A model generated the notes under the pieces. It was not told the origin of the DNA, searched no databases, and saw only the letters and a list, made by a program, of their open reading frames with translations. This document shows, in pieces, positions 1 to 64,000 of a stretch of 64,000 nucleotides of DNA. Each line of letters starts with the position of its first letter. Positions within the stretch are counted from its first letter, which is position 1. The position numbers were made by a program, and so were the translations under genes. Source of the DNA: Thermococcus sp. P6 (GTDB lineage Archaea > Methanobacteriota_B > Thermococci > Thermococcales > Thermococcaceae); assembly GCF_002214525.1 (NCBI RefSeq), contig NZ_CP015104.1:868001-932000 (forward strand), in the 5' to 3' direction.

Positions 1-694
1 CGTAGAGGAGAGATATCTCCTTTCTGGTCGAGTTGAGGAACTCCACGTAGGAGTAGAGCGGGGTGTAGAGCTCTATCAGGGGGATGAAGTCCCCTCCGTT
101 CCATACTGCAACGTTATCGCTCAGCTCGTCGGGAACCGGAGCCAGAGTCTCTATCTCATAATCCCTCGGAAGGATCAGGGTGAACCGGTCCCAGCTGTAA
201 TCGAAGACGTGCCCCCTGTAGACGAAATCGAGGGGACCCGAAAGGGGACAGCGAAGCACCCTCCAGTCACCCACGAGGAAGTTCGTGACCGAGAAGGTCA
301 CAAGGGCCGACCAGTTGTCCAGAACCCTGACGGGGCCCTCCGGGGGAAGGTATATCGTGCTGCTAACGTTAACCCCTTCAAACCCCCGCTCTATGTCGTC
401 TTTCAGGTTCTCGTAGATAAGCTGCTCCACGAAGTTGCTGAAACGCTCCCTCGCGTAGGTGCTGTTGTTGGCCGCGAGGTATTCGAAGTAGGCCCTCATA
501 CCGGGGTCCTTCAGGTGTGCGTGTATTTTGAAGGTTCCCAGCCACGTGGTGGAGTTCCCGATCCGAACCTGATTCACGGTAAGGGTTATCCCCACCTCGA
601 AAAGCGGTTGGGGGTTATCAACCGCACCCGCGGCGACTCGCGAGAGGGGAGTAAGAAGCAGGAACACCATCAACGCCGTCATCAATCGCCTCAT
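1..694 (-). CDS. Exported protein of unknown function (3' end outside window)
   Basis: An open frame runs from an ATG at 694 leftward off the window edge, so only about 231 N-terminal residues are visible. The start is supported by a strong Shine-Dalgarno (GGAGGTGG) six bases upstream. The protein opens with two Arg and a hydrophobic stretch ending near residue 23 (MRRLMTALMVFLLLTPLSRV), a typical signal peptide. The following part is rich in Asn-Ser/Thr sequons and aromatic residues, as in Thermococcales surface proteins. It may belong to the DUF4897 group of exported proteins, but that is a recollection, not a search result. It is divergent from coaD. Function unknown. Confidence 0.75.
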   Translation of the reverse strand, partial: MRRLMTALMVFLLLTPLSRVAAGAVDNPQPLFEVGITLTVNQVRIGNSTTWLGTFKIHAHLKDPGMRAYFEYLAANNSTYARERFSNFVEQLIYENLKDDIERGFEGVNVSSTIYLPPEGPVRVLDNWSALVTFSVTNFLVGDWRVLRCPLSGPLDFVYRGHVFDYSWDRFTLILPRDYEIETLAPVPDELSDNVAVWNGGDFIPLIELYTPLYSYVEFLNSTRKEISLLY

Positions 695-764
695 CCGACC
701 ACCTCCGTCGAAATCTCCCGGTATGATAAAAAAGCTTATTGGTTCAACCCTCCGAGATGGTATC

Positions 765-1965
<1,201 letters not shown>

Positions 1966-2037
1966 GGGAGGGTGACCTCGGCCATGGCCTTGTTCATCCT
2001 GCCCCTGTAGTATTCCCTGAGCGGGCCGAGAAATTGA

Positions 2038-2113
2038 TGGTAGCCCCGCCGGGATTCGAACCCGGGTCGCGGGATCCAAAGTCCCGCATGATTGGCCACT
2101 ACACCACGGGGCT
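2038..2113 (-). tRNA. tRNA-Gln (anticodon TTG)
   Basis: Read on the minus strand, the sequence folds as a standard tRNA. The acceptor arms are AGCCCCG at 2113-2107 and CGGGGCT at 2048-2042. The anticodon arm CGGGA/TCCCG encloses the loop CTTTGGA, giving anticodon TTG (Gln), and the T arm carries GGTTCGAATCC. The discriminator base is A and the 3' CCA is encoded (2040-2038). No intron is seen. It lies between tpiA and a divergently placed zinc-ribbon gene. Confidence 0.97.
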
Positions 2114-2167
2114 GCCCGGGAGAAAAGCGGCGAAGGAACTTATAAGTTTTAGCGTGTGGGACCATGA

Positions 2168-2854
2168 TCAGAAGGCGAACTCCTCTTCGCCAAGCTCCTC
2201 CACGACCCTCTCGAAGTCGTGCTCCGGCGCGTAGACGAACCCGCAGCGGGTGCACTTCAAAACCCCGTTCTCCTCGCTCAAAGGAGAGAAACACACGGGA
2301 CAGCGGTACTCCTCACGGAAGAGTCTGTCGTAAACCCCGTCCCTCATAACCACGAGGTTCAGATCCGCCTCCCAGTCCTCGTGGAGCATCCCCCAGTAGG
2401 GGACCTCGACGGGGTAGAAGTCCTCAAGGATGAGGGCCTTTATCCCGATGCCCCTTACCCCCGGGGGCAGCCTGTCGGTCGGCTCTATGCTCACCACATG
2501 CTGGTCGTAGAAGTCTATGGCCTCCGCACGGATGGTCAGACCCCGAGAAAGCCTCGACCGGAGGGGAAAGATCTGGAGGAACAGGCTTTCCCTCTCAACG
2601 TCCCAGCTGGCGCTTATCGAAACGCTCCCCTTCGTGAAGAACCGGTTCATGTGAGTTTCATCGCGCTCCTCACCGGCAGGGCGGAAACCGAGCTTGCGCA
2701 TCGCCCTGTCAAGAAAGCCCGGTCTCGGAAGCTTTCTGTAGCTTACCATATACTCGCCTATCCATCCTGCTAAGGGCATGGAATAGCCCACGAAGGACTG
2801 CCTCTGAACCCTTAGGTATGCCACGCTGGGGAGCAGCTTGAAGCCGGTTTCCAT
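2168..2854 (-). CDS. Uncharacterised protein with C-terminal zinc ribbon
   Basis: I do not recognise this 228-residue protein. The N-terminal ~160 residues are a soluble mixed alpha/beta sequence without a motif I can name. Near residues 184-205 there is a CPVC...CTRCG pair spaced like a zinc ribbon, followed by an acidic tail ending in EELGEEEFAF. There is no Shine-Dalgarno before ATG 2854, but a TATA-like TATATA at about 2877-2882 lies roughly 25 bases upstream, which fits a leaderless transcript. It is 39 bases downstream of, and codirectional with, the DP2 gene. A nucleic-acid-related role would suit the zinc ribbon, but that is inference only. Confidence 0.8.
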   Translation of the reverse strand: METGFKLLPSVAYLRVQRQSFVGYSMPLAGWIGEYMVSYRKLPRPGFLDRAMRKLGFRPAGEERDETHMNRFFTKGSVSISASWDVERESLFLQIFPLRSRLSRGLTIRAEAIDFYDQHVVSIEPTDRLPPGVRGIGIKALILEDFYPVEVPYWGMLHEDWEADLNLVVMRDGVYDRLFREEYRCPVCFSPLSEENGVLKCTRCGFVYAPEHDFERVVEELGEEEFAF

Positions 2855-2893
2855 CGGGGGAGGTTGGACGTAATGGTATATATGGTTAACGGG

Positions 2894-5800
2894 TTAGGGA
2901 CCGAAGAACTCGTCGAGGCTTATGGCCCTCTTCTTTTTGGCCACCCTCTTTTCATTCGCGACGGCGTTTCTTAAACCCTCGGAGGGCTTCGGCCTCTCAG
3001 CAGGCTTACGCCCGGTTGTTTCCCCCCGTTCCCTGAGCTCATCCAGGTAGCCGTTCCTGCCCTTCGACCTGCCGGTCCTCTCCTGGATCATCCTCTCGCA
3101 CACGTCGGCTGAGAATCCCACGAGGGTCATCTGCCTCTCGGGGAAGATGTTCTCGAAGAGGGACTTTATGTCCTTCTCGGTGAGGCATATCCTCTGCCGG
3201 GTGTAGTCCAGAACGTCGTACCTCGTGACGAGCATCTTGGCCGTTGAAAGGTACTTCTCTATCGCCCCCTTGCTGACCGTTAGCACTATCTTGCCCCCGC
3301 ACTTTGGACACTTCCCGGTCAGGGGCGGGTGTCTGTACTTGGTGTTGCACTTCACGCACCTGAACTCCTGGCGGGTGAAGCTCCTCAGGTTACCCCTCAG
3401 GTCCGGGATTATGTGGGAGTTTATTATCGTCTCAGCCACGCGATTCTCATCAACGGCCCTTATCCTCTCGGCCAGGGCGAGCTGCCTCTCCACCTTGTCC
3501 TCCATATCCCCGAGCTGTTTGTAGAGGCTCATCCTCGGACCGAGGGCGATGTCGTCGGTATCGTGGGTGAACTTCAGCCCCTCGTACATCTCCGGCCTGC
3601 CGAGTCTGTCCTCAACCCGCTCGATGAACTTAACCTCCTTCGGTGATTTGAGCTCGTAAGTGGCTTTGTAGAACTCGAGGGGATAATAGCGAACCACGTC
3701 CACGTTGTGGACCTCGCTGTCAACTTCCCTCGGGTCCAGACGCGTGGTGATGACGAGCGGAGCGTCCATCTTTCCACCGCGTTTCTCCGGAAGGTAGAAA
3801 CGGGAAAAGTTGAGGAGGGCATCGAGGAGGAGCATTACACTGTCCTCGTCACCGTCGCAGTTCCTCCTCTTGGCCGCGTGGTAGTAGGGGTGTGCGTAAC
3901 CCACGAGGACGTCCGAAAAGCCGATTATCCTGCCCACGATACCAGCGGAGGTATGGGGAGCCAGTCCGATGACGAGGTGGCCGATCAGATCCTCCATCTT
4001 CTCGGCGTTGTAGAACCGGGGGAGTCCGTAGAACTTCTCGAGGAGGTCATCGATGAACCGGGACACCTTCAGGAGGTATATGCCAGCCTCGCGGGGAAGT
4101 ATGACATCCTGAACCCTGAGCTCGAGTATCTGGTCCTCACTTTCGAGGGGCTTTCCCTCGAAGTCGTGGGTGTAGCCGAGCTCCCGCAGCTTTTCAACGC
4201 TCACCCCGATCTCCCTCGGGCGGAAATGGGTTATGGGTGCATCCGTGGCGTCGAAGCGGATGGTACCGTCCTTGAAGACGTAAACGTCGTTTTTGGCACG
4301 GAGGAGGCCCTTCTCAAGGGGTTCGGCGATCTTGTAGCCCGAGGTCATTCCCATAACGCCCTTGAGCCTGTCTATTCCGTAAACCCCGACGTTCTCCATG
4401 GCCGCACGGAGCAGCTCCGAGGGCTTTATGGTTCTCCTCCCGTATGGCTTTAACTCGGAGCCACACTTCGGACAGCGGAAATCAAAGCCCTCAGCCTCGC
4501 TTTCCGTGTAATCAACGTTGCACCTCGGGCAGTGCCAGAGGAGTTCCTTTCTAACGCCGCAGTTCGGACAGATGTGCTCGGGCCCCGTGTGACCGCATTT
4601 TGGACATTTGAAGAAGGCCACCTCAACGCTCGCTACCCTGCCCTCCTCGGCCGCCTTCTTGATGTCCCTGCCCGGGCCACCGGCCAGACCTATCGGGAAG
4701 AGAACCTGAACCGGTGGTTTCATCCTCCTCTCCTTGGCCTTCTCCGGCCTGCCCATTCTGGCCCCTATCCAGCTTATCCCCCTGTCCCTGAGCTTTATCT
4801 TGTTCCTCTCGTTGATGATGTCTATGACCGTGAAGAAGGGCTTGGCTTGGAAGTTCCACTCGAGGTTGCCGAGGGGCGTGAGCAGGGCCGCACTCCACGG
4901 GTAATCGATGACTATGAGCTCACCCTTCCGCTCCATTCTGTGGGGAAGGCCGAGGAGTTCGAGGTGGCGCTTGATCTCGGGGTCGTTCTCAAGGGTAACC
5001 TTCCTCGCGAAGCGGTTTCCCCTGTACTCGTCCCACTCGATACTGGCGTTGAGCAGGGCCTTCTGGAGATTCTCCACTTCCTCCGGTTTGAGGGTGTTCC
5101 AGTAGAGGGTGTAGCGGGGATGCAGGGGTATCCCAAGAACCGTCGAGAGGTGGATGGCGACCTCAACGTCCGGTCTGACCCTGAGGGGATCCCTCAGGAG
5201 GGCTTCGAGAAGGTCCGGATCGAGCTCGAGGTACTCCGCAGCCTCCTCCACGGCCTCGCGCGGGTTTTCGGAGAAGGGCCTGAGCTCAACCTCGTAGGTG
5301 TCTCCTATGGCCTTCACGAGCTCTTCAATCCACCACTCCTCGACGTAGTTGGCCGGTAAGAGGGTCTGGTTGTTCTCAACGAAGTCGCCGAAGTTCACGA
5401 GGGCGTCTCCAACGTAGAGTATCTCCCTCACCCGGTCCCTCACCCTGAGGGCGGTATCGTAATCGTCCACCCTTATGACGCTTCCATCGTCGAGTTTAAC
5501 CACCGGGCCCTCGATGGTCGTCGCGGGGGTGACGATGCACCCCTTGCCCGGCCTTTCAGTCTTCATCTGCGTGCCTATGGCTATGAACTCATCTAGGATT
5601 ATCATGGTGGCCGGGTTCACGCTCCACGTGGCGAAACCGCTGACGCGGGAGCGACCGTATCGGAGCCTGAAGCCCCCGTTCTTCGAGGGGTCGGCGAACA
5701 GGGGCCTTCCACCGATGATCTCCTTGGTGTACTTCTTGTTTGGCGCTACGGTCTCCCGGAGGCGCTCGTAAAGCCTGTAGTAGAACCCCTTCTCGACTTC

Positions 5801-6709
5801 CACAGGGTTATCCTCACCGTTTTCAGCCGGCTCCGGTTTTTCGTTGCCCTTACCGGTTTCCTTTGCCTCAACGAACTCCTTTATCCATTCCCAGCCATCG
5901 ATTCCCATCTTGTCTATGTACTTGAGGAGCTTCTTGGCCTTCTGGAGCACTCCCTCGGCCAGAACGAGTATTGCACCCCCGCGGAGGTGGTTGGTCTCAA
6001 CGCCGGGGACGTCCCTGTGGGAAACCTCAACGCTGTCCGTCTCCTCACCGGTTATCTCTATCGGGATGCTCCTCACGGCGAGCCTTACCTCATCCGCCTC
6101 CGGGTGATACTGTAAACGGGTAACGGCCCTGTGGTACAGGTCCACCTCCTCGACCATCCTCTCCACGTGCTCTTCAGAGGGTTTAAAGCGGTCGAGACCG
6201 AGTTTTTTCCTGACGTAATCGCCAACGAGAACGCTGAGCGCCTGAGCCGTTCCACCGGAGCTCCTTATCGGGCCGGCGTAGTAGAGAGCCAGATACTCGG
6301 AACCGTCGCTCCACGTGTTCCGCTTGATTTTAACGTCGGCTATGCCCTCCAGTGGAGCCGAGACTATTCCCTCCGTGAGGATGGCCAGAGCCGTTCTAAC
6401 GGCCTGCTCCGCGTACTTCTCCTTGCTCCCGAGGTCGCCGAACTTACCCTCGATGATCTCGTCAACGACCTTGAGGGCCGCCAGTTCCTTGCCGTACTCC
6501 CTGACGAGCGCCCTTATTCTCTCCGCGACGCCCTTCGGCCCAACGAGGCTCTCAACACGGCCCGCCATATCCGTTGCCCGGGGGACTTCGACCTCGAGGC
6601 TTGGATCCTTTCCCTGCTCCCGGGCCTTCCTGGCGAGCTCGTAAGCCCTGTCTATCTCCCTCTCAAGGGATTCGAAGTAAGCCTCCATCTCCGGGGAACT
6701 GGTTACCAT
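2894..6709 (-). CDS. polC: DNA polymerase D large subunit DP2
   Basis: Catalytic subunit of the euryarchaeal family D replicative DNA polymerase. The 1271-residue product has the family's usual length without an intein. Visible landmarks are the conserved catalytic segment NCDGDEDSVMLL (Asp residues in a double-psi beta-barrel core), zinc-binding clusters CPKCG...CPNCG and CPRC...CPKCG in the middle, another CVKC...CPKCG pair near the C-terminus, and a terminal SLDEFFGP that resembles a PCNA-interacting peptide. The frame is open to 6733, but ATG 6709 lies one base after the DP1 stop with GAGGGAG upstream, and orthologues begin at the matching point. It is the third gene of the orc1-DP1-DP2 operon. 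Confidence 0.97.
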   Translation of the reverse strand: MVTSSPEMEAYFESLEREIDRAYELARKAREQGKDPSLEVEVPRATDMAGRVESLVGPKGVAERIRALVREYGKELAALKVVDEIIEGKFGDLGSKEKYAEQAVRTALAILTEGIVSAPLEGIADVKIKRNTWSDGSEYLALYYAGPIRSSGGTAQALSVLVGDYVRKKLGLDRFKPSEEHVERMVEEVDLYHRAVTRLQYHPEADEVRLAVRSIPIEITGEETDSVEVSHRDVPGVETNHLRGGAILVLAEGVLQKAKKLLKYIDKMGIDGWEWIKEFVEAKETGKGNEKPEPAENGEDNPVEVEKGFYYRLYERLRETVAPNKKYTKEIIGGRPLFADPSKNGGFRLRYGRSRVSGFATWSVNPATMIILDEFIAIGTQMKTERPGKGCIVTPATTIEGPVVKLDDGSVIRVDDYDTALRVRDRVREILYVGDALVNFGDFVENNQTLLPANYVEEWWIEELVKAIGDTYEVELRPFSENPREAVEEAAEYLELDPDLLEALLRDPLRVRPDVEVAIHLSTVLGIPLHPRYTLYWNTLKPEEVENLQKALLNASIEWDEYRGNRFARKVTLENDPEIKRHLELLGLPHRMERKGELIVIDYPWSAALLTPLGNLEWNFQAKPFFTVIDIINERNKIKLRDRGISWIGARMGRPEKAKERRMKPPVQVLFPIGLAGGPGRDIKKAAEEGRVASVEVAFFKCPKCGHTGPEHICPNCGVRKELLWHCPRCNVDYTESEAEGFDFRCPKCGSELKPYGRRTIKPSELLRAAMENVGVYGIDRLKGVMGMTSGYKIAEPLEKGLLRAKNDVYVFKDGTIRFDATDAPITHFRPREIGVSVEKLRELGYTHDFEGKPLESEDQILELRVQDVILPREAGIYLLKVSRFIDDLLEKFYGLPRFYNAEKMEDLIGHLVIGLAPHTSAGIVGRIIGFSDVLVGYAHPYYHAAKRRNCDGDEDSVMLLLDALLNFSRFYLPEKRGGKMDAPLVITTRLDPREVDSEVHNVDVVRYYPLEFYKATYELKSPKEVKFIERVEDRLGRPEMYEGLKFTHDTDDIALGPRMSLYKQLGDMEDKVERQLALAERIRAVDENRVAETIINSHIIPDLRGNLRSFTRQEFRCVKCNTKYRHPPLTGKCPKCGGKIVLTVSKGAIEKYLSTAKMLVTRYDVLDYTRQRICLTEKDIKSLFENIFPERQMTLVGFSADVCERMIQERTGRSKGRNGYLDELRERGETTGRKPAERPKPSEGLRNAVANEKRVAKKKRAISLDEFFGP

Positions 6710-6710
6710 C

Positions 6711-8714
6711 TCACACTCCCTCACAGTACTCATCGAACCTTATAACGGCCCTTAGCCTGGCCGTTTCAACGTCCACCACCGGAACCCTCGCGGGGGTGGG
6801 AACGATGTTGACCATCTTCTGAAACTCCGTCTGGGCCTGCCACGTGCCGGTATTTATCAGGAAGACGTCGTTGTAAATTTTATACTCCATAACGTGAACG
6901 TGACCGCTCTGGAAGAGGTCCGGAACGGACTCTATAACGAGAGTGTCCTCTGGATCGGGTGCTATGGGGACCCTCTCACCGAAGGTGGGGGCCAGATGGC
7001 GGAGCTTGAGGAGGTCAACCATCGCCTCGGCGGGCCTGTGGTGGCTCCTGTTGGGGATGATGTTGACCACGTCCTCTATGCCCCTCCCGTGGGCTATCAG
7101 GAAGTCCCTGCCGTGGAGCCTTATCACCGCGGGGTTGCTTATCACAACCGCGTTTTTCAGCTTCAGGAGAGGCTTGGCGTACTCTTCGTAAAAGCCTGGC
7201 TGGGGAAGGGCGGGCCTCGCGGCATCGTGGTTGCCCGGGCCGATGAACATCGTTATGTGGTCGGGCACGTTTGAAAGGAGGTTGGCCAGCGCCTCGTACT
7301 GGTCGAAGATATCAGGAATGGCGAGCTCGTTGTACTGACCCGGATAGATCCCGACGCCGTCCACAACGTCCCCGGCCAGTACCATGTACTTTATCCTGCT
7401 CACGAGCTCCTCTTCCTCGGGGTTGTTAACGTCGCCGTTCAACCATTCAAGAAAGCGCATGAAGGCCTTCTCGCAGAACTTATTGCTCCCAACGTGGACG
7501 TCGCTGAGAAGGATGGCATAGACCTTCTCCTCGAGCGGTGGCTTCTTTTTCCTGAACTTCGGAACGTCCGGGAGGTATATCCTGTTTGCAAAGAATATCC
7601 CCCTGCTGGAGTAACGCCCCCTGAAGCCCACGACCGAATCGGGCATTATCTGGAAGAACTTCTTGCTCTCCTCGTTGTTCCTGTTGATGAATACCCTGAC
7701 AACGCCCGTCCTGTCCTCCACCTCGAACATGAAGCCCTTCGCAGTCTCCCTCTTCTGATTCACGAGACCGATTATCGTTACCTCCTCGTCCCTCACGTAA
7801 CCCAGCTTGCCTATGTCTATCACCCCGCCGATCTCGGGGTTCTCCCGGAAAATTCTGCGCATCTTCGTGAGCCTGCTGCGGAAGTACCGGGAGTAGGTTT
7901 TGATTATGAGGTCTCCCTCTTTCCCGGAGGCGCTTTTAGCCTTCGGGGGGGTGAACTTAAGGTTCTTCACGTCAAAGACTATTTCATAATCTTCCGGGAT
8001 CTCCCTCGCCCTGTAGTGGAACCCCTCCTTTGGAGAGACCTTAAAATCGGAGTAAACCGAGTAACTCTTCCCTTCTTCCGCGATTTCCTCTTCATAGACC
8101 ACTGGAACGCCATACTCGTCGTAGGTACCTCCCCTTCCTTCATCGTTCGCGTAACCGTTCCCGGTGGGGGAATCCTCCGCACTCTCCAGCTCCGGACCAG
8201 GCGCCGCTACGGTGCCGGTCTGGACGTCATCACCGGGAGTTCCAGTGGAAATATAACTCTCCCCCCCTGAGGAGCCCTCTTTAAATTCCTCCAATTGGGA
8301 ATTTTCGGGCGTTTTCTGACTGTTTTCAGGGGGGGTTCCAGTGGAAATAGAACCTTCGAGCGTGTTCTCAGGAGAAGGAAGTTCAACGTTTTGTTCTTCC
8401 GAGGCGGCCACGTAAAGATCGGAATCGTCCGAACCGGGGCCCTCTTCCCGGACTTCCTCGGGAGGGGCCTGATTCCGGGGAAGGTATTCATCGAGCGAAG
8501 GTCCCCCACCGGAGGGGACTTCCACTGGAAGAAGGCCCCTCTCCGCCAGAAAGTCCTTAGCTAAGGGATGATCAATCACGAACGTTCCCCTTGCCTTCGC
8601 GAACTTTATCAACTCGGCCAGCGTGAAATCCTTCCCGTACGAGTCGGTAAGGAGGTAGTAGGCCGAGGGAGTGATCAGGTAGTTGTTGGCCATCAGATCC
8701 TCTATCAGGCCCAT
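6711..8714 (-). CDS. polB: DNA polymerase D small subunit DP1 (3'-5' exonuclease)
   Basis: Proofreading exonuclease and regulatory subunit of PolD. The 667-residue protein has an N-terminal helical domain (about 1-60), a long Ser/Gly/Glu-rich low-complexity linker (about 66-210), an OB-fold region and a C-terminal calcineurin-like phosphoesterase. The metal-site motifs of the last are LLSDVHVGS, GDVVDGVG, GPGNHDAARP and SGHVHV. The start overlaps the orc1 stop as TGATG, and the stop lies one base before the DP2 start, so the three genes are translationally coupled. The linker encodes the repeat ISTGTP twice; at DNA level these are origin recognition boxes (see findings). The linker makes the protein longer than the roughly 613-residue Pyrococcus furiosus protein I recall. 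Confidence 0.97.
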   Translation of the reverse strand: MGLIEDLMANNYLITPSAYYLLTDSYGKDFTLAELIKFAKARGTFVIDHPLAKDFLAERGLLPVEVPSGGGPSLDEYLPRNQAPPEEVREEGPGSDDSDLYVAASEEQNVELPSPENTLEGSISTGTPPENSQKTPENSQLEEFKEGSSGGESYISTGTPGDDVQTGTVAAPGPELESAEDSPTGNGYANDEGRGGTYDEYGVPVVYEEEIAEEGKSYSVYSDFKVSPKEGFHYRAREIPEDYEIVFDVKNLKFTPPKAKSASGKEGDLIIKTYSRYFRSRLTKMRRIFRENPEIGGVIDIGKLGYVRDEEVTIIGLVNQKRETAKGFMFEVEDRTGVVRVFINRNNEESKKFFQIMPDSVVGFRGRYSSRGIFFANRIYLPDVPKFRKKKPPLEEKVYAILLSDVHVGSNKFCEKAFMRFLEWLNGDVNNPEEEELVSRIKYMVLAGDVVDGVGIYPGQYNELAIPDIFDQYEALANLLSNVPDHITMFIGPGNHDAARPALPQPGFYEEYAKPLLKLKNAVVISNPAVIRLHGRDFLIAHGRGIEDVVNIIPNRSHHRPAEAMVDLLKLRHLAPTFGERVPIAPDPEDTLVIESVPDLFQSGHVHVMEYKIYNDVFLINTGTWQAQTEFQKMVNIVPTPARVPVVDVETARLRAVIRFDEYCEGV
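8239..8266 (+). repeat. Origin-recognition-box-like element inside the DP1 gene
   Basis: GTTCCAGTGGAA at 8239-8250 is followed by ATATAACTCT and then a run of C. It shares both flanks (GAG before, AAT-AACTCT after) with the box at 10949-10977, whose run is G instead. On the coding strand it encodes the ISTGTP of the DP1 linker. Whether Orc1 binds it is inference. Confidence 0.55.
8329..8352 (-). repeat. Second origin-recognition-box-like element inside the DP1 gene
   Basis: A run of G (8329-8335) directly precedes TTCCAGTGGAA (8336-8346), followed by ATAGAA. It encodes a second ISTGTP in the DP1 linker. A third related core, TTCCACTGGAA, lies at 8520-8530 in the same gene and encodes LPVEVP. 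Confidence 0.5.
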
Positions 8715-9961
8715 CAGAGCAGCCTCCTCTGATGTGACATACTCAGGGTGAGCATCGTCTGGAGCTGGTGGTCGTGCCGGTATATGTTCTTTATTTTATA
8801 AGGAGTAACGTTCAGGCGAATCTCCTTGCTCCTCCCGTAACGACCCTTGCTGACGACCTTGGCGTTGATTATGCCGAGCATGTCGAGCTCGTTTATGAGA
8901 TCGCTCACGCGCCTCTGCGTTAAAGGTTCGAGGTCTATGTGCTCGCAGAGAGATGTATAAACCGAGTAAACATCCCCCGTGTTTGCGGGCAGTTCACCGT
9001 TCTCGTCAAGGAGCACCACAGCATATAAGAGGACCTTTGAGTGGAGCGGAAGGGTCTTTATGACTTCCTCCATCGTATCCTGCTCTATCTTCTCCTGAGC
9101 CTTCCACACGTGCCTCTCCATAACCTTGCTGGCCCCTTCCCTCTCCGCTATCTCCCCCGCCACGCGAAGCAGATCGAGGGCCCTTCTCGCATCCCCGTGC
9201 TCCCTGGCGGCCAGAGCGGCGCAGAGCGGGACAACGCCATCGTCCAGAACACCCTCGTTGAAGGCATCCCGGGCACGCTGCAGAAGGATGTCCCTGAGCT
9301 GGTTGGCATCGTAGGGCGGGAAAACGACCTCCTCCTCGCTCAGACTCGAGAGCACGCGGGCATCGAGATACTCCTTGAACTTAAGATCGTTGGAGATGCC
9401 GATTATGCTCACCTTTGCCCTCGAGAGCTCGGTGTTTATCCTCGTGAGGGAGTAAAGGATGTCATCTCCGCTCTTCTTGATGAGCTTGTCTATCTCGTCC
9501 AGAACGATTATAACAAAGCGCTCCCGGGCGTCCAGAATCTCCTTAAGCCGGGCGTAAACCTCATCCGTCGGCCAGCCGACGAGGGGAACCTCAACGCCGC
9601 TCTCTCCTTTGAAGTAGTTCACGATGTTGGCCAGAACGCGATACTGGGTATCCACTATCTCGCAGTTAACGTAGATGACATCCACGGGAACATCGTACTT
9701 CCGGGATATCCTCTTCAGCTCCTCGGTCACGAACTTGATCGTCACCGTCTTACCCGTTCCGGTCTTACCGTAAACGAAAACGTTTGAGGGAGTCTCACCA
9801 CGAAGAACCGGGACGAGAATGTGGGCTAAGTTCTCGATCTGCTCGCTCCTGTGGGGAAGCTCCTTGGGGGTATAGCTGTGGCGCAGGACCTCCTTGTTCC
9901 TGAATATCTTCTTGGCATGGAGGTACTTCTCAAAGATCGAATCGAGGTAACTGTCGTCCAT
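8714..9961 (-). CDS. cdc6: Orc1/Cdc6 origin-recognition ATPase
   Basis: Binds origin recognition boxes and loads the MCM helicase at archaeal origins. The 415-residue protein shows an AAA+ Walker A (GKTGTGKT, residues 65-72), Walker B (IIVLDEIDKL), a sensor-like segment (IIGISNDLKF) and a C-terminal winged helix (LTQRRVSDLINELDMLGII). The frame is open to a GTG at 9991, but ATG 9961 has an AGGTGGTG Shine-Dalgarno and matches orthologue starts. Between them lies an origin box, TTCCACTGGAAAC, so Orc1 may repress its own gene by binding there. It is the first gene of the operon with DP1 and DP2 and abuts the putative origin. Confidence 0.97.
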   Translation of the reverse strand: MDDSYLDSIFEKYLHAKKIFRNKEVLRHSYTPKELPHRSEQIENLAHILVPVLRGETPSNVFVYGKTGTGKTVTIKFVTEELKRISRKYDVPVDVIYVNCEIVDTQYRVLANIVNYFKGESGVEVPLVGWPTDEVYARLKEILDARERFVIIVLDEIDKLIKKSGDDILYSLTRINTELSRAKVSIIGISNDLKFKEYLDARVLSSLSEEEVVFPPYDANQLRDILLQRARDAFNEGVLDDGVVPLCAALAAREHGDARRALDLLRVAGEIAEREGASKVMERHVWKAQEKIEQDTMEEVIKTLPLHSKVLLYAVVLLDENGELPANTGDVYSVYTSLCEHIDLEPLTQRRVSDLINELDMLGIINAKVVSKGRYGRSKEIRLNVTPYKIKNIYRHDHQLQTMLTLSMSHQRRLL

Positions 9962-9973
9962 GGACACCACCTT

Positions 9974-9986
9974 TTCCACTGGAAAC
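9974..9986 (-). repeat. Origin recognition box 1 (orc1 leader)
   Basis: TTCCACTGGAAAC, the mini-ORB core, lies 13 bases upstream of the orc1 ATG. Read on the minus strand it is GTTTCCAGTGGAAAAGG, so its 3' edge runs into the orc1 Shine-Dalgarno. Confidence 0.75.
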
Positions 9987-10589
9987 AACACTCCAACGGC
10001 ACACTTTATCCCGGTGAAGCCGTGATATGCCGGATATGTGACATTTTACATCTAATTATAGACGATTATCCAATTTTATTGGGTAATTTTCGAACATATG
10101 ATAGTCCTTCCAGAGGAAGCACCGGATACAGAGGAAAGCAGGAATAATCAGCTCAGGTGGTTTATATGCCTTGTTGAACAGCAGGATGTATAAAATGGGT
10201 TGGCGAAGGAGACTTATAATCAGGAAGGATACCGAAAGGAGGACCGGTTTTAAGACCGGATTCATGGTAAAGCGGGCTGGAGAGCGGTTAAAACCCAGCA
10301 GGAAGGCAACTCCGGACAAAATCTCAAAAACAGCCCGATTAACGGTTTGCACCTGCCGGTTGACCTGAGGACTCCACGGGCCTTATGCTCTTGAACCGGT
10401 TTCCGGGCCTACGTTCTCCACCCGCCCACTGCCCGGTTGCATTCATCCCCCTCCACAGGAAATCGGCTATGGGACGGTCCTACCCAGTGCACTTTAATGT
10501 ACATCAGAAATTTATGTTTGTAAATGTGCAGAAGGATACCTTCGATCCTTCCCATCGAGAGGAGAATGAACGTTTGTGAACATCAACAT

Positions 10590-10905
10590 CGGTTCATTGA
10601 AGCACTTTAGTGATCATTTTGGGAAAACATTAATGTTAACAATTTAATAACAGGTAAACAAAAGGTATCCCCCAGAGAGTTGTATTTCCAGTGGAACTCG
10701 TGGAAAGCTACTCCCACTTTTTTCCGTTTGTTTTGGTGCAAACTCTCCCGTTTTCTATTCAACTTCTCCTATTTATAGTTTTCTATGAACAATGTTCACT
10801 AAAAACGATCTTAATAAAGCCAACAATAAAAATTTATTCAATTTTGTAGGTTAACACTTTAAAAGCCGTTAATTTGACATTTGTAATACCCATTTATAAA
10901 CCCTG
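10590..10905. other. AT-rich candidate duplex-unwinding region
   Basis: This stretch is mostly A and T, unlike the GC-rich surroundings, and includes ATTAATGTTAACAATTTAAT near 10628-10647 and long A/T runs at 10800-10880. It is bracketed by origin boxes and holds no open frame of note. It is also likely to include the upstream part of the radA control region. Confidence 0.55.
10686..10697 (+). repeat. Origin recognition box 2
   Basis: TTCCAGTGGAAC core next to the AT-rich stretch, followed by TCGTGGAAAGC; no G-run follows, so it is a short-form box. Confidence 0.65.
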
Positions 10906-10948
10906 GTTTCTATGGATTCCCTTTTAGACCCGTCCGTTTCGAAAATGA

Positions 10949-10977
10949 GTTCCAGTGGAAATGAAACTCTGGGGGGT
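10949..10977 (+). repeat. Origin recognition box 3 (long form with G-run)
   Basis: GTTCCAGTGGAAATGAAACT followed by CT and six G and a T: the full archaeal ORB layout of dyad, spacer and G-string. It is the best match in the window. Confidence 0.85.
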
Positions 10978-11007
10978 CCTTAAGATGAGCATCGAAAAAG
11001 ACCTTTC

Positions 11008-11021
11008 TTTCCACTGGAAAT
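11008..11021 (-). repeat. Origin recognition box 4, inverted
   Basis: TTTCCACTGGAAAT. On the minus strand it reads ATTTCCAGTGGAAAGAAAGG, so it faces box 3 (10949-10977) across about 30 bases. Confidence 0.75.
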
Positions 11022-11246
11022 AACGACGCTACGAAACCATGCACCGAAAACGGTTGACGGAGCCAGAAAACTCTCCAGCTCAGGTCCCCTTTCCGGTGAA
11101 GTCGTGCTCCTTTTTCCATAAAACCGATCTTTTGGTTGCTAATCGGGGTTTTTATCGTGCCATCTGTTCCACGTCCACTGGAGAAGAAAAGTATATAACC
11201 CTCCGGCCCTTCAGTCATGTGGAAATCATCGGGAAAGGTGGAGGAG

Positions 11247-12320
11247 ATGGCGAGAAAGAAAACTGCTGACGATGAAATAAAAGAGCTCGAGGAGTTTGAA
11301 GAGCTCGAAGTTACCGATGAAGGGTCATTGGACTCCTCCGGAAAGAAGGTGGAAAGCCAGAAGAAGGAGATCAAGACCATCGAGGACCTCCCGGGCGTGG
11401 GGCCGGCTACGGCCGAAAAGCTTCGTGAGGCGGGTTACGATAGCATCGAGGCCATAGCGGTGGCCTCTCCACTGGAACTCAAGGAGATCTCGGGCATAAG
11501 TGAGGGTGCCGCCCTCAAGATAATTCAGGCTGCCCGGGAGGCGGCCGATATCGGTACCTTCATACGGGCCGACGAGTACATGAAGAGGAGGGAGACCATA
11601 GGGAGGATTTCCACTGGAAGCAAAAGCCTTAACAAGCTCGTGGGCGGGGGGGTTGAAACCCAGTCCATAACCGAGGTCTTCGGTGAGTTTGGTAGCGGTA
11701 AGACCCAGCTCGCCCACACGCTGGCCGTCATGGTTCAGCTTCCTCCGGAGGAGGGCGGTCTCCGGGGTTCCGTGATCTGGATAGATACGGAGAACACCTT
11801 CAGACCCGAGAGGATAAAGCAGATCGCCGAGAACCGCGGGCTCGACCCCGAAGAGACCCTTAAGAATATCTACGTTGCCCGCGCCTTCAACAGCAACCAC
11901 CAGATGCTCCTAATCGAGAAGGCTGAGGAGATCATCAAGGAAAAGGCCGATACCGAAAGGCCGGTTAAGCTGCTCATCATTGATTCGCTCATGGCCCACT
12001 TCAGGAGCGAGTACGTCGGCAGGGGAACCCTCGCAGAGAGGCAGCAGAAACTGGCCAAACACCTCTCGGATCTCCACCGCATAGCGGATCTCTACGACGT
12101 GGCCGTCTTTGTAACGAATCAGGTTCAGGCAAAGCCCGACGCCTTCTTCGGCGACCCGACGAGGCCCGTTGGTGGCCACATTCTGGCCCATTCCGCCACG
12201 CTGAGGATCTACCTGCGGAAGGGTAAGGCCGGCAAGAGGGTTGCGAGGCTGATAGACAGTCCCCACCTGCCCGAGGGCGAGGCGATATTCAGGATCACCG
12301 ACAAAGGGGTTGAGGATTGA
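11247..12320 (+). CDS. radA: DNA repair and recombination protein RadA
   Basis: Archaeal RecA/Rad51 recombinase that forms filaments on single-stranded DNA and drives strand exchange. The 357 residues comprise an acidic N-terminus, a helix-hairpin-helix domain ([15 protein letters not shown], about 45-60), the linker-docking region, Walker A GEFGSGKT (146-153), Walker B (LLIIDSL) and the loop [19 protein letters not shown]. No intein is present. ATG 11247 directly follows GGTGGAGGAG and matches family starts; ten in-frame codons upstream are not needed. A TATA box (GTATATAA) lies near 11190, giving a short leader. It faces away from the origin. Confidence 0.97.
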
Positions 12321-12355
12321 GTTATCTTTTTAACTACCCTTTTCTATCCCCCTTC

Positions 12356-13108
12356 ATGTCAAAAGTCGAGGCCCTGACGGATCCCTCAAAGGAGGAGCTT
12401 TTACGGGTTGTGGACTCGGCCCTCTCCTCCGAGGCCCTTCTGACGGTCTTTGCCCGCTGCAGGGTTTACTACGACGGCCGGGCGAAGAGTGAGCTTGGGT
12501 CTGGTGACAGGATCATACTGGTCAAGCCCGACGGTTCCTTTCTCGTCCACCAGAACAGGAAGCGTGAACCCGTCAACTGGCAGCCCCCGGGAAGTGTTGT
12601 GACCGTTCTGGAGCGGGATGGGAGGGTAATCCTCCGTTCCGTTAGGCGGAAGCCGAGGGAAACGCTCGACGTTGAGCTCGAGAGGGTTTACCTGGTGGCC
12701 CTGTTCCGGGCTGAGGATTACGAGGAGTTGAACCTGACGGGGAGTGAGGCCGAGATGGCCGGGATGATCTTCGAAAACCCCGGGGTCATAGAACCGGGCT
12801 TCAAGCCTCTCTTTCGTGAGAAGCCGGTTGGCCATGGTATCGTTGATATCCTCGGAAAGGACAGGCATGGCAACCTCGTCGTTCTCGAGTTAAAGCGCAG
12901 GAAGGCCGACCTCCACGCCGTTAGCCAGCTGAAGAGGTATGTCGAGGCCCTTAAAAAAGAGGACGAAAACGTTCGAGGGATCCTAGTGGCCCCCTCCCTG
13001 ACCTCCGGAGCGAGGAGGCTTCTCGAAAAGGAGGGCCTCGAGTTCAGGAAGGTTCTGCCCCCAAAGAGGGGGGGCTCCTTAAAAGGAAGACAGAGGACCC
13101 TGTTCTAA
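12356..13108 (+). CDS. nucS: Endonuclease NucS (mismatch-specific EndoMS)
   Basis: Cleaves both strands at mismatches (the EndoMS activity) and acts on branched DNA; known from Thermococcus and Pyrococcus. The 250 residues have an N-terminal beta domain (VFARCRVYYDGRAKSEL) and a C-terminal nuclease core with the metal-binding series GIVDILG and VVLELKRRKAD, plus QLKRYVEAL. The last residues, GRQRTLF, form a terminal PCNA-interacting peptide. ATG 12356 matches the family start MSKVEAL; the upstream open codons overlap the radA stop. It is 35 bases downstream of radA and converges with the next gene, overlapping its end by four bases. Confidence 0.95.
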   Translation: MSKVEALTDPSKEELLRVVDSALSSEALLTVFARCRVYYDGRAKSELGSGDRIILVKPDGSFLVHQNRKREPVNWQPPGSVVTVLERDGRVILRSVRRKPRETLDVELERVYLVALFRAEDYEELNLTGSEAEMAGMIFENPGVIEPGFKPLFREKPVGHGIVDILGKDRHGNLVVLELKRRKADLHAVSQLKRYVEALKKEDENVRGILVAPSLTSGARRLLEKEGLEFRKVLPPKRGGSLKGRQRTLF

Positions 13109-13485
13109 CCCATGTCCATCTCGTGGGGTAGCATCTCCCGGACGCTTGCCAGTATCACGGCGTTCTTCTTTCTAACTTCGACCACCCTACCGAGGCCGAG
13201 GAGCCTCACCTGTACCCTGTAAATCGTTACCTCCCTCTCGTCGCTCTCCTCCCACGGAATCCTCTGCTCCATGCCCTCCACCTGGAGTACCTCGGCGATT
13301 AGCCCCTCTGTTCCGGCCCTGACGTCCTGAAGCGTCTCGTAGGTGAGGAAAACCCTCCCCTTTCCCTTTGCCGTCTCCAGTGCGATGACGTTTCTGGCGC
13401 TCCTTATCTCGAGGGTCCTGTAGGGGTTCCTGAGGAGCCCGTCGAGGGCTTTTCTTGAGATCCCGGCCAGAATTACCGCCTCCAT
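13105..13485 (-). CDS. Uncharacterised archaeal protein, DUF473-like
   Basis: A 126-residue protein starting MEAVILAGISRKALDGLLRN and containing a segment IRSARNVIAL. I associate these features with the archaeal DUF473 family, whose function is unknown; this is memory-based. It has no membrane segment or cysteine pair. It lies 9 bases downstream of the PAC2 gene on the minus strand, so the two probably form an operon, and converges on nucS. A beta-rich RNA- or nucleotide-binding fold would be conceivable, but nothing in the sequence proves it. Confidence 0.8.
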   Translation of the reverse strand: MEAVILAGISRKALDGLLRNPYRTLEIRSARNVIALETAKGKGRVFLTYETLQDVRAGTEGLIAEVLQVEGMEQRIPWEESDEREVTIYRVQVRLLGLGRVVEVRKKNAVILASVREMLPHEMDMG

Positions 13486-13494
13486 GCTCTCACC

Positions 13495-14217
13495 TCACAG
13501 GTAGATGTTTTCGTACTGCTTTCCGGCCTTTTTCCGTGCCTGTTCCACCTGTTCGTGCATCTTTCTGAGCTGGGCCTCTATCGCCTCCGCCTCCCTGATG
13601 AGGGGTTCGGTCGAAACTTCTACTAGAGCTAGTTTCTTGAGAACCTCGATAACGTTGGCCGCCGCCCTCGGATCCGGCTTGTCGCCGAAGGTCTCTCCGA
13701 GCAGGACGTAGGCATCGAGGCCTTCCTTTCCCGCCTCCCAGAGGAGCTTCCCGCTCATCCCCATTATGGAGCCGTACTGGAGGATCTTCACTCCGGCCTC
13801 CTCGAGCTTCCTGTTGAGTTCTTCTCCCGTGGCAACGCCCCATACCTCCAGCTGGTCCTTGAAGAATCCTATTCCGATGCCCCCCATCGATATTACGCTC
13901 TTTCCTTTCATCTCCTTGAGGTAGCCCACGAGTTCCCTTGCGATCTCGCTCACGAGGGTCGGGGGAACGTAGATGTCGGCCATGGCGAGTATCATGTTGT
14001 CCTTACCGTAGAACCTTACCGGGGGGTTGGGTTTTCCCTCAAGGATCAGGGCCACGGGCGGTATGAAGGGGCTCTCCACGTAGCCGATGAGTTCCATTCC
14101 AAGTTCTCTGGCTAAAAAGTTGGCCGCTATGTGCCCCACGAGGCCTATCCCGGGGTAGCCCTCTATGAGGGTGGGCTCCTCGATCTCGGGGAGAACCAGC
14201 TTAACGGGCTTCTCCAT
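13495..14217 (-). CDS. PAC2-family proteasome assembly chaperone
   Basis: The 240-residue protein has the PAC2 family pattern LIEGYPGIGLVGHIAANFL near the N-terminus, then MADIYVPP, GGIGIGFF and ALLGETFGDKPD-like segments, and a C-terminal coiled coil. Such archaeal proteins (PbaA/PbaB) assist assembly of the 20S proteasome alpha ring. The very C-terminus is ENIYL, so the last three residues, I-Y-L, fit the hydrophobic-Tyr-X (HbYX) motif that docks into the proteasome alpha ring. Which Pba subunit it is I cannot say. It is the first gene of a pair with the DUF473-like gene. Confidence 0.9.
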   Translation of the reverse strand: MEKPVKLVLPEIEEPTLIEGYPGIGLVGHIAANFLARELGMELIGYVESPFIPPVALILEGKPNPPVRFYGKDNMILAMADIYVPPTLVSEIARELVGYLKEMKGKSVISMGGIGIGFFKDQLEVWGVATGEELNRKLEEAGVKILQYGSIMGMSGKLLWEAGKEGLDAYVLLGETFGDKPDPRAAANVIEVLKKLALVEVSTEPLIREAEAIEAQLRKMHEQVEQARKKAGKQYENIYL

Positions 14218-14344
14218 GCTATCACCATGCGTATGTTTGACCTTATGGTTTAAGGGGTTTTTGAATCTTCACGAGAAGGGGGTCACCCACACCAGTGATT
14301 GACAGAAAGCCGGAATTGATTTTAACTCCCTCCGAGTATATAGT

Positions 14345-16231
14345 TTATAACAAAACACTAGGATCGTTCGAAGGTTTGCCCTTTACATCTCCTTTCTTAA
14401 CAGTTTGAATTTCATATATCTTTCGTTTTATGAAGGGAATCTTGAAAGATGAAACAGAGAATTTCGTGATACCAGATTCCAGTAATTTCGCTATAGCATC
14501 TTCTCTCCCTGCCAGTTCTCCACAGACGCTAACTGGCAGATTGAAGTTTTTAGCTTTTTCGGCTATAGTAGTAATAATCTCAAATATTATCTCATGCTCG
14601 TCTTGGTAATATCTGGATACTAAAGGATTGTTCCTATCTGCTGCAAAGATATATTGCGTTAGATCATTTGTGCCTATACTCACGAAGTCGATATATGGGG
14701 CAATCTTATCAATGAGCCACATTATTGAAGGCACCTCTATCATAATGCCCAGTTTGAAGGATCCTATTTTTTCTCCTTCAGTCAAAAGTTCTTCTTTTAT
14801 CTCTTGGATAATCCCGAGCAGTTCTTTGATGTCTTCAGGCAGAGTTACCATAGGAATTAAAACTGAGAGATTACCATAGGTCGATGCTCTGAAGAATGCT
14901 CTCAACTGGGTTTTTAAAATCTCTTTGTGCCTTAGGAGTAAACGGATCCCCCTTAATCCTAAAAATGGGTTTTCTTCATCATCTCCCGACAGGTATTCAA
15001 GTTTCTTGTCCCCTCCAATATCCAATAATCTAATGACAACTTCTTCAGGGTAAAATGTTTCTAAAGCTTTCTTATAAACTAAATATTGCTCCTCTTCAGA
15101 GGGAGGATTGTCTCGCCCAACGAATAGGAATTCTGTCCTAAAGAGGCCAATTCCGTCTGCTCCTTTCCTTTTGGCAATCTCTATTTCTTGGGGCACACCA
15201 ATATTTGCCATCACTTTTATGCCGTTAAACTTGAGCCTGCCATATTTTTCTATTTCCTCTTTTTCTTTTGTGTATCTTCTTATTACCTTTTCAAATTCTC
15301 TAACATTCGCGTTATCGGGATCTATAACGATCTTACCGAGTACCGCATCAACAAAAACCGTTTTTCCTTCATACTTCGAGAGATCAGGAAGCTGAATTAT
15401 GTACGGGATTTCAAAGGCGCGAGCTAGAATAGCGGCGTGAGTGGTATGGGAGCCGGAGGTAGAAAGGAAAGCTTTGACGCCAAAAATGCTCAACTTTATG
15501 ATATCTGAGGGAAAGAACTCTTCACTATACACCACACTATTGTTTAGATCATCAAGTCTCTCAGCAGACTCAAGAAGAAGATTTCTAAATAGGTCTTTAA
15601 TATCGTCAACTCTCTGTTGTATAAGAGGATTATTGGTATTCAACAATAAGGAGATTATTTCATCGCGGATATGTTCGTAGTCTCCAATCTTTATTCTCCC
15701 ATCCACGCTTGCATCTTTCAGTTTTTTCCAGAGAAACGGATCCTCAAGAAGGAGCTGATGAACCTGTGAAATTTCCCGCACTTCTCTTGGCAATGAGGGA
15801 TCACTTATAATTTTGTTCAACTCGGAAGAGAGAGTTTTTGCGGCAAGTTTGATATCTTTAAGGTTGATAAACTGTCTTTCTGTTGTTTTTTTTCTGTTTA
15901 GTACTCTAAGAGTCCCCAGCCCGTAGCCTTCAGATACTATATTGCTCCTTGGGATTTGGATTACTTTATTTTTTGTCTTTCCATTTAGGATTCCCTCCAC
16001 AATCTCGATAACTTTTTCAGCGTCTTCTCCGCTTACGATAACCTCAACTTCAGCGCCGGGGTTGACACCTAAGCTCAAGATGTTTAAGATGCTCTTTGCA
16101 TTCACCTTCATGCCGTTATATATAATATAAACCTCACTGGAAACTCCCAAAAGAGCTTTAACTAGCTCAGACGCTGGACGGGCGTGAAGTCCTTCGGGGT
16201 TTTTGACAACGACTTTTCTTTTAATCTCCAT
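14345..16231 (-). CDS. Fused HPr-Enzyme I phosphotransferase protein of the PTS
   Basis: Carries phosphate from phosphoenolpyruvate to the sugar-specific EII proteins. Residues 1-88 are an HPr domain with the phospho-acceptor in EGLHARPA (His16); residues ~95-610 are Enzyme I. The latter has the phosphohistidine segment GSHTTHAAILARAF (His265), the PEP-barrel motifs GADGIGLFRTEFLF, IRLLDIGGDKK, FLGLRGIRLLL and IGTNDLTQYIFAADR, and the catalytic-Cys region VSVCGELAGRE. Bacteria usually encode HPr and EI separately, so the fusion is unusual. An AGGAGGGG ribosome site precedes the ATG. It is the last gene of the fructose operon; base composition is clearly more AT-rich than the flanking core genes. 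Confidence 0.95.
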   Translation of the reverse strand: MEIKRKVVVKNPEGLHARPASELVKALLGVSSEVYIIYNGMKVNAKSILNILSLGVNPGAEVEVIVSGEDAEKVIEIVEGILNGKTKNKVIQIPRSNIVSEGYGLGTLRVLNRKKTTERQFINLKDIKLAAKTLSSELNKIISDPSLPREVREISQVHQLLLEDPFLWKKLKDASVDGRIKIGDYEHIRDEIISLLLNTNNPLIQQRVDDIKDLFRNLLLESAERLDDLNNSVVYSEEFFPSDIIKLSIFGVKAFLSTSGSHTTHAAILARAFEIPYIIQLPDLSKYEGKTVFVDAVLGKIVIDPDNANVREFEKVIRRYTKEKEEIEKYGRLKFNGIKVMANIGVPQEIEIAKRKGADGIGLFRTEFLFVGRDNPPSEEEQYLVYKKALETFYPEEVVIRLLDIGGDKKLEYLSGDDEENPFLGLRGIRLLLRHKEILKTQLRAFFRASTYGNLSVLIPMVTLPEDIKELLGIIQEIKEELLTEGEKIGSFKLGIMIEVPSIMWLIDKIAPYIDFVSIGTNDLTQYIFAADRNNPLVSRYYQDEHEIIFEIITTIAEKAKNFNLPVSVCGELAGREDAIAKLLESGITKFSVSSFKIPFIKRKIYEIQTVKKGDVKGKPSNDPSVLL

Positions 16232-16276
16232 TTTATCCCCTCCTGCGACACAGAAAAGAAAAAAATTAAAAAATTA
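16232..16276 (-). terminator. Oligo-T stretch between the EIIBC and HPr-EI genes
   Basis: Downstream of the EIIBC stop, the coding strand has several runs of T (16253-16276 on the map is A-rich) before the AGGAGGGG ribosome site. Archaeal termination is often at oligo-T, so it may lower HPr-EI expression. This is inference. Confidence 0.35.
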
Positions 16277-17707
16277 TCAAGCGACCGTTTCCCATTTACG
16301 TGTGTACCTTTTCACGGCGATAACCACCAGTGCTGTGATTATTGTTCCAATTGTTATCACACCTAAGTAAGTAAGTGGATGATTGACGACGTTTGGTAGA
16401 ATTATTGCAAATATCCCCCCATGAGGCGCCCTCAGTTCGAGATTTAGTGCCATGGAGAGTGCCCCAGTAATTGCCGATCCTACCATTATCGATGGAATTA
16501 TTCTGAACGGGTCTGCTGCGGCGAATGGAATCGCACCTTCTGTAATGAAAGATATTCCCAAAATCCATGCGGCCCTTCCTGCCTCAATTTCCTCTTCTGT
16601 AAACAGGTGTTTCTTCAGGGTTGTAGCGAGTGCAAGACCGAGAGGAGGTGTCATACCCGCCGCCATAACTGCTGCCATTGGTGTGTAGATTCCTTCCCCA
16701 AGAAGACCAACCGCAAATGTGTAGGCTGCTTTGTTAACGGGACCGCCCATATCAAAAGCCATCATGGCTCCAAGTATCAATCCAAAGGTTATGGCGCCCG
16801 CAGTACTTACAGTGGAGAGCCAGTTTCTTAGGCCCTCTTCAATACCTGCTATTGGGTTGCCTATTATGTATATCATTAAACTCCCCACGACAAATACTGA
16901 TGTTAGTGGAATTACGAAGATTGTGTAAATTCCACTTAAAAGCTCAGGAACTTTTACTTTTTTCAGGTATTCTACAAAATATCCCGCTATATACCCCGCC
17001 ACGATACCTCCAAGAAATCCTGCACCCATGTCTACTGCTAAAAAGCCACCAACCATACCTGGGGCAAGGCCTGGCTTATCTGCAATAGAGTACGCTATGT
17101 ATCCTGCGAGCACTGGAACAAACAATTTAAATGCTGCTCCTCCACCCATTTTCATGAGCGCCCAAGCTAGTGTTCCTTCCTGCTCAAATGCGTGGATACC
17201 AAAAGCGAACGAGAGTGCTATCAACACGCCCCCCGCGACGACGAAGGGTATCATAAAGGAAACTCCTGTTAGTAAATGTTTGTATGCACCACTTACCGCG
17301 TTTACTGGGATTATGTCACTACTCTTTCCGCTCTTTTCAGGTTTTTTTGTGGGTTGCTCTTTTCTGCGGGCGGACTCTTTCTTTGCAAGCTCACTAGCCC
17401 TCAGCAGGACTTCTTTTGCGTTCTTTATAGCTTCTTGGAGGGGAACTTCCACTATTGGCTTACCTCTAAACCTAGAGAGATCTACCTTCGTTGCGGCAGC
17501 TACTACCACAGCATCTGCCTCTTCAATGTCCTTCTCTGAAAGTTGATTTTCGGCCCCTTTTGCTCCTTGGGTCTCAACTTTTATTTCAAGACCCAATTCC
17601 CTAGCGGCTTTCTCTAAAGCCTCTGCTGCCATATATGTGTGGGCTATTCCAGTTGGGCACGCCGTAGTGGCCACAATTTTTATTTTTCGATTTTCTTCGT
17701 CCGGCAT
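16277..17707 (-). CDS. PTS fructose-specific EIIBC component
   Basis: Membrane permease that imports fructose and phosphorylates it at C1. Residues 1-105 are an EIIB domain with the phosphocysteine in TACPTGIAHTYMAAE (Cys17). A charged linker (about 106-135, rich in Lys/Glu/Pro) leads to an EIIC domain with about nine hydrophobic helices, including the conserved GGPVNKAAYTF and ITEGAIPFAAADPFRI. It sits between EIIA and HPr-EI in the operon; the intergenic gap to EIIA is 41 bases and contains a small inverted repeat (GGAT...ATCC, 17732-17745). AT-rich composition and bacterial-like sequence indicate transfer from Bacteria. Confidence 0.95.
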   Translation of the reverse strand: MPDEENRKIKIVATTACPTGIAHTYMAAEALEKAARELGLEIKVETQGAKGAENQLSEKDIEEADAVVVAAATKVDLSRFRGKPIVEVPLQEAIKNAKEVLLRASELAKKESARRKEQPTKKPEKSGKSSDIIPVNAVSGAYKHLLTGVSFMIPFVVAGGVLIALSFAFGIHAFEQEGTLAWALMKMGGGAAFKLFVPVLAGYIAYSIADKPGLAPGMVGGFLAVDMGAGFLGGIVAGYIAGYFVEYLKKVKVPELLSGIYTIFVIPLTSVFVVGSLMIYIIGNPIAGIEEGLRNWLSTVSTAGAITFGLILGAMMAFDMGGPVNKAAYTFAVGLLGEGIYTPMAAVMAAGMTPPLGLALATTLKKHLFTEEEIEAGRAAWILGISFITEGAIPFAAADPFRIIPSIMVGSAITGALSMALNLELRAPHGGIFAIILPNVVNHPLTYLGVITIGTIITALVVIAVKRYTRKWETVA

Positions 17708-17748
17708 CTTTTAACACCTCCCTAACATTTTTGGATAAATAAATCCGC

Positions 17749-18210
17749 TTATCTTTCAATATTCTTGCTCAAAGTCTCCACAATCTCGTGTGGTGTTTTT
17801 GCCCGCATCAGAGCTTCTCTAAACTCTTCATGAACAAGACTCCTAGAGAGAGAACTCAACATTTTTAGGTGAAGATCTTGAGCATTCTCAGGAACCGCTA
17901 TCAAGAACACCAAGTGCACAGGCTTACCGTCTATGGCCTCAAAATCAACACCTCTACTTGATTTTCCAATGGCCACTGCAGGTGATACCACAGCAGAGCT
18001 TTTAGCGTGAGGTATTGCAATACCAAATCCGACTCCTGTTGACGTTATCTGTTCCCTTGCCCATACATCCTCAAAGAACCGCTCCTTGTCCTTGACGACT
18101 TTATGTTTGTAAAGTATATCAACGAGCTCCAGTATAACTTCACTCTTATTTCTTCCCTTTAGGTCCATTTTGATTAGCTCTTCCCGGACTAGCCCTTTAA
18201 CCTCACTCAT
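17749..18210 (-). CDS. PTS fructose-specific EIIA component
   Basis: Accepts phosphate from HPr and hands it to EIIB. The 153-residue single-domain protein shows the EIIA-fructose/mannitol active site GFGIAIPHAKS (His68), preceded by REQITSTG and followed by VHLVFLIAVPENAQDLHLKML. ATG 18210 overlaps the fruK stop as ATGA and is preceded by GAGGTGG within the fruK end, so translation is coupled. A GTG three codons further upstream is less likely. Same operon as fruK and EIIBC. Confidence 0.95.
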   Translation of the reverse strand: MSEVKGLVREELIKMDLKGRNKSEVILELVDILYKHKVVKDKERFFEDVWAREQITSTGVGFGIAIPHAKSSAVVSPAVAIGKSSRGVDFEAIDGKPVHLVFLIAVPENAQDLHLKMLSSLSRSLVHEEFREALMRAKTPHEIVETLSKNIER

Positions 18211-19148
18211 ACCGGCCACCTCTGTAACTTGACCCTTGGAAGTAATTCCTTAAAAACTCTCAAATCAATTGGACCCGTATCCTCCGATTTTAATGAGGCA
18301 GAAGCAGTGGCTGTTGCAATTTTAATAGCATCATCAATATCAAGACTTTTTTCTAACGCATAAGCAAAACCCGCTACCAATGCATCCCCCGCACCTACGG
18401 AGGTTTTTACATCTTCACTATGAAGTGGCTCAGCGTAATATGCTCCGTCCGAAGTTAGAGTAATGCTTCCTCGCGCTCCCATGGAAACACATATGATGTT
18501 TATCCTATATTCATTCATCAACTCTTTAGCCGCGGCTACTATTTCATCGAGTTCTTCAAAATTTCTTCCAAGTAACTGTGAAAATTCCTGGAGATTAGGT
18601 TTTATCATAAACGGGGAAGCTTTGATTCCATGTTTTAACGCATCTCCACTCGCATCAAGGATGACTTTTGTATTCTCTCGAATCTCCGCGATAATCTCCT
18701 TGTAAGCAGAAACTGGCAATCCCTGAGGGAGAGAACCAGATAATACTGTGACATCTGCTCGTTTAGAATATCGAGAAATCTTTTGTTTCACGACTTCGAA
18801 GAGCTGTTTGCTAACTTCAGGCCCCCATTCATTAATCTCAGTAAGCATTCCAGTATTAGTTTCTATCAATTTTATGTTCTCCCTAACGTCCACTTGGGGA
18901 ATAACTACAAAATCATGTTTTATTTTCAAAGATGAAAGATAGTCTTCAAACACAAACCTGCGTTTCTCTCCAATAAACCCCACAACTGTAACTTCTGCTC
19001 CAAGTGCTCGAGCATTTTTGGCTACATTAATGCCTTTCCCTCCAATGCTCATGGCGACATTCACGGCTCTATTAGTTGCTCCAAGTTTTAGTTCCTCAAC
19101 AAAAAATGTCTTGTCAATAGCAGGATTCATTGCAACAGAAAGTATCAT
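18207..19148 (-). CDS. fruK: 1-phosphofructokinase
   Basis: Phosphorylates fructose 1-phosphate, the product of the PTS, to fructose 1,6-bisphosphate, which enters glycolysis. The 313-residue PfkB-family protein begins MILSVAMNPAIDKTFFVEEL and shows SIGGKGINVAKNARALG near residue 40, LSGSLPQGLP, and the C-terminal signature TSVGAGDALVAGF with its catalytic Asp. ATG 19148 overlaps the deoR stop as ATGA with GGAGGTG upstream; 20 further in-frame codons are not family sequence. Archaea of this order normally use ADP-dependent sugar kinases, so a bacterial-type ATP enzyme fits acquisition with the PTS. Confidence 0.94.
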   Translation of the reverse strand: MILSVAMNPAIDKTFFVEELKLGATNRAVNVAMSIGGKGINVAKNARALGAEVTVVGFIGEKRRFVFEDYLSSLKIKHDFVVIPQVDVRENIKLIETNTGMLTEINEWGPEVSKQLFEVVKQKISRYSKRADVTVLSGSLPQGLPVSAYKEIIAEIRENTKVILDASGDALKHGIKASPFMIKPNLQEFSQLLGRNFEELDEIVAAAKELMNEYRINIICVSMGARGSITLTSDGAYYAEPLHSEDVKTSVGAGDALVAGFAYALEKSLDIDDAIKIATATASASLKSEDTGPIDLRVFKELLPRVKLQRWPV

Positions 19149-19915
19149 CTGCTGGCACCTCCCGGTGTTATAAGTTGAATTTTCCGTTCTTTGAACGCCA
19201 TGATCCACTCAGGATCAATTCCAGAGTCTGTTATTATCGCAGAAATCTCCTTTGGTTCTGCAATTTTCACAAAAGCAGTTCTGCCAAACTTCGAATGGTC
19301 TGCCACAATATATGATGTCGAGGCAATTTTAATCATTATCCTCTTAATTTCAGCTTCCATCAAGTTTGTGGTTGTTATGGCGTCTAATGTAATACCATTG
19401 GCACCAACGAAAGCCATATCTGCATTTAGCTTAGACAAGGTATTCTCTGCTATTGGGCCCACCAAAGCAAGTGTCTCTTTTTTAAGAGTTCCTCCTATAA
19501 GTATCACTTCCATGTTTCTATGCATAGAAAGTTCCCTTACTATAAGTGGAGAATTCGTGATTACCGTAATGTTTTTATCTTCAAGGTTTCTGGCTATCTC
19601 CAATGTAGTCGTTCCAGAATCCAAGACTATAATGTCCCCATCCTTCACGAGATTATTAACTAATTTCCCAATTTCCTCTTTGGCAGATTTCTCAAGAGAC
19701 TCTTTCTCAAAGAACGTGGGTTCATAAGAAAGATATTCTATTGCGATAGCCCCCCCATGAGTCCGAATTATCTGTCCTTTACTTTCTAAAAATACCAAAT
19801 CTCTCCTTATTGTGGGTTTGGAAACATTGAGTATTTTAGATAACTCAGAAACAGTCATACTCTTGTGCCTCCGTAGAAGCTCCAAGATTTTGGCTCTTCG
19901 CTCTTCTGCAAACAT
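19145..19915 (-). CDS. DeoR-family transcriptional regulator of the fructose operon
   Basis: A 256-residue repressor-type protein: N-terminal winged helix (ERRAKILELLRRHKSMTVSE, then SKPTIRRDLVFLESKG) and a DeoR C-terminal sensor domain with the sugar-phosphate-binding motif DSGTTTLEIARNL. In bacteria such FruR proteins sense fructose phosphates and repress fru operons. ATG 19915 is three bases after GGTGAGG. It is the first gene of the PTS operon, so autoregulation through the inverted repeats just upstream is likely (inference). Confidence 0.92.
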   Translation of the reverse strand: MFAEERRAKILELLRRHKSMTVSELSKILNVSKPTIRRDLVFLESKGQIIRTHGGAIAIEYLSYEPTFFEKESLEKSAKEEIGKLVNNLVKDGDIIVLDSGTTTLEIARNLEDKNITVITNSPLIVRELSMHRNMEVILIGGTLKKETLALVGPIAENTLSKLNADMAFVGANGITLDAITTTNLMEAEIKRIMIKIASTSYIVADHSKFGRTAFVKIAEPKEISAIITDSGIDPEWIMAFKERKIQLITPGGASR

Positions 19916-19935
19916 GGTCCTCACCTAATCGATCT

Positions 19936-19961
19936 TGATCATATCTTTATTATTATGATCA
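19936..19961. promoter_or_regulatory. Inverted repeat, likely operator of the PTS operon
   Basis: TGATCATA (19936-19943) and TATGATCA (19954-19961) form a perfect eight-base inverted repeat with a 10-base spacer, followed by a third half-like site (TGATATTGATCC, 19970-19982). A minus-strand TATA-like box (TTATATACTATAG) lies at about 19983-19995, so the repeat covers the expected transcription start. Confidence 0.6.
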
Positions 19962-20126
19962 TTTATGACTGATATTGATCCTATAGTATATAAGTGTTAC
20001 GGTACTGAATAATCATAACTATCAGATAACTGTGGTATTACCCGGATCTATTTAGCAACATCTCTGGGAGAATAAGTCCCGTAGAATTACATCAAGAGAC
20101 AATTTTAGCAGTACTAAAAGGAAAAT

Positions 20127-20217
20127 ATTTATACTGATAACCTATTACGTTCATAGGTGATTATATTAATCTGATTAGATGGTAATGATTAGGCGGCTGG
20201 TTGGGGTGTGGTTGATA
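20127..20217 (+). pseudogene. Dead copy of the promoter and first codons of the 21395 gene
   Basis: This stretch matches 21334-21427 over its TATA box (AAATATTTATAC), spacer (ACCTATTAC), ribosome site and first codons; the last 25 bases (20193-20217 versus 21403-21427) are identical. Here the second codon region reads ATGATTAG, so translation would stop at once. The copy lies upstream of the heliorhodopsin gene and is in the same orientation as the intact gene. The rest of 19962-20472 holds no gene; only a short open piece (VFKDVVEKFRKGVKG near 20231) is visible. Confidence 0.8.
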
Positions 20218-20416
20218 ATAGTTTGTGGGGGTTTTCAAAGATGTTGTAGAGAAATTTAGAAAGGGGGTAAAAGGTTGAAGATGATCTGCCCTGTTCTTTA
20301 CTTCTTTACACGGAGAAGGGGTATGAGAAGGTAGGGCGGATAATTCCTTAAATTACATGTTGAACTGTTGGGAGAACGGTGGCGACAGAGTCATGAAGAA
20401 GATGTCGAAACGAGGA

Positions 20417-20430
20417 AAATTTATATATTC
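20417..20430 (+). promoter_or_regulatory. TATA box of the heliorhodopsin gene
   Basis: GGAAAATTTATATATTCC contains a strong archaeal BRE/TATA-like element. It implies a transcript start near 20448, 25 bases before ATG 20473. Confidence 0.6.
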
Positions 20431-20472
20431 CTAAGGGAAAATACCGACCATAGAAATTGGGTGGAAGTAAAA

Positions 20473-21219
20473 ATGGAGGATGAAAAATTTCAACAACTTA
20501 AAAAGTTGAACCTGTTTGCAGCGGCTTTCCATTTGATTCAGGGTGTACTGATACTGCTTCTTTCAACGGGGTTCACGATTACCGTAACGAGGGGTTACCT
20601 GAGGTATGATGAGGCAACGAGAAGCCTGGTGAACGTGACAGAGAACCTCTTTCAGGTGAATCTCGCCTACCTGATAGCTCTCTTTCCCTTTTTAACCTTT
20701 TTCGCCCACTTTATGGTATCCACGCTGCTGTTCGAGAGGTACAAGAAGAACCTCTCAAAGGGGATCAACCCCTACAGGTGGGCTGAATACTCCGTAACGG
20801 CTTCGATAATGATCGTGATAATAGCCATGCTCGTCGGAATCTCGGACATAGGCGCCCTTATAATGATGTTCTTCCTGAACGTGGCCATGATATTCTTCGG
20901 CTACGACATGGAGCACTTGAACCAGTACACAGAGAAGGTGAACTGGACCCCCTTTATATTTGGATCAATCACCGGTCTGATCCCATGGGTGGTCATATTC
21001 ATGACCATGCTGAGGTCCCACCCGCCCAGCTTCGTAATATGGATATTCGTTAGCATAGCGGTCTTATTCAACCTCTTCCCAATAAACATGGTCCTGCAGT
21101 ACAAAAAGGTGGGGAAGTGGGCGGATTACCTGTACGGGGAAAAGGTTTACATCATCCTGAGCCTGGTATCCAAAACCCTCCTCGTATGGCAGGTCTTCGC
21201 CGGGACCCTTCGGCCTTAA
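20473..21219 (+). CDS. Heliorhodopsin-like seven-helix retinal protein
   Basis: A 248-residue membrane protein with about seven hydrophobic helices. The family's diagnostic residues are present: in helix 1 HLIQG (His20, Gln23); in helix 2 FFAHF (His79); in helix 3 RWAEYSVTASIM with the counterion-type Glu105; and in helix 7 SLVSKTLLVWQVFAGTL, with Ser230 four residues before the retinal-binding-type Lys234. These match H23, Q26, H80, E107, S237 and K241 of heliorhodopsin 48C12 as I remember them. ATG 20473 follows a TATA box by about 45 bases; upstream open codons are not family-like. Heliorhodopsins bind retinal, are oriented opposite to type-1 rhodopsins and have no settled function. No retinal synthesis gene is in the window. 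Confidence 0.9.
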   Translation: MEDEKFQQLKKLNLFAAAFHLIQGVLILLLSTGFTITVTRGYLRYDEATRSLVNVTENLFQVNLAYLIALFPFLTFFAHFMVSTLLFERYKKNLSKGINPYRWAEYSVTASIMIVIIAMLVGISDIGALIMMFFLNVAMIFFGYDMEHLNQYTEKVNWTPFIFGSITGLIPWVVIFMTMLRSHPPSFVIWIFVSIAVLFNLFPINMVLQYKKVGKWADYLYGEKVYIILSLVSKTLLVWQVFAGTLRP

Positions 21220-21222
21220 CGA

Positions 21223-21250
21223 TGGCTCCCGGAGCCTTCACTCTTTAAAT
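21223..21250 (+). terminator. Hairpin and T-rich tail after the heliorhodopsin gene
   Basis: GGCTCCCGGAGCC (21223-21235) is a perfect 13-base palindromic hairpin starting four bases after the stop, followed by a T-rich tail (TTCACTCTTTAAATTATTTT). It may end the heliorhodopsin transcript. Confidence 0.45.
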
Positions 21251-21394
21251 TATTTTGGAAACTTCAACCTATAGATTGTATTTCTCTGCTAAAAACTTGT
21301 TACCTCTGGAATTTTATGTGGATTACTGAAACGAAAAATATTTATACGGCACCTATTACTCTCGTGAAGGATTATGTTAATCGGAAGGGTGGTA

Positions 21395-23596
21395 ATGATG
21401 GAGCGGCTGGTTGGGGTGTGGTTGATAGCACTTCTGGCCGGAGCTGTTGTGGGTACGCCCATTTTCACCCCTGTGGTGGGGGCGAGTGGCACATCCACAG
21501 GAACCACCAGCGCGTACACTGAGTTCTGGGATATCTTAAACAGGGAAGCAGAGCTTGTTGTCGGAGTCGAAATCGGCAACCTCGGTCTTGCTCCAGATCT
21601 GGTTCAGAATTCCCGCCTCGGTGCAGAGAACGCGGCAAACCTTTCGGCCTTAACCTGGCAGGCTTTGGAAGAACTCAAATCATCGGGAGTTAAGACTTAT
21701 TATTCTGCCGAAGAACTGCGTGAAATGTCCCTGAACATCAGCGAGAACGGCCTGCCTCCGGAGACCGTTAATGCTCTTAAAGAGCAGGGGTGGACTGATG
21801 AACAAATTCGTGCTCTGGAGGATTATATTGTTCAGAACGGTGAAAACATTACGGAAGGTTTTAACATGACCTCCTTTTTGGAGGACCTCTCAACGAGCTT
21901 CATTAGAGTCGGCTTCAAGTATAACCATTACGAATCCTGGGCGCTGGAGATGTGGAAGTGGACCCGGCCCATTGAAGCCCCGACAACGAACAGTGAGGAT
22001 AGGTTAATTAACCCCCTCATGGCAGTTCGGTGGGTGTCTTTTTACAGGGAGTACTCCCAGCAGGACTATGAAAACATGGAAACTGCCATTAAAAGTTTGA
22101 GAGATTATGTTTATCTCTTAATGTTGGGAAATTCATCCGGAGAAAACAGGATGCTTCTCTACAGTCCCGGGACTGACCGGTTGACATCATTAACAGGCAA
22201 GGTTACAAACGTGGAACAAACTGAGAACGGCGGCCTAATGTTCACGGTGACCCTTACCCGTATAACAGGTACCGAAGAAGTGGTCAACACCACAACCTAC
22301 TACTGGCCCGATGCACTTAAGGCCTACGAGCTCATTGGGAACGTTTACACCCTCGTGAAGGCCAGAAATTATGGGAATGGTAACGCTGAGATTGATAGAA
22401 TGCTCAACCAGAAAGTTGCGGAGTTAAAGAACGCCCTTAAAGTGGTTAGGGTCTCAAGTGAAGTCACGACCAGACCGATAAAAGATGGTTCCTCTTCGGA
22501 CTCAGGCTCAACAAAGATCGCGGACGAAATTGAAAGGCTTGCCCTCGATCCTCAGAGTTCCTGGGGCATATTCCGGGTTGATGACGTTGAAGTTGAGGTT
22601 ACCCACAAAGGCACCGCCTATGGAATGTATAAGTTTGCGATGTATAGGGTCGTAGTTCACTACCATGTTGAGAACAATGCAGTATCCAATATTAGCGTAA
22701 AGTTCAAAGGGGCCTACTTGGAGGATTCAAAATCCATGGCCTTTCTCTCTCCCGGAGAGGGTGGCATAATAACAAGCGGGGAGAGCGAGTTCATTTCTGG
22801 GAGCGGTGAAATTCAGGTTATGGGAGTGGTCAAAATAACCTACACCTCAAGCCCGGGGCCCGTACCGACGAATAATTCAACGGGAAGAAAACAGGAGATG
22901 GAGATCATCAGGGAATACTCCGCCACCATAAAACTGGAGGATGCAATTGACCCAAACAAGATATCCGTTAGTATTCCGGGTGAAGTCGAGATTAATGAGG
23001 GTGATAGTGTGCCCTTCACGGTGATTGTTTACAACTATAATCGTAAGCCTGTAACCGGAACATGCACCCTCGTGGCAACTTACCCGGAGACGGGCACTCA
23101 GGTGGGTACCGTGCGGTTAAACAAGGAAATCGGCGTGGGAGCGTCTGGATATGTTGTCGAACGAATAGGAAATGTTAGCTATTCCAGTCCGGGAACCTTC
23201 GGGTACAGTGGTAAGTGCGACTTTGGAAATGGTATCTCCAAAAGCTTCAGCGGAAGAGTTAAGGTGGATAGTCGTACCGTCAGGATAGCTGGAGTTGATG
23301 TCTCGCCCGAAACACCGGTCTCAGGAGACATCGTGAATTTTGACGTGATGATTAAGAACCCATTTTCCGTGTCGAAGAATGTGACTGTAAAGCTTTTCAT
23401 CGACGGTAACGAAAAGTCGAGGGAGAACCTATGGCTTGGTGGAGGGAGCTCAGAGCTGGTGACTTTGACGTGGACTGCTCAGGCCGGGGGTCACGGGTGG
23501 CGCATTGAGGTGCTGGAGGATGGTAAGCTGTGGGATTCGAAGATCGGAACCATAAGCGTCTCACGGTATAGTACTCACAGCTTTAGGTTGCTTTGA
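21395..23596 (+). CDS. Large secreted protein with C-terminal beta-sandwich repeats
   Basis: A 733-residue protein with an N-terminal signal peptide (MMERLVGVWLIALLAGAVVG). The first half is mostly helical with many Asn-Ser/Thr sequons. From about residue 510 there are two beta-sandwich-like modules with KISVSIPGEVEINEGDSVPF and VDVSPETPVSGDIVNFDV, the pattern of CARDB or similar adhesion-type domains. No C-terminal anchor is visible, so it may be released or held by partners. The start follows GGGTGG; ATG 21398 is equally possible. A TATA box is at about 21338-21348. It is tandem with the heliorhodopsin and membrane-protein genes. Function unknown. Confidence 0.85.
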   Translation: MMERLVGVWLIALLAGAVVGTPIFTPVVGASGTSTGTTSAYTEFWDILNREAELVVGVEIGNLGLAPDLVQNSRLGAENAANLSALTWQALEELKSSGVKTYYSAEELREMSLNISENGLPPETVNALKEQGWTDEQIRALEDYIVQNGENITEGFNMTSFLEDLSTSFIRVGFKYNHYESWALEMWKWTRPIEAPTTNSEDRLINPLMAVRWVSFYREYSQQDYENMETAIKSLRDYVYLLMLGNSSGENRMLLYSPGTDRLTSLTGKVTNVEQTENGGLMFTVTLTRITGTEEVVNTTTYYWPDALKAYELIGNVYTLVKARNYGNGNAEIDRMLNQKVAELKNALKVVRVSSEVTTRPIKDGSSSDSGSTKIADEIERLALDPQSSWGIFRVDDVEVEVTHKGTAYGMYKFAMYRVVVHYHVENNAVSNISVKFKGAYLEDSKSMAFLSPGEGGIITSGESEFISGSGEIQVMGVVKITYTSSPGPVPTNNSTGRKQEMEIIREYSATIKLEDAIDPNKISVSIPGEVEINEGDSVPFTVIVYNYNRKPVTGTCTLVATYPETGTQVGTVRLNKEIGVGASGYVVERIGNVSYSSPGTFGYSGKCDFGNGISKSFSGRVKVDSRTVRIAGVDVSPETPVSGDIVNFDVMIKNPFSVSKNVTVKLFIDGNEKSRENLWLGGGSSELVTLTWTAQAGGHGWRIEVLEDGKLWDSKIGTISVSRYSTHSFRLL

Positions 23597-23623
23597 CTGC
23601 CCGGCCGGTGGAGCTCGAGGGTG

Positions 23624-23896
23624 GTGTGTACTCTTGAGGAAGTGGCTAAACAGTCTGGTCGGCTGGCAATCGAGGTGGCCGGTATGTTGGGGGAAATAGT
23701 GGGGGTTGCATCAACGTTAGCTGATTTGGCGCCCGTAATGTTGGTGATTTCAGACTATGTTAGGGTCCCAACCCCCTCAGATGGGGGATAACGTTGGAAC
23801 TCTAACACAGGAGCCTTGCTGGGAGCAGTGTTTGGATTTACATTCGGGGTTTTATCTATGAACACACTGGAATACCGTGAGGGGGTGTGTGCATGA
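23624..23896 (+). pseudogene. Small membrane protein gene split by an in-frame stop
   Basis: From GTG 23624 a frame encodes about 55 residues, including the hydrophobic MLGEIVGVASTLADLAPVML, then TAA at 23789-23791. The same frame continues for 34 more codons (RWNSNTGALLGAVFGFTFGV and so on) and ends in TGA at 23894-23896, overlapping the next ATG as ATGA, exactly as an intact operon gene would. I read this as one gene of about 90 codons broken by a nonsense mutation. A sequencing error, or two tiny genes, cannot be excluded. Function unknown. Confidence 0.5.
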
Positions 23897-24414
23897 GGTT
23901 AAGGGGTCTTGTTGTTTACCTCGCTTCCCTTTTCCTTTTGTACGTGTCCATCAGGGACGTTGGAAGAGTCCTTGTCTTCGTGAGTATGAGCCTTTCAGGG
24001 CTTTACGTTTGGGCGATCGTCCTGTGGATGGTACTTCGTTATCCCGAAGAGGAGTATCCGGGGTTAATTCACATTATCCTGGGGGCGGATCTGATTACAA
24101 TATTCGCCAGCGCCTTTTTTATAGGAGTCGTCAAAGCAATTTATCTCCTGATGATGCTGGCTGCCCTCCACACCTTCGTTCTACTAACCGATTATGGACT
24201 CTGCAAGGGACGGCTGGCTTCGAACGGCGAGTCGAGAATATGGCGTGTCACGCCGCTATTTTTGGTGATGATTTTAGGACCTTTCTTCATGCTCGGTGTT
24301 TACGAGAACAACTGGGGTCTGGCGGTCGGTTCGCTGGTAGCGGCGCTCGGTATGTACCTGCTGTTCGTGGACTTGAGGGAGGAGTTCAGTTCAGGGATCA
24401 GCCTGTGGGGGTGA
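23893..24414 (+). CDS. Polytopic membrane protein of unknown function
   Basis: A 173-residue, strongly hydrophobic protein with about five membrane segments (for example GLVVYLASLFLLYVS, LYVWAIVLWMVL, FLVMILGPFFMLGV, LAVGSLVAALGMYLLFV). I recognise no family motif. ATG 23893 overlaps the preceding reading frame as ATGA and has a GGGGGTG site, indicating translational coupling. It is followed after one base by another membrane protein. The string 21395-25021 is therefore probably one operon of a secreted protein and partner membrane proteins. Confidence 0.8.
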   Translation: MRLRGLVVYLASLFLLYVSIRDVGRVLVFVSMSLSGLYVWAIVLWMVLRYPEEEYPGLIHIILGADLITIFASAFFIGVVKAIYLLMMLAALHTFVLLTDYGLCKGRLASNGESRIWRVTPLFLVMILGPFFMLGVYENNWGLAVGSLVAALGMYLLFVDLREEFSSGISLWG

Positions 24415-24415
24415 T

Positions 24416-25021
24416 GTGGTGGATTTAAACAGACTCCCGGACACTCGATTGCTTTTCCACCTTACAATTTTCATTGAACTTGTGATCGCGGTGATGTCCT
24501 TCTATTTTACTGAAATTTCATATCCGTACTGGTGGGCTGATTTTACTGCAAATTCATATTCGGGCTGGTGGGCTTATACGTTTGCGGGTGTTAGTATGAT
24601 ACTACTAATGACGTACAAACTTTCTAAAGCTTCTTCCAAAGAAGAGTTCCTTGAGGGGCTGGTGGTCATTCCTCCCGGTGTCCTGTTAATCTTGGCACTG
24701 TGGTTAAAGGTGTGCCTCTTGGTACTGTGGTTAAAAGTGTACCCTTACTTAAATGGTCACTTGGTGGGTTTTTATCTGGTGTCCTCCATGTTCCTGCTGT
24801 TTGTTTTCATAATACTGCTTAGAAGCAACTTAAGCCCATTAAAGACAATGGCCTCTGCTTTACTCAAGGACCTTAGTATCAAATGCTTGTTCCTTTACCA
24901 CTTATCCTGGGTTCTGGTTTCATGGGTTCTCTTCTACAAGTACTACTTCATACCTGTAACCTACTCCATGACAATGCAATTCTTCATTTATTATGCTGCA
25001 GAACTTATAACCTCAAAATAA
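24416..25021 (+). CDS. Polytopic membrane protein of unknown function
   Basis: A 201-residue protein with about six hydrophobic segments (LLFHLTIFIELVIAVMSFYF, VIPPGVLLILALWL, LVSSMFLLFVFIILL and others). It contains a short internal duplication: LWLKVCLL is followed by LWLKVYPY, encoded by near-identical DNA around 24698-24746. The start is GTG 24416 or GTG 24419, with GGGGGTGAT at the end of the preceding gene as ribosome site. It is rich in Trp and Tyr in its first loop. No family recognised; probably cotranscribed with the upstream genes. Confidence 0.78.
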   Translation: MVDLNRLPDTRLLFHLTIFIELVIAVMSFYFTEISYPYWWADFTANSYSGWWAYTFAGVSMILLMTYKLSKASSKEEFLEGLVVIPPGVLLILALWLKVCLLVLWLKVYPYLNGHLVGFYLVSSMFLLFVFIILLRSNLSPLKTMASALLKDLSIKCLFLYHLSWVLVSWVLFYKYYFIPVTYSMTMQFFIYYAAELITSK

Positions 25022-25114
25022 GAAAGTCTCCGATGGTCTTTTGGCTCCTAAATCTGAATCCCGCGAAGACATTTCCCCCTTTTTCTGAAATATGGAAATT
25101 AAACCTGCCAAGGC

Positions 25115-25361
25115 TTATCCCGGCAGCGTATGGTTAAAATTGTTGCTTTTAATTAGCGCTTCTTTGGAAGCCCTTCCCACATACATTGTTATGAGGATCA
25201 TGATAAGGAGTCCAAAAAGCATGAAAAGTGCTGCTCTTGGAGTATTCCATTCAACCCCCTTCCGTGATAAGCCGACCCAGAAGATCACAAAAAGAAACAG
25301 ATCAAAAAGAAACAGATAGTAAAAGAGAAAACGGTGATAAACTCTTATTACGCGATTTCTG
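25115..25361 (-). pseudogene. Fragment of a membrane protein gene
   Basis: On the minus strand a frame with coding character encodes two hydrophobic segments, FYYLFLFDLFLFVIFWVGLS and ALFMLFGLLIMILITMYVG, and ends KSNNFNHTLPG at a TAA (25117-25115). No ATG, GTG or TTG lies before the first segment, and two stops lie just upstream near 25360. It looks like the C-terminal remnant of a gene that lost its start. The plus-strand frame here is a Lys/Arg-rich shadow. The remaining bases of 25022-25432 hold nothing I can identify. Confidence 0.4.
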
Positions 25362-25432
25362 AATTATTATACAAGCCCAGTAAAGCCCTAAAATATCCTA
25401 CTGCTCATCCGTAGTATACTTACTATGACCCA

Positions 25433-25485
25433 AAAAATTTATAAACATTGAATTTCAACATACCAATGAAAAAATTTATAAACAT
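25433..25485 (+). promoter_or_regulatory. Duplicated TATA element before the 25530 gene
   Basis: AAAAAATTTATAAACATT occurs twice, at about 25433-25450 and 25468-25485, each an A-rich BRE plus TATA box. The second copy lies about 45 bases before ATG 25530. The duplication suggests tandem promoters. Confidence 0.55.
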
Positions 25486-25529
25486 TAAAGTTTAACGTAT
25501 CAATGCATAATCTACAAGGAGGTTCCACA

Positions 25530-26678
25530 ATGTGGAGGAAATTCTTGAGTTTGCTATTGGGGTTATTAATTTTAGGAGTGATGGATATAAGAACTTCAAG
25601 CACAACATTGGAAGGAGTGAACATGAGAGCTTCAAACACAACGCCGGCTGTATATTACGTTGGATCGCCAGAAGTGGCGGCCATTGTTCAGAAAGCCGGG
25701 TTTAATAAGGTATCTACTCTGAATGGCTTCAAAGCATTATCCGGAGAAGAGGGGATTATTATCATAAACCGAAGTCTCAATGAGAATGAGGTTGATCTGG
25801 GTGAAGCATTGAAGAGGGGATTTGTCATTGTAACCATTGGAGAGGATGCCCTTTACCAGATGAGGCGAACTCTCTTAAAGATGAATTGCCCCTCAGTGGA
25901 CTTTTATTATTCAGACTCCCGCGGAAAGTTAGTTAGAACCAAGGTTTATGCCTACAAACTCATGAAAAAACTTCCGAACGGAAAGTGTAGAATTTATATA
26001 AAGGGGTATGCCGGAAACTTAACCCCAGGGATGTTAAGGACTGCCGCTTTTGAAGCCTTAAGTACCGGGGGCAACTGGGTGACGAATAGTTATATAAGCT
26101 GGAGTTCCTATGATGCATGGAAACCATTCGGTAGACTGAACATTGAACACAGGTTAATGTACTATACCGATGATCCTTGGAGTGATATGGATTTATGGGC
26201 AGTGCGGGCAACAACTCAAATCATATCCGGGCGTGAATTGGGATGGTCTTACTTTAAAAATGATTATCTGGAGAACACGTATTCCCTTAAAAAATACACG
26301 GATATTTATGAACTGAGGGATTACGATCCGACTTCAATTTCAAATGTTGGGGCAAGTGTGGGGGTGAGTCTTGGTTGGGGTTCAGTAAGTCCAGATCTTT
26401 CATGGAGTTACTCGGGCAATTACATATGTGAAATAACAGATCACAGTGATTTTGGTGTAGATGTGGCAAGATGGAATCATGACTTTTGCAGTTGGGGAAG
26501 TTATGGAACAGTAAAAACTATCAAAATAGAGCCGGGATTCGAGTTTACGGTGTCCCCGGAAACAACGGGAAAGCAGGAGTGGAAAATTACTGCTGGATGG
26601 GTGATGGATGAAGGCTCATGGCATCTTACCGTAGAGAGAACCCTCGTAATAGTGTTCACACTTGCATATTATAGCTAG
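25530..26678 (+). CDS. Secreted protein of unknown function
   Basis: A 382-residue protein with a signal peptide (MWRKFLSLLLGLLILGVMD) and no later membrane helix until a weakly hydrophobic end. The N-terminal third (VYYVGSPEVAAIVQKAGFNK, EGIIIINRSLNE, IVTIGEDALYQM) resembles a small alpha/beta domain. The C-terminal part is rich in Trp, Tyr, Ser and Gly (GVSLGWGSVSPDLSWSYSG), typical of extracellular beta structure, and has five or more Cys. ATG 25530 has a strong GGAGGT site. Base composition is AT-rich compared with core genes. Its last 23 bases overlap the truncated phosphatase pseudogene on the other strand, so the insertion carrying it probably broke that gene. Confidence 0.82.
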   Translation: MWRKFLSLLLGLLILGVMDIRTSSTTLEGVNMRASNTTPAVYYVGSPEVAAIVQKAGFNKVSTLNGFKALSGEEGIIIINRSLNENEVDLGEALKRGFVIVTIGEDALYQMRRTLLKMNCPSVDFYYSDSRGKLVRTKVYAYKLMKKLPNGKCRIYIKGYAGNLTPGMLRTAAFEALSTGGNWVTNSYISWSSYDAWKPFGRLNIEHRLMYYTDDPWSDMDLWAVRATTQIISGRELGWSYFKNDYLENTYSLKKYTDIYELRDYDPTSISNVGASVGVSLGWGSVSPDLSWSYSGNYICEITDHSDFGVDVARWNHDFCSWGSYGTVKTIKIEPGFEFTVSPETTGKQEWKITAGWVMDEGSWHLTVERTLVIVFTLAYYS

Positions 26679-27045
26679 CCGCTATATCCGTTGGCCTGAC
26701 ATAGTTCCTTATGTCCACGACTCCATCTATGCTCCCCTTCGCCAGGTATGCCAGCTCCACGGCAACTGCACCCAAGAGCCGGGTTCTCTTGATTTTTGTT
26801 AAGATTCCACTTCCCCTTCCTCTCGTGTATAAATCCAGGGCAATAAGTCTTTCATTCAGGGGTCTAACATGTATCTTCCTTCCGTTCAGGTACGCACCCT
26901 CTCCGGGAATCCCCTCATAGGCATCCCTGGTTATAAATTCGTATATCATGGCATAGAGTGGCGTTTCTCCCTTGAAAACAGTAAGGCTGAACCCAAACAC
27001 GGGGATCGGGATTAAAACGCCGGGGATTGAAAGAAAATTAGATGC
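26656..27045 (-). pseudogene. Truncated inositol monophosphatase / fructose-1,6-bisphosphatase family gene
   Basis: The minus-strand frame reads VFGFSLTVFKGETPLYAMIY, then EGIPGEGAYLNGRKI, LDLYTRGRGSGIL and KGSIDGVVDIRNYVRPTDIA, which is the middle of an archaeal IMPase/FBPase-family protein normally about 250 residues long. The N-terminal third, with the metal-binding DPLDGT motif, is absent (only a degenerate SIPGVLIPIP precedes it). The protein also ends abruptly at 26656 after SYNMQV, without the C-terminal third. Both ends are thus lost and the gene should be non-functional. The right-hand gap to 27177 contains only this decay and the promoter of the next gene. Confidence 0.8.
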
Positions 27046-27177
27046 TCCCGGACGCTTATTTCCCTGTTCAGGGACTTTCCGGCTTTGTGGCCGATTAAGA
27101 ATCGAAGCTATCGCCTGCCTGCCAGCTTAAAGGCAATCCTTAAATAATTCGGGGTTTATCTTGACACGGTGATGTCC

Positions 27178-27951
27178 ATGCCAAAGATAGGAATAATAGG
27201 AGGTTCCGGCGTTTACGGCGTCTTCGAGCCCAGAGAGAGGATAAAGATACACACGCCCTACGGAAGGCCTTCGGCCCCGGTGGAGATTGGCGAGGTCGAG
27301 GGCGTTGAGGTTGCCTTCATACCGAGACACGGGAAGCACCACGAGTTCCCGCCCCACGAGGTCCCCTACAGGGCGAACATCTGGGCCCTGAAAGAACTCG
27401 GCGTCGAGCGCGTTATCGGGATAACCGCCGTAGGTTCCCTTAGGGAGGAGTACAGGCCCGGAGATATAGTTATAACCGATCAGTTCATCGACTTCACGAA
27501 AAAGCGCGAGTACACCTTTTATGACGGTCCGAGGGTGGCCCACGTTTCGATGGCCGATCCCTTCTGCCCCGAGCTGAGGGGAATATTCTACGAAACCGCT
27601 AAGGAACTCGGCTTCCCCGTACACGAGAAGGGTACCTACGTCTGCATCGAGGGCCCGAGGTTCTCGACGAGGGCCGAGAGCTTCATGTTCAGGCAGTACG
27701 CCCACATCATCGGCATGACCCTCGTGCCAGAGATAAACCTCGCGAGGGAGCTTGGAATGTGCTACGCCAACATTGCGACCGTTACTGATTACGACGTATG
27801 GGCCGATAAGCCCGTAGATGCCCAGGAAGTGCTGAAGGTTATGAATGAAAACAACTATAAGGTTCAGGAGCTTCTCAAGAGGGCGATACCGAAGATCCCG
27901 GAGGAGAGAAACTGCGGCTGCGCTGACGTGCTGAAGAGCATGTTCGTTTAG
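27178..27951 (+). CDS. mtnP: S-methyl-5'-thioadenosine phosphorylase
   Basis: Phosphorolysis of methylthioadenosine, a by-product of polyamine synthesis, to adenine and methylthioribose 1-phosphate. The 257-residue length equals the Pyrococcus furiosus enzyme. Motifs: [11 protein letters not shown] at the N-terminus, [39 protein letters not shown], and [14 protein letters not shown]. Cys246 and Cys248 form the C-terminal CxC that gives a heat-stabilising disulfide in the Pyrococcus protein. ATG 27178 is five bases after GGTGA; a TATA box is near 27135. Its neighbours are accessory genes, although in Pyrococcus it lies close to cdc6, as I recall. Confidence 0.96.
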
Positions 27952-28011
27952 CCCTTCGTAAGCGTAAGGTTTATATGGTCTTTTGATATTTTTATTACTG
28001 GGCGTTGCAAT

Positions 28012-29385
28012 GTGGAACTTTCCCGGAAATCGATTGGATTATTGTTTGGGGTGTTGGTGATTGTCGCTTCACTCCCGGTGCTGGCTTATATGCAACGAAA
28101 TCCCGGCGTCGAGTTTGTGCTGGTCGATGAGAGAAACCGCCCCCTTACGGAGATCTCCGGGAACGTTGAGGTTCAGGTTCAGGTGGATGCGCTGATGCCA
28201 ACAGAGGAAGTTTACGAAACAATTGTCTATGTGACCCTAAAAAAGCCGGGCTACCTCAGGTTCTGGGATTCCGGGAACGCCCTTAAAATACCCCTGAGCG
28301 ATGGGAAACTTCGGGGGATGCTCTCAAAGTGGAGGAAGGAGTATCCGAAGGGGATCGGCTCTGCCTTCGTGATATCCACATGGGTTGTTGACCATGAAGC
28401 CGGCAAAGTTTATAGGGGCTTTGCCGTGGTCAACTACAACACGGAGGAGATCGAAAAGGGATTTAAGAAGGTCGTGAAGTTCAACCTTAGCGAGGGGGAT
28501 CTTCCCGGAAACGTTTCGACTCAGGGCTCCAGCGGGCGGTTCTATTACTGGAAGACCGACTGGGGCCTCTCGTGGGTGCCTTCCGACTACGTAAGGGTTC
28601 CCGTGCTGATCGTCAACAACAAACACTCCCGCTCGGGGATTGTTAATGCATGGGTCGATATTGTACATGACTACATCACGGGGTTTGGGCTTACCGTGGC
28701 GTACGGCTACAAAATTTCGGAAAAAGAGACCCCGCGCCTTGACATCTATGGGGATGACTTCTACTCCATCTCAAACAGGTTCTACTTCACCGAGGGCCTC
28801 CTGCTCGGGCCTGAACAGAGAGGACACATCTACATTTACGCAAAGCCCTACCACCTGCACCAGAGGGAATACTACTGCACGGCGAGTCTTGAAAACTGCG
28901 TCCCCACGGGTAATGAGAGGATTCAAGAGGGCTTTAATGGCGTAAAAACCGAAGGGGATAGGATCGTAGGAGGGAGTGCTGACGATCTCCCGGATCCGGG
29001 AATTATGGAGCCCCTTCTAAGCGGGACTCAGATGAGCTACGCAACGACACTCGGAGTTAACGATTCAGAACCCCTCTTCCGCCTGATCTCGGACGCTTCC
29101 GGCTCCTGTTCGGTGGATTTTGGCATCGGGGCTCCCGTTGGGGCTCTCGCCGTGGCTCTGAGCGGTGGCGCCGTCCCCCCATGGGCCGCGGGATTGAGCG
29201 CCGGGATACACTACGCATCTTCAACTTCCTTCGAGGTTTACGGCGGGATGCAGAACTATGGAGAATGGTCGGGTACGGGTGAAAATGTTCCTGAGTCCAT
29301 CTACATGGGTGTTAGCCGTTACACCTACCACGTGGGGGCATGTGATACCAAAGTGCCCGTTGGGATCTACATAGAGGCCGGATAA
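28012..29385 (+). CDS. Exported protein of unknown function
   Basis: A 457-residue protein starting at GTG 28012, with a signal or anchor helix (IGLLFGVLVIVASLPVLAYM). The mature part is beta-rich with four Cys in two regions (YYCTASLENCVP; SCSVDFG and HVGACDTKV) and a Gly/Ala-rich stretch (GAPVGALAVALSGGAVPPWA) near residue 380. I recognise no domain. A TATA box (GTTTATATGG) lies at about 27968-27977. GC content is that of core genes, unlike the 25530 gene. It precedes a small membrane protein gene on the same strand by 70 bases. Confidence 0.8.
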   Translation: MELSRKSIGLLFGVLVIVASLPVLAYMQRNPGVEFVLVDERNRPLTEISGNVEVQVQVDALMPTEEVYETIVYVTLKKPGYLRFWDSGNALKIPLSDGKLRGMLSKWRKEYPKGIGSAFVISTWVVDHEAGKVYRGFAVVNYNTEEIEKGFKKVVKFNLSEGDLPGNVSTQGSSGRFYYWKTDWGLSWVPSDYVRVPVLIVNNKHSRSGIVNAWVDIVHDYITGFGLTVAYGYKISEKETPRLDIYGDDFYSISNRFYFTEGLLLGPEQRGHIYIYAKPYHLHQREYYCTASLENCVPTGNERIQEGFNGVKTEGDRIVGGSADDLPDPGIMEPLLSGTQMSYATTLGVNDSEPLFRLISDASGSCSVDFGIGAPVGALAVALSGGAVPPWAAGLSAGIHYASSTSFEVYGGMQNYGEWSGTGENVPESIYMGVSRYTYHVGACDTKVPVGIYIEAG

Positions 29386-29455
29386 AGTTATATTAGCGTG
29401 TGTTGGCTGTGTAGGAGGGGTGGCTTACCGTATCCATCAGCGGGGGTGATGTGGC

Positions 29456-29914
29456 ATGAAAGAACTGGGGGGTATTGTCCTTCGGCTGTTTATACTTTTG
29501 TTTTTTGGTGGTGTTGCCGTTTATGCAACGATTGAATACTCCAGTGTTACACCGTTGTTGTGGCTTGTCTTCTGGTTCGTTCTGGGGTATGCTGTAAAAA
29601 AACTCGCCTTTGGGGGTATTGCAGGTGCAGAGGAGTATTCCGAGAGGGCATACATGACGGGATACGTTTTACTTGGGATTGGCATGGTGGTCTATCTCCT
29701 AAAAGGTGGAACTCTCGAGAGCGATGCGTTTCCGTTTGTGCTGGCTATCTTACTGACGTATGCTGTTTCTCCACTATCCATAAAGTTGGTGGGGCTTGAG
29801 AACGTAACCTATATTGGGGATTTAAAAGATCTTGCAAAACTAATTTTGGCCGCTTTGATATCTCTTGCCGTGGGATTGGCCCTTTCCTTTCTTGTTTTTA
29901 GTGCTGTGCGTTGA
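29456..29914 (+). CDS. Small polytopic membrane protein of unknown function
   Basis: A 152-residue protein with about five hydrophobic helices: LRLFILLFFGGVAVYATI, LLWLVFWFVLGYAV, MTGYVLLGIGMVVYLL, FPFVLAILLTYAVSP and LILAALISLAVGLALSFLVF. No motif recognised. ATG 29456 has GGGGGTGATG upstream, the same ribosome-site style as the 23893 and 24416 membrane genes. It may be cotranscribed with the exported protein at 28012. Confidence 0.8.
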   Translation: MKELGGIVLRLFILLFFGGVAVYATIEYSSVTPLLWLVFWFVLGYAVKKLAFGGIAGAEEYSERAYMTGYVLLGIGMVVYLLKGGTLESDAFPFVLAILLTYAVSPLSIKLVGLENVTYIGDLKDLAKLILAALISLAVGLALSFLVFSAVR

Positions 29915-29998
29915 ATATCCTAACAAGACAGGCAAATGGTCTCTGCGCCATCCAGTGGCGGAAAAGAAAAGCCCCAAAACCCGCTCCGTGGTGGGACA

Positions 29999-30010
29999 CC
30001 TTTATATATT
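29999..30010 (+). promoter_or_regulatory. TATA box of the H/ACA RNA gene
   Basis: CCTTTATATATTCC is a strong TATA element; start of transcription is expected near 30027, at the base of the first RNA hairpin. Confidence 0.65.
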
Positions 30011-30029
30011 CCTCCGCCCATCCATCAAT

Positions 30030-30241
30030 GCCCCCGCGCGAGGACCCCGGGGACAATGAACCGGGGGGCGATGTGGGGGCTACAGCTCGGCCCCAGCGAG
30101 GTCCCCGCGGGAGGGCCTTCCGCGTTACGGAGCACGATGACCGCGGGAAACCCGGGCCGAGTACAGGACGGCCCGCCCGGGTTAACCCGTCCGAGTTCGC
30201 CGAAGGGCACCGATGAGGGCGGGGGTTAAGGGCGGGCCATA
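30030..30241 (+). ncRNA. Three-hairpin H/ACA pseudouridylation guide RNA
   Basis: Three consecutive hairpins each have a lower stem, an internal pocket, an upper stem with a kink-turn or K-loop, and an ACA-type box just after the stem. Hairpin 1: lower stem GCCCCC (30030-30035) with GGGGGC (30075-30080), ACA at 30082-30084, apical loop GGACAATGAA. Hairpin 2: CTCGGCCC (30086-30093) with GGGCCGAG (30154-30161), ACA at 30163-30165, upper stem CCCGCGG/CCGCGGG with GAG...GATGA. Hairpin 3: GGCCCGCCC (30170-30178) with GGGCGGGCC (30230-30238), then ATA at 30239, upper stem CCCGTCC/GGGCGGG with GAG...GATGA. Pocket-to-box spacing is 14-15 bases in each, as required for guide function. Likely modifies rRNA; targets not worked out. 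Confidence 0.85.
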
Positions 30242-30250
30242 GTTCCCGAT

Positions 30251-31441
30251 TTAGTAGAGCACTACCTCCACGGTTTCACCTTCAAGGTAGCCCTCGCTGT
30301 CCTCGGGTATCTCGAGGTAGGCGTTGCTCTCCGTCAGGGAACTTATCAGCCCGCTTCCCCTCTTCTTCAGGGGTCTTACGATGCCGTTCTCGTAGCGGAC
30401 CCTAACGAACTCGTAGCGTCCGAGCTGGCTCGAAACCCGTTCCGCGAGCTTCCCCCGTACCTTGACCTCGTAGTCCCTGACTCCGGTGAGCTTTGCAAGG
30501 GCGTGCTTCACGTAGAGGTGGAACTGGACGAAGGCGCCCACTGGGTAACCGCTCATCACGAAGACCCTCTCGCCGTAGCCCATCGGTCTTCCCGGTTTTA
30601 TCGTGGTTCCGTGGAAAAGGAGCCTGATGAAGCGGTGGGCAAAGTCGGTATCCCCGAAAGCCGATCCACCGGTGATAAGAACGAGGTCGTTCTCCCGCTT
30701 CGCCCTCTCGAGGGTTTCTCTTATTGCCCCCTCGTCGTCCGGAAGAACGCCGTAGAAAACCGGTTCGCCGAAGTACTGCCTCACGAGGCCTTCCAGCATG
30801 ATGGAGTTGCTCTCGAGGATCTTCCCGGACTGAAGCGCCTTCTCGTCGAACTCCTCCACCAGCTCGTTGCCGGTTACTATTATCCCGACGCGGGGCTTTC
30901 TCTTCACCCTCACCCTCTTAAAGCCCAGATTTTTGAGGAGTGCCAGATCCTGAGGTCTGAGAACCTGACCCTTCCTCAGGACGGTCTCTCCCTTTCCGAC
31001 GTCCTCCCCGGCGAAGGACACGTTCTGGCCCGGTGCGACCGGCCTGAGAACCCGTATGACGTTCCCCTCGCGCTCGGCCATCTCCTGCATCAGGACCGCG
31101 TTCGCTCCTTCGGGCATTTTGGAGCCCGTCGTGAGCTTTACGGCCGTTCCGGGTTCGACCCTTTCCCGGCTCTCCTCCCCGGCGGTGATCTCGTCAACGA
31201 CCCTCAGCTCGACGGGTCTGTACTCCCTCGCCTGAAACGTGTCCTCGGCCCTCACCGCGTAGCCGTCGACGGCTGACCTGTCGAAGGGAGGGCTGGCGAT
31301 GGGGGAAACCACGTCTTCAGCGAGCACCCTTCCGAGGGCCTTTTCGAGTTCGACCTCTTCGCCATCGGGGATTTCCTTCAGGTCGTTGAGCAGAAGACTT
31401 AGGGCCTCGCGGTAGGCTATTAAGCGTTTGAACTCCTTCAT
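30251..31441 (-). CDS. moeA: Molybdopterin molybdotransferase
   Basis: Inserts molybdenum or tungsten into adenylylated molybdopterin. In Thermococcales the cofactor is the tungsten pterin of aldehyde:ferredoxin oxidoreductases and formate dehydrogenases. The 396 residues show the MoeA pattern: GRVLAEDVVSPIASPPFDRSAVDGYA, TGSKMPEGANAVLMQE, the MoCF-binding segments GIIVTGNELVE and LITGGSAFGDTDF, and KPGRPMGYG followed by SGYPVGAFVQF. It lies one base downstream of moaB on the same strand and converges on the H/ACA RNA gene. Confidence 0.95.
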   Translation of the reverse strand: MKEFKRLIAYREALSLLLNDLKEIPDGEEVELEKALGRVLAEDVVSPIASPPFDRSAVDGYAVRAEDTFQAREYRPVELRVVDEITAGEESRERVEPGTAVKLTTGSKMPEGANAVLMQEMAEREGNVIRVLRPVAPGQNVSFAGEDVGKGETVLRKGQVLRPQDLALLKNLGFKRVRVKRKPRVGIIVTGNELVEEFDEKALQSGKILESNSIMLEGLVRQYFGEPVFYGVLPDDEGAIRETLERAKRENDLVLITGGSAFGDTDFAHRFIRLLFHGTTIKPGRPMGYGERVFVMSGYPVGAFVQFHLYVKHALAKLTGVRDYEVKVRGKLAERVSSQLGRYEFVRVRYENGIVRPLKKRGSGLISSLTESNAYLEIPEDSEGYLEGETVEVVLY

Positions 31442-31442
31442 C

Positions 31443-31958
31443 TCACTCCCCCCCGTGCTTCAGAACGTGACCCGCTTCCCTGAGTATGATCTTTATCCCG
31501 GTCTTTGCCGCCCCGAGGCTTCCGGGCAGGCAGAACACCGCCATAACCCTTCCGGAGCTCCTTACGATTCCAGCGGTCGCCCGGCTTAGAATGGCCGCGG
31601 TTCCGATTTCCTCGTAGCTGAGCAGCCTGAAGACCTCGCCGAAGCCGACCAGTTCCTTATCGAACAGGGGTCTGAGGCTCTCGACCGTAACGTCTCTGGT
31701 GGTTATTCCGGTTCCCCCCGAGGTAACCACAACGTCCGCCCCCTTCCTGAAGGCATCGACCACCGCGCCTATTATCTCCATCTTCTCGTCTGGAACAACC
31801 CTGTAGAGAACCCTTTCGTGACCGGCATCTTCAAGTTCCCTGACGAGGAACTTTCCGCTCGTGTCCTCCTTTTCGCCCCTGCTCGCAGTGTCGCTGACCG
31901 TTACAACCGCGAATCTGAACTTTTTAGGGGCTTTCCTCCTGTGCTCTTCAACGCCCAT
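31443..31958 (-). CDS. moaB: Molybdenum cofactor biosynthesis protein MoaB
   Basis: Adenylyltransferase-type protein of the MogA/MoaB group that activates molybdopterin before metal insertion. The 171-residue product has FAVVTVSDTASRGEKEDTSG, VVTSGGTGITTRDVT, FGEVFRLLSYEEIGTAAILS and CLPGSLGAAKTG, all standard. ATG 31958 follows GGTGGT; the frame stays open further upstream but that part overlaps the divergent cbiZ. Forms an operon with moeA. The 84-base gap to cbiZ holds both promoters. Confidence 0.94.
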   Translation of the reverse strand: MGVEEHRRKAPKKFRFAVVTVSDTASRGEKEDTSGKFLVRELEDAGHERVLYRVVPDEKMEIIGAVVDAFRKGADVVVTSGGTGITTRDVTVESLRPLFDKELVGFGEVFRLLSYEEIGTAAILSRATAGIVRSSGRVMAVFCLPGSLGAAKTGIKIILREAGHVLKHGGE

Positions 31959-32042
31959 ACTACCACCGGTCGAACTTGGTCGCGAACTTAATAACCTTTT
32001 AGTAGGGGCAAGCGTTATATTCCCGCCGGTTGAGGTGCACTC

Positions 32043-32636
32043 ATGGAGTTCCAGCACTTCATAAGACCCTTCGAACGGCCGATGCTCGCCCTGAGCAACG
32101 CACCGCACAGGGGAGGATTAACCAGAGCCAGCGGCTTCTTCTTCATGATGGTTCCCAAAAACTACTCCGGAGACTACAGGAGGGACTGTGCGGCCTTTGA
32201 AAGGGAGCAGAAACTCGAAAACTTCGTGGGCTTCATGACGGCGGCCAAGGTCAGGGAAATCCTTTCCACGGCCAGAAGCGGGAGCGTTACCGCCTACGTG
32301 ACCGCGGGAATAACCAACCCCGCCATAGCCGGCGAGGAACCTCCCCCTTGGAAGCCCGGAACTATAAACATGGCCATAGTGATAGAGGACGGTCTGACCG
32401 TCGGTGCGATGGCCAACGCCATAATGACGGCAACCGAGGCAAAGACCTACACCCTTCTAAAACTCGGCTACAACGCCACCGGAACAACGAGCGACGGTAT
32501 CGGGGTTTTCAGCTTCGAGGGGGAGAAGGAATGGGCCGGAACGGCCACCCCTCTGGGGGTTAATATCGGAAGGGCCGTCAGGAGGGCACTCGAGGAGAGC
32601 CTTCGGAAGTGGGAGGAAAAGAGGAGTGGGAGATAA
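32043..32636 (+). CDS. cbiZ: Adenosylcobinamide amidohydrolase
   Basis: Archaeal cobinamide-salvage enzyme that cleaves the aminopropanol side chain to give adenosylcobyric acid. The 197 residues contain LSNAPHRGGL near the N-terminus, the middle segment VTAGITNPAIAGEEP and the characteristic NAIMTATEAKTYTLLKLG, followed by GTTSDGIGVFS. A TATA-like box (GTTATATTCC) lies at 32012-32021. It opens the cobalamin cluster and converges with cobT, their stops being one base apart. Confidence 0.93.
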   Translation: MEFQHFIRPFERPMLALSNAPHRGGLTRASGFFFMMVPKNYSGDYRRDCAAFEREQKLENFVGFMTAAKVREILSTARSGSVTAYVTAGITNPAIAGEEPPPWKPGTINMAIVIEDGLTVGAMANAIMTATEAKTYTLLKLGYNATGTTSDGIGVFSFEGEKEWAGTATPLGVNIGRAVRRALEESLRKWEEKRSGR

Positions 32637-32637
32637 A

Positions 32638-33651
32638 CTATCCTGAGGTTCCCTTGAGCTTCATGAGCCTTTCGTAGAGCTCTTCGACCTTCTTCGAGAC
32701 CTCCTTCGGCGAAAAGCCCGATTTCACGGCGAGCCACGTCGCCCCTCCGGCTCCCACGCCCTCCTTGACGTAGCCCCTCTCGTAGTCCCTCAGGCCCTTG
32801 AACCTGCTCCCTGAAAAGTCCAGATCGGCCGCGTAGGTGATTATCCCTATCTCCTTCGCCGTTTCGATGAAGGTGGCGCTTCTGTCCATCACAACCCATT
32901 TCGTCGTCGCTATCATGAACCTGCTCAGGCCCTCACCGAGGGCTTTGAGGAGCGCCGCGATGGCCAGCATCTGGGTTCCACCGGCAAGGGTCACGTTTCT
33001 CCTGAAGCCGAGGGACAGGCCGAGAACGGTGGCCATCATCGGATCCCCGAACTGCCTCAGGGCTTCGAGCGGGTTGTCCTTAAGGTCCCCGGCCTTTATC
33101 CCAAGCCTTGCGAAGGCCTCGCTGATGACCCTCTCCTTGAGCTCCTGCGGGTTGTTTGGAGAGGCCGAGGAGGTTCTCGCCCCGTAGCCGAGGGCCCGGA
33201 GAAGGGCCTGAGCGGTCGTCGTCCCCCCCGGGGTGGACTCCCCTATTACAAGCTCCTCAACGGGTAGCCTTTCGAGTTCCCTCCCGAGGAGCTTCGCCCT
33301 CTCGATTATCTCCCCGAACTCCGGCAGGGCCGGTTCCCTCCTGAAGTCCCTTCCAACGGCGTCGCTGATGTGCACGTGCGGAACGCTGGGAGCTAAGTAG
33401 GTCCCACCCCTCACCACCAGAAGGGGGAAGCTGGAGAGTTCCCTCGCGGCCTTGGTGATTATCGCCGGGGTCGGGTGCCCCTCCGGGGTTACGGGGATCT
33501 CATCGATCGTCAGGGGCTTCTCGTGGAAGAGATACTCCGCATCAGCCACTGGAGTGAGCTTCGTAAGTTCCGGCGTGGCCCCGGCAACGCTTATTCCGGG
33601 GACGGTGCTTACTTCGGTGTTTCCGATGACGAGAAGGAAGAGGCTGTCCAT
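32638..33651 (-). CDS. cobT: CobT-family nicotinate-nucleotide phosphoribosyltransferase, archaeal type
   Basis: Activates the lower-ligand base for cobalamin assembly. The 337-residue sequence matches the archaeal CobT-like family: [55 protein letters not shown], and [23 protein letters not shown] 33651 follows GGTGAT; nine in-frame codons upstream lie in the divergent promoter. The promoter region shared with cobQ is 68 bases. Confidence 0.93.
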
Positions 33652-33719
33652 GTTATCACCGATGGACGTTTTATCCAAGGGTTTATATACTCTTTCCCCG
33701 ACTTTCTCCGGTGGGTGAA

Positions 33720-35174
33720 GTGGGAAAGGCCCTTATGGTTCTGGGAACTTCCTCCGGAGCCGGCAAATCCCTCCTCGTAACGGCCCTGTGCCGGATACTC
33801 TCTAACAGGGGCTACGATGTGGTTCCCTTCAAGAGCCAGAACATGAGCCTCAACTCCGCCCCGAGCATCGAGGGGGGCGAGATAAGCCGCGCCCAGTACC
33901 TTCAGGCGCTGGCCTGCCGGAAGAAGCCGAGCGTGAGGTTCAACCCGATTCTCCTGAAGCCGGAAGGGGGAATGAGGAGTCAGGTCGTCTTCATGGGAAA
34001 GCCCATCGGCAGCGCCTCAGCGCGCGATTACATGCTCTCACGCAAGGAGGAGCTCTTCGGGAAGGCCATGGAGGTTCTCGATCGCCTCAAGGAGGAGCAC
34101 GATGTGGTCCTGATCGAGGGCGCCGGCAGTCCCGTGGAGATAAACCTCAGGGACTACGACATAGCGAACACCCGCGTAATGCTCCACGCCAGCGCCCGGG
34201 GAATCCTCGTCACGGACATAGACCGGGGAGGGAGCTTCGCGAGCATCGTGGGCACGATGGAACTCCTAAGACCAGAGGAAAGGGATTCCCTCATGGGCTT
34301 CGTCTTCAACAGGTTCCGCGGGGACGCTTCCCTCCTGAAGCCGGGCTTCGACTACCTCGAGGAGAGATACGGGAAGCCGACCCTCGGGGTTATTCCGTAC
34401 GTCGAACACCGCCTCCCGGAGGAGGATTCCCTATCGGAGTTCCCAAAGGTGAAGGGCGAGCTCCACATACAGATCGTAAAGCTCCCCCACATAAGCAACT
34501 TCACCGACTTCGAGCCCCTCCAATGGGCCAACGGCGTTGACTACGTCACCGACCCCGGGGAGCTCGGGGGAGACCTCATCATCCTCCCCGGGAGCAAGAA
34601 CACCGTTGAGGACCTCCTCTGGCTCAGGCGGAATGGGTTTGAGGAGGCCATACTGGAGGCGCATCGGGAGGGCTCTTTCGTGGTGGGGATCTGCGGGGGC
34701 TTCCAGATGCTCGGTGAGACGATAAGGGATGAAGTGGAATCCAAGCGCGGAAGGGTGAGGGGCATCGGCCTGCTACCGGCCAGAACGGTCTTCGAGGAAA
34801 CCAAAAGGACGAACCATCTAACAGCCGAGGTCCTGTGGGAACCTGCCGGGGGGATGGCCGTTGAGGGCTACGAGATACGCTTTGGGAGGAGCTTCTCAAG
34901 GAGACCCTTCTCCTTTATAAGGTCCGTCAACGGGAAGAAGACCTTTGAGCCGGAGGGGGCGATCGGCGAGAGGGCCTTCGGGACCTACCTCCACGGGATC
35001 TTCCATAACCTCGAATTCACCGAAAGGTTCCTCAACTTCCTCAGGAGGGAGAAGGGCCTGGAGCCGGTTTCCATCGGGGAATGGAGCATCGAGGAGGAGA
35101 TAGAAAGGTTTTCCCGGGTGGTGGAAAGACACCTCGATGTGGATAGGATCATAGAAGAGGGCCTTCAGAGGTAA
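33720..35174 (+). CDS. cobQ: Cobyric acid synthase
   Basis: Amidates the corrin ring side chains using glutamine. The 484 residues have an N-terminal P-loop synthetase domain ([14 protein letters not shown], then [12 protein letters not shown] and [13 protein letters not shown]) and a C-terminal glutamine amidotransferase domain with the nucleophile in [12 protein letters not shown] and the partner His in [13 protein letters not shown] 33720 is preceded by GGTGGGTGA; GTG 33711 is in frame but lacks such a site. A TATA box (GTTTATATAC) is at 33683-33692. Also annotated CbiP in anaerobic-type pathways. Confidence 0.95.
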
Positions 35175-35206
35175 TTCCCGGGGCTTTCAGGCTCCTCTGG
35201 GGCGTC

Positions 35207-35743
35207 TTAGCCCACCAGTCCGGCTATCCTCCGGGCGAGTTCGAGGTCTTTTGGGGTGTTGACGTTCAGGGCCAGAAGGGGGTTGCTCAGCTCAAAGAAC
35301 CTCTCCCCTTCGGTCCCAACGACGTTCAAACCGGTTATGGCGTAACCCCTGTAGGTGAGGGGTTTCAGGTCCTTCGGAATTATACTAAGAGGAAGAACCC
35401 CGGTCAGGCTCGTCCTTCCATCGAAGGCCCCCTTCAGGGCCTGAAAATCGCTCCCCTTTACGAAGGGCAGGTCCGCCGAGACGCTGAGGAACGGTCCGAG
35501 CTCGCGGAGGATGTAGGCGATGTCCTCGACGTAGCCCCTCCCGGGCGTTTCCAGGAAGGGAAGCCCCTCGCTGAGACACAGCCCCCTCGTCTTAGGGGTG
35601 TTCCTCGAGAGGGCAACTACGCTATCGTCCACCTTTTCGGCTTCCCCGTAAACCCTCAGGAGCATCGGAACTTTGCCAACTTTCAGGACGGGTTTTTCGG
35701 TCCCCATCCTGCTCGACCGCCCGCCGGCCATTATGACTATCAT
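35207..35743 (-). CDS. cobY: Adenosylcobinamide-phosphate guanylyltransferase
   Basis: Archaeal replacement for the CobU guanylyltransferase; makes adenosylcobinamide-GDP. The 178-residue nucleotidyltransferase begins MIVIMAGGRSSRMGTEKPVL, with the nucleotide-binding GGxSxRMGxxK motif, and has VSADLPFVKGSDF. ATG 35743 matches the family start; the 22 upstream codons are not conserved-looking. It converges with cobQ (32-base gap) and ends the first part of the B12 cluster. Confidence 0.92.
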   Translation of the reverse strand: MIVIMAGGRSSRMGTEKPVLKVGKVPMLLRVYGEAEKVDDSVVALSRNTPKTRGLCLSEGLPFLETPGRGYVEDIAYILRELGPFLSVSADLPFVKGSDFQALKGAFDGRTSLTGVLPLSIIPKDLKPLTYRGYAITGLNVVGTEGERFFELSNPLLALNVNTPKDLELARRIAGLVG

Positions 35744-35762
35744 GGGAGACCCCTGAACCGGT

Positions 35763-36215
35763 TTATTCTGATTTACGTTTAGGGCATTCCGGTAGTTTGC
35801 CCGTTTCATAGTACTCTTTAAATTTTTTTAGGCATAATGGATCCTTGCGGGTTTTCATGAACTTGACAAACTTTGCAATCCTGTCTGTAACTTCGCGGCT
35901 CACCGCGTGCTCAATTATGCATGCCTCTCTGTCAGCGATTTCCTCGTCAATGCCGAGTATGATGAGGAATTCTCGCAGTGCTTTATGTTTTTTCGATAGT
36001 TCGATCGCCAGTTTCTTTCCCTTTTCTGTGAGCGTCACCCCTCCGTATTTTTCATAGTTTACATACCCTTCCTCACTTAGTTTCCTGAACATTTCCGAGA
36101 CCGTGGAGGCCCCCACGCCAAGGAGCTGTGAAACGTCCTTTACTCTGGCGTAACCTTTCTTCTCAACCACTTCATAAATCGTCTCTACATATTCTTCAAC
36201 CCTCCTCGTCACCAT
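35763..36215 (-). CDS. DtxR-family metal-dependent transcriptional regulator
   Basis: A 150-residue regulator with an N-terminal winged helix (VEEYVETIYEVVEKKGYARV, VSQLLGVGASTVSEMFRKL, YVNYEKYGGVTLTEKG) and the dimerisation/metal-binding domain with CIIEHAVSREVTDRI, which has the Cys-x-x-Glu-His metal ligands. Such proteins sense Fe or Mn and repress metal uptake genes. It lacks the SH3-like third domain. It is AT-richer than the cobalamin genes around it and sits beside a broken transporter and a Usp gene, apparently an inserted module. Confidence 0.9.
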   Translation of the reverse strand: MVTRRVEEYVETIYEVVEKKGYARVKDVSQLLGVGASTVSEMFRKLSEEGYVNYEKYGGVTLTEKGKKLAIELSKKHKALREFLIILGIDEEIADREACIIEHAVSREVTDRIAKFVKFMKTRKDPLCLKKFKEYYETGKLPECPKRKSE

Positions 36216-36248
36216 TTCTTCTCACCGCATTCGATGATTCAAATATCG

Positions 36249-36266
36249 TTGTTAACAATTAATTGT
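36249..36266. promoter_or_regulatory. Palindromes upstream of the DtxR-type gene, likely operator
   Basis: TTGTTAACAA (36249-36258) and ACAATTAATTGT (36255-36266) are overlapping perfect palindromes 34-51 bases before the start codon, next to a TATA-like TTAAATA on the minus strand (about 36275-36282). Autoregulation is inferred. The rest of 36216-36490 holds no feature I can identify. Confidence 0.5.
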
Positions 36267-36490
36267 GAAAACTGTATTTAATTATTTTCCATGCCGGGGG
36301 TTAAAGCAGCCCTTGCTACAGAATCGGGCGTGTTCTTAGGTCAGGCATCCCTCCCATCTTCCTTTGTCCACCATTATTATATCCCCTGCGGCAGAACTTA
36401 TCCCCCTACCAATCCCTACCTTCTCTCATCAGACCCCTTTGAAAAAGAGTAAACGAAGAGTTAAATTGGAAAAACATTCGGTTCTCGTCT

Positions 36491-37476
36491 CTATTCCTTC
36501 CACCACTCTTTTATTTTCCGTGCAAGTTTTAGGTAGCCAACGAGGAAGGGTATTTGCAGTATTGGTGTTATTGCAGGGGGAATTGCCATTAACCCCGTTC
36601 CTGCAGTCATGGCGATTGCCATTGCCGTTCCTTCGTTTTTCCCAACGGACGTGAAAACTATACTCATATGGTCCTCGTAACTTAGCCCTATTTTCTTATC
36701 AAAGAACGTCAAAAACAAAAGTGTGATGGCATAGTATAATGCCAGAGGTACCATTGCAATTCCCACCGCACCTGGCTTGGCGGCCACGAGCTTTGCCTTT
36801 TCCATAGAATATAAGGGTCACTATTGCGAACATACCCAGTATCGATATGGAAGGGAACAGGGGCCTTATCTTTTCAAAGCCCTCAACTCCCATCTTTCTC
36901 AAGAGAGCAACTCTTGTGAGATAGCCAAAGAACAAGGGTATAAACACGACGATGATTATTGTCTTTATCAAAAGCCATGCGGAAATGGTAAGATGATAGC
37001 TACTTGCGAACACTTTTAGCCAGCCCGGAACCGTTACGATTGCGAGTGTGAAACTCAGGGCAACAACAATGGTAGCCAGTTCCAGGTTGCCGTCGGATAG
37101 ACCCGTGTAAGCGATCGCCATTGACGAACATGGGACGACCATGGCGAGGGTGAGACCGAGGGATAGGGTTGGATTTATATGGAATAGCAAATTCAGGCCA
37201 AAGATTAGCAGCGGGGCAAAGACGAGGCCTATTATCAGAGCTATCAATATCTGCTTTCCAGATTTTGCGGCCTCTCCCAGTGGCTTCAATATTAAGAGTG
37301 ATCATCATCGGATAAATCATACTGATGACCACGATCATGTTCAATGTCTTGAACGTACTGGAGTACTCTTCTGGATTGATGTGCCTTCCTGTAACGAACC
37401 CGACTATCATGGCAATGGTAACGTACAGGATCAGGAATCTATCCAGATGGTCCTTTAACTTCACTAAGCGACTCAT
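36491..37476 (-). pseudogene. Frameshifted SBF/ACR3-type membrane transporter
   Basis: Three overlapping minus-strand frames join into one protein of about 328 residues: LKDHLDRFLILYVTIAMIVG to MMITLNIE (start ATG 37476, with a GGTGAGGTGAT site), then PLGEAAKSGKQILIALIIGL through LAMVVPCSSMAIAYTGLSDG to VTLIFYG, then AKLVAAKPGAVGIAMVPLAL to the end at 36491. The breaks are single-base shifts near 37285 and near 36800 (next to GGAAAAGG). The ten-helix layout and the Cys in VVPCSSMA fit the SBF superfamily, probably the ACR3 arsenite-efflux branch. Either a decaying gene or two sequencing errors. Confidence 0.75.
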
Positions 37477-37481
37477 CCTTA

Positions 37482-37931
37482 TCACCTCACCACTAAAACC
37501 GGCGTTTTGGCATGAGCTACCACATTTTCAACGGTTGAACCAAGCAAGCGTTCAACTACTTCCGAGACGGTCCCTTTGCCTGTGGAACCAAGGACTATGA
37601 GGGAGACATTTTCCTCTTCTGCCGCCTTCACTATCTCCGCACAGGGCTTTCCCATCCTTACTGAGAGCTTTGTTTTCAGTCCATGAGAACGGAGGTTTTC
37701 TTCTATCCCTTTCAGTTTCTTCATTGTTTCATCCTTTATTTTTTCCATTATTTGCTCCGTATCCATACCCTCAAGTGAATAAACATCTTCATAGGCTTCC
37801 AGATAGACAAGGTCTATGACATGGAGTATCACAACCTCTTCGGTTCCCGCTTCCTTCAATTTTTTTACGTATTCCAGCGCCTTTTCCGCATCCTCGGAAA
37901 AATCTGTCGGATATAATATTTTCTTAAACAT
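37482..37931 (-). CDS. Universal stress protein, UspA family
   Basis: A 149-residue single-domain Usp beginning MFKKILYPTDFSEDAEKALE, with the nucleotide-binding pattern G-x2-G-x9-G-(S/T) visible in LGSTGKGTVSEVVERLLGST and the terminal strand TPVLVVR. Such proteins bind ATP and accompany stress responses or transporters. ATG 37931 follows AGGTGAGG. It is upstream of and only five bases from the broken transporter gene, so the two were probably an operon. The 296-base gap to cobS holds a TATA-like GAGTATATAAAG near 38056 and nothing else I can assign. Confidence 0.9.
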   Translation of the reverse strand: MFKKILYPTDFSEDAEKALEYVKKLKEAGTEEVVILHVIDLVYLEAYEDVYSLEGMDTEQIMEKIKDETMKKLKGIEENLRSHGLKTKLSVRMGKPCAEIVKAAEEENVSLIVLGSTGKGTVSEVVERLLGSTVENVVAHAKTPVLVVR

Positions 37932-38227
37932 CTTCCTCACCTTCTAAAACCAACTACCACACCTTTTTTCCTATGCGTTAGAGATGCCAGAGGCATTCCG
38001 TTCATCATTGTTCGCACCTTCTGTTTGGAATGTCATATCTGTCACGGTTGTTTTGAGTATATAAAGCTTTCGGTCTACCGAATTAGATACGACAACCTGA
38101 ACATTGAATGTACATGGACCGCCAAGCAGAACCACTTCAGGGTCTTTCGATGGATAACTGGAGCTTCAATACGAATGGGGAAGATACGGATGCCTGACAA
38201 CCAGAGGGCCCAGAACTTTCAAGACTA

Positions 38228-38923
38228 TCATAGGTAAGCCCACGCAAGGGCCATCCCCATCAACGCTCCGGTCCGTGATACCTCCGCCACGGCCCCGATG
38301 CAGTCCCCGTTCAGACCTCCGAAGTTTTTGAGGGACAGCCTTATGACGTAACCACCGGCCAAAAGGCCCGCGAGCGAGGCCATGGAGCGGGGCTCGTAAA
38401 GGACAAGCGGAAGGAACAGAAGGGCGTAGAGAATTATTCCAAGAACGAGCCGCTTTTTCTCCATCCCTTCCATGAAATACGCCCCCAGCCCTTCCCCGAG
38501 GGGCCTCTTCGTTGCAAGGGCGAGAAGCATGGCGAACTTGGAGTTCAACTCGGCCAGATAGAGGCCGTAGAAGGGGATCAATGGAAGGGAGTAAACCTGC
38601 AGGAGCAGGACCATCACCACGGCGAAGATACCCGCTATCCCGGTGTTCAGGTCCTTCATGGCCCTTAACTTCCTCTCCCGGTCGCCTTTGGCCATTATTC
38701 CATCGGCCCAGTCGGCTAAGCCGTCGAGGTGCAGCAGACCGATCGTCAGGTAGAGTCCGAGAACCGCGAAGAGGCTTTCCGGCGGGATCCTCAGGTAGAG
38801 CACCACCGTCGGGAGCGCCGATGTTACGATGGCGAGCAGCGGAAGGGCCCAGAGTTCTTCCTGGATCCTTTCGAAGTTTCCGGAGATGGGTATCCTCGTG
38901 AAGAAGGGGATAAGGTCCCTCAT
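38228..38923 (-). CDS. cobS: Adenosylcobinamide-GDP ribazoletransferase (cobalamin synthase)
   Basis: Joins adenosylcobinamide-GDP to alpha-ribazole in the membrane. The 231-residue protein begins [15 protein letters not shown], has the family signature [16 protein letters not shown] followed by [15 protein letters not shown], and about six hydrophobic helices. The late [16 protein letters not shown] is also typical. ATG 38923 overlaps the cobZ stop as ATGA, so 11 more upstream codons in frame are unlikely to be used. It is the third gene of the DUF71-cobZ-cobS operon. Confidence 0.95.
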
Positions 38924-39333
38924 TCGTCGCCACCTTCGAAGAGCCTCGTCATGCACCCGGCTATGAAGCCGCCGATGGCATCGTCCAGAAAGGGCGGTAG
39001 ATCGGCCAGAATACCCGGCTTTTTGGTGTCGTAGTTGAAGAAGTTGAAGAGCGCCATCTTCCCGCCTATGTACTCCGCTATGTCTATCCCTATGAGCTCG
39101 TCAGCCACAAGAATCACGGGGTCGCCCTCGACGTGAAAGTTCTCCTCGAGGAGCAGCGCCGCCGCAAGGAGGGAACGGACGTTTATATCCTCGAGGTAGC
39201 GGAGCATCGTCTCCCTCAGCGGTTCCCTAAACTTATCTGCGTTTTCGCCCGTGTAGAGCTCTAAAGCAGTGCCTATCATCCCCTCGAGGGTTATTCCCAT
39301 GGATTCAAGCTTCCTCAGGATTTCCGCGGTCAT
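38920..39333 (-). CDS. cobZ: PgpA-like alpha-ribazole phosphatase CobZ
   Basis: A 137-residue protein resembling the phosphatidylglycerophosphatase A-like group that includes archaeal CobZ, which dephosphorylates alpha-ribazole phosphate. Seen: [20 protein letters not shown] and [20 protein letters not shown], the paired acidic motifs of the family. It begins at ATG 39333 after GGTGAGACG, overlapping the end of the DUF71 gene. Position directly before cobS supports the B12 role over a lipid role. Confidence 0.88.
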
Positions 39334-39989
39334 CGTCTCACCAGCCCGAACCTCAGCCACGTGTACCTCTCGCTTTCCTCCACCTTCAGGGGCCTCAGCC
39401 CAAAGCTTCCCTCGAAGAGCGGACACCTCAGAACGACCGTGTGGAACTCGCCGAACTCCCCGACCGGATCTATCTTAGGGTTGGCCTCGAGAAAGCGTTC
39501 CAGATCCTCGGCGGAGCGGAAGGTGTAGCCGAGCCATCTCCCGGAAAGTTTCCCCTTCCTGACGGCGATTATGGCGTATTCAAACCCCCCATCGAGCATC
39601 TCCCCCGCGAGCTCGAGGGTGTCCCTGCCCCAGAGCGGTTCAAGGACTTTTAAGCCAGCCCCTTCGGCCAGCGTTTTGACCCACTCGAGGTGGTCCTCGA
39701 GCAGTACATCGCCCGCTATCAGGTAATCCACACCGAGGGAAGCCATGAAATCCGCCAGAGCCTCGCTCCCCTTCCTCATGTCAAAAACGAGGAGTTTCTT
39801 TCCCATCGCCCCGGCGAGCTTTTTAAGTTCGCTCAGGTTCTCGTAGTGTGGCGAGAGGCCGATGGTTGTCTTGAGGACGAGGAGGTAAGGAACAGCTATT
39901 CCTTTCTTTTCGGCTAGATGGGTTGCGTAAAGCCCGTCCTTGCCTCCCGAGAAGAAGGCGACCCCCTTTGAACCCTCACCCGATACCAT
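39330..39989 (-). CDS. DUF71/COG2102 ATP-pyrophosphatase, B12-linked subgroup
   Basis: A 219-residue PP-loop ATPase: the N-terminal FFSGGKDGLYATHLA binds ATP, followed by LLVFDMRKGSE, LIAGDVLLEDHLEWV and the late GEFGEFHTVVL. The Dph6 diphthine-ammonia ligases are in this family. A separate archaeal subgroup clusters with cobalamin genes and was predicted from comparative genomics to act in B12 salvage. Its place as first gene before cobZ and cobS fits that subgroup. The exact reaction is not known to me. Confidence 0.88.
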   Translation of the reverse strand: MVSGEGSKGVAFFSGGKDGLYATHLAEKKGIAVPYLLVLKTTIGLSPHYENLSELKKLAGAMGKKLLVFDMRKGSEALADFMASLGVDYLIAGDVLLEDHLEWVKTLAEGAGLKVLEPLWGRDTLELAGEMLDGGFEYAIIAVRKGKLSGRWLGYTFRSAEDLERFLEANPKIDPVGEFGEFHTVVLRCPLFEGSFGLRPLKVEESERYTWLRFGLVRR

Positions 39990-40031
39990 TTAACCACCAG
40001 ACATATAAAGGGGGTGGACTTTTTATCCATT

Positions 40032-40778
40032 ATGCTCCTCGAGTTCAAAAAGCTCAAAAGGATGGGAGAGGTGTATTTGAACCCCGGCAACCTCAGGGTC
40101 ATGCCGTTCCTTCTCCGCGACTGGAGGGACCTTCTGGCGCTGGACGAGAAGACCTACGGAACCTACGCGAGAACGATATACAACCCTGAGGAACGCTTTC
40201 TGGTCATCAACGACCGGGATAGAAGAACCGCCGAAAATCTAAAGGACCTCTATCTGGAACTCCTCAGGGAGCCGGTATCCTTCTGCCGGGAGGAGTACTA
40301 CAGGTATCAGCTCCGGATAGGCAGGTTCAGGGGGCTGCCCTTCTCCAGCGGCCGGCCGGGTTCCGGAATTGTCCTCGTGGGCGAGGCCCCGGGGAGGAAG
40401 GGCTGCGGAAGGACGGGGATACCCTTCTACGGGGACGCCTCCGGCGACCTCCTCAGGAAAACCCTGTTCTCCCTCGGGGTTAACCCCGATTTCGTCTACC
40501 TGACCAACGTGGTGAAGTGCAACCCCCCGGAGAACAGGCTGAGGGGCTTCGGTGAGGGCGAGCTCGAACTCCTGAGGAGGGAGCTTGAAGCGGTGGAACC
40601 CGGGTCGATTTTCGCCATAGGAAGAACCGCGGAAAAGGCCCTGAAAAGGCTCGGCTTCGATTTCACCTACCTCAAACATCCCGCATGGTACGTGCGGAGG
40701 GGAATCAGGGGGCCGGAAGAGGCCATCCTCGATGATTACTCACCTGTTAAGGAGGCCTTTGGTGAATGGAGGCCTTAG
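40032..40778 (+). CDS. Uracil-DNA glycosylase superfamily protein
   Basis: A 248-residue protein with the two UDG superfamily motifs: [20 protein letters not shown] as motif A and HPAWYVRRG as motif B near the C-terminus, with [15 protein letters not shown] between. [17 protein letters not shown] recalls type 5 (UDGb) enzymes, while GEAPG recalls type 4. The iron-sulfur cysteine spacing is not clear (Cys in SFCREEY, GCG and VKCNPP only). A TATA box (CATATAAAG) at 40001-40009 puts the transcription start at about ATG 40032, so the message is leaderless. It overlaps cbiB by 13 bases. Confidence 0.85.
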
Positions 40779-41650
40779 CGATTTTCATCCCCGCACTGCT
40801 CTGGGACCTTCTCCTCGGGGAGCCACCTTCTCCGCTCCATCCGGTGGTGTGGTTCGGGAAACTGGCGGGATTTTTCGACTCCCGCTATGGAAGGAGGGGC
40901 CCCTTAATCGATTTCCTCGCCGGGACGCTCGTGGCGATCTCGGTTGTAACCTTCGCCTTTTTCCTCTCCTTCCTCCCGGCGTACGTTCCCTCTCCACTCA
41001 ACTACCTCCTCGCGGTTTACCTCCTCAAGAGTTCCTTTGCCCTAAGGAGCCTCCACGAGCACGTCTCGAGAACCGTAACGGAGAACCTCGAGGAGAAGAG
41101 GAGGGCGGTTTCCATGATAGTGAGCAGGGACACCTCAAATCTTGACTGGGTTCACCTCAACTCTGCGGCCATAGAGAGCCTCGCCGAGAACCTCAACGAT
41201 TCCGTGGTTGCACCGCTCTTCTACTTCCTCCTCTTCGGCCTCCCCGGGGCCGTGGTTTACCGCGCGGTTAACACGCTCGATGCCATGCTCGGCTACAGAA
41301 ACGAGCGCTACGAGTACTTTGGAAAGTTCTCCGCGAGGCTGGACGACCTTCTGAACTTCATCCCCGCCCGGCTGACGGTTCTCCTCTACGTGCCCCTCGG
41401 GGGACGAAGGGTCATCAAATACCACCGCCTTGCCCGGTTTAAGATAAACTCGGACAAGCCCATTGCTGCCATGAGCGCGGTTCTGGGCGTTATGCTCGAG
41501 AAGCCGGGCGTTTACACCTTTCCGGGAAGGGAGCCGGACGATGAAGATATAAGGCGGGCTTTGAGGGTTTACCGGCTTGTGGTTGCCGAATGGATAATTG
41601 CCGTCGCTTTAACGATCGCAACGGGGGTGTTTCCATGCTTGAGCCCGTGA
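40766..41650 (+). CDS. cbiB: Adenosylcobinamide-phosphate synthase
   Basis: Attaches aminopropanol phosphate to adenosylcobyric acid. The 294-residue integral membrane protein shows [20 protein letters not shown] at the N-terminus, [39 protein letters not shown] and [20 protein letters not shown], all CbiB/CobD landmarks. The start overlaps the UDG gene and the end overlaps cobD by 16 bases, so the three are probably cotranscribed. Confidence 0.95.
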
Positions 41651-42609
41651 AGTTCTCCACCTACCACGGTGGCGCGAGGGAAGAGGGCCTGCTCGACTTC
41701 TCCGCCTCTCTGAACCCCTACAGGCCGGAGTGGCTCGACGGGATGTTCGAACGGGCCAAAACGCTCAGCGACCGCTATACCTACCACGAGCGCCTCGAGG
41801 ATGAACTCGAGGGACTTATAGGAGAGCCCCTAACGGTAACGGCGGGCATAACTGAGGCCCTCTACCTCCTTGGAATCCTTTCCTTTGCCCGCGGGAACTT
41901 CAGGAGGGCGGTAATTCCCCGCCACACTTACGGCGAGTACGAGAGGATCGCGAGGATCTTCGGGGTAGAGGTCGTGAAAGGGCCCAACGATCCCGGGGAA
42001 CTGGCGGGGCTCGTTGATGGCCACTCTGTGGTCTTCTTCTGCAACCCGAACAATCCCGACGGGAGGTTCTACCGCCTCAAAGACCTTAAACCACTCCTCG
42101 ATGCCGTTGAGGATAAAAACGCCCTTTTGGTTCTTGACGAGGCCTTCATAGACTTCGTTCAAAGGCCGGAAAGCCCGGAGGGGGAGAACCTGATAAAACT
42201 CAGGACCTTCACCAAGAGCTACGGCCTTCCCGGGATAAGGGTCGGCTACGTCGTGGGCTTCAGGGAGGCCTTCAGAAGCGTAAGGATGCCGTGGGGCATA
42301 GGCTCCACGGGGGTTGCCTTCCTCGAGTTCCTCCTCGAGGACGGCTTCGAGCACCTCAGAAGAACGATGCCGCTCCTATGGCGGGAAAAGAGCAGGCTTG
42401 AAAAAGCCCTGGGTGTGAAGAGCGACGCCAACTTCTTCGTCAAATGGGTCGGAAACTCGGAAAGGTTCGTTGAGGCCATGAAAAGAAGGGGCATCCTCGT
42501 GAGGGACTGCGGGAGCTTCGGGTTGCCCGGCTTCGTCCGTTTTTCCGTGAGGAAGAGGGAAGAGAACGAGAGGCTCATCGAGGCCTTCAGGGAGCTGGGC
42601 TTTCAGTGA
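41635..42609 (+). CDS. cobD: Threonine-phosphate decarboxylase-like aminotransferase
   Basis: PLP enzyme of fold type I that supplies aminopropanol phosphate by decarboxylating threonine phosphate; sister of HisC. The 324 residues include the substrate/PLP motifs [33 protein letters not shown] and the Schiff-base Lys in [18 protein letters not shown] 41635 follows GGGGGTG and overlaps cbiB. Context decides for CobD rather than HisC. It is the last gene of the cluster. The 165 bases to valS hold only promoter-like TTTTTAAAAG near 42730. Confidence 0.92.
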
Positions 42610-42774
42610 CCCCAAACTTTTTAAGTCACCGGGCGTTTTCATACCCCGGTGGTGCCTATCGTCCACCGTGACCCCGGTTTTGAGGTCTGAGTTCATCCCC
42701 GGTGTTCCCCGGTTAGTTCTGCCAAGGTTTTTAAAAGCCCTTCCCGATTGTAGCCCATCTTAAAGGTGATAGCC

Positions 42775-45447
42775 ATGCTTCCAAAGACCTACGAGCCGGA
42801 GAAGATCGAGACCAAGTGGCAAAAGTTCTGGCTGGAGGAGAAGGTATACCGCTACGAGCTGGATGAGAAGAGGCCGAGCTACGCCATAGACACGCCCCCG
42901 CCGTTCACGAGCGGAACCCTTCACCTTGGCCACGTCCTTAGCCACACGTGGATAGACATAGTGGCCAGGTACAAGAGGATGAGGGGCTATAACGTCCTCT
43001 TCCCGCAGGGATTCGACAACCACGGCCTTCCGACGGAGCTTAAGGTGGAGAAGGAGTTTGGAATCAGCAAGGACGAGCCCGAGAAGTTCCTCAGGAAGTG
43101 CGTCGAGTGGACCCATCAGGCCATCGAGGCCATGAGAAACCAGTTCATAAGGATAGGCTACTCCGCGGACTGGGATCTGGAGTATCACACGATGGATGAC
43201 TATTACAAGGCCGCGGTTCAGAAGTCGCTCCTCGAGTTCTACCGCAGGGGCATGCTCTACCGCGACAAGCACCCCGTTTACTGGTGCCCGCGGTGCAGGA
43301 CGAGCCTCGCCAAGGCCGAGGTCGGTTACGTCGAGGAGGAGGGTTACCTCTACTACATCAAACTCCCCCTTGCCGACGGTTCTGGACACGTTCCCATAGC
43401 CACGACGAGACCCGAGCTCATGCCGGCCTGTGTAGCTGTTTTCGTCCACCCGGAGGACGAGAGGTATAAAGACGTGGTCGGCAAGAGGGTGAAGCTGCCG
43501 ATATTCGAGAGGGAAGTGCCCGTTCTTGCGGATGAAGACGTGGATCCCGAGTTCGGGACGGGTGCGGTTTACAACTGTACCTACGGCGACGAGCAGGACG
43601 TCGTCTGGCAGAAGCGTTACGGTCTGCCCGTCATCATAGCCATCAACGAAGACGGGACGATGAACGAGAACGCCGGGCCCTACAGCGGCCTGAAAACTGA
43701 GGAGGCGAGAAAGGCCATAGTCAGGGACCTCGAGAGGATGGGCCTGCTCTACGACAGAAAGAAGATCCAGCACCGCGTTCTGAGGCACACGGAGAGGAGC
43801 TCCTGCATGGCCCCGATAGAGCTCCTTCCGAAGATCCAGTGGTTCGTAAAGGTGAGGGACTTTACGGATGAGGTTGTAAAAGTCGCCGGGGAGATAAACT
43901 GGTATCCCGAGGACATGTTCCTCCGCCTCAAGGACTGGGCCGAGTCGATGGACTGGGACTGGGTCATAAGCAGGCAGCGCGTCTTCGGGACACCGCTTCC
44001 CTTCTGGGTCTGCAGGAACGGCCACGTCGTTCCGGCGAGAGAGGAGGACCTACCCGTTGACCCGCGCTTCGATGAGCCCCCCGTGGAAAGGTGTCCTGTC
44101 TGCGGTGCCGAACTCGAGCCCGTAAAGGACGTCCTCGACTGCTGGGTGGATTCGAGCATAACTCCGTTGATAATAACGAGGTGGCACGATGCCCTCAAAG
44201 GGGACGGGGAGGCAAAGCGCTGGTTTGAGCACAACTTCCCCACCGCCCTGAGGCCTCAGGGAACGGACATAATAAGGACGTGGGCCTTCTACACCATCTT
44301 CAGGACCTACATCCTGACGGGGGAGAAGCCGTGGGATAACGTCCTCATCAACGGAATGGTGGCCGGTCCGGACGGCAGGAAGATGAGCAAGAGCTACGGC
44401 AACGTCGTTTCTCCAGACGAGGTCATCCCGAAGTACGGGGCCGATGCCCTGAGGCTCTGGACCGCCCTCGCCCCGCCCGGTGAGGATCATCCCTTCAAGT
44501 GGGAAACGGTCGATTACAACTACCGCTTCCTCCAGAAGGTCTGGAACATCTATCGCTTCGCCGAGAGGCACCTGAGCGACTTCGACCCCGAAAGTGCTCC
44601 TGAAGAGCTCGAGCCCCTCGACCGCTGGATCCTGAGCAGGCTCCACCGCATCATCGGGTTCGCCACGGAGGAGATGGAACGCTACCGCTTCAACCTGCTC
44701 ACGAGGGAGCTGATTAACTTCGTCTGGCACGAGGTGGCGGATGACTACATAGAGATGATAAAGTACCGCCTCTACGGGGACGATGAGGGGAGCAAACTGA
44801 GGGCGAAGGCGGCGCTCTACGAGCTGCTCTACAACGTGATGCTCCTTCTTGCTCCGCTTGTGCCCCACATAACGGAGGAGATCTATCAGGAGATGTTCAG
44901 GAGGCACGCTGGCTCTAGAAGTGTGCACCTCCTCGAGTGGCCGAAGTACGATGCGAATAGGGTGAGCGAGGAGGCCGAAAAGCTCGGAGAACTGGCCCGG
45001 GAAGTGATCGGTGCCATGAGGCGCTACAAGAACGGCCACGGCCTGCCCCTGAACGCCAGACTCAACCACGTGGTCATCTACGCCACCGAAAGCTACGATG
45101 CCCTGAAGAGCATCGAGAGGGACGTAGCCGGGACCATGAACATCGAGAGGCTCGAGATAGTGAGGGGCGAGCCCGAACTCGAGGAGCGCATCACGGAGAT
45201 AAAGCCCAACTTCAGGACCGTGGGACCGAGGTACGGAAGGCTCGTGCCCGGGATAACGGCTTACCTCAGGGAGAACGCCGAAGAGGTCGCAAAGGCCCTC
45301 AAAGAGAGCGGAAAGGTTGAGTTCGAGGTCGATGGGGAGAAGGTTCAGCTCGGAAAGGAAGACGTCGTCATCAGGAGGGCGGTCTTCAGCGAGGGAGAGG
45401 AGGTTGAGACGGCGGTCGTTGGAGACGCCGTTATCGTGTTCTTCTGA
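42775..45447 (+). CDS. valS: Valyl-tRNA synthetase
   Basis: Charges tRNA-Val. The 890-residue class I enzyme shows the HIGH-type motif GTLHLGHVLSHTW, the KMSKS loop GRKMSKSYGN, and an editing (CP1) domain with ATTRPELMPACVAVF. Zinc-type pairs CPRC and CPVCGAEL are present, as is an anticodon-binding domain (RYRFNLLTRELINFVWHEV). ATG 42775 follows GGTGAT. No C-terminal coiled arm like that of bacterial ValRS is obvious. A T-run just after the stop (45449-45456) can serve as terminator for it. Confidence 0.97.
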   Translation: MLPKTYEPEKIETKWQKFWLEEKVYRYELDEKRPSYAIDTPPPFTSGTLHLGHVLSHTWIDIVARYKRMRGYNVLFPQGFDNHGLPTELKVEKEFGISKDEPEKFLRKCVEWTHQAIEAMRNQFIRIGYSADWDLEYHTMDDYYKAAVQKSLLEFYRRGMLYRDKHPVYWCPRCRTSLAKAEVGYVEEEGYLYYIKLPLADGSGHVPIATTRPELMPACVAVFVHPEDERYKDVVGKRVKLPIFEREVPVLADEDVDPEFGTGAVYNCTYGDEQDVVWQKRYGLPVIIAINEDGTMNENAGPYSGLKTEEARKAIVRDLERMGLLYDRKKIQHRVLRHTERSSCMAPIELLPKIQWFVKVRDFTDEVVKVAGEINWYPEDMFLRLKDWAESMDWDWVISRQRVFGTPLPFWVCRNGHVVPAREEDLPVDPRFDEPPVERCPVCGAELEPVKDVLDCWVDSSITPLIITRWHDALKGDGEAKRWFEHNFPTALRPQGTDIIRTWAFYTIFRTYILTGEKPWDNVLINGMVAGPDGRKMSKSYGNVVSPDEVIPKYGADALRLWTALAPPGEDHPFKWETVDYNYRFLQKVWNIYRFAERHLSDFDPESAPEELEPLDRWILSRLHRIIGFATEEMERYRFNLLTRELINFVWHEVADDYIEMIKYRLYGDDEGSKLRAKAALYELLYNVMLLLAPLVPHITEEIYQEMFRRHAGSRSVHLLEWPKYDANRVSEEAEKLGELAREVIGAMRRYKNGHGLPLNARLNHVVIYATESYDALKSIERDVAGTMNIERLEIVRGEPELEERITEIKPNFRTVGPRYGRLVPGITAYLRENAEEVAKALKESGKVEFEVDGEKVQLGKEDVVIRRAVFSEGEEVETAVVGDAVIVFF

Positions 45448-45457
45448 CTTTTTTCTT
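45448..45457 (+). terminator. Oligo-T terminator of valS
   Basis: ACTTTTTTCTTT begins at the valS stop; oligo-T runs are the usual archaeal terminator. The convergent trm10 gene ends at the same place. Confidence 0.45.
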
Positions 45458-46576
45458 TCAACAGTTGTAACAGAGCATCGCGGCCTTCTTCAGGAGTATG
45501 ACCCGGTGGAGTTTTCCTTTTATCACCCTCGGGACGGATATCCGGTTCAGGCGGTGTATCCTCTTCCTTTCGAGGGCTATCAGGTCGAGCTCCCTGAGAA
45601 CCTTCACGAAGTCCTCCCACCTTATCTTGAGCCAGTTCGAGTAGCTCTCGAAGAGCTCCTTCTCAACAACCCTGTAGGTTTTGCCGTTGATCCTGTAGCG
45701 GATCGCCCTCTTTGGAAGCTCCTTCCTGAGGCGCCAGCGCGCGTGCCGCGGCTCCTGAAACTCGTAAACGGCCTCGTCCATCGACATGCCATCGACCATC
45801 ATTCCGAGGAGTATCCCTATGATCCTGTTTATCCTGTCGGGAACGCCGATGACGTCGCCCTTAAGGACTATCTTCCGTCTGCGGACCTTTATCCCGGCCC
45901 CCTCCAGTTCTCGGCCTATTTCCGGGGTGGTTCCCCTCTTCTTCCCCGAGGTGTCCACTATGCCCCCCACCACGAAGGCCCCGACCTCGAAATCCTCACC
46001 TGTTAAAACCTCGTCCGCCCATGGGTCGAGGAGCACGACCTCGCCGATGCCTTTCTCCTTTAGGAACCCGGCCACCGGCCCCTCGTAGGTTGTTATCCTG
46101 TCCAGAGGGCCGCGGAACATCCTCCTGAACTCCTCCCCGGCGGGGGCGACCGTCAGCTCCCTCCCCGTGAAGTGATCCTTTAAGAGTCCGTAGCTCTGGA
46201 TTATCTGGAGGCAGAGCTTTCCCTTCTCCCTGCTGGTGTGTCTATCCCAGAGGGAGAGGTCTATTATAAAGAAGGGCCATTCGGGGAGTTTTGAGCGGAG
46301 TTCCTCCGGGGATAAAACCATCTCGAACTTCTCCCCCATGCACATCGGGGCGTAGGCGTAGCATGACCCCCCCACCCGGTTGCCTTTAAGGTCCCAAGCG
46401 TGGGCGGTCTTCTCGGGGAGGCGGAATATGGCCCCCTTGCCGTTGATGATCTCCAGTGCAACTTCCTGAAGCGGGTTCTTCGACCCCCTGAAACGCTTTG
46501 AAAGAACCCCAAAGCTGCTTATACCTTTCTCCTTCAGAGTTTCCCTGAAAACATCGGCGAGGGTCTTCATGGTCAT
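45458..46576 (-). CDS. Archaeal Trm10-type tRNA m1G9/m1A9 methyltransferase
   Basis: A 372-residue SPOUT-fold protein resembling the Thermococcus kodakarensis enzyme that methylates N1 of purine 9. Seen are FFIIDLSLWDRHTSREKGKL, LCLQIIQSYGLLKDHFTG, VVLLDPWADEVL and AFVVGGIVDTSGKKRGTT, then a Lys/Arg-rich C-terminal domain (RIHRLNRISVPRVIKGKLHR) for tRNA binding. TTTTAAGCC near 46600 can be the TATA box 25 bases before ATG 46576, fitting a leaderless message; ATG 46570 is an alternative. The open frame upstream of 46576 is a repeat sequence, not protein. Confidence 0.85.
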   Translation of the reverse strand: MTMKTLADVFRETLKEKGISSFGVLSKRFRGSKNPLQEVALEIINGKGAIFRLPEKTAHAWDLKGNRVGGSCYAYAPMCMGEKFEMVLSPEELRSKLPEWPFFIIDLSLWDRHTSREKGKLCLQIIQSYGLLKDHFTGRELTVAPAGEEFRRMFRGPLDRITTYEGPVAGFLKEKGIGEVVLLDPWADEVLTGEDFEVGAFVVGGIVDTSGKKRGTTPEIGRELEGAGIKVRRRKIVLKGDVIGVPDRINRIIGILLGMMVDGMSMDEAVYEFQEPRHARWRLRKELPKRAIRYRINGKTYRVVEKELFESYSNWLKIRWEDFVKVLRELDLIALERKRIHRLNRISVPRVIKGKLHRVILLKKAAMLCYNC

Positions 46577-46591
46577 CGGTTGGGGCTTGGG

Positions 46592-46623
46592 GTGAGGCTT
46601 AAAAGTTTTTGCATGGTCTGGGG
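46592..46623 (+). repeat. Dispersed direct repeat, copy A
   Basis: GTGAGGCTTAAAAGTTTTTG followed by CATGGTCTGGGG. It matches 50445-50476 with a few mismatches; the core AGTTTTTGCATGGTC is identical. Here it contains the TATA region of trm10. Confidence 0.6.
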
Positions 46624-46705
46624 GATGATGGCCGGCAAATGAATCGCTCCCATTGAGGCTTCTTATTTTGATGCCCCTAATCACCAAAAAAGAAGAACAT
46701 AGGAT

Positions 46706-48037
46706 CTACCAGCCCTGAACATGCTTTAGGACTTCGTCACCAACCCTTCCTTCCTCTACATCCCTTATTGCGTTTTCAAGCCTGTTCAAACCCTCCTCCA
46801 GGACCTCTTCTTCAATCGTTAGAGGAGGTTCTATCCTCAAAACATTTCCGTGCAGGAATGCAAGGATCAATCCGAGCTCATAAGCCCTCCAGACCACTTT
46901 TTTGGCTTCTTTAAATGCCCTCTCTTTGCTCTCCCTGTCCTTCACCAGATCGACCCCTATCATGAGACCGAGACCGCGGACGTCCCCTATGAGCTCGTGC
47001 TCCTCTTTCATCTTCTCCAGCCGTTTTTTCGCCTGTTTTCCCAGCTTCTCCGCCCTTCTTAGCAGGTTTTTCTCCTCGATCTCCTCTATAACCGCAAGGG
47101 CCGCCCTGCTGGCCACGGGGTTGCCGCTCAGGGTGAAGGCATGCCCCAGCGCCGGCAGGGAGTCCATTATCTCCTCGCGTCCTATTATGGCGCTTATGGG
47201 CAGTCCGCCGCCAAGGGGCTTTGCGAGGGTTATTATGTCCGGCTCAACGCCGAAGTGCTCTATCGCGAACCATTTACCCGTTCTCCCAAGTCCGCTCTGA
47301 ACCTCATCGACGGCCAGCAGAATGCCGTGTTCGTCCAGAATGCGCTTCAATCCCTTAAAGTAACCTTCGGGGGGAACTATCATACCCGCATCGCCCTGTA
47401 CCGGCTCTGCAAACAGGACGGCAACGCCATCGGCGTAGACCTCTCCCTCGAACTTACTTTTTAAGAACTCCAGACACTCAAAGTGGCATTTTCCCGGTTC
47501 CTTCCCAAAGGGACAGCGATAGCAATCGGGGTAGGGTATGTAATGTACATCGCTCAGCTCTCCCACTACGGAACGGACTTCAAAATCGAGCCCTGTAACG
47601 CTCATGGCACCGTAAGTTGTCCCATAATAGCTCTTCAAATAACTTAAAATTGTCCTTCTTTTTGTGTAAGCGCGTGCAAACTTTATTGCACCATCGTTTG
47701 CATCGCTTCCGCTCAAACCCAGACTAATCTTGGCGTTCTCTATGGGGGAGATTTCCCTGAGCTTTTCCCCAAGGAGAAGTGGCTCAACTGGAAATCCATA
47801 GATGAAGGTGAAGTGGATCAATCTCTCTGCCTGCTCCTTTATCGCCTCCACAACCCTCTCGTTGTTGTGTCCCACGTTCTGAACGGCTGCATCGGCTAAA
47901 AAATCTATGTACTCCCTCCCCTCTATATCCCAGACCTTGGCGTTTTTTGCTCTGACACCAACTATGGAGGCATAGGTGACGCGGGCCGCTCTGGGAAAAA
48001 CCTTCGAGTAGCGCTCAACAACTTCCTCTTTTTTCAC
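46706..48037 (-). CDS. Class III PLP aminotransferase or amino-acid racemase
   Basis: A 443-residue fold-type I PLP enzyme: [49 protein letters not shown] and the Schiff-base Lys in [16 protein letters not shown]. Thermococcales have several such paralogues, some annotated as aspartate or GABA aminotransferases and some shown in Pyrococcus and Thermococcus litoralis to be racemases of ornithine or broad amino acids. I cannot choose from sequence alone. A small cysteine cluster ([20 protein letters not shown]) occurs in the middle. The start is GTG 48037 with GAGGTGAGAA. It is somewhat AT-richer than valS. Confidence 0.88.
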
Positions 48038-48236
48038 ATTCTCACCTCAGTACTATATACGGCAAAAATTAAAAGAATTTCCCTCCATCCGTGCATTTTC
48101 CCACCGACATTCTTTCGCATTGAGGGTATACTAAGTTTTCCATAGAATGATGGTAAACACTCAACGGAAATAACCCCCACAGGCAACCTTTGGTTTTAGA
48201 AATCTTAATCAGGGGAAGAGGCGAGATTCAATTGTG

Positions 48237-48851
48237 ATGCCTATGGAACTGGGGGATGCACTTTTCACGCGAACATCTGTGAGGTATTACCAAGAGCGGG
48301 AAGTGGAAGAGGAGAAGATCAGGGAGCTGATAGAGGCAGCCATAAGGGCTCCAACCGCCAGTGCTCTGGAAAACTGGCTTTTCGTCATATTCAAGAGCAG
48401 CGAAGCGAGGGAGAAGATACACGAACTGATGGCAAGGGGCATGGTTGAGTACTATCAAAATTTTGGTCTGAGCATGGAGAAAATTGAGAAGTTAAAGAAA
48501 CGTATATATGAGGAGAAAATGTATAGGGCTCCACTTTACATCGGTGTCTTCATAAACAGGGAAGTTAGGTTCCTGAAAGGAGAGAAATTCGATTTTTTAG
48601 AATTTATCTGGAGCGTTGAAAGCGCTGCTATGGCCATCCAGAACATGATGCTCAAAGCCGTGGAGCTTGGATTGGGAACGTGCTACATGGGTGTGGCAAA
48701 TTTTGAGGGAATTGAAAAGGAGATTAGAAATATGGCGGGGCTGGGGGAGGAGTGGTATCTCGTGGGATTGATAACAGCCGGTTATCCCCTGAGGAATGAG
48801 AGTCCCAGAAAGAGGAGGAAGGGAGTTGAAGAAGTTGTTAAGTTCGTGTAG
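48237..48851 (+). CDS. Nitroreductase-family FMN protein
   Basis: A 204-residue nitroreductase-like flavoprotein: FTRTSVRYYQEREVEEEKI at the N-terminus (FMN-contacting RRSxR-type motif), APTASALENWLFVIF, and the late VESAAMAIQNMMLKAVELGL with GTCYMGV. Such NAD(P)H-dependent FMN enzymes reduce nitro, quinone or other acceptors; the substrate is unknown. ATG 48237 is chosen; ATG 48243 is possible. A TATA-like TTTAGAAATC lies near 48193. The 200 bases between it and the aminotransferase gene contain no gene. Confidence 0.88.
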   Translation: MPMELGDALFTRTSVRYYQEREVEEEKIRELIEAAIRAPTASALENWLFVIFKSSEAREKIHELMARGMVEYYQNFGLSMEKIEKLKKRIYEEKMYRAPLYIGVFINREVRFLKGEKFDFLEFIWSVESAAMAIQNMMLKAVELGLGTCYMGVANFEGIEKEIRNMAGLGEEWYLVGLITAGYPLRNESPRKRRKGVEEVVKFV

Positions 48852-48961
48852 GTTGTGGCAGGAATTATATAAGTAAAGGACAAGCAGGATGATACTGCTA
48901 AGGAAGAGGTGTATGTCTGTCCACACTGGGTAGAACCTTCAAAGTGAACGGCATTGAGAAC

Positions 48962-49039
48962 TCACATGAGTAGGATAAAGGTGCGTCCACCCCGAAGAAA
49001 GGACTTAATCATAAAATCTCCAAAATCGGTTTTGGTCAT
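48962..49039 (-). pseudogene. Probable remnant of a membrane permease gene
   Basis: ATG 49039, preceded by GGAGGGGTAGG, opens a frame of 25 codons (MTKTDFGDFMIKSFLRGGRT and so on) that stops at TGA 48962. The SFLRGGRTFILL ending looks like the beginning of an FtsX-type ABC permease. It directly follows the broken surface-protein gene. The evidence is slight. 48852-48961 holds a TATA-like ATTATATAAG near 48865 but no gene. Confidence 0.3.
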
Positions 49040-49059
49040 AACCTACCCCTCCATTCAAC

Positions 49060-49942
49060 TTATCCCTTTCTTCTTCTAATCCACCCCATTATTTCAAAGA
49101 TCAAAGCAACTGGAAGACTGAAAAAAGAAGAGAATGCTAAAAAATAGACCGGTGCTAGTAACAATCGATTGCTTTCTCCTGTTATGCCTTCACCTACTCC
49201 TGCTCACCCCACCGTTACCGTTGTGTTATATTCTGCGAGTTCCTTTTGTCCAGAATATAACTTTACTGTGACTGGATGTTCGCCCCTGCTTAATTTATCT
49301 ATATAAATTGTATCAGTCAGTTCTTTGCTATCATTTGGTAATATCTCTTCGGAAAAGAATAGAAGTTCCTCTGAGCTATTCCCGATTGTTACCAGTCCTC
49401 CGTCGATGATCGCCGGCAAATCTCCATCATTTGTTACCACAAGCTTGACTGTTATTGCAACACTACCAAAAAAAGTAGGTTGTTTCAAAGTCTGCGTTCT
49501 TAATGCTTATCTTAGCCCCTCCTTCAAACGTTATATTCTTAGAATATATGAACTCGTCAGTAATAAAATCAAAGATATAAAGTGTGTATGTCCCAGCTTC
49601 CGGCGTTGTTCCATAATCGGCCATTTGAAGTTCTACGCTTTCAACACCATCCACTAGATCTTCTTCGGGTATAAAGTCTTTACCAACAGTATTCCCCTCG
49701 GGGTTGGAAAGCAAGAGCTCCAAGCTTCTGGGTTCCCCTTTTACAGTCACTTTAAGATATACTGCACCATCCTTAGCTATTGGAGTATAACTAGTAACTT
49801 GATATTCTGTTGTAGTTGATGTCGTAGTAGTCACTGTTTTTGTAGTCGTCCCCGCTCCAATACATACACTAAAACTGACTACTAACACACTTACAATAAC
49901 AACGGCTATCAAAGCCTTTCCAATCTTTTTTAATACACCCAT
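49060..49942 (-). pseudogene. Broken gene for a cell-surface protein with C-terminal membrane anchor
   Basis: From ATG 49942 (GGTGG site) the protein has a signal helix (LIAVVIVSVLVVSFSVCIGA), a Thr-rich linker (TTTKTVTTTTSTTT) and beta-rich sequence. It then stops early because a run of seven T near 49467-49473 shifts the frame. The next frame continues correctly (FFGSVAITVKLVVTNDGDLP to YNTTVTVG) to TGA at 49202-49204. The same frame after that TGA still encodes an anchor, LLLAPVYFLAFSSFFSLPVA then IMGWIRRRKG, ending at 49060. So two lesions split one roughly 290-residue gene. CARDB-like domains are suggested by VTNDGDLPAIIDGG. Confidence 0.7.
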
Positions 49943-50030
49943 CCATACCACCTTCTTAGAGGGTCTTAATTAAAGGGGTTCTGAATTTTCCAACCTTGGA
50001 AAGTTCATCAGCGCTTTAGTCAAACTTCCT

Positions 50031-50180
50031 TTAAGATCTAATGCACCCTCTCCCCCACTTTTCATCCATACTACATGCCCTCAAGTGCTTTAGGGCCGGG
50101 TATCCAATCTTCTTTTCTAATTCGTAAAGCTTTTCCTTGGAGATAATACCAATTTCTTTATTTACTAAACCGGCAAGTAT
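50031..50180 (-). pseudogene. Small coding fragment of unknown origin
   Basis: A minus-strand frame encodes LAGLVNKEIGIISKEKLYEL followed by EKKIGYPALKHLRACSMDEK and ends at TAA 50031. It has protein-like composition but no start codon and begins just after a stop. A TATA-like TTTAAATAC lies immediately upstream. I read it as a gene remnant. The rest of 49952-50444 shows nothing else recognisable. Confidence 0.3.
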
Positions 50181-50444
50181 TTAAAGTTTTCTATTACCAT
50201 GAAATCTACGCAATTAAATTCTCATTGGTGTAACTGTGCCTCGTATTTGAATGTCACGGCGAGAGATGTCTCCGGGTGACAAGCAACTAATGAAGGGGTA
50301 TCAAGTGTGCTAATTATCACGTGTAGGGTGCTAATAGGCACAGTGTGGGTGTGTTGATTCACAATTTCTAAGGAGGGATTGATTTAGATTTAATTCTAAG
50401 TTACCTTCATAGTATTGCGATTCCTGAGCTCGTTGGGATCTGGA

Positions 50445-50476
50445 GTGAGGTTTAGAAGTTTTTGCATGGTCGGGGT
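50445..50476 (+). repeat. Dispersed direct repeat, copy B
   Basis: GTGAGGTTTAGAAGTTTTTG followed by CATGGTCGGGGT, same orientation as copy A at 46592-46623. Lies just before the promoter (GGTTTTAATACC, 50480-50491) of the GT-C-like gene. Confidence 0.6.
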
Positions 50477-50510
50477 CAGGTTTTAATACCTCGACGCCTC
50501 CGGTAGTTAT

Positions 50511-52001
50511 ATGATGACACATGAGACCGGAGGCTCCACGGGTCTGAAGGCAGGGACATTAAAGGTAGCGCCCCTCTATCTCCTCGGCTTGGCCGTTATT
50601 GTAACCTTCCCGTACTTTTTAACGAGAAAGACCCCTCCGGGTTATATCATAGGAGGAGACACCCTCGTCCATACCGCGATCTCGAGGGGAATCCTCCTTG
50701 GACGAAATCCCCTCCTCGACCAGACCTACAACGTTCCCCCGAACTGGTACCCCTTCCTGTACCACTTAACGGTGGCCGGGATCTCACGGATCCTAGGAAT
50801 CCCGGTGGAGGAGAGCATGATACTCCTTCAGGCAATCCTCACGCTCTCCATGTTTCTCGTTGTTTTCTACGTGGCCAGAGTTCTATGGGGGGAGCTGGCT
50901 GGAATCGGGGCGATGGCCCTTTCCTTCGTGCTCCTAACCGCCCATATCTACCCAAACCCGAAGGAACTCGCCCCCCTGCTCGGCCTCCTATCGTTCCTGC
51001 TCCTCGCGCGGTCGAGGTACTGGCTGTCGGGTCTCGTGATGGGGTTGGCTTTCTGGACGCACTACGCGTTCGTTCTTCCTCTGGCGGGCCTTCCTCTGGT
51101 TATGTTTTTGATCAAACGCGATAAAGGGTATTTAGTCCTCTTCATCGTTGCCCACCTTGTTTTCCTGCCGTTCGTCCTCAACGCAGGGCTCCATGCCCAG
51201 AATCCGCCCCGGATAGAGGACATATACAGGTTCTGGGAAACTGATACGCCCGAGAAAAAGATCCGGAGTTTGGTTCCCTCCCTTTATCTCCTCCCTTTTG
51301 TTGGAATTGGGCTGTTGAGGTGGGCCAGAAGGAGGGATCCTTACGCCAATGAACTCCTGATCTTGATTTCCCTGATCTGGGTCGCGAGACTCTCACCCAT
51401 ACTCCTGAAGGTTTTTGGAATCGAGCTCTGGTCGTCCAGATTTACCGGACTTCTCCCCTACTCCTACGTTCTGCTCTCTTCCTACGGCATCTCAGGGGTT
51501 GATCTTTCCAATAAGCACGTTAAGGCCGTAGTTCTCGGCACCCTTCTGGGTGTGCTTCCAGTTGCCGGGGCGTTGAACTTCTGGGGCTCTGTGGAGGGTG
51601 ATAAATTCGTAAGGGTATCGGAGATGGACTTCGATCTTTATTATCCCCCGGAGCACTTCCCGGAAACCGCCCGCTGGATTTTCCTGAACACCGGGCGCGA
51701 CGACGTTGTGGCAACCAGCGAGGAGGCGGGGATGATGCTAAACGCCATGACGGGCAGGCCGATTATTGCAACTCTCTACGGACACGGTAACGTGTTCATC
51801 AACAACGAAAAACGAAGGCGTGACCTTGGAATATTGTTCACGGGAAACTGCGGGGAGAAGGAGTCGGTAATAAAGGAATACGGCGTTAAGTACATAGTCG
51901 TTGATCAATTCGTCATCCGGAAGTGGGGAACGGTGGATATGTCATGCGTTGCCTACCCGGTTTATAACATGGGCTCTGTGACAATAATGAAGGTGAGATA
52001 A
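50511..52001 (+). CDS. Polytopic membrane protein, glycosyltransferase GT-C-like
   Basis: A 496-residue protein with about ten hydrophobic helices and an external loop after helix 1 carrying an acidic motif (GGDTLVHTAISRGILLGRNP), then a soluble C-terminal region (ARWIFLNTGRDDVVATSEEA, YGVKYIVVDQF). This layout is that of GT-C lipid-linked-sugar glycosyltransferases and related archaeal membrane proteins, but the donor-binding residues are not certain. ATG 50511 or 50514; the TATA-like box at 50480-50491 implies a leaderless message. Function is probably in surface glycan or lipid modification, by inference only. Confidence 0.75.
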   Translation: MMTHETGGSTGLKAGTLKVAPLYLLGLAVIVTFPYFLTRKTPPGYIIGGDTLVHTAISRGILLGRNPLLDQTYNVPPNWYPFLYHLTVAGISRILGIPVEESMILLQAILTLSMFLVVFYVARVLWGELAGIGAMALSFVLLTAHIYPNPKELAPLLGLLSFLLLARSRYWLSGLVMGLAFWTHYAFVLPLAGLPLVMFLIKRDKGYLVLFIVAHLVFLPFVLNAGLHAQNPPRIEDIYRFWETDTPEKKIRSLVPSLYLLPFVGIGLLRWARRRDPYANELLILISLIWVARLSPILLKVFGIELWSSRFTGLLPYSYVLLSSYGISGVDLSNKHVKAVVLGTLLGVLPVAGALNFWGSVEGDKFVRVSEMDFDLYYPPEHFPETARWIFLNTGRDDVVATSEEAGMMLNAMTGRPIIATLYGHGNVFINNEKRRRDLGILFTGNCGEKESVIKEYGVKYIVVDQFVIRKWGTVDMSCVAYPVYNMGSVTIMKVR

Positions 52002-52036
52002 CCGAAGCTCGTAATTCTCTTAACCTTTTAAATGAT

Positions 52037-52783
52037 TTAAAAATTTTTCGGTATCTGGAGGCTTTGATTTAGCACCGGACGCACCCCAGCACACTCTAAA
52101 TGTTTGCTTATAACTTCAAGCTCCTCCTCAGGAAAGCAATGAAGGCGACACCACTCTCCATTCCTAGGAGATACCACGGGGACGCCTATCAGGGGATTTA
52201 GGATTACATGGAAGTCAGTGTATCCATGAATGTGGGATAGAGCCTCATCAATATAGCCCAAGACTTCTTCCATTGGAAATTCCCTCGGCACGGGGATTCT
52301 GAGCTCCAGTGGAATTCGATGCTCCGATATAAGGTCAAGGCTTTTAAGGAAGAGCCCCCAGAGTCTCATGCTGGTCTCCTTTGAGAGGCCGTAGAGGTGG
52401 GCGGGAGGGGATTTTAAGTCTGTTGCCACGTGATCGATTAGATTTTCACTTATCAGTTTTTCCAGAGGTTTCACGAGTGTCCCGTTCGTGTTCAGGCTGA
52501 CCTTCACCCCGAGTTCCTTAACCTCTCCCAGCAACCCCCTTAGCTCCCTCCACTGGAGGAGCGGTTCCCCACCCGTTATATGAAGATAATCAATCAGGGG
52601 TAGGGTTTCCCTTAGATCCTCAAGGAATTTATCCTCATCCATAGTACTGCATCCAACCTTCTCGGCGATTCTCCAGTTGTGGCAGAAGGGGCACTTCAGA
52701 TTGCACCCGCAGAGCCATAGGGTAAACGTGACCCTGCCGTGAACGTCTATCATGCTGACGGTCTTCCATCCCGCCGTAAGCAT
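52037..52783 (-). CDS. nrdG: Anaerobic ribonucleotide reductase activating protein
   Basis: Radical SAM enzyme that generates the glycyl radical on NrdD. The 248 residues show the cluster motif CGCNLKCPFCHNW (CxxxCxxC), LHITGGEPLLQW (the GGE SAM-binding motif) and SLNTNGTLVKP. It starts at ATG 52783, with GGGGGTGAC nearby, 16 bases after the nrdD stop, forming an operon. It is longer than the roughly 155-residue bacterial NrdG, as is usual for archaeal forms. Confidence 0.93.
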   Translation of the reverse strand: MLTAGWKTVSMIDVHGRVTFTLWLCGCNLKCPFCHNWRIAEKVGCSTMDEDKFLEDLRETLPLIDYLHITGGEPLLQWRELRGLLGEVKELGVKVSLNTNGTLVKPLEKLISENLIDHVATDLKSPPAHLYGLSKETSMRLWGLFLKSLDLISEHRIPLELRIPVPREFPMEEVLGYIDEALSHIHGYTDFHVILNPLIGVPVVSPRNGEWCRLHCFPEEELEVISKHLECAGVRPVLNQSLQIPKNF

Positions 52784-52799
52784 GCTGTCACCCCCTGAA

Positions 52800-54650
52800 T
52801 CAGGAGGAGTAGTGCCTCCGGGTCCAGAATTCCTTCTTCCTGTAGGGATTCCAGTTTTTCAAGGGCCGATAATAACCGATTATCCTGCTCCATACCTCAA
52901 CATCTTCGCTTCCGCAACGGGGACAATGCGTGTAAAGGCCCGTTGTGGAGTATCCACATCTGTTGCACACAGTTATGGCTGGGGTGTAGCTCCAGTAAAC
53001 GAGCTCCGTTCTCATGAGTCTCTTTGTGAGCTTTGCGAGGGCTTCCGGGTCGGGTTCCTCCCCGAGGAATATATGCATCATGACCCCACCTGTGAAGCTG
53101 CGCTGAACCATGCTCTCCACTTTTATTCTATCGGCGAGCTCAAGCGCCCCGTAGTAGGGGGCTATGCTCGTTGAGTAGATCGGATTCTCCTTATCGCCAA
53201 GGAAATTCACCAGCTCCGGAAACTCCCTTAAGTCCTTTATAGCAAGCTTTGCTGCGGCGCTTTCCCCCGGAACCTCCTCCACGTTCCAGGGCGTGCCACT
53301 CTCCTGCATCCACCTCCGGGTCTTCCCCGTGGCGAATTCTACCATTCTCCTCATAAGCCCTGCGGCTTCCTTCCATTCCTTTCTCGTTCCCTCAAACCAC
53401 AGGGAAGGATTGTTGAGGTATATTGCAGCAGCTTCTGGAAGTCCCAGAAGTCCAACGGTATTGAAATGGCTTGCCGGAAACTCTCCGAGGTACTCCAGTA
53501 TCATGTTGTACAACTGGGGATAATTGGTTATCAGCCTTATGTAACGTCCACGGAACCAGTCCGTTACCCCCCGTACCATCGAGAGGATCCTTTCGTACTC
53601 CTCCCAGAAGTTATCATCATCTCTCGCCCTGAGTGCCAGCCTCGGGAGGTTTATGGTGGTGACGTTTATCGAACCCGTGGCATCGGGCATCGCCCAGAGG
53701 CCCCCGAAACGCTGGCGCTCAAGCTTTTCAATTGCTTCTTCCTCAACTTTCTTTTCGTTTATTCCAAAGGCCAGAGAAAGATCGTTCTTGTCTATCGTTA
53801 GCCTGCAGCACATGGCATAGCTTGCGTCCGGATCAACGACGTTCGTGTTAAGCCAGTAAAAGCTTCCACGCTTTGCGGCCGTTGTGAAAATGGCCTCGAA
53901 GACCTCCGGATCATCCCATATCATCCCTGCGGTCGTCATCAGGGTTGGTATGGGAAACGTGAAGGGCTGGCCTTTTGCATCGCCCTCCTTCAAAACTTTC
54001 GCCAGCACGATGATGAACCTTTTTGCTTCTTCCGTGTAATCCCCCAGAGGGGCGGTTTTTCTGCCTTCATAGAATGCGTAATCCCCATCCAGCATTTTCT
54101 TTGGGGCGTCCAGTGTTACGGTAAAGTTAGTAAAAGGTGTTTGCATGCCCGTTCTTGAAGGGTAATTGAGATTGAACACGAGTCTTTGCACCTGCTGCTT
54201 TATTGCCTTCTCTTTCAGGTTGTCCCCTCTCATAAATGGCCCTGCGTACCATTCCACGCTTGAGAGGGCCTGAGCCCCCGAAAAGTAGTGCTGCATGGTT
54301 ACGAGGTAGTTGGCTATCTGGTCCACAAAGGCGTCGAAGTGCCTCGCGGGTCTTGAGCTTACCGTGGGTGTCCTCAAACCTTTTTCAAGAACCCTGGCAA
54401 CACTATGTCCAGTACAGTACGGGATGTACAGGCTGTGGGGCAGTTTGTGAATGTATATGTCGCCCCCGTAATGGTGCTTCAGGTACTCCTTTGGTATGAG
54501 CCTTAGATAATCCGTGAGTGCGTTCTCCATCACGTAGGCAAAGAATCCCGTGGGTCCGGGATACCTGTTTGCGTTTTCCAGAACATCGAGGCTGCTCCAC
54601 CTCGCGTACTCATCAATGACGTCCTGATCACCCGTCACTTTTTCGGCCAT
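52800..54650 (-). CDS. nrdD: Anaerobic ribonucleoside-triphosphate reductase
   Basis: Class III glycyl-radical enzyme making deoxyribonucleotides without oxygen. The 616-residue protein has the fold's MQTPFTNFTVTLDAP and MCCRLTIDKND (active-site Cys), ATGSINVTTINLPRLAL, and HCPRCGSEDVEVW. With CNRCGYSTTG the latter forms the Cys4 zinc site, and RIIGYYRP near the C-terminus carries the radical Gly. It lacks the ATP-cone domain that starts the Escherichia coli protein, so overall allosteric control may differ. ATG 54650 follows GGTGGG; GTG 54659 is three codons earlier. Confidence 0.95.
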   Translation of the reverse strand: MAEKVTGDQDVIDEYARWSSLDVLENANRYPGPTGFFAYVMENALTDYLRLIPKEYLKHHYGGDIYIHKLPHSLYIPYCTGHSVARVLEKGLRTPTVSSRPARHFDAFVDQIANYLVTMQHYFSGAQALSSVEWYAGPFMRGDNLKEKAIKQQVQRLVFNLNYPSRTGMQTPFTNFTVTLDAPKKMLDGDYAFYEGRKTAPLGDYTEEAKRFIIVLAKVLKEGDAKGQPFTFPIPTLMTTAGMIWDDPEVFEAIFTTAAKRGSFYWLNTNVVDPDASYAMCCRLTIDKNDLSLAFGINEKKVEEEAIEKLERQRFGGLWAMPDATGSINVTTINLPRLALRARDDDNFWEEYERILSMVRGVTDWFRGRYIRLITNYPQLYNMILEYLGEFPASHFNTVGLLGLPEAAAIYLNNPSLWFEGTRKEWKEAAGLMRRMVEFATGKTRRWMQESGTPWNVEEVPGESAAAKLAIKDLREFPELVNFLGDKENPIYSTSIAPYYGALELADRIKVESMVQRSFTGGVMMHIFLGEEPDPEALAKLTKRLMRTELVYWSYTPAITVCNRCGYSTTGLYTHCPRCGSEDVEVWSRIIGYYRPLKNWNPYRKKEFWTRRHYSS

Positions 54651-54663
54651 CTTTCCCACCTAT

Positions 54664-54680
54664 TTGGATATTTTATCCAA
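54664..54680. promoter_or_regulatory. Perfect inverted repeat upstream of nrdD
   Basis: TTGGATA-TTT-TATCCAA, two seven-base arms with a three-base spacer, lies 14 bases before the nrdD start, downstream of a TATA-like CTTTTATGAG at 54680-54690. A repressor bound there would block transcription start; the regulator is unknown. Confidence 0.5.
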
Positions 54681-54778
54681 CTCATAAAAGACGAGCGATC
54701 TTAAAAAATGTTTCTATTTACCACTATAGATAATCGACAATGCTCTGAAAAATTTGGGATAAAATGACAATTAGAGAT

Positions 54779-54897
54779 TTAGTTTTGTAAGTGTTTTCCG
54801 TATTTTGTGAGGGCGTGGATTGCGTCAACGCCGTCTTCCACGGTCTCGTAAACCGGAACGATGGCTTCCCTCCCTATCGCTCGCTGGAATATCACTC
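54779..54897 (-). pseudogene. C-terminal fragment resembling an acyl-CoA synthetase subunit
   Basis: A minus-strand frame without a start encodes VIFQRAIGREAIVPVYETVE then DGVDAIHALTKYGKHLQN and stops at TAA 54779. The pattern IPVYxxxEDxVxAxxALxxYG is typical of the C-terminal end of ADP-forming acyl-CoA synthetase alpha-type proteins. Only about 38 residues remain, after a stop near 54897. Probably left by an old rearrangement beside tRNA-Glu. Confidence 0.45.
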
Positions 54898-54906
54898 ATG
54901 CCCCAT

Positions 54907-55042
54907 GGAAATGATGTTCTTGAACCAAAGGATGAGGAAACAAAAGCTCGCCAAACTTTTGAAGGGAATTGGAGAAGCGTTCAGAGACTTTGACACAAGT
55001 GCAAAGAATGCTGGAATTCCGGTGGTGGACATCGAAAAGTTC
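54907..55042 (+). pseudogene. Gene fragment abutting tRNA-Glu
   Basis: On the plus strand, from ATG 54907, the frame reads MEMMFLNQRMRKQKLAKLLK, GIGEAFRDFDTSAKNAGIPV and VDIEKFW, then runs straight into the tRNA gene without a stop. The ending xxxAGIPVVDIEKFW looks like the natural C-terminus of a protein whose stop has been replaced. Only about 45 residues of coding sequence remain. A broken gene ending exactly at a tRNA suggests a recombination or integration event there; the family is not recognised. Confidence 0.4.
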
Positions 55043-55120
55043 TGGTGCCCCGGCCGGGATTTGAACCCGGGGCGCGGGCTCGAAAGGCCCGCATGTTTGA
55101 CCGGGCTACACCACCGGGGC
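55043..55120 (-). tRNA. tRNA-Glu (anticodon TTC)
   Basis: Minus-strand tRNA: acceptor 5' GCCCCGG (55120-55114) pairs with CCGGGGC at the 3' side. The anticodon arm CGGGC/GCCCG has loop CTTTCGA with anticodon TTC (Glu). The T arm contains GGTTCAAATCC, the discriminator is A and CCA is encoded (55045-55043). No intron. Confidence 0.97.
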
Positions 55121-55215
55121 TCGATACTAAGGGAAGCGGGGCGTTTAAAAATCTTTCGTTATCCCGCTGGAGGGGTTGCGGTAGCCTTTTTAAATCCCTC
55201 CCCAAACTTCCCCCG

Positions 55216-56211
55216 ATGCTCGCCGTTAGGGTTCCAAGGAAAGAGGCCGAAAAAACCCGCAGAAAACTGATGGAACTCGGGGTTCTGGCCAGAGGTTACG
55301 CCGTTAAACGGGAAGCCGGTTTCGTGCTTTTTCCGGTTACGGAACCCGTGGAGGGCTTTCAGCTCATCGAAACAGACTTTAAGAGGGTTGAACCGAGGCC
55401 CCACAGCTACCGCGAGGTTGTTGAGGTCCCGGAAAGTCTCAGGAGGTTGCTTCCGGGTTCGTTCGACGTCATCGGGGACGTGGCCATAGTTGAAATCCCG
55501 GAGGAGCTGAAGGGGTACGGGAGGGCTATAGGCGAGGCCATTCTAAGGGTTCACCGCCACATAAAGGTCGTTCTGGCCAAGGGGGGCAACGTTTCGGGCG
55601 AATACAGGGTTAGGAAGCTCCTGCACCTCGCCGGCGAGAGGAGAACCGAAACGCTCCACCGGGAGAACGGGATAAGGCTGAAGCTGGACGTTACGAGGGT
55701 TTACTTTTCCCCCCGTCTGGCAACGGAAAGGATGAGGATCTTCAGAAAATCCCGCCCCGGTGAGGTCGTTTTTGACATGTTCGCCGGGGTGGGGCCCTAC
55801 TCGATACTCCTCGCGAAGAAGGTCAAACTCGTCTTCGCCTGCGACCTGAACCCGTGGGCCGTCCGCTACCTCGAGGAGAACGTGAGGCTCAACCGCCTCA
55901 ACAACGTCGTGCCCGTTCTCGGAGACGTCCGGAAGGTTGCCGGAAAGGTCGTTGCGGACAGGGTCATAATGAACCTTCCGAAGTTCGCGGGCCGCTTTTT
56001 GAGGGAGGCCATGCTGAGCGTCAGGGACGGCGGGGTGGTGCATTACTACGGCTTCGGCCCGGAGGAGGACCTCTTCTCGGAACACGAGGAGAGGATAAGG
56101 GCCACCGCGGAGGAGCTCGGGTTCGGGGTTGAGGTGCTCGAAAGAAGGAAGGTCCGCCCCTATGCACCGAGGCAGTTCAACGTGGCTATAGACTTCAGGG
56201 TCTGGAAGTAG
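55216..56211 (+). CDS. trm5: tRNA (guanine37-N1)-methyltransferase Trm5-type
   Basis: Methylates N1 of G37 next to the anticodon; archaeal Trm5 is also needed for wyosine synthesis. The 331-residue protein has an N-terminal D1-like domain (MLAVRVPRKEAEKTRRKLME) and the SAM-binding core with VFDMFAGVGPYSILLA, VFACDLNPWAVRYLEENVRL and the NLPK-type motif VIMNLPKFAGRFL. It ends APRQFNVAIDFRVWK. Size and sequence suggest the Trm5b subgroup. ATG 55216 is about 25 bases after a TATA-like CTTTTTAAATCC (55184-55196), so it is leaderless; the open frame upstream crosses the tRNA. Confidence 0.92.
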   Translation: MLAVRVPRKEAEKTRRKLMELGVLARGYAVKREAGFVLFPVTEPVEGFQLIETDFKRVEPRPHSYREVVEVPESLRRLLPGSFDVIGDVAIVEIPEELKGYGRAIGEAILRVHRHIKVVLAKGGNVSGEYRVRKLLHLAGERRTETLHRENGIRLKLDVTRVYFSPRLATERMRIFRKSRPGEVVFDMFAGVGPYSILLAKKVKLVFACDLNPWAVRYLEENVRLNRLNNVVPVLGDVRKVAGKVVADRVIMNLPKFAGRFLREAMLSVRDGGVVHYYGFGPEEDLFSEHEERIRATAEELGFGVEVLERRKVRPYAPRQFNVAIDFRVWK

Positions 56212-56234
56212 CTTTCAAAAAAGTTAAAGGGGAG

Positions 56235-57560
56235 TCACTTGCCGGCTATCTTCACGTTCTCGAACCTTACGAAGGGGGCCACCATCGTGGTCATGAAGGG
56301 TATCACGACCTGCTCCTTCGAGACTTCGCTCGCCCCTTTGAGCAGTTCGTAAACGTTGCCCGCCATTAGGAAGACGCTGGAGCCCTTGATTTCCCCGTCC
56401 TCGATGAGGAAGGCGGGGTTTGCGGTCACGGCGAAGTTTCCGTTGTCGGGATTGCTCGAGTGGGCCCCCTGAAAGCCGTCCACGAAGTAGCCGTGCTCGA
56501 TTTCCGATATCATCTCCTCGAAGGGGCGCTTCCCGCTTTCGATCACCACGTTGTGGAAGCCTATGTTTATACCCCCGCTTCTCAGATCGCGTTTTCCGTT
56601 CCCCGTGCTCTCCCTTTCGTGCACTTTGGCCCAGTAGTTGTCCCAGACGAAGTCCCTGAAGGTCCCCCTTTCGATCAGAACGTTCTTCCTCGTCGGCACT
56701 CCTTCTCCATCGCCTATCGTCGGGTTCAGGGCCAGCTCGTGGAGGGGATCGTCGTAGAGGTTTATCACCTCGCCCGCTATCCTTTCCCCGACCCTGTTCG
56801 CCAGAGGCGTCGTTCCCTTTACGAGCCTCTCACCGCTGAAGGCCGGAAGGAGGGCGTAGCTGAAGAGTTCCGCGATCGCCCACGGGCCGAGCACTATGGG
56901 AACCTCCTCGTTCCCGCTCGGTTTCACGCTGTAGGCCCACCGGACCTTTTGGACTGCCCTTTCCACGAGCCCCTCAACGTCCAGATTGAGGTCCCTCCTC
57001 GCGTCCAGATCGAAGATGCCCGGCGTTACGGAGCCGTTTTTCCTCCCGACGAGCTCGAGGAAGAGGAACGCCGCACCGCCCTCCTGGTGAACTTCAACCC
57101 CGTGCGAGTTGACCACGAGGCTTTCCCTCCACGATACTCCGCCCTCTCCCCCGGCAACCACCGAATGGGGGTCCTTCTCGTGGACGAGCTTTACGGCATT
57201 AACGAGCATCCCCACGAGCTCTTCGGGAGATGCATCCTTCAGTTCCGGGTTCGTCTCCGGCGCCTCGCGGTACTTCCCGGGCTCCGGAAGGGAAACCCAC
57301 TTCTCGTCCGGACTGTTGAGCCGTGCCATTCTGGCAGCCCTCTCGATGGCCTCCCTGATCCTCCCGGGATCGTCGCTGTCAACGACGGCCAGACCGAGTT
57401 TTTTGTCCTTTATCCCGCGGATCGTTGTCACGGCCCCGCTCTCCGTGGAGGCCATCGAGATCTCGTTGAGCTCGACGCTCGCGCTGAGTTCCCTTGAACG
57501 GTAAACGGCTATCTCAACCTCGTCGAAAAACTTCTCGCCGTACCTCAGGAGTTCCTCCAT
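56235..57560 (-). CDS. pmbA: TldE/PmbA-family metalloprotease-like protein
   Basis: Partner of TldD in a heterodimeric protease known in bacteria for processing microcin and CcdA. The 441-residue protein lacks a metal-binding HExxxH and shows the family segments GAVTTIRGIKDKKLGLAVVD, NSHGVEVHQEGG and NPTIGDGEGVPTRKNVLIER, then TGNGKRDLRSGGINIGFHNV. ATG 57560 follows GAGGTGGTG, at the end of tldD. The archaeal substrate is unknown. Confidence 0.93.
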   Translation of the reverse strand: MEELLRYGEKFFDEVEIAVYRSRELSASVELNEISMASTESGAVTTIRGIKDKKLGLAVVDSDDPGRIREAIERAARMARLNSPDEKWVSLPEPGKYREAPETNPELKDASPEELVGMLVNAVKLVHEKDPHSVVAGGEGGVSWRESLVVNSHGVEVHQEGGAAFLFLELVGRKNGSVTPGIFDLDARRDLNLDVEGLVERAVQKVRWAYSVKPSGNEEVPIVLGPWAIAELFSYALLPAFSGERLVKGTTPLANRVGERIAGEVINLYDDPLHELALNPTIGDGEGVPTRKNVLIERGTFRDFVWDNYWAKVHERESTGNGKRDLRSGGINIGFHNVVIESGKRPFEEMISEIEHGYFVDGFQGAHSSNPDNGNFAVTANPAFLIEDGEIKGSSVFLMAGNVYELLKGASEVSKEQVVIPFMTTMVAPFVRFENVKIAGK

Positions 57561-57570
57561 CTTCACCACC

Positions 57571-58938
57571 TCACCCTATCAGTATGCCCCCGTCGAAGCG
57601 CATGTGCGGTCCGCCGGAGCTCACGAAGGCCGTCTGCCCCTTTCCGCAGAAACCGACCTCGAGGCCGAAGTCCCTGCCGACTCCGGAGATCTTCTTGAGG
57701 GCATCTATCGCAACTCCGGTTATGGACGTGTCCCTTATGGGCTCCGCAACCTCGCCGTTCCTGATGACGTACCCCTCCTGAATTCCGACCTGAAAGGCGC
57801 TGTTGAGCTGGGCCTGTCCCCCGCGGAAGTCCACGACGTAGTAACCGAACTTCACGTCCTCGATGAGCTCCTCGAAGGACATGTCACCGGGCTCGAAGAT
57901 AGTGTTCCTCATCCTGATTATGGGCGGGTAGTGGTAGCTCTCGGCCCTCGCGTGGCCGTTTGGCTCCATGTTCCACCTGTGGGCGTACTCGCGGTTGAGC
58001 ATTATCTCCTTCAGGATTCCGTTCTCGATTATGTGAATGTCCCTGACGGGAACGCCCTCGTCGTCGTATCTGTCGTTTCCGAAGCCGCCTTCGACGTGCC
58101 TCTCGCTCATGGTGACGTATTCAGGTGCTATCTCCTTCCCTATGAGGTCCTTGAAGGGTGAGTTCACCGTCAGGTCCGCTTCGGCCAGATGACCGAGTGC
58201 TTCGTGGGCGATGATGCCCACCACTATCGGCCCAGCGACTATCGGGAACTCCCCGCGCTTCGGGGCCACCCCCTTCAGCTGGCTGTGCATCTTCCTCAGG
58301 ATCCTCTCCGCGACCTTCTCGTTCGGCTCCACATCCGTCATCAGCTCCCAGCCGTGGTCAACGGCCCCTATGCTGTCCCTCGCCATTGCCAGCTTCCCGT
58401 CGGCCTTTCCGGTCACGTAGGTTCCCTGATAGAGGTAGTTGTAATCCCACTCTATCCTCGTTCCCTCGCTCGTCAGGAGCACCTTCTTCCCGGCCCCGTC
58501 CTCGTACCTTACCTGAACGCTCTTAACCGCGGCGTCCTCCCTGAGGAGCCCCTCCAGTTCCCGGAGGTGGCGCACCTTGTCCCCGACGTCGACCTCCCCC
58601 GGTTTGATCCGCATCCTGCTCTTCACGAAATCCTCGACGGGCTTCACCTCGGCCAGCTCTATTTTCTCCTTTCTGGTTTCTGCAGCGGCCTTCGCCAGTC
58701 TGTAAGCCTCTTCGATCTTTTTCTCGAGGTTCTCAAGTTCGCTGGTCGAGGCAAACCCCCATGCGCCGTCCGCAAGAACCCTTATGGCGACTCCCCTCTG
58801 GAGCTTTCCTGTGAAGCTCGTGAAAACCCCGTCCTTCAGTCCCAGAGTGGTCTTCTTCAGGTCCTCGTAGCGGAGTTCTACATAGTCTGCCTTCAGATTC
58901 TCCTCCGCCCAGCGGAGGGCCTTTTCCAGTGCCTCCAT
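57571..58938 (-). CDS. tldD: TldD-family metalloprotease
   Basis: Catalytic subunit of the TldD/TldE protease. The 455-residue protein has IIAHEALGHLAEADLT, whose HExxxH is the zinc-binding site, together with VPVRDIHIIENGILKEIMLN, RAESYHYPPIIRMRNT and a C-terminal GGQAQLNSAFQVGIQEGYVI. ATG 58938 starts MEALEKALRWAEENLKADYV, which matches the family; the frame remains open for more than 120 codons upstream only as a shadow of the cupin gene. Translation is coupled to pmbA (ten-base gap). Confidence 0.94.
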   Translation of the reverse strand: MEALEKALRWAEENLKADYVELRYEDLKKTTLGLKDGVFTSFTGKLQRGVAIRVLADGAWGFASTSELENLEKKIEEAYRLAKAAAETRKEKIELAEVKPVEDFVKSRMRIKPGEVDVGDKVRHLRELEGLLREDAAVKSVQVRYEDGAGKKVLLTSEGTRIEWDYNYLYQGTYVTGKADGKLAMARDSIGAVDHGWELMTDVEPNEKVAERILRKMHSQLKGVAPKRGEFPIVAGPIVVGIIAHEALGHLAEADLTVNSPFKDLIGKEIAPEYVTMSERHVEGGFGNDRYDDEGVPVRDIHIIENGILKEIMLNREYAHRWNMEPNGHARAESYHYPPIIRMRNTIFEPGDMSFEELIEDVKFGYYVVDFRGGQAQLNSAFQVGIQEGYVIRNGEVAEPIRDTSITGVAIDALKKISGVGRDFGLEVGFCGKGQTAFVSSGGPHMRFDGGILIG

Positions 58939-59052
58939 GAAAAACACCCCTTCCTCCCTCGGTGCGTTACTATAAAATTTTTTGGGCATTTCGATGGGCG
59001 TCGAAATAAAAAACCTTTTCAACCCTAAGGACAACTCCCGAGGGGGTTGCGG

Positions 59053-59397
59053 ATGAGGGGAACCGTAAGGGAAATGATCGACAGGGGAACCTACCGGAAG
59101 CTGCCCCTCTTCGAGGGAGAGCTGCCTCCGGGAAGCTACGCCCAGATAGTGGAGGTGAAGCCGGGGCAGAGGGTTGGGAAGCACTATCACCTCCACCAGT
59201 ACGAGCTGTTCTGCATAATCGGCGGCGAGGCGCGGCTCGGGATAGGCGAGGTTGAGTACGTTGCGAAGCCCGGTGATGTCTTCCTCGTAAAGCCAAAGAC
59301 CGTTCACTGGGTCGTCAACGGGAGCGATGAACCCTTCAGGCTCTTCGTGGTCAAGCTCAACTACCGCGGGGACGACTCGGTGTGGCTGGAGGAATGA
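59053..59397 (+). CDS. Cupin-domain protein
   Basis: A 114-residue single cupin with the two conserved motifs: [20 protein letters not shown] (G-x5-H-x-H-x3-E-x6-G type metal site) and [20 protein letters not shown]. Small archaeal cupins include sugar isomerases and sensors; the activity is not deducible. ATG 59053 follows GAGGGGG. It overlaps no gene and lies three bases before the racemase gene, so cotranscription is probable. Confidence 0.88.
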
Positions 59398-59399
59398 TA

Positions 59400-60113
59400 A
59401 TGTCCGAAAGGGTGATCGGAATCCTCGGTGGCATGGGCCCCATGGCGACGGTGGAGCTCTTCAGGAGAATAGTTGAGAAAACCCCGGCGAAGAGAGATCA
59501 GGACCACCCGAGGGTGTTGATCTACAGCAACCCCAAGATCCCCGACAGGACGGCCTTCATCCTCGGGAAGGGAGAGGATCCGAGGCCCGAGCTCGTTGAT
59601 TCCGCCAGAAAACTCGAAAGATGGGGGGCCCATTTCATAATAATGCCCTGCAACACGGCCCACTTCTTTGCCGATACCATCCAGAAGGCCATCGGGATCC
59701 CCCTCGTCAGCATGGTGGAGGAAACGGGGGAGCGCGTGAAGGCCATGGGCCTGAAAAAGGTCGGTCTCCTCGCCACCGACGGAACGATCAAGGGCCTCAT
59801 CTATCACCGCGCGCTCCTCGAGAGGGGTGTTGGGGTGGCGGTTCCCGGGAAGGAGGATCAGGAACTCGTGATGAGGGGGATATACGAAGGCGTAAAGGCC
59901 GGAAACCTTGAGCTTGGGAGGGAGCTTCTACTGAAGGTTGCGAAAAGGCTCGAGAGGCGTGTCGATGGTATCATAGCCGGCTGTACCGAGGTAAGCGTCG
60001 TCCTGAGGCCCGGGGACCTGAGCGTCCCCCTCATCGATCCCCTTGATGTGGTGGCTGAGAGGGCCGTGGAGCTTGCCCTTCAGCGCCGAAACTCCTTAAA
60101 ACCCTCCCCTTAA
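59400..60113 (+). CDS. Aspartate/glutamate racemase family protein
   Basis: Cofactor-independent amino-acid racemase of the aspartate group, 237 residues. The N-terminal [20 protein letters not shown], the first catalytic Cys in [15 protein letters not shown] and the second in [13 protein letters not shown] are all present, spaced as in the Pyrococcus aspartate racemase. ATG 59400 has GGAGG eight bases upstream; ATG 59394 is possible. It probably makes D-aspartate. It precedes the GTPase gene by 18 bases. Confidence 0.93.
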
Positions 60114-60131
60114 ATTAGCCCGGTGGTGGTC

Positions 60132-61325
60132 ATGGAGATAGGCCTCGTTGGAAAGCCAAACGTTGGAAAATCGACGTTTTTTGCGGCCGCGACGCTCCTC
60201 GACGTTCAGATTGCGAATTACCCCTTCACGACCATTGAGGCCAACGTCGGCGTGAGCTATGTGATAACCGAGCATCCCTGCAGGGAACTCGGCTGCAGGC
60301 CGAACCCGCAGAACTACGAATACAGGGACGGAAAGGCCCTGATTCCAATAAAGGTGATAGACGTTGCGGGCCTCGTGCCGGGGGCTCACGAAGGGCGCGG
60401 TCTCGGTAATAAGTTCCTCGATGACCTGAGGATGGCCTCCGCTTTAATCCACGTGGTGGATGCGACCGGCAAAACCGATGAAGAGGGAAACCCCGTTGAG
60501 CACCACGATCCCGTGAAGGACATAGAGTTCCTCGAGAAGGAGATAGAGCACTGGATATACGGCATCCTGAGGAATAACTGGGAGAAGTTCGCAAAGCGCG
60601 TAAGATTGCAGCGCCTGAAACTCGCCCAGGCGATAGCCGACCAGCTCACGGGCATAGGCGTTACGGAGGAGGATGCCTTCGAGGCGATTCACAGGCTCGG
60701 TCTGAAAGATGATCCGACCGGGTGGAGCGACGAGGACCTGTTCGCCTTCGTTCGCGAGCTCAGGAAGATAAACAAGCCGATAATAATAGCGGCCAACAAG
60801 GCTGATGCTGTTGCGGACGCCCAGATAGAGCGCCTGATAAGGAAGGGGAAGAGCAGGGGATACATAGTCGTCCCGACGAGCGCAGCGGCGGAGCTGACCC
60901 TGAGGAAGGCCGCAAAGGCCGGGTTCATAGACTACGTGCCGGGTTCGAGCGACTTCAGGATCCTAAAGCCCCTGAGCGGAAGGCAGGAGAAGGCCCTTCA
61001 ACTCATAAAGGAGAGGGTCCTCGAAAGGTTTGGCTCCACGGGAGTCCAGGAGGTGATAAACAGGGCAACCTTCGAGCTCCTGAACCTTGTGCCGGTCTAC
61101 CCCGTTGAGGACGAGCATAAGCTCACCGACGGTTTCGGCAACGTTCTCCCCCACGTTTATCTAATGAAGAAGGGTTCAACGCCGAGGGATCTGGCTTTTA
61201 AGGTCCACACCGACCTCGGGAGGACCTTCCTCTACGCCGTCAACGCAAAAACCCACAGGAGGATTGGGGAGGATTATGAGCTTGAGTTCAACGATATAAT
61301 CAGGATAGTCGCCACCGCGAGATGA
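60132..61325 (+). CDS. Obg/YchF-like GTPase with TGS domain
   Basis: A 397-residue GTPase: G1 GLVGKPNVGKST, G2 region YPFTTIEANVG, G3 DVAGLVPGAHEGRGLG, G4 IIAANKADA, and a C-terminal TGS domain (YPVEDEHKLTDGFGNVLPHV, SLAFKVHTDLGRTFLY-like). Archaeal and eukaryotic relatives associate with ribosomes. ATG 60132 is preceded by GGTGGTGGTC; the GTGs before it are in frame. It converges on the broken pilin-like gene with a 26-base overlap. Confidence 0.95.
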   Translation: MEIGLVGKPNVGKSTFFAAATLLDVQIANYPFTTIEANVGVSYVITEHPCRELGCRPNPQNYEYRDGKALIPIKVIDVAGLVPGAHEGRGLGNKFLDDLRMASALIHVVDATGKTDEEGNPVEHHDPVKDIEFLEKEIEHWIYGILRNNWEKFAKRVRLQRLKLAQAIADQLTGIGVTEEDAFEAIHRLGLKDDPTGWSDEDLFAFVRELRKINKPIIIAANKADAVADAQIERLIRKGKSRGYIVVPTSAAAELTLRKAAKAGFIDYVPGSSDFRILKPLSGRQEKALQLIKERVLERFGSTGVQEVINRATFELLNLVPVYPVEDEHKLTDGFGNVLPHVYLMKKGSTPRDLAFKVHTDLGRTFLYAVNAKTHRRIGEDYELEFNDIIRIVATAR

Positions 61326-61661
61326 AGGGGCCGAGTAGGGTCAGGAGGAGAAAAAGGGCCGGCCCGCAGATTTTATTTTCTTCACCTGACGCTCCGTCTG
61401 CTGTCTCTCCGGCCGCCTCGCCGGGCGTTTTTTGGGCACAAGGGTCGAGACCTATCCTCTGAAGGCTTAGGTCGGCGAGGTAAACCTCGGAGAGGTTGTA
61501 CTCCTCCGCGTATTTGCACACCAGCTTTGAGAATTCCATGACCTGTGATTCGTCGCTCAGGTTGGCGTAGCTCAGGGCGAGTACTCTACCAGAACCATCA
61601 CCAGAGCGACCGCTATCATGAAAAGGTACTCGAGGGAACCCTGTCCGCGGTTGGATCCCAT
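61300..61661 (-). pseudogene. Frameshifted gene: class III (pilin-type) signal start and CGP-CTERM end
   Basis: ATG 61661 opens MGSNRGQGSLEYLFMIAVAL, with the QGSLEY class III prepilin cleavage motif, but stops at TGA 61572-61574. The neighbouring frame continues from about 61585 with VLALSYANLSDESQVMEFSK and ends NKICGPALFLLLTLLGPFI then SRWRLS, a CGP-CTERM type tail. One added base near 61580 would join them into a roughly 120-residue protein. A TATA-like GGGTTAAATAATTC (61685-61698) gives a leaderless start at 61661. Its small size suggests an internal deletion as well. Confidence 0.6.
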
Positions 61662-61692
61662 TGCGATCCCCGTGTAATTCTGTGTGGTCGAA

Positions 61693-62211
61693 TTATTTAA
61701 CCCTTTTCCCGGCCTCACGGAGGAGCTCCCGGTAGAGCCTCGGCTCAACGTCCTCCCTTCCGAGCCCGAGTTTTCCGGCTACATCCCATATCCTTCCCTT
61801 CGCTTCGTCAGCATCCCCGGAGATCACCTCTATGTCGAGAAAGGCCCCGAGGCCTTCGACCTCGTTAAGCTCGAAGGTGACCTCCCCGAGCCTGTAGACG
61901 AGGCGCCTCTTCCGGACCCATAGCTCCTCCCCGAAGCCGAGGCGTTTAAGGATCAGGCGGGTCTTCTCGAAGTCCGAAACTTCGACCTCTATCTCTTCGA
62001 ACTCCTCGTTCCTTCCCGGATCGTTTATGCGTTTGTAGGTTAGAAAAGAGCGGTCGAGGTTACGTATCCGCCTTACCCTGAGGAGTTCCGGGAGGGGGAT
62101 CGAGAAGTAGAGGTCCTCCTGAAGTTCTTCCCTCACGAAAGTTGCCCCTAAGGACTCTATTGCCCTCCTGATCTCCTCGAAGTTGACGCGGAACTTAACT
62201 TCGATTTCCAT
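61693..62211 (-). CDS. CYTH-domain protein (class IV adenylate cyclase-like)
   Basis: A 172-residue CYTH (CyaB/thiamine triphosphatase) domain: it begins MEIEVKFRVN with the ExExK signature, and has LRVRRIRN, FLTYKRIND, EEFEEIEVEV, and WVRKRRLVYRLGEVTFELNE followed by FLDIEV. Charged residues line the triphosphate tunnel in this family. Archaeal members hydrolyse triphosphates or, in some annotations, make cAMP; the sequence does not decide. ATG 62211 abuts the lrp stop, so it is the second gene of a pair. Confidence 0.92.
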   Translation of the reverse strand: MEIEVKFRVNFEEIRRAIESLGATFVREELQEDLYFSIPLPELLRVRRIRNLDRSFLTYKRINDPGRNEEFEEIEVEVSDFEKTRLILKRLGFGEELWVRKRRLVYRLGEVTFELNEVEGLGAFLDIEVISGDADEAKGRIWDVAGKLGLGREDVEPRLYRELLREAGKRVK

Positions 62212-62694
62212 TCAAACCCCCACGAGGAAGCCCGCAAGGTCGCCTCCCTTCGCGAACTCGTCCAGCTCGAAAACCTCGACCCTTTTGAGCGTTGGGAGGG
62301 TTCTGATGGTCTCGTCGATGAAGCGGTTTAACCTTTCGGGGGAATCCTCCCCAATGAGCGCCACCACCCCGTCCTTTCCGCTTCTGGCCACGGCCATGAC
62401 GTTCGGGAGCATGGAAAGGGTTCTCATCACGTACCTAACGTACCTCTCGAGGAACTCCTCGATCACGGGGGTCTCGGCCTGTATGTAGACGAGGGCGAGG
62501 TTCCTCGGCCTGAAGCTGTCCCCGAGAACTATGGTGTACCTATCGATTACCCCCTTCTCCTGCAGTTTTTTAATCCTGAAATGGATCGTCGATTCCGGCC
62601 TGTCGAGTTTCTGGGCTATCTGGGAGATGGTTAACCTCGCATCCTGCTTCAGGACGCGGATGATGGCCCTATCGAGGTCGTCAAGCTGGGTCAT
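62212..62694 (-). CDS. Lrp/AsnC-family transcriptional regulator
   Basis: A 160-residue protein: N-terminal helix-turn-helix (LDDLDRAIIRVLKQDARLTI, SQIAQKLDRPESTIHFRIKK) and a C-terminal RAM ligand-binding domain (LALVYIQAETPVIEEFLERY, VMAVARSGKDGVVALIG). ATG 62694 follows GGAGGAGT; the upstream frame overlaps ubiX. Archaeal Lrp proteins control amino-acid and energy genes or act locally. It is one base from ubiX (its stop is at 62696) and probably in the same transcript. Confidence 0.93.
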   Translation of the reverse strand: MTQLDDLDRAIIRVLKQDARLTISQIAQKLDRPESTIHFRIKKLQEKGVIDRYTIVLGDSFRPRNLALVYIQAETPVIEEFLERYVRYVMRTLSMLPNVMAVARSGKDGVVALIGEDSPERLNRFIDETIRTLPTLKRVEVFELDEFAKGGDLAGFLVGV

Positions 62695-62695
62695 G

Positions 62696-63229
62696 TTAAC
62701 TCCTCCACCGGGGGTAAACATCGTTGTTGATTCCAATGGTATCTAGGATCTTTCCGATTATAAAGTTTACCATATCGTCCAAAGTTTTGGGTTTTATGTA
62801 AAATCCCGGAGATGCTGGCATAACTATACCCCCCGCTTCGGTGATCTTCACCATGTTCTTCAGGTGTATCAGGTTCAGGGGGGTCTCCCTGACGAGCAGA
62901 ACGAGCTTTCTGCGCTCCTTCAGGGCCACGTCGGCCGTTCGGGTTATCAGGTTATCTGCATAACCGTTCGCTATCGCGGCGAGTGTCTTCATCGAGCACG
63001 GGGCCACCACCATGGCATCGAAGGGGTTCGAGCCCGAGGCCACGGGGGCGAAAAGATCGTCCTCCCCGTAATCGGGGTGAAAATCCATACCGGTCTCGTA
63101 CTTCGTAACCCTGAGTCCCGTTCTGGAGGCCATCGTAACGACCTCATGGCCGAGCTCCTTCAGAACCTGGATGAGCCTGAGGCCGTAGATAGAACCGCTC
63201 GCACCCGTGATGGCCACTATCACCTTCAT
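62696..63229 (-). CDS. ubiX: Flavin prenyltransferase UbiX
   Basis: Makes prenylated FMN for UbiD-type decarboxylases. The 177-residue flavoprotein begins [20 protein letters not shown], and shows [38 protein letters not shown] and [20 protein letters not shown], all typical. No ubiD is in the window. It is the first gene of the ubiX-lrp-CYTH run. Confidence 0.95.
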
Positions 63230-63311
63230 GTCCTCACCGGAAGGAATAGGGGATGATTCTTTTAACGTTTTTGAGGGCAGGGTTTATAAGGTGGAGGAAT
63301 AATCAACGGCG

Positions 63312-64000
63312 ATGGTCATGGGTGAGGAAACGCTTTCCGTTCTGATAAAGGCTGCCGTGGAGATAGTCAGAGCTATCAACGGCAGGGCCCTCGTTATCTT
63401 CGAGGATTTAAAGGCTGAGGACGTTCCGGACGTGGACGTTACGGTTGTGATAGTTGGATCTTCCTTCGATGTTGAGGATGAGAGGGTTAAGAGGGTCTCC
63501 ATTCCCAGAAGCCTCGACATAAACAACGCCCTGAACCTGATCTCGGCCTTTCTGATCGAGCAGGAAATACTGGCCGAGGGGGATCCCTTCGTTTACGTTA
63601 CTCCGGAGCTTATAGGAGTAAAGACCGTTGAGAACAGGATATCTGCCATGAAAGGTTTTTTCGCCGAGAATCAGAACGTTCTTCAGAGGCTCCTTGATAT
63701 AGCGATAGAGCTGAGCGTCGAGGGCAGGGAGGGTCTTTCCGTTGGAACGATCTTCACCCTCGGGGATTCAAGGAGGGTGCTCAGGCACTCCCATCAGCTC
63801 ATACCCAACCCCTTCAAGGGACACAGGATAAACGTCCTCGACAGGAACAGTAAGGAGATCATAAAGGAGTTCGCCCAGCTCGACGGGGCCTTCGTGGTCA
63901 GGGATGACGGAAGGATAGTGGCAGCCGGTAGGTACCTCGAGGCTGAGGTGAAGCCGGGCGAGCTGATGCTTCCGGCGGGACTCGGGAGCAGGCACATAGC
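63312..64000 (+). CDS. Diadenylate cyclase DacZ-like protein (3' end outside window)
   Basis: Makes cyclic di-AMP from two ATP. About 229 residues are visible. The N-terminal ~125 form a pyruvate-kinase-like domain ([20 protein letters not shown]), followed by a DisA_N nucleotidyltransferase domain with the catalytic [13 protein letters not shown] and the RHxA motif in GLGSRHIA at the window edge. ATG 63312 lies about 25 bases after a TATA box (GTTTATAAGG, 63281-63290), giving a leaderless message; ATG 63318 is in frame. The remaining C-terminal part lies outside. Confidence 0.92.

Follow-up and report, generated by a model that had tools for sequence, protein, structure and literature searches.

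A full-length heliorhodopsin gene in a Thermococcus genome and its patchy distribution among the Thermococcaceae

The stretch of DNA analyzed here, the window, comprises 64,000 nucleotides of the genome of Thermococcus sp. P6 and carries a heliorhodopsin (HeR) gene, which is surrounded by the following features (positions are those of the window):

14345–19924, minus strand: complete PTS operon of the fructose type (HPr-EI fusion, EIIBC, EIIA, 1-phosphofructokinase and DeoR regulator), divergent from and upstream of HeR.
20118–20222, plus strand: truncated and degenerate duplicate of the start of the gene at 21374, comprising its promoter and first codons, upstream of HeR.
20412–20428, plus strand: BRE/TATA box GAGGAAAATTTATATAT of the HeR promoter, recognized by eye rather than by a formal scan.
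20459–20464, plus strand: Shine-Dalgarno-like GGGTGG, 8 nt 5′ of the HeR ATG.
20473–21219, plus strand: HeR gene, encoding 248 amino acids with seven transmembrane helices, the retinal lysine K234 and the counterion E105.
21374–23596, plus strand: secreted or surface protein of 740 amino acids, the downstream neighbor of HeR, with no match in Pfam or NCBIfam.

The HeR open reading frame starts with the ATG at 20473, and its stop codon ends at 21219. This start is favored because it is preceded by the TATA box TTTATATAT at 20420–20428 and by the GGGTGG motif, the BRE/TATA element lying about 45 bp 5′ of the ATG as judged by eye; an in-frame TTG at 20368 is merely a mechanical extension of the frame and was rejected as the start. 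TATA-like boxes, again recognized by eye, are also found directly 5′ of the HeR ATG in the relatives (loci L008–L013), and the window gene stands alone with its own promoter.

The gene encodes a full-length, true heliorhodopsin. Its product matches Pfam PF18761 with E = 3.3e-95 and 318.5 bits (cut-off 26.7), residues 9–246 covering the whole 242-position profile, and the NCBIfam equivalog NF038020, “heliorhodopsin HeR,” with 320.9 bits (cut-off 100); PF18761 matched none of 14 control genomes in the same type of search. The initial annotation, which had read this frame as a heliorhodopsin and had proposed a profile search, a structural superposition and a genome-wide scan for carotenoid genes as checks, is thus confirmed on the identity of the gene by both the profiles and the fold. 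In fact, an AlphaFold2 (AF2) model built from 48 related sequences (pLDDT 92.6, pTM 0.89) retrieves in Foldseek the structure of TaHeR (6is6) first, with a TM score of 0.93 at 2.5 Å, and 48C12 second, whereas type-1 rhodopsins score far lower (TM 0.50–0.64); the same two proteins are the closest solved relatives by sequence, TaHeR (E = 2.9e-74) again preceding 48C12. The model shows the heliorhodopsin fold with two predicted β strands, 35–46 and 51–63, in the A–B loop, and a positive-inside count of lysines and arginines (five in the B–C loop and three in the F–G loop) leans toward the inverted topology.

The residues that the initial annotation had singled out as diagnostic are all at the positions given there and align with their counterparts in 48C12: H20 with H23, Q23 with Q26, H79 with H80, E105 with E107, S230 with S237 and K234 with K241. 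The protein therefore has the retinal-binding lysine in helix 7 and the glutamate counterion in helix 3, together with the proton-path histidine pair H20/H79, Q23 and S230; furthermore, E105, S230 and K234 are invariant in all of the 89 HeRs aligned. Two serines of 48C12, S76 and S111, form hydrogen bonds with the counterion in that protein. At their positions the window HeR has threonines (T75 and T109) in place of serines that are nearly invariant among the 89 sequences, so that the hydroxyl groups are kept. All members of Thermococcales clade A have these threonines, among them the copy of genome G080, which matches the retinal-binding TcHeR. In 48C12 the proton moves from the Schiff base through E107 and H80 to H23, and every residue of this path is retained in the window protein. 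This bears on a reading in which the protein would be a light-driven ion transporter, either a proton channel or a pump. One viral HeR, V2HeR3, is reported to move protons (PMC9448325), but the window HeR has E105, H79 and H20, the canonical residues that hold the proton in cellular HeRs, and the targets so far reported for cellular HeRs are partner proteins, namely glutamine synthetase, an ABC transporter and photolyase; ion transport is accordingly a very improbable function here.

The initial annotation treated heliorhodopsins as not known from the Thermococcales. That statement is outdated: the HeR of Thermococcus sp. 2319x1 (TcHeR, or NTH) was expressed, purified with retinal and mutated in 2021, and has its absorption maximum at 530 nm (PMC7807009). 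This blue-shifted maximum is set by M205 and S232, and swapping both residues shifted it by 12 nm (PMC7807009). In the window HeR the pocket residue M206 and S233, which adjoins the retinal lysine, are the counterparts of this pair and are common to the Thermococcales sisters among the 89 aligned HeRs; from these two residues, the protein should absorb near 530 nm. As judged from its sequence, it belongs to a Thermococcales-specific, blue-shifted subclade. The HeR of G080 (1,961,221 bp) has F44–A47, M145, M205 and S232 exactly as published for TcHeR, and since all the published residues are present, this genome is probably that of strain 2319x1 or of a similar strain.

No obvious partner, such as a histidine kinase, was seen among the open reading frames beside the window HeR. 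The 740-residue surface protein downstream was considered as a partner and rejected, as its family occurs in 53 of the 94 Thermococcaceae genomes with no association with HeR. The degenerate copy of the start of this gene aligns (20118–20222) against 21338–21430, with a 38-nt core (20180–20217) that matches 21390–21427 at 92%; because it sits upstream of HeR, it suggests a duplication or insertion at the HeR site, of which it is the probable scar.

On the other side, the DeoR gene of the PTS operon and HeR lie head-to-head, about 550 bp apart. This arrangement, and the occurrence of sugar genes next to HeRs elsewhere, could be taken to mean that HeR and the PTS/DeoR genes form a unit through which light controls fructose uptake. 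The cassette, however, is present in three genomes that lack HeR, among them G015, where its flanking genes are different, and is missing from the six genomes that carry HeR besides that of the window; full-length relatives of its EIIBC were found in only three other genomes among the 94 Thermococcaceae, at least one of them in a different context. Furthermore, GC at third codon positions (GC3) is 32–39% in the PTS operon versus 69% in HeR (core genes 73–81%), which indicates that the two probably arrived separately. The operon with its low GC3 is probably a mobile PTS cassette of hyperthermophilic archaea, and since it occurs independently of HeR it was rejected as the partner, a joint light-controlled unit being highly unlikely.

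The relatives offer a different neighborhood. Genomes G068, G069 and G080 share a gene order of OpuC-type transporter, SDR dehydrogenase, HeR and Rieske oxygenase, and the same Rieske gene comes after HeR in G072; this gene occurs in exactly four of the 94 Thermococcaceae genomes, all of them HeR carriers, and always adjoins HeR:

L010, 8622–9587: Rieske oxygenase (VanA-like) beside HeR.
L011, 8801–9763: Rieske oxygenase (VanA-like) beside HeR.
L008, 10717–11673: Rieske oxygenase (VanA-like) beside HeR.
L009, 9519–9865: Rieske oxygenase (VanA-like) beside HeR, decayed.

Rieske oxygenases use O2 and are unexpected in strict anaerobes. By eye, the protein carries the 2Fe-2S motif (CxH..CxxH) and a D..H....H iron site, and in G080 the gene is broken into remnants next to an intact HeR. 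The adjacency may reflect one transferred block. No Rieske oxygenase was matched in the window's genome, which accordingly lacks the HeR–Rieske cassette, and a description of this pairing was not found in the titles and abstracts of the literature searched. A tie of the enzyme to retinal chemistry was considered; among curated families the protein is most similar to a methylsterol monooxygenase, through a match that is weak and covers only part of the length. A Rieske oxygenase (L065, 16221–17144), 43% identical to that of the Thermococcales, also lies about 5.4 kb from the HeR of a Clostridia metagenome-assembled genome. The HeR locus of G072 contains in addition a repeat array (L008, 13754–17473), with the recurring readings FPFSQSLIAT and VSILPESYCN on one strand, which is probably a CRISPR array.

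Genes for peroxiredoxin, rubrerythrin or ferritin are found in all five of the other long HeR loci versus two of 40 control regions, comparing HeR-centered 20-kb stretches with evenly spaced control stretches; these families were chosen after the loci had been seen, and one transferred block is common to three of the five, so that the count amounts to about three independent cases. A role in oxidative stress has been proposed for HeRs in general (Bulzu et al., PMC8612252). The window HeR has none of these genes within 10 kb. Photolyase, the partner of the Trichococcus HeR, was rejected as a candidate because it is missing from all of the 94 Thermococcaceae genomes, whether or not they carry HeR, and the family thus shows no other sign of light adaptation.

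HeR is present in seven of the 94 Thermococcaceae genomes, in two clades of the tree, and six more were found among the other sampled families of the class. In a tree of 89 sequences, five Thermococcales HeRs, including that of the window, form one clade (support 100/100) beside a Methanomassiliicoccales sequence (99/89), while those of G078 and G081 adjoin a mainly Bacillota group that also includes Mycoplasmatota and Thermotogota. Two origins of HeR in the family are therefore likely, although short of proof, since a single clade of the seven sequences is not rejected by an AU test (p = 0.357); in a second tree, with starred branches, two changes are no longer forced. Transfer within the family is clearer. 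The HeR genes of G069 and G080 are 99.3% identical in DNA versus 68.9% for the genes of the DNA polymerase II large subunit, and conversely G080 and G081 share 96.8% identity in the polymerase protein and 49% in HeR. Sequence comparison thus clearly points to horizontal transfer of HeR between genera of the family; no donor of the window copy is visible.

Such a history raises the question of whether HeR could be an acquired passenger gene without a current function in this strain, as its patchy spread, its movement between genera, the broken duplicate that it adjoins and the lack of a partner beside it might suggest. Against this, dN/dS between the window HeR and its relatives is low (0.065–0.09, with dS near saturation), which indicates purifying selection; the promoter and ribosome-binding site are intact, the GC3 is near that of core genes, and in G080 HeR remained intact while the Rieske gene decayed. 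A passenger is therefore an improbable reading, and the window HeR is probably functional.

The initial annotation saw no retinal or carotenoid gene in the window; this holds, and the same absence applies genome-wide and in the other six HeR carriers of the family. Phytoene synthase (PF00494) was matched in none of the seven HeR genomes versus seven of 14 controls, and de novo synthesis of C40 carotenoids by the known route is consequently not expected in the carriers. An RPE65-type cleavage enzyme was likewise missing from the HeR genomes and matched in two controls, while the silence of the Blh-type BCD family carries little weight on its own because the same search matched no control either. 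The paradoxical combination of a light sensor with missing retinal genes is not confined to the Thermococcales: phytoene synthase is present in three of 20 other HeR-bearing genomes examined and absent from 17, mostly of anaerobes and CPR bacteria. HeRs occur, for example, in Methanomassiliicoccales (L070, L071, L087, L090 and L014), including RumEn M2, none with phytoene synthase. RumEn M2, going by its name, is presumably a rumen enrichment and thus from a dark gut habitat.

These absences are the main argument for a non-photic role, in which the protein, either empty or with a different hydrophobic ligand, would act in the dark as regulator or scaffold of a partner in the membrane or the cytoplasm: no carotenoid or retinal route was detected in the seven carriers, most other carriers examined, rumen Methanomassiliicoccales among them, have no phytoene synthase, and the family has no photolyase. 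A purely dark role, however, should let the retinal lysine vary in some HeRs, whereas K234, E105 and S230 are invariant, and in TcHeR, a close relative, retinal gives rise to a visible pigment whose tuning depends on the residues of the pocket (PMC7807009); we regard a non-photic role as rather unlikely. In a broader formulation, the HeRs of these anaerobes, in which none of the retinal-synthesis genes searched for was found, would use a chromophore that the cells do not make by the known route. They would have either a ligand-free or other-ligand function in the dark or, in the relatives bearing Rieske and SDR genes, an apocarotenoid or a lipid aldehyde on which these neighboring enzymes have acted; we consider this unlikely.

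The explanation we prefer, to which we give roughly an even chance, is that the window HeR is functional and serves as a green-light sensor with scavenged retinal, signaling rather than pumping. The apoprotein would sit in the membrane with its N-terminus inside and pick up all-trans retinal that phototrophs are assumed to release in hot habitats reached by sunlight, either shallow or on land. Bound on K234, the retinal would absorb green light near 530 nm, and on illumination E105 would accept the proton of the Schiff base and hand it on to the H79/H20 pair; the slow photocycle would alter the cytoplasmic face and pass a signal to a partner protein. As no partner is encoded beside the window HeR, it would be encoded at a distance or be of a generic kind. 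For the group, the most probable output would be a response to light plus oxygen, that is, photo-oxidative stress: the stress-gene neighbors in five of five loci and the enzyme of an O2-using class beside HeR in four genomes speak for it, and the lack of a stress gene within 10 kb of the window HeR and of photolyase in the family speak against it. Overall, the interpretation given in the initial annotation is supported in part.

The function of heliorhodopsins is still debated. Some Thermococcales are amenable to genetic manipulation, and the HeRs of the order are patchy in distribution, exchanged horizontally and hosted by cells apparently unable to make retinal; a patchy HeR in otherwise retinal-free cells therefore offers a clean one-gene test of function, with or without retinal and with or without light. 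The neighborhoods with Rieske and oxidative-stress genes provide a concrete hypothesis for it, a response to light plus oxygen. The interest of the system thus lies in hosts devoid of retinal genes, in the transfer between genera and in the HeR–Rieske neighborhood of the relatives.

In comparison with known systems, the window HeR adds one more protein to an established family, in an order from which HeR was already known; the inter-genus transfer, the distribution in seven of 94 genomes, the lack of retinal genes in all seven carriers, the stress-gene counts and the HeR–Rieske neighborhood are new here. The nearest characterized protein is TcHeR, of the same order and subclade: the window protein shares about 78% identity with the G080 copy, and its M146, M206 and S233 correspond to M145, M205 and S232. 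It differs in the A–B loop (YDEA rather than FDEA) and in its genomic context, without the SDR/Rieske/OpuC block. The HeR of the Methanomassiliicoccales archaeon UBA147 (L014), from another order and class, is 60% identical, the nearest non-Thermococcales relative in our collection and sister to the window clade (99/89), and has serine and alanine where the Thermococcales clade has threonine and serine. TaHeR, from the Thermoplasmatales archaeon SG8-52-1, is 50% identical, superposes with a TM score of 0.93, shares the diagnostic residues and groups with other Thermoplasmatota in the tree; at the positions of S76, S111 and A240 of 48C12 the window protein differs from it by T75 and T109 (serine to threonine) and S233 (alanine to serine). 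Finally, 48C12 (6su3) has the same fold and the same set of Schiff base, counterion and histidines at 40% identity, but its A–B loop reads GPPG and its pocket is of the red type, Q148/Q213/A240, where that of the window HeR is M/M/S.
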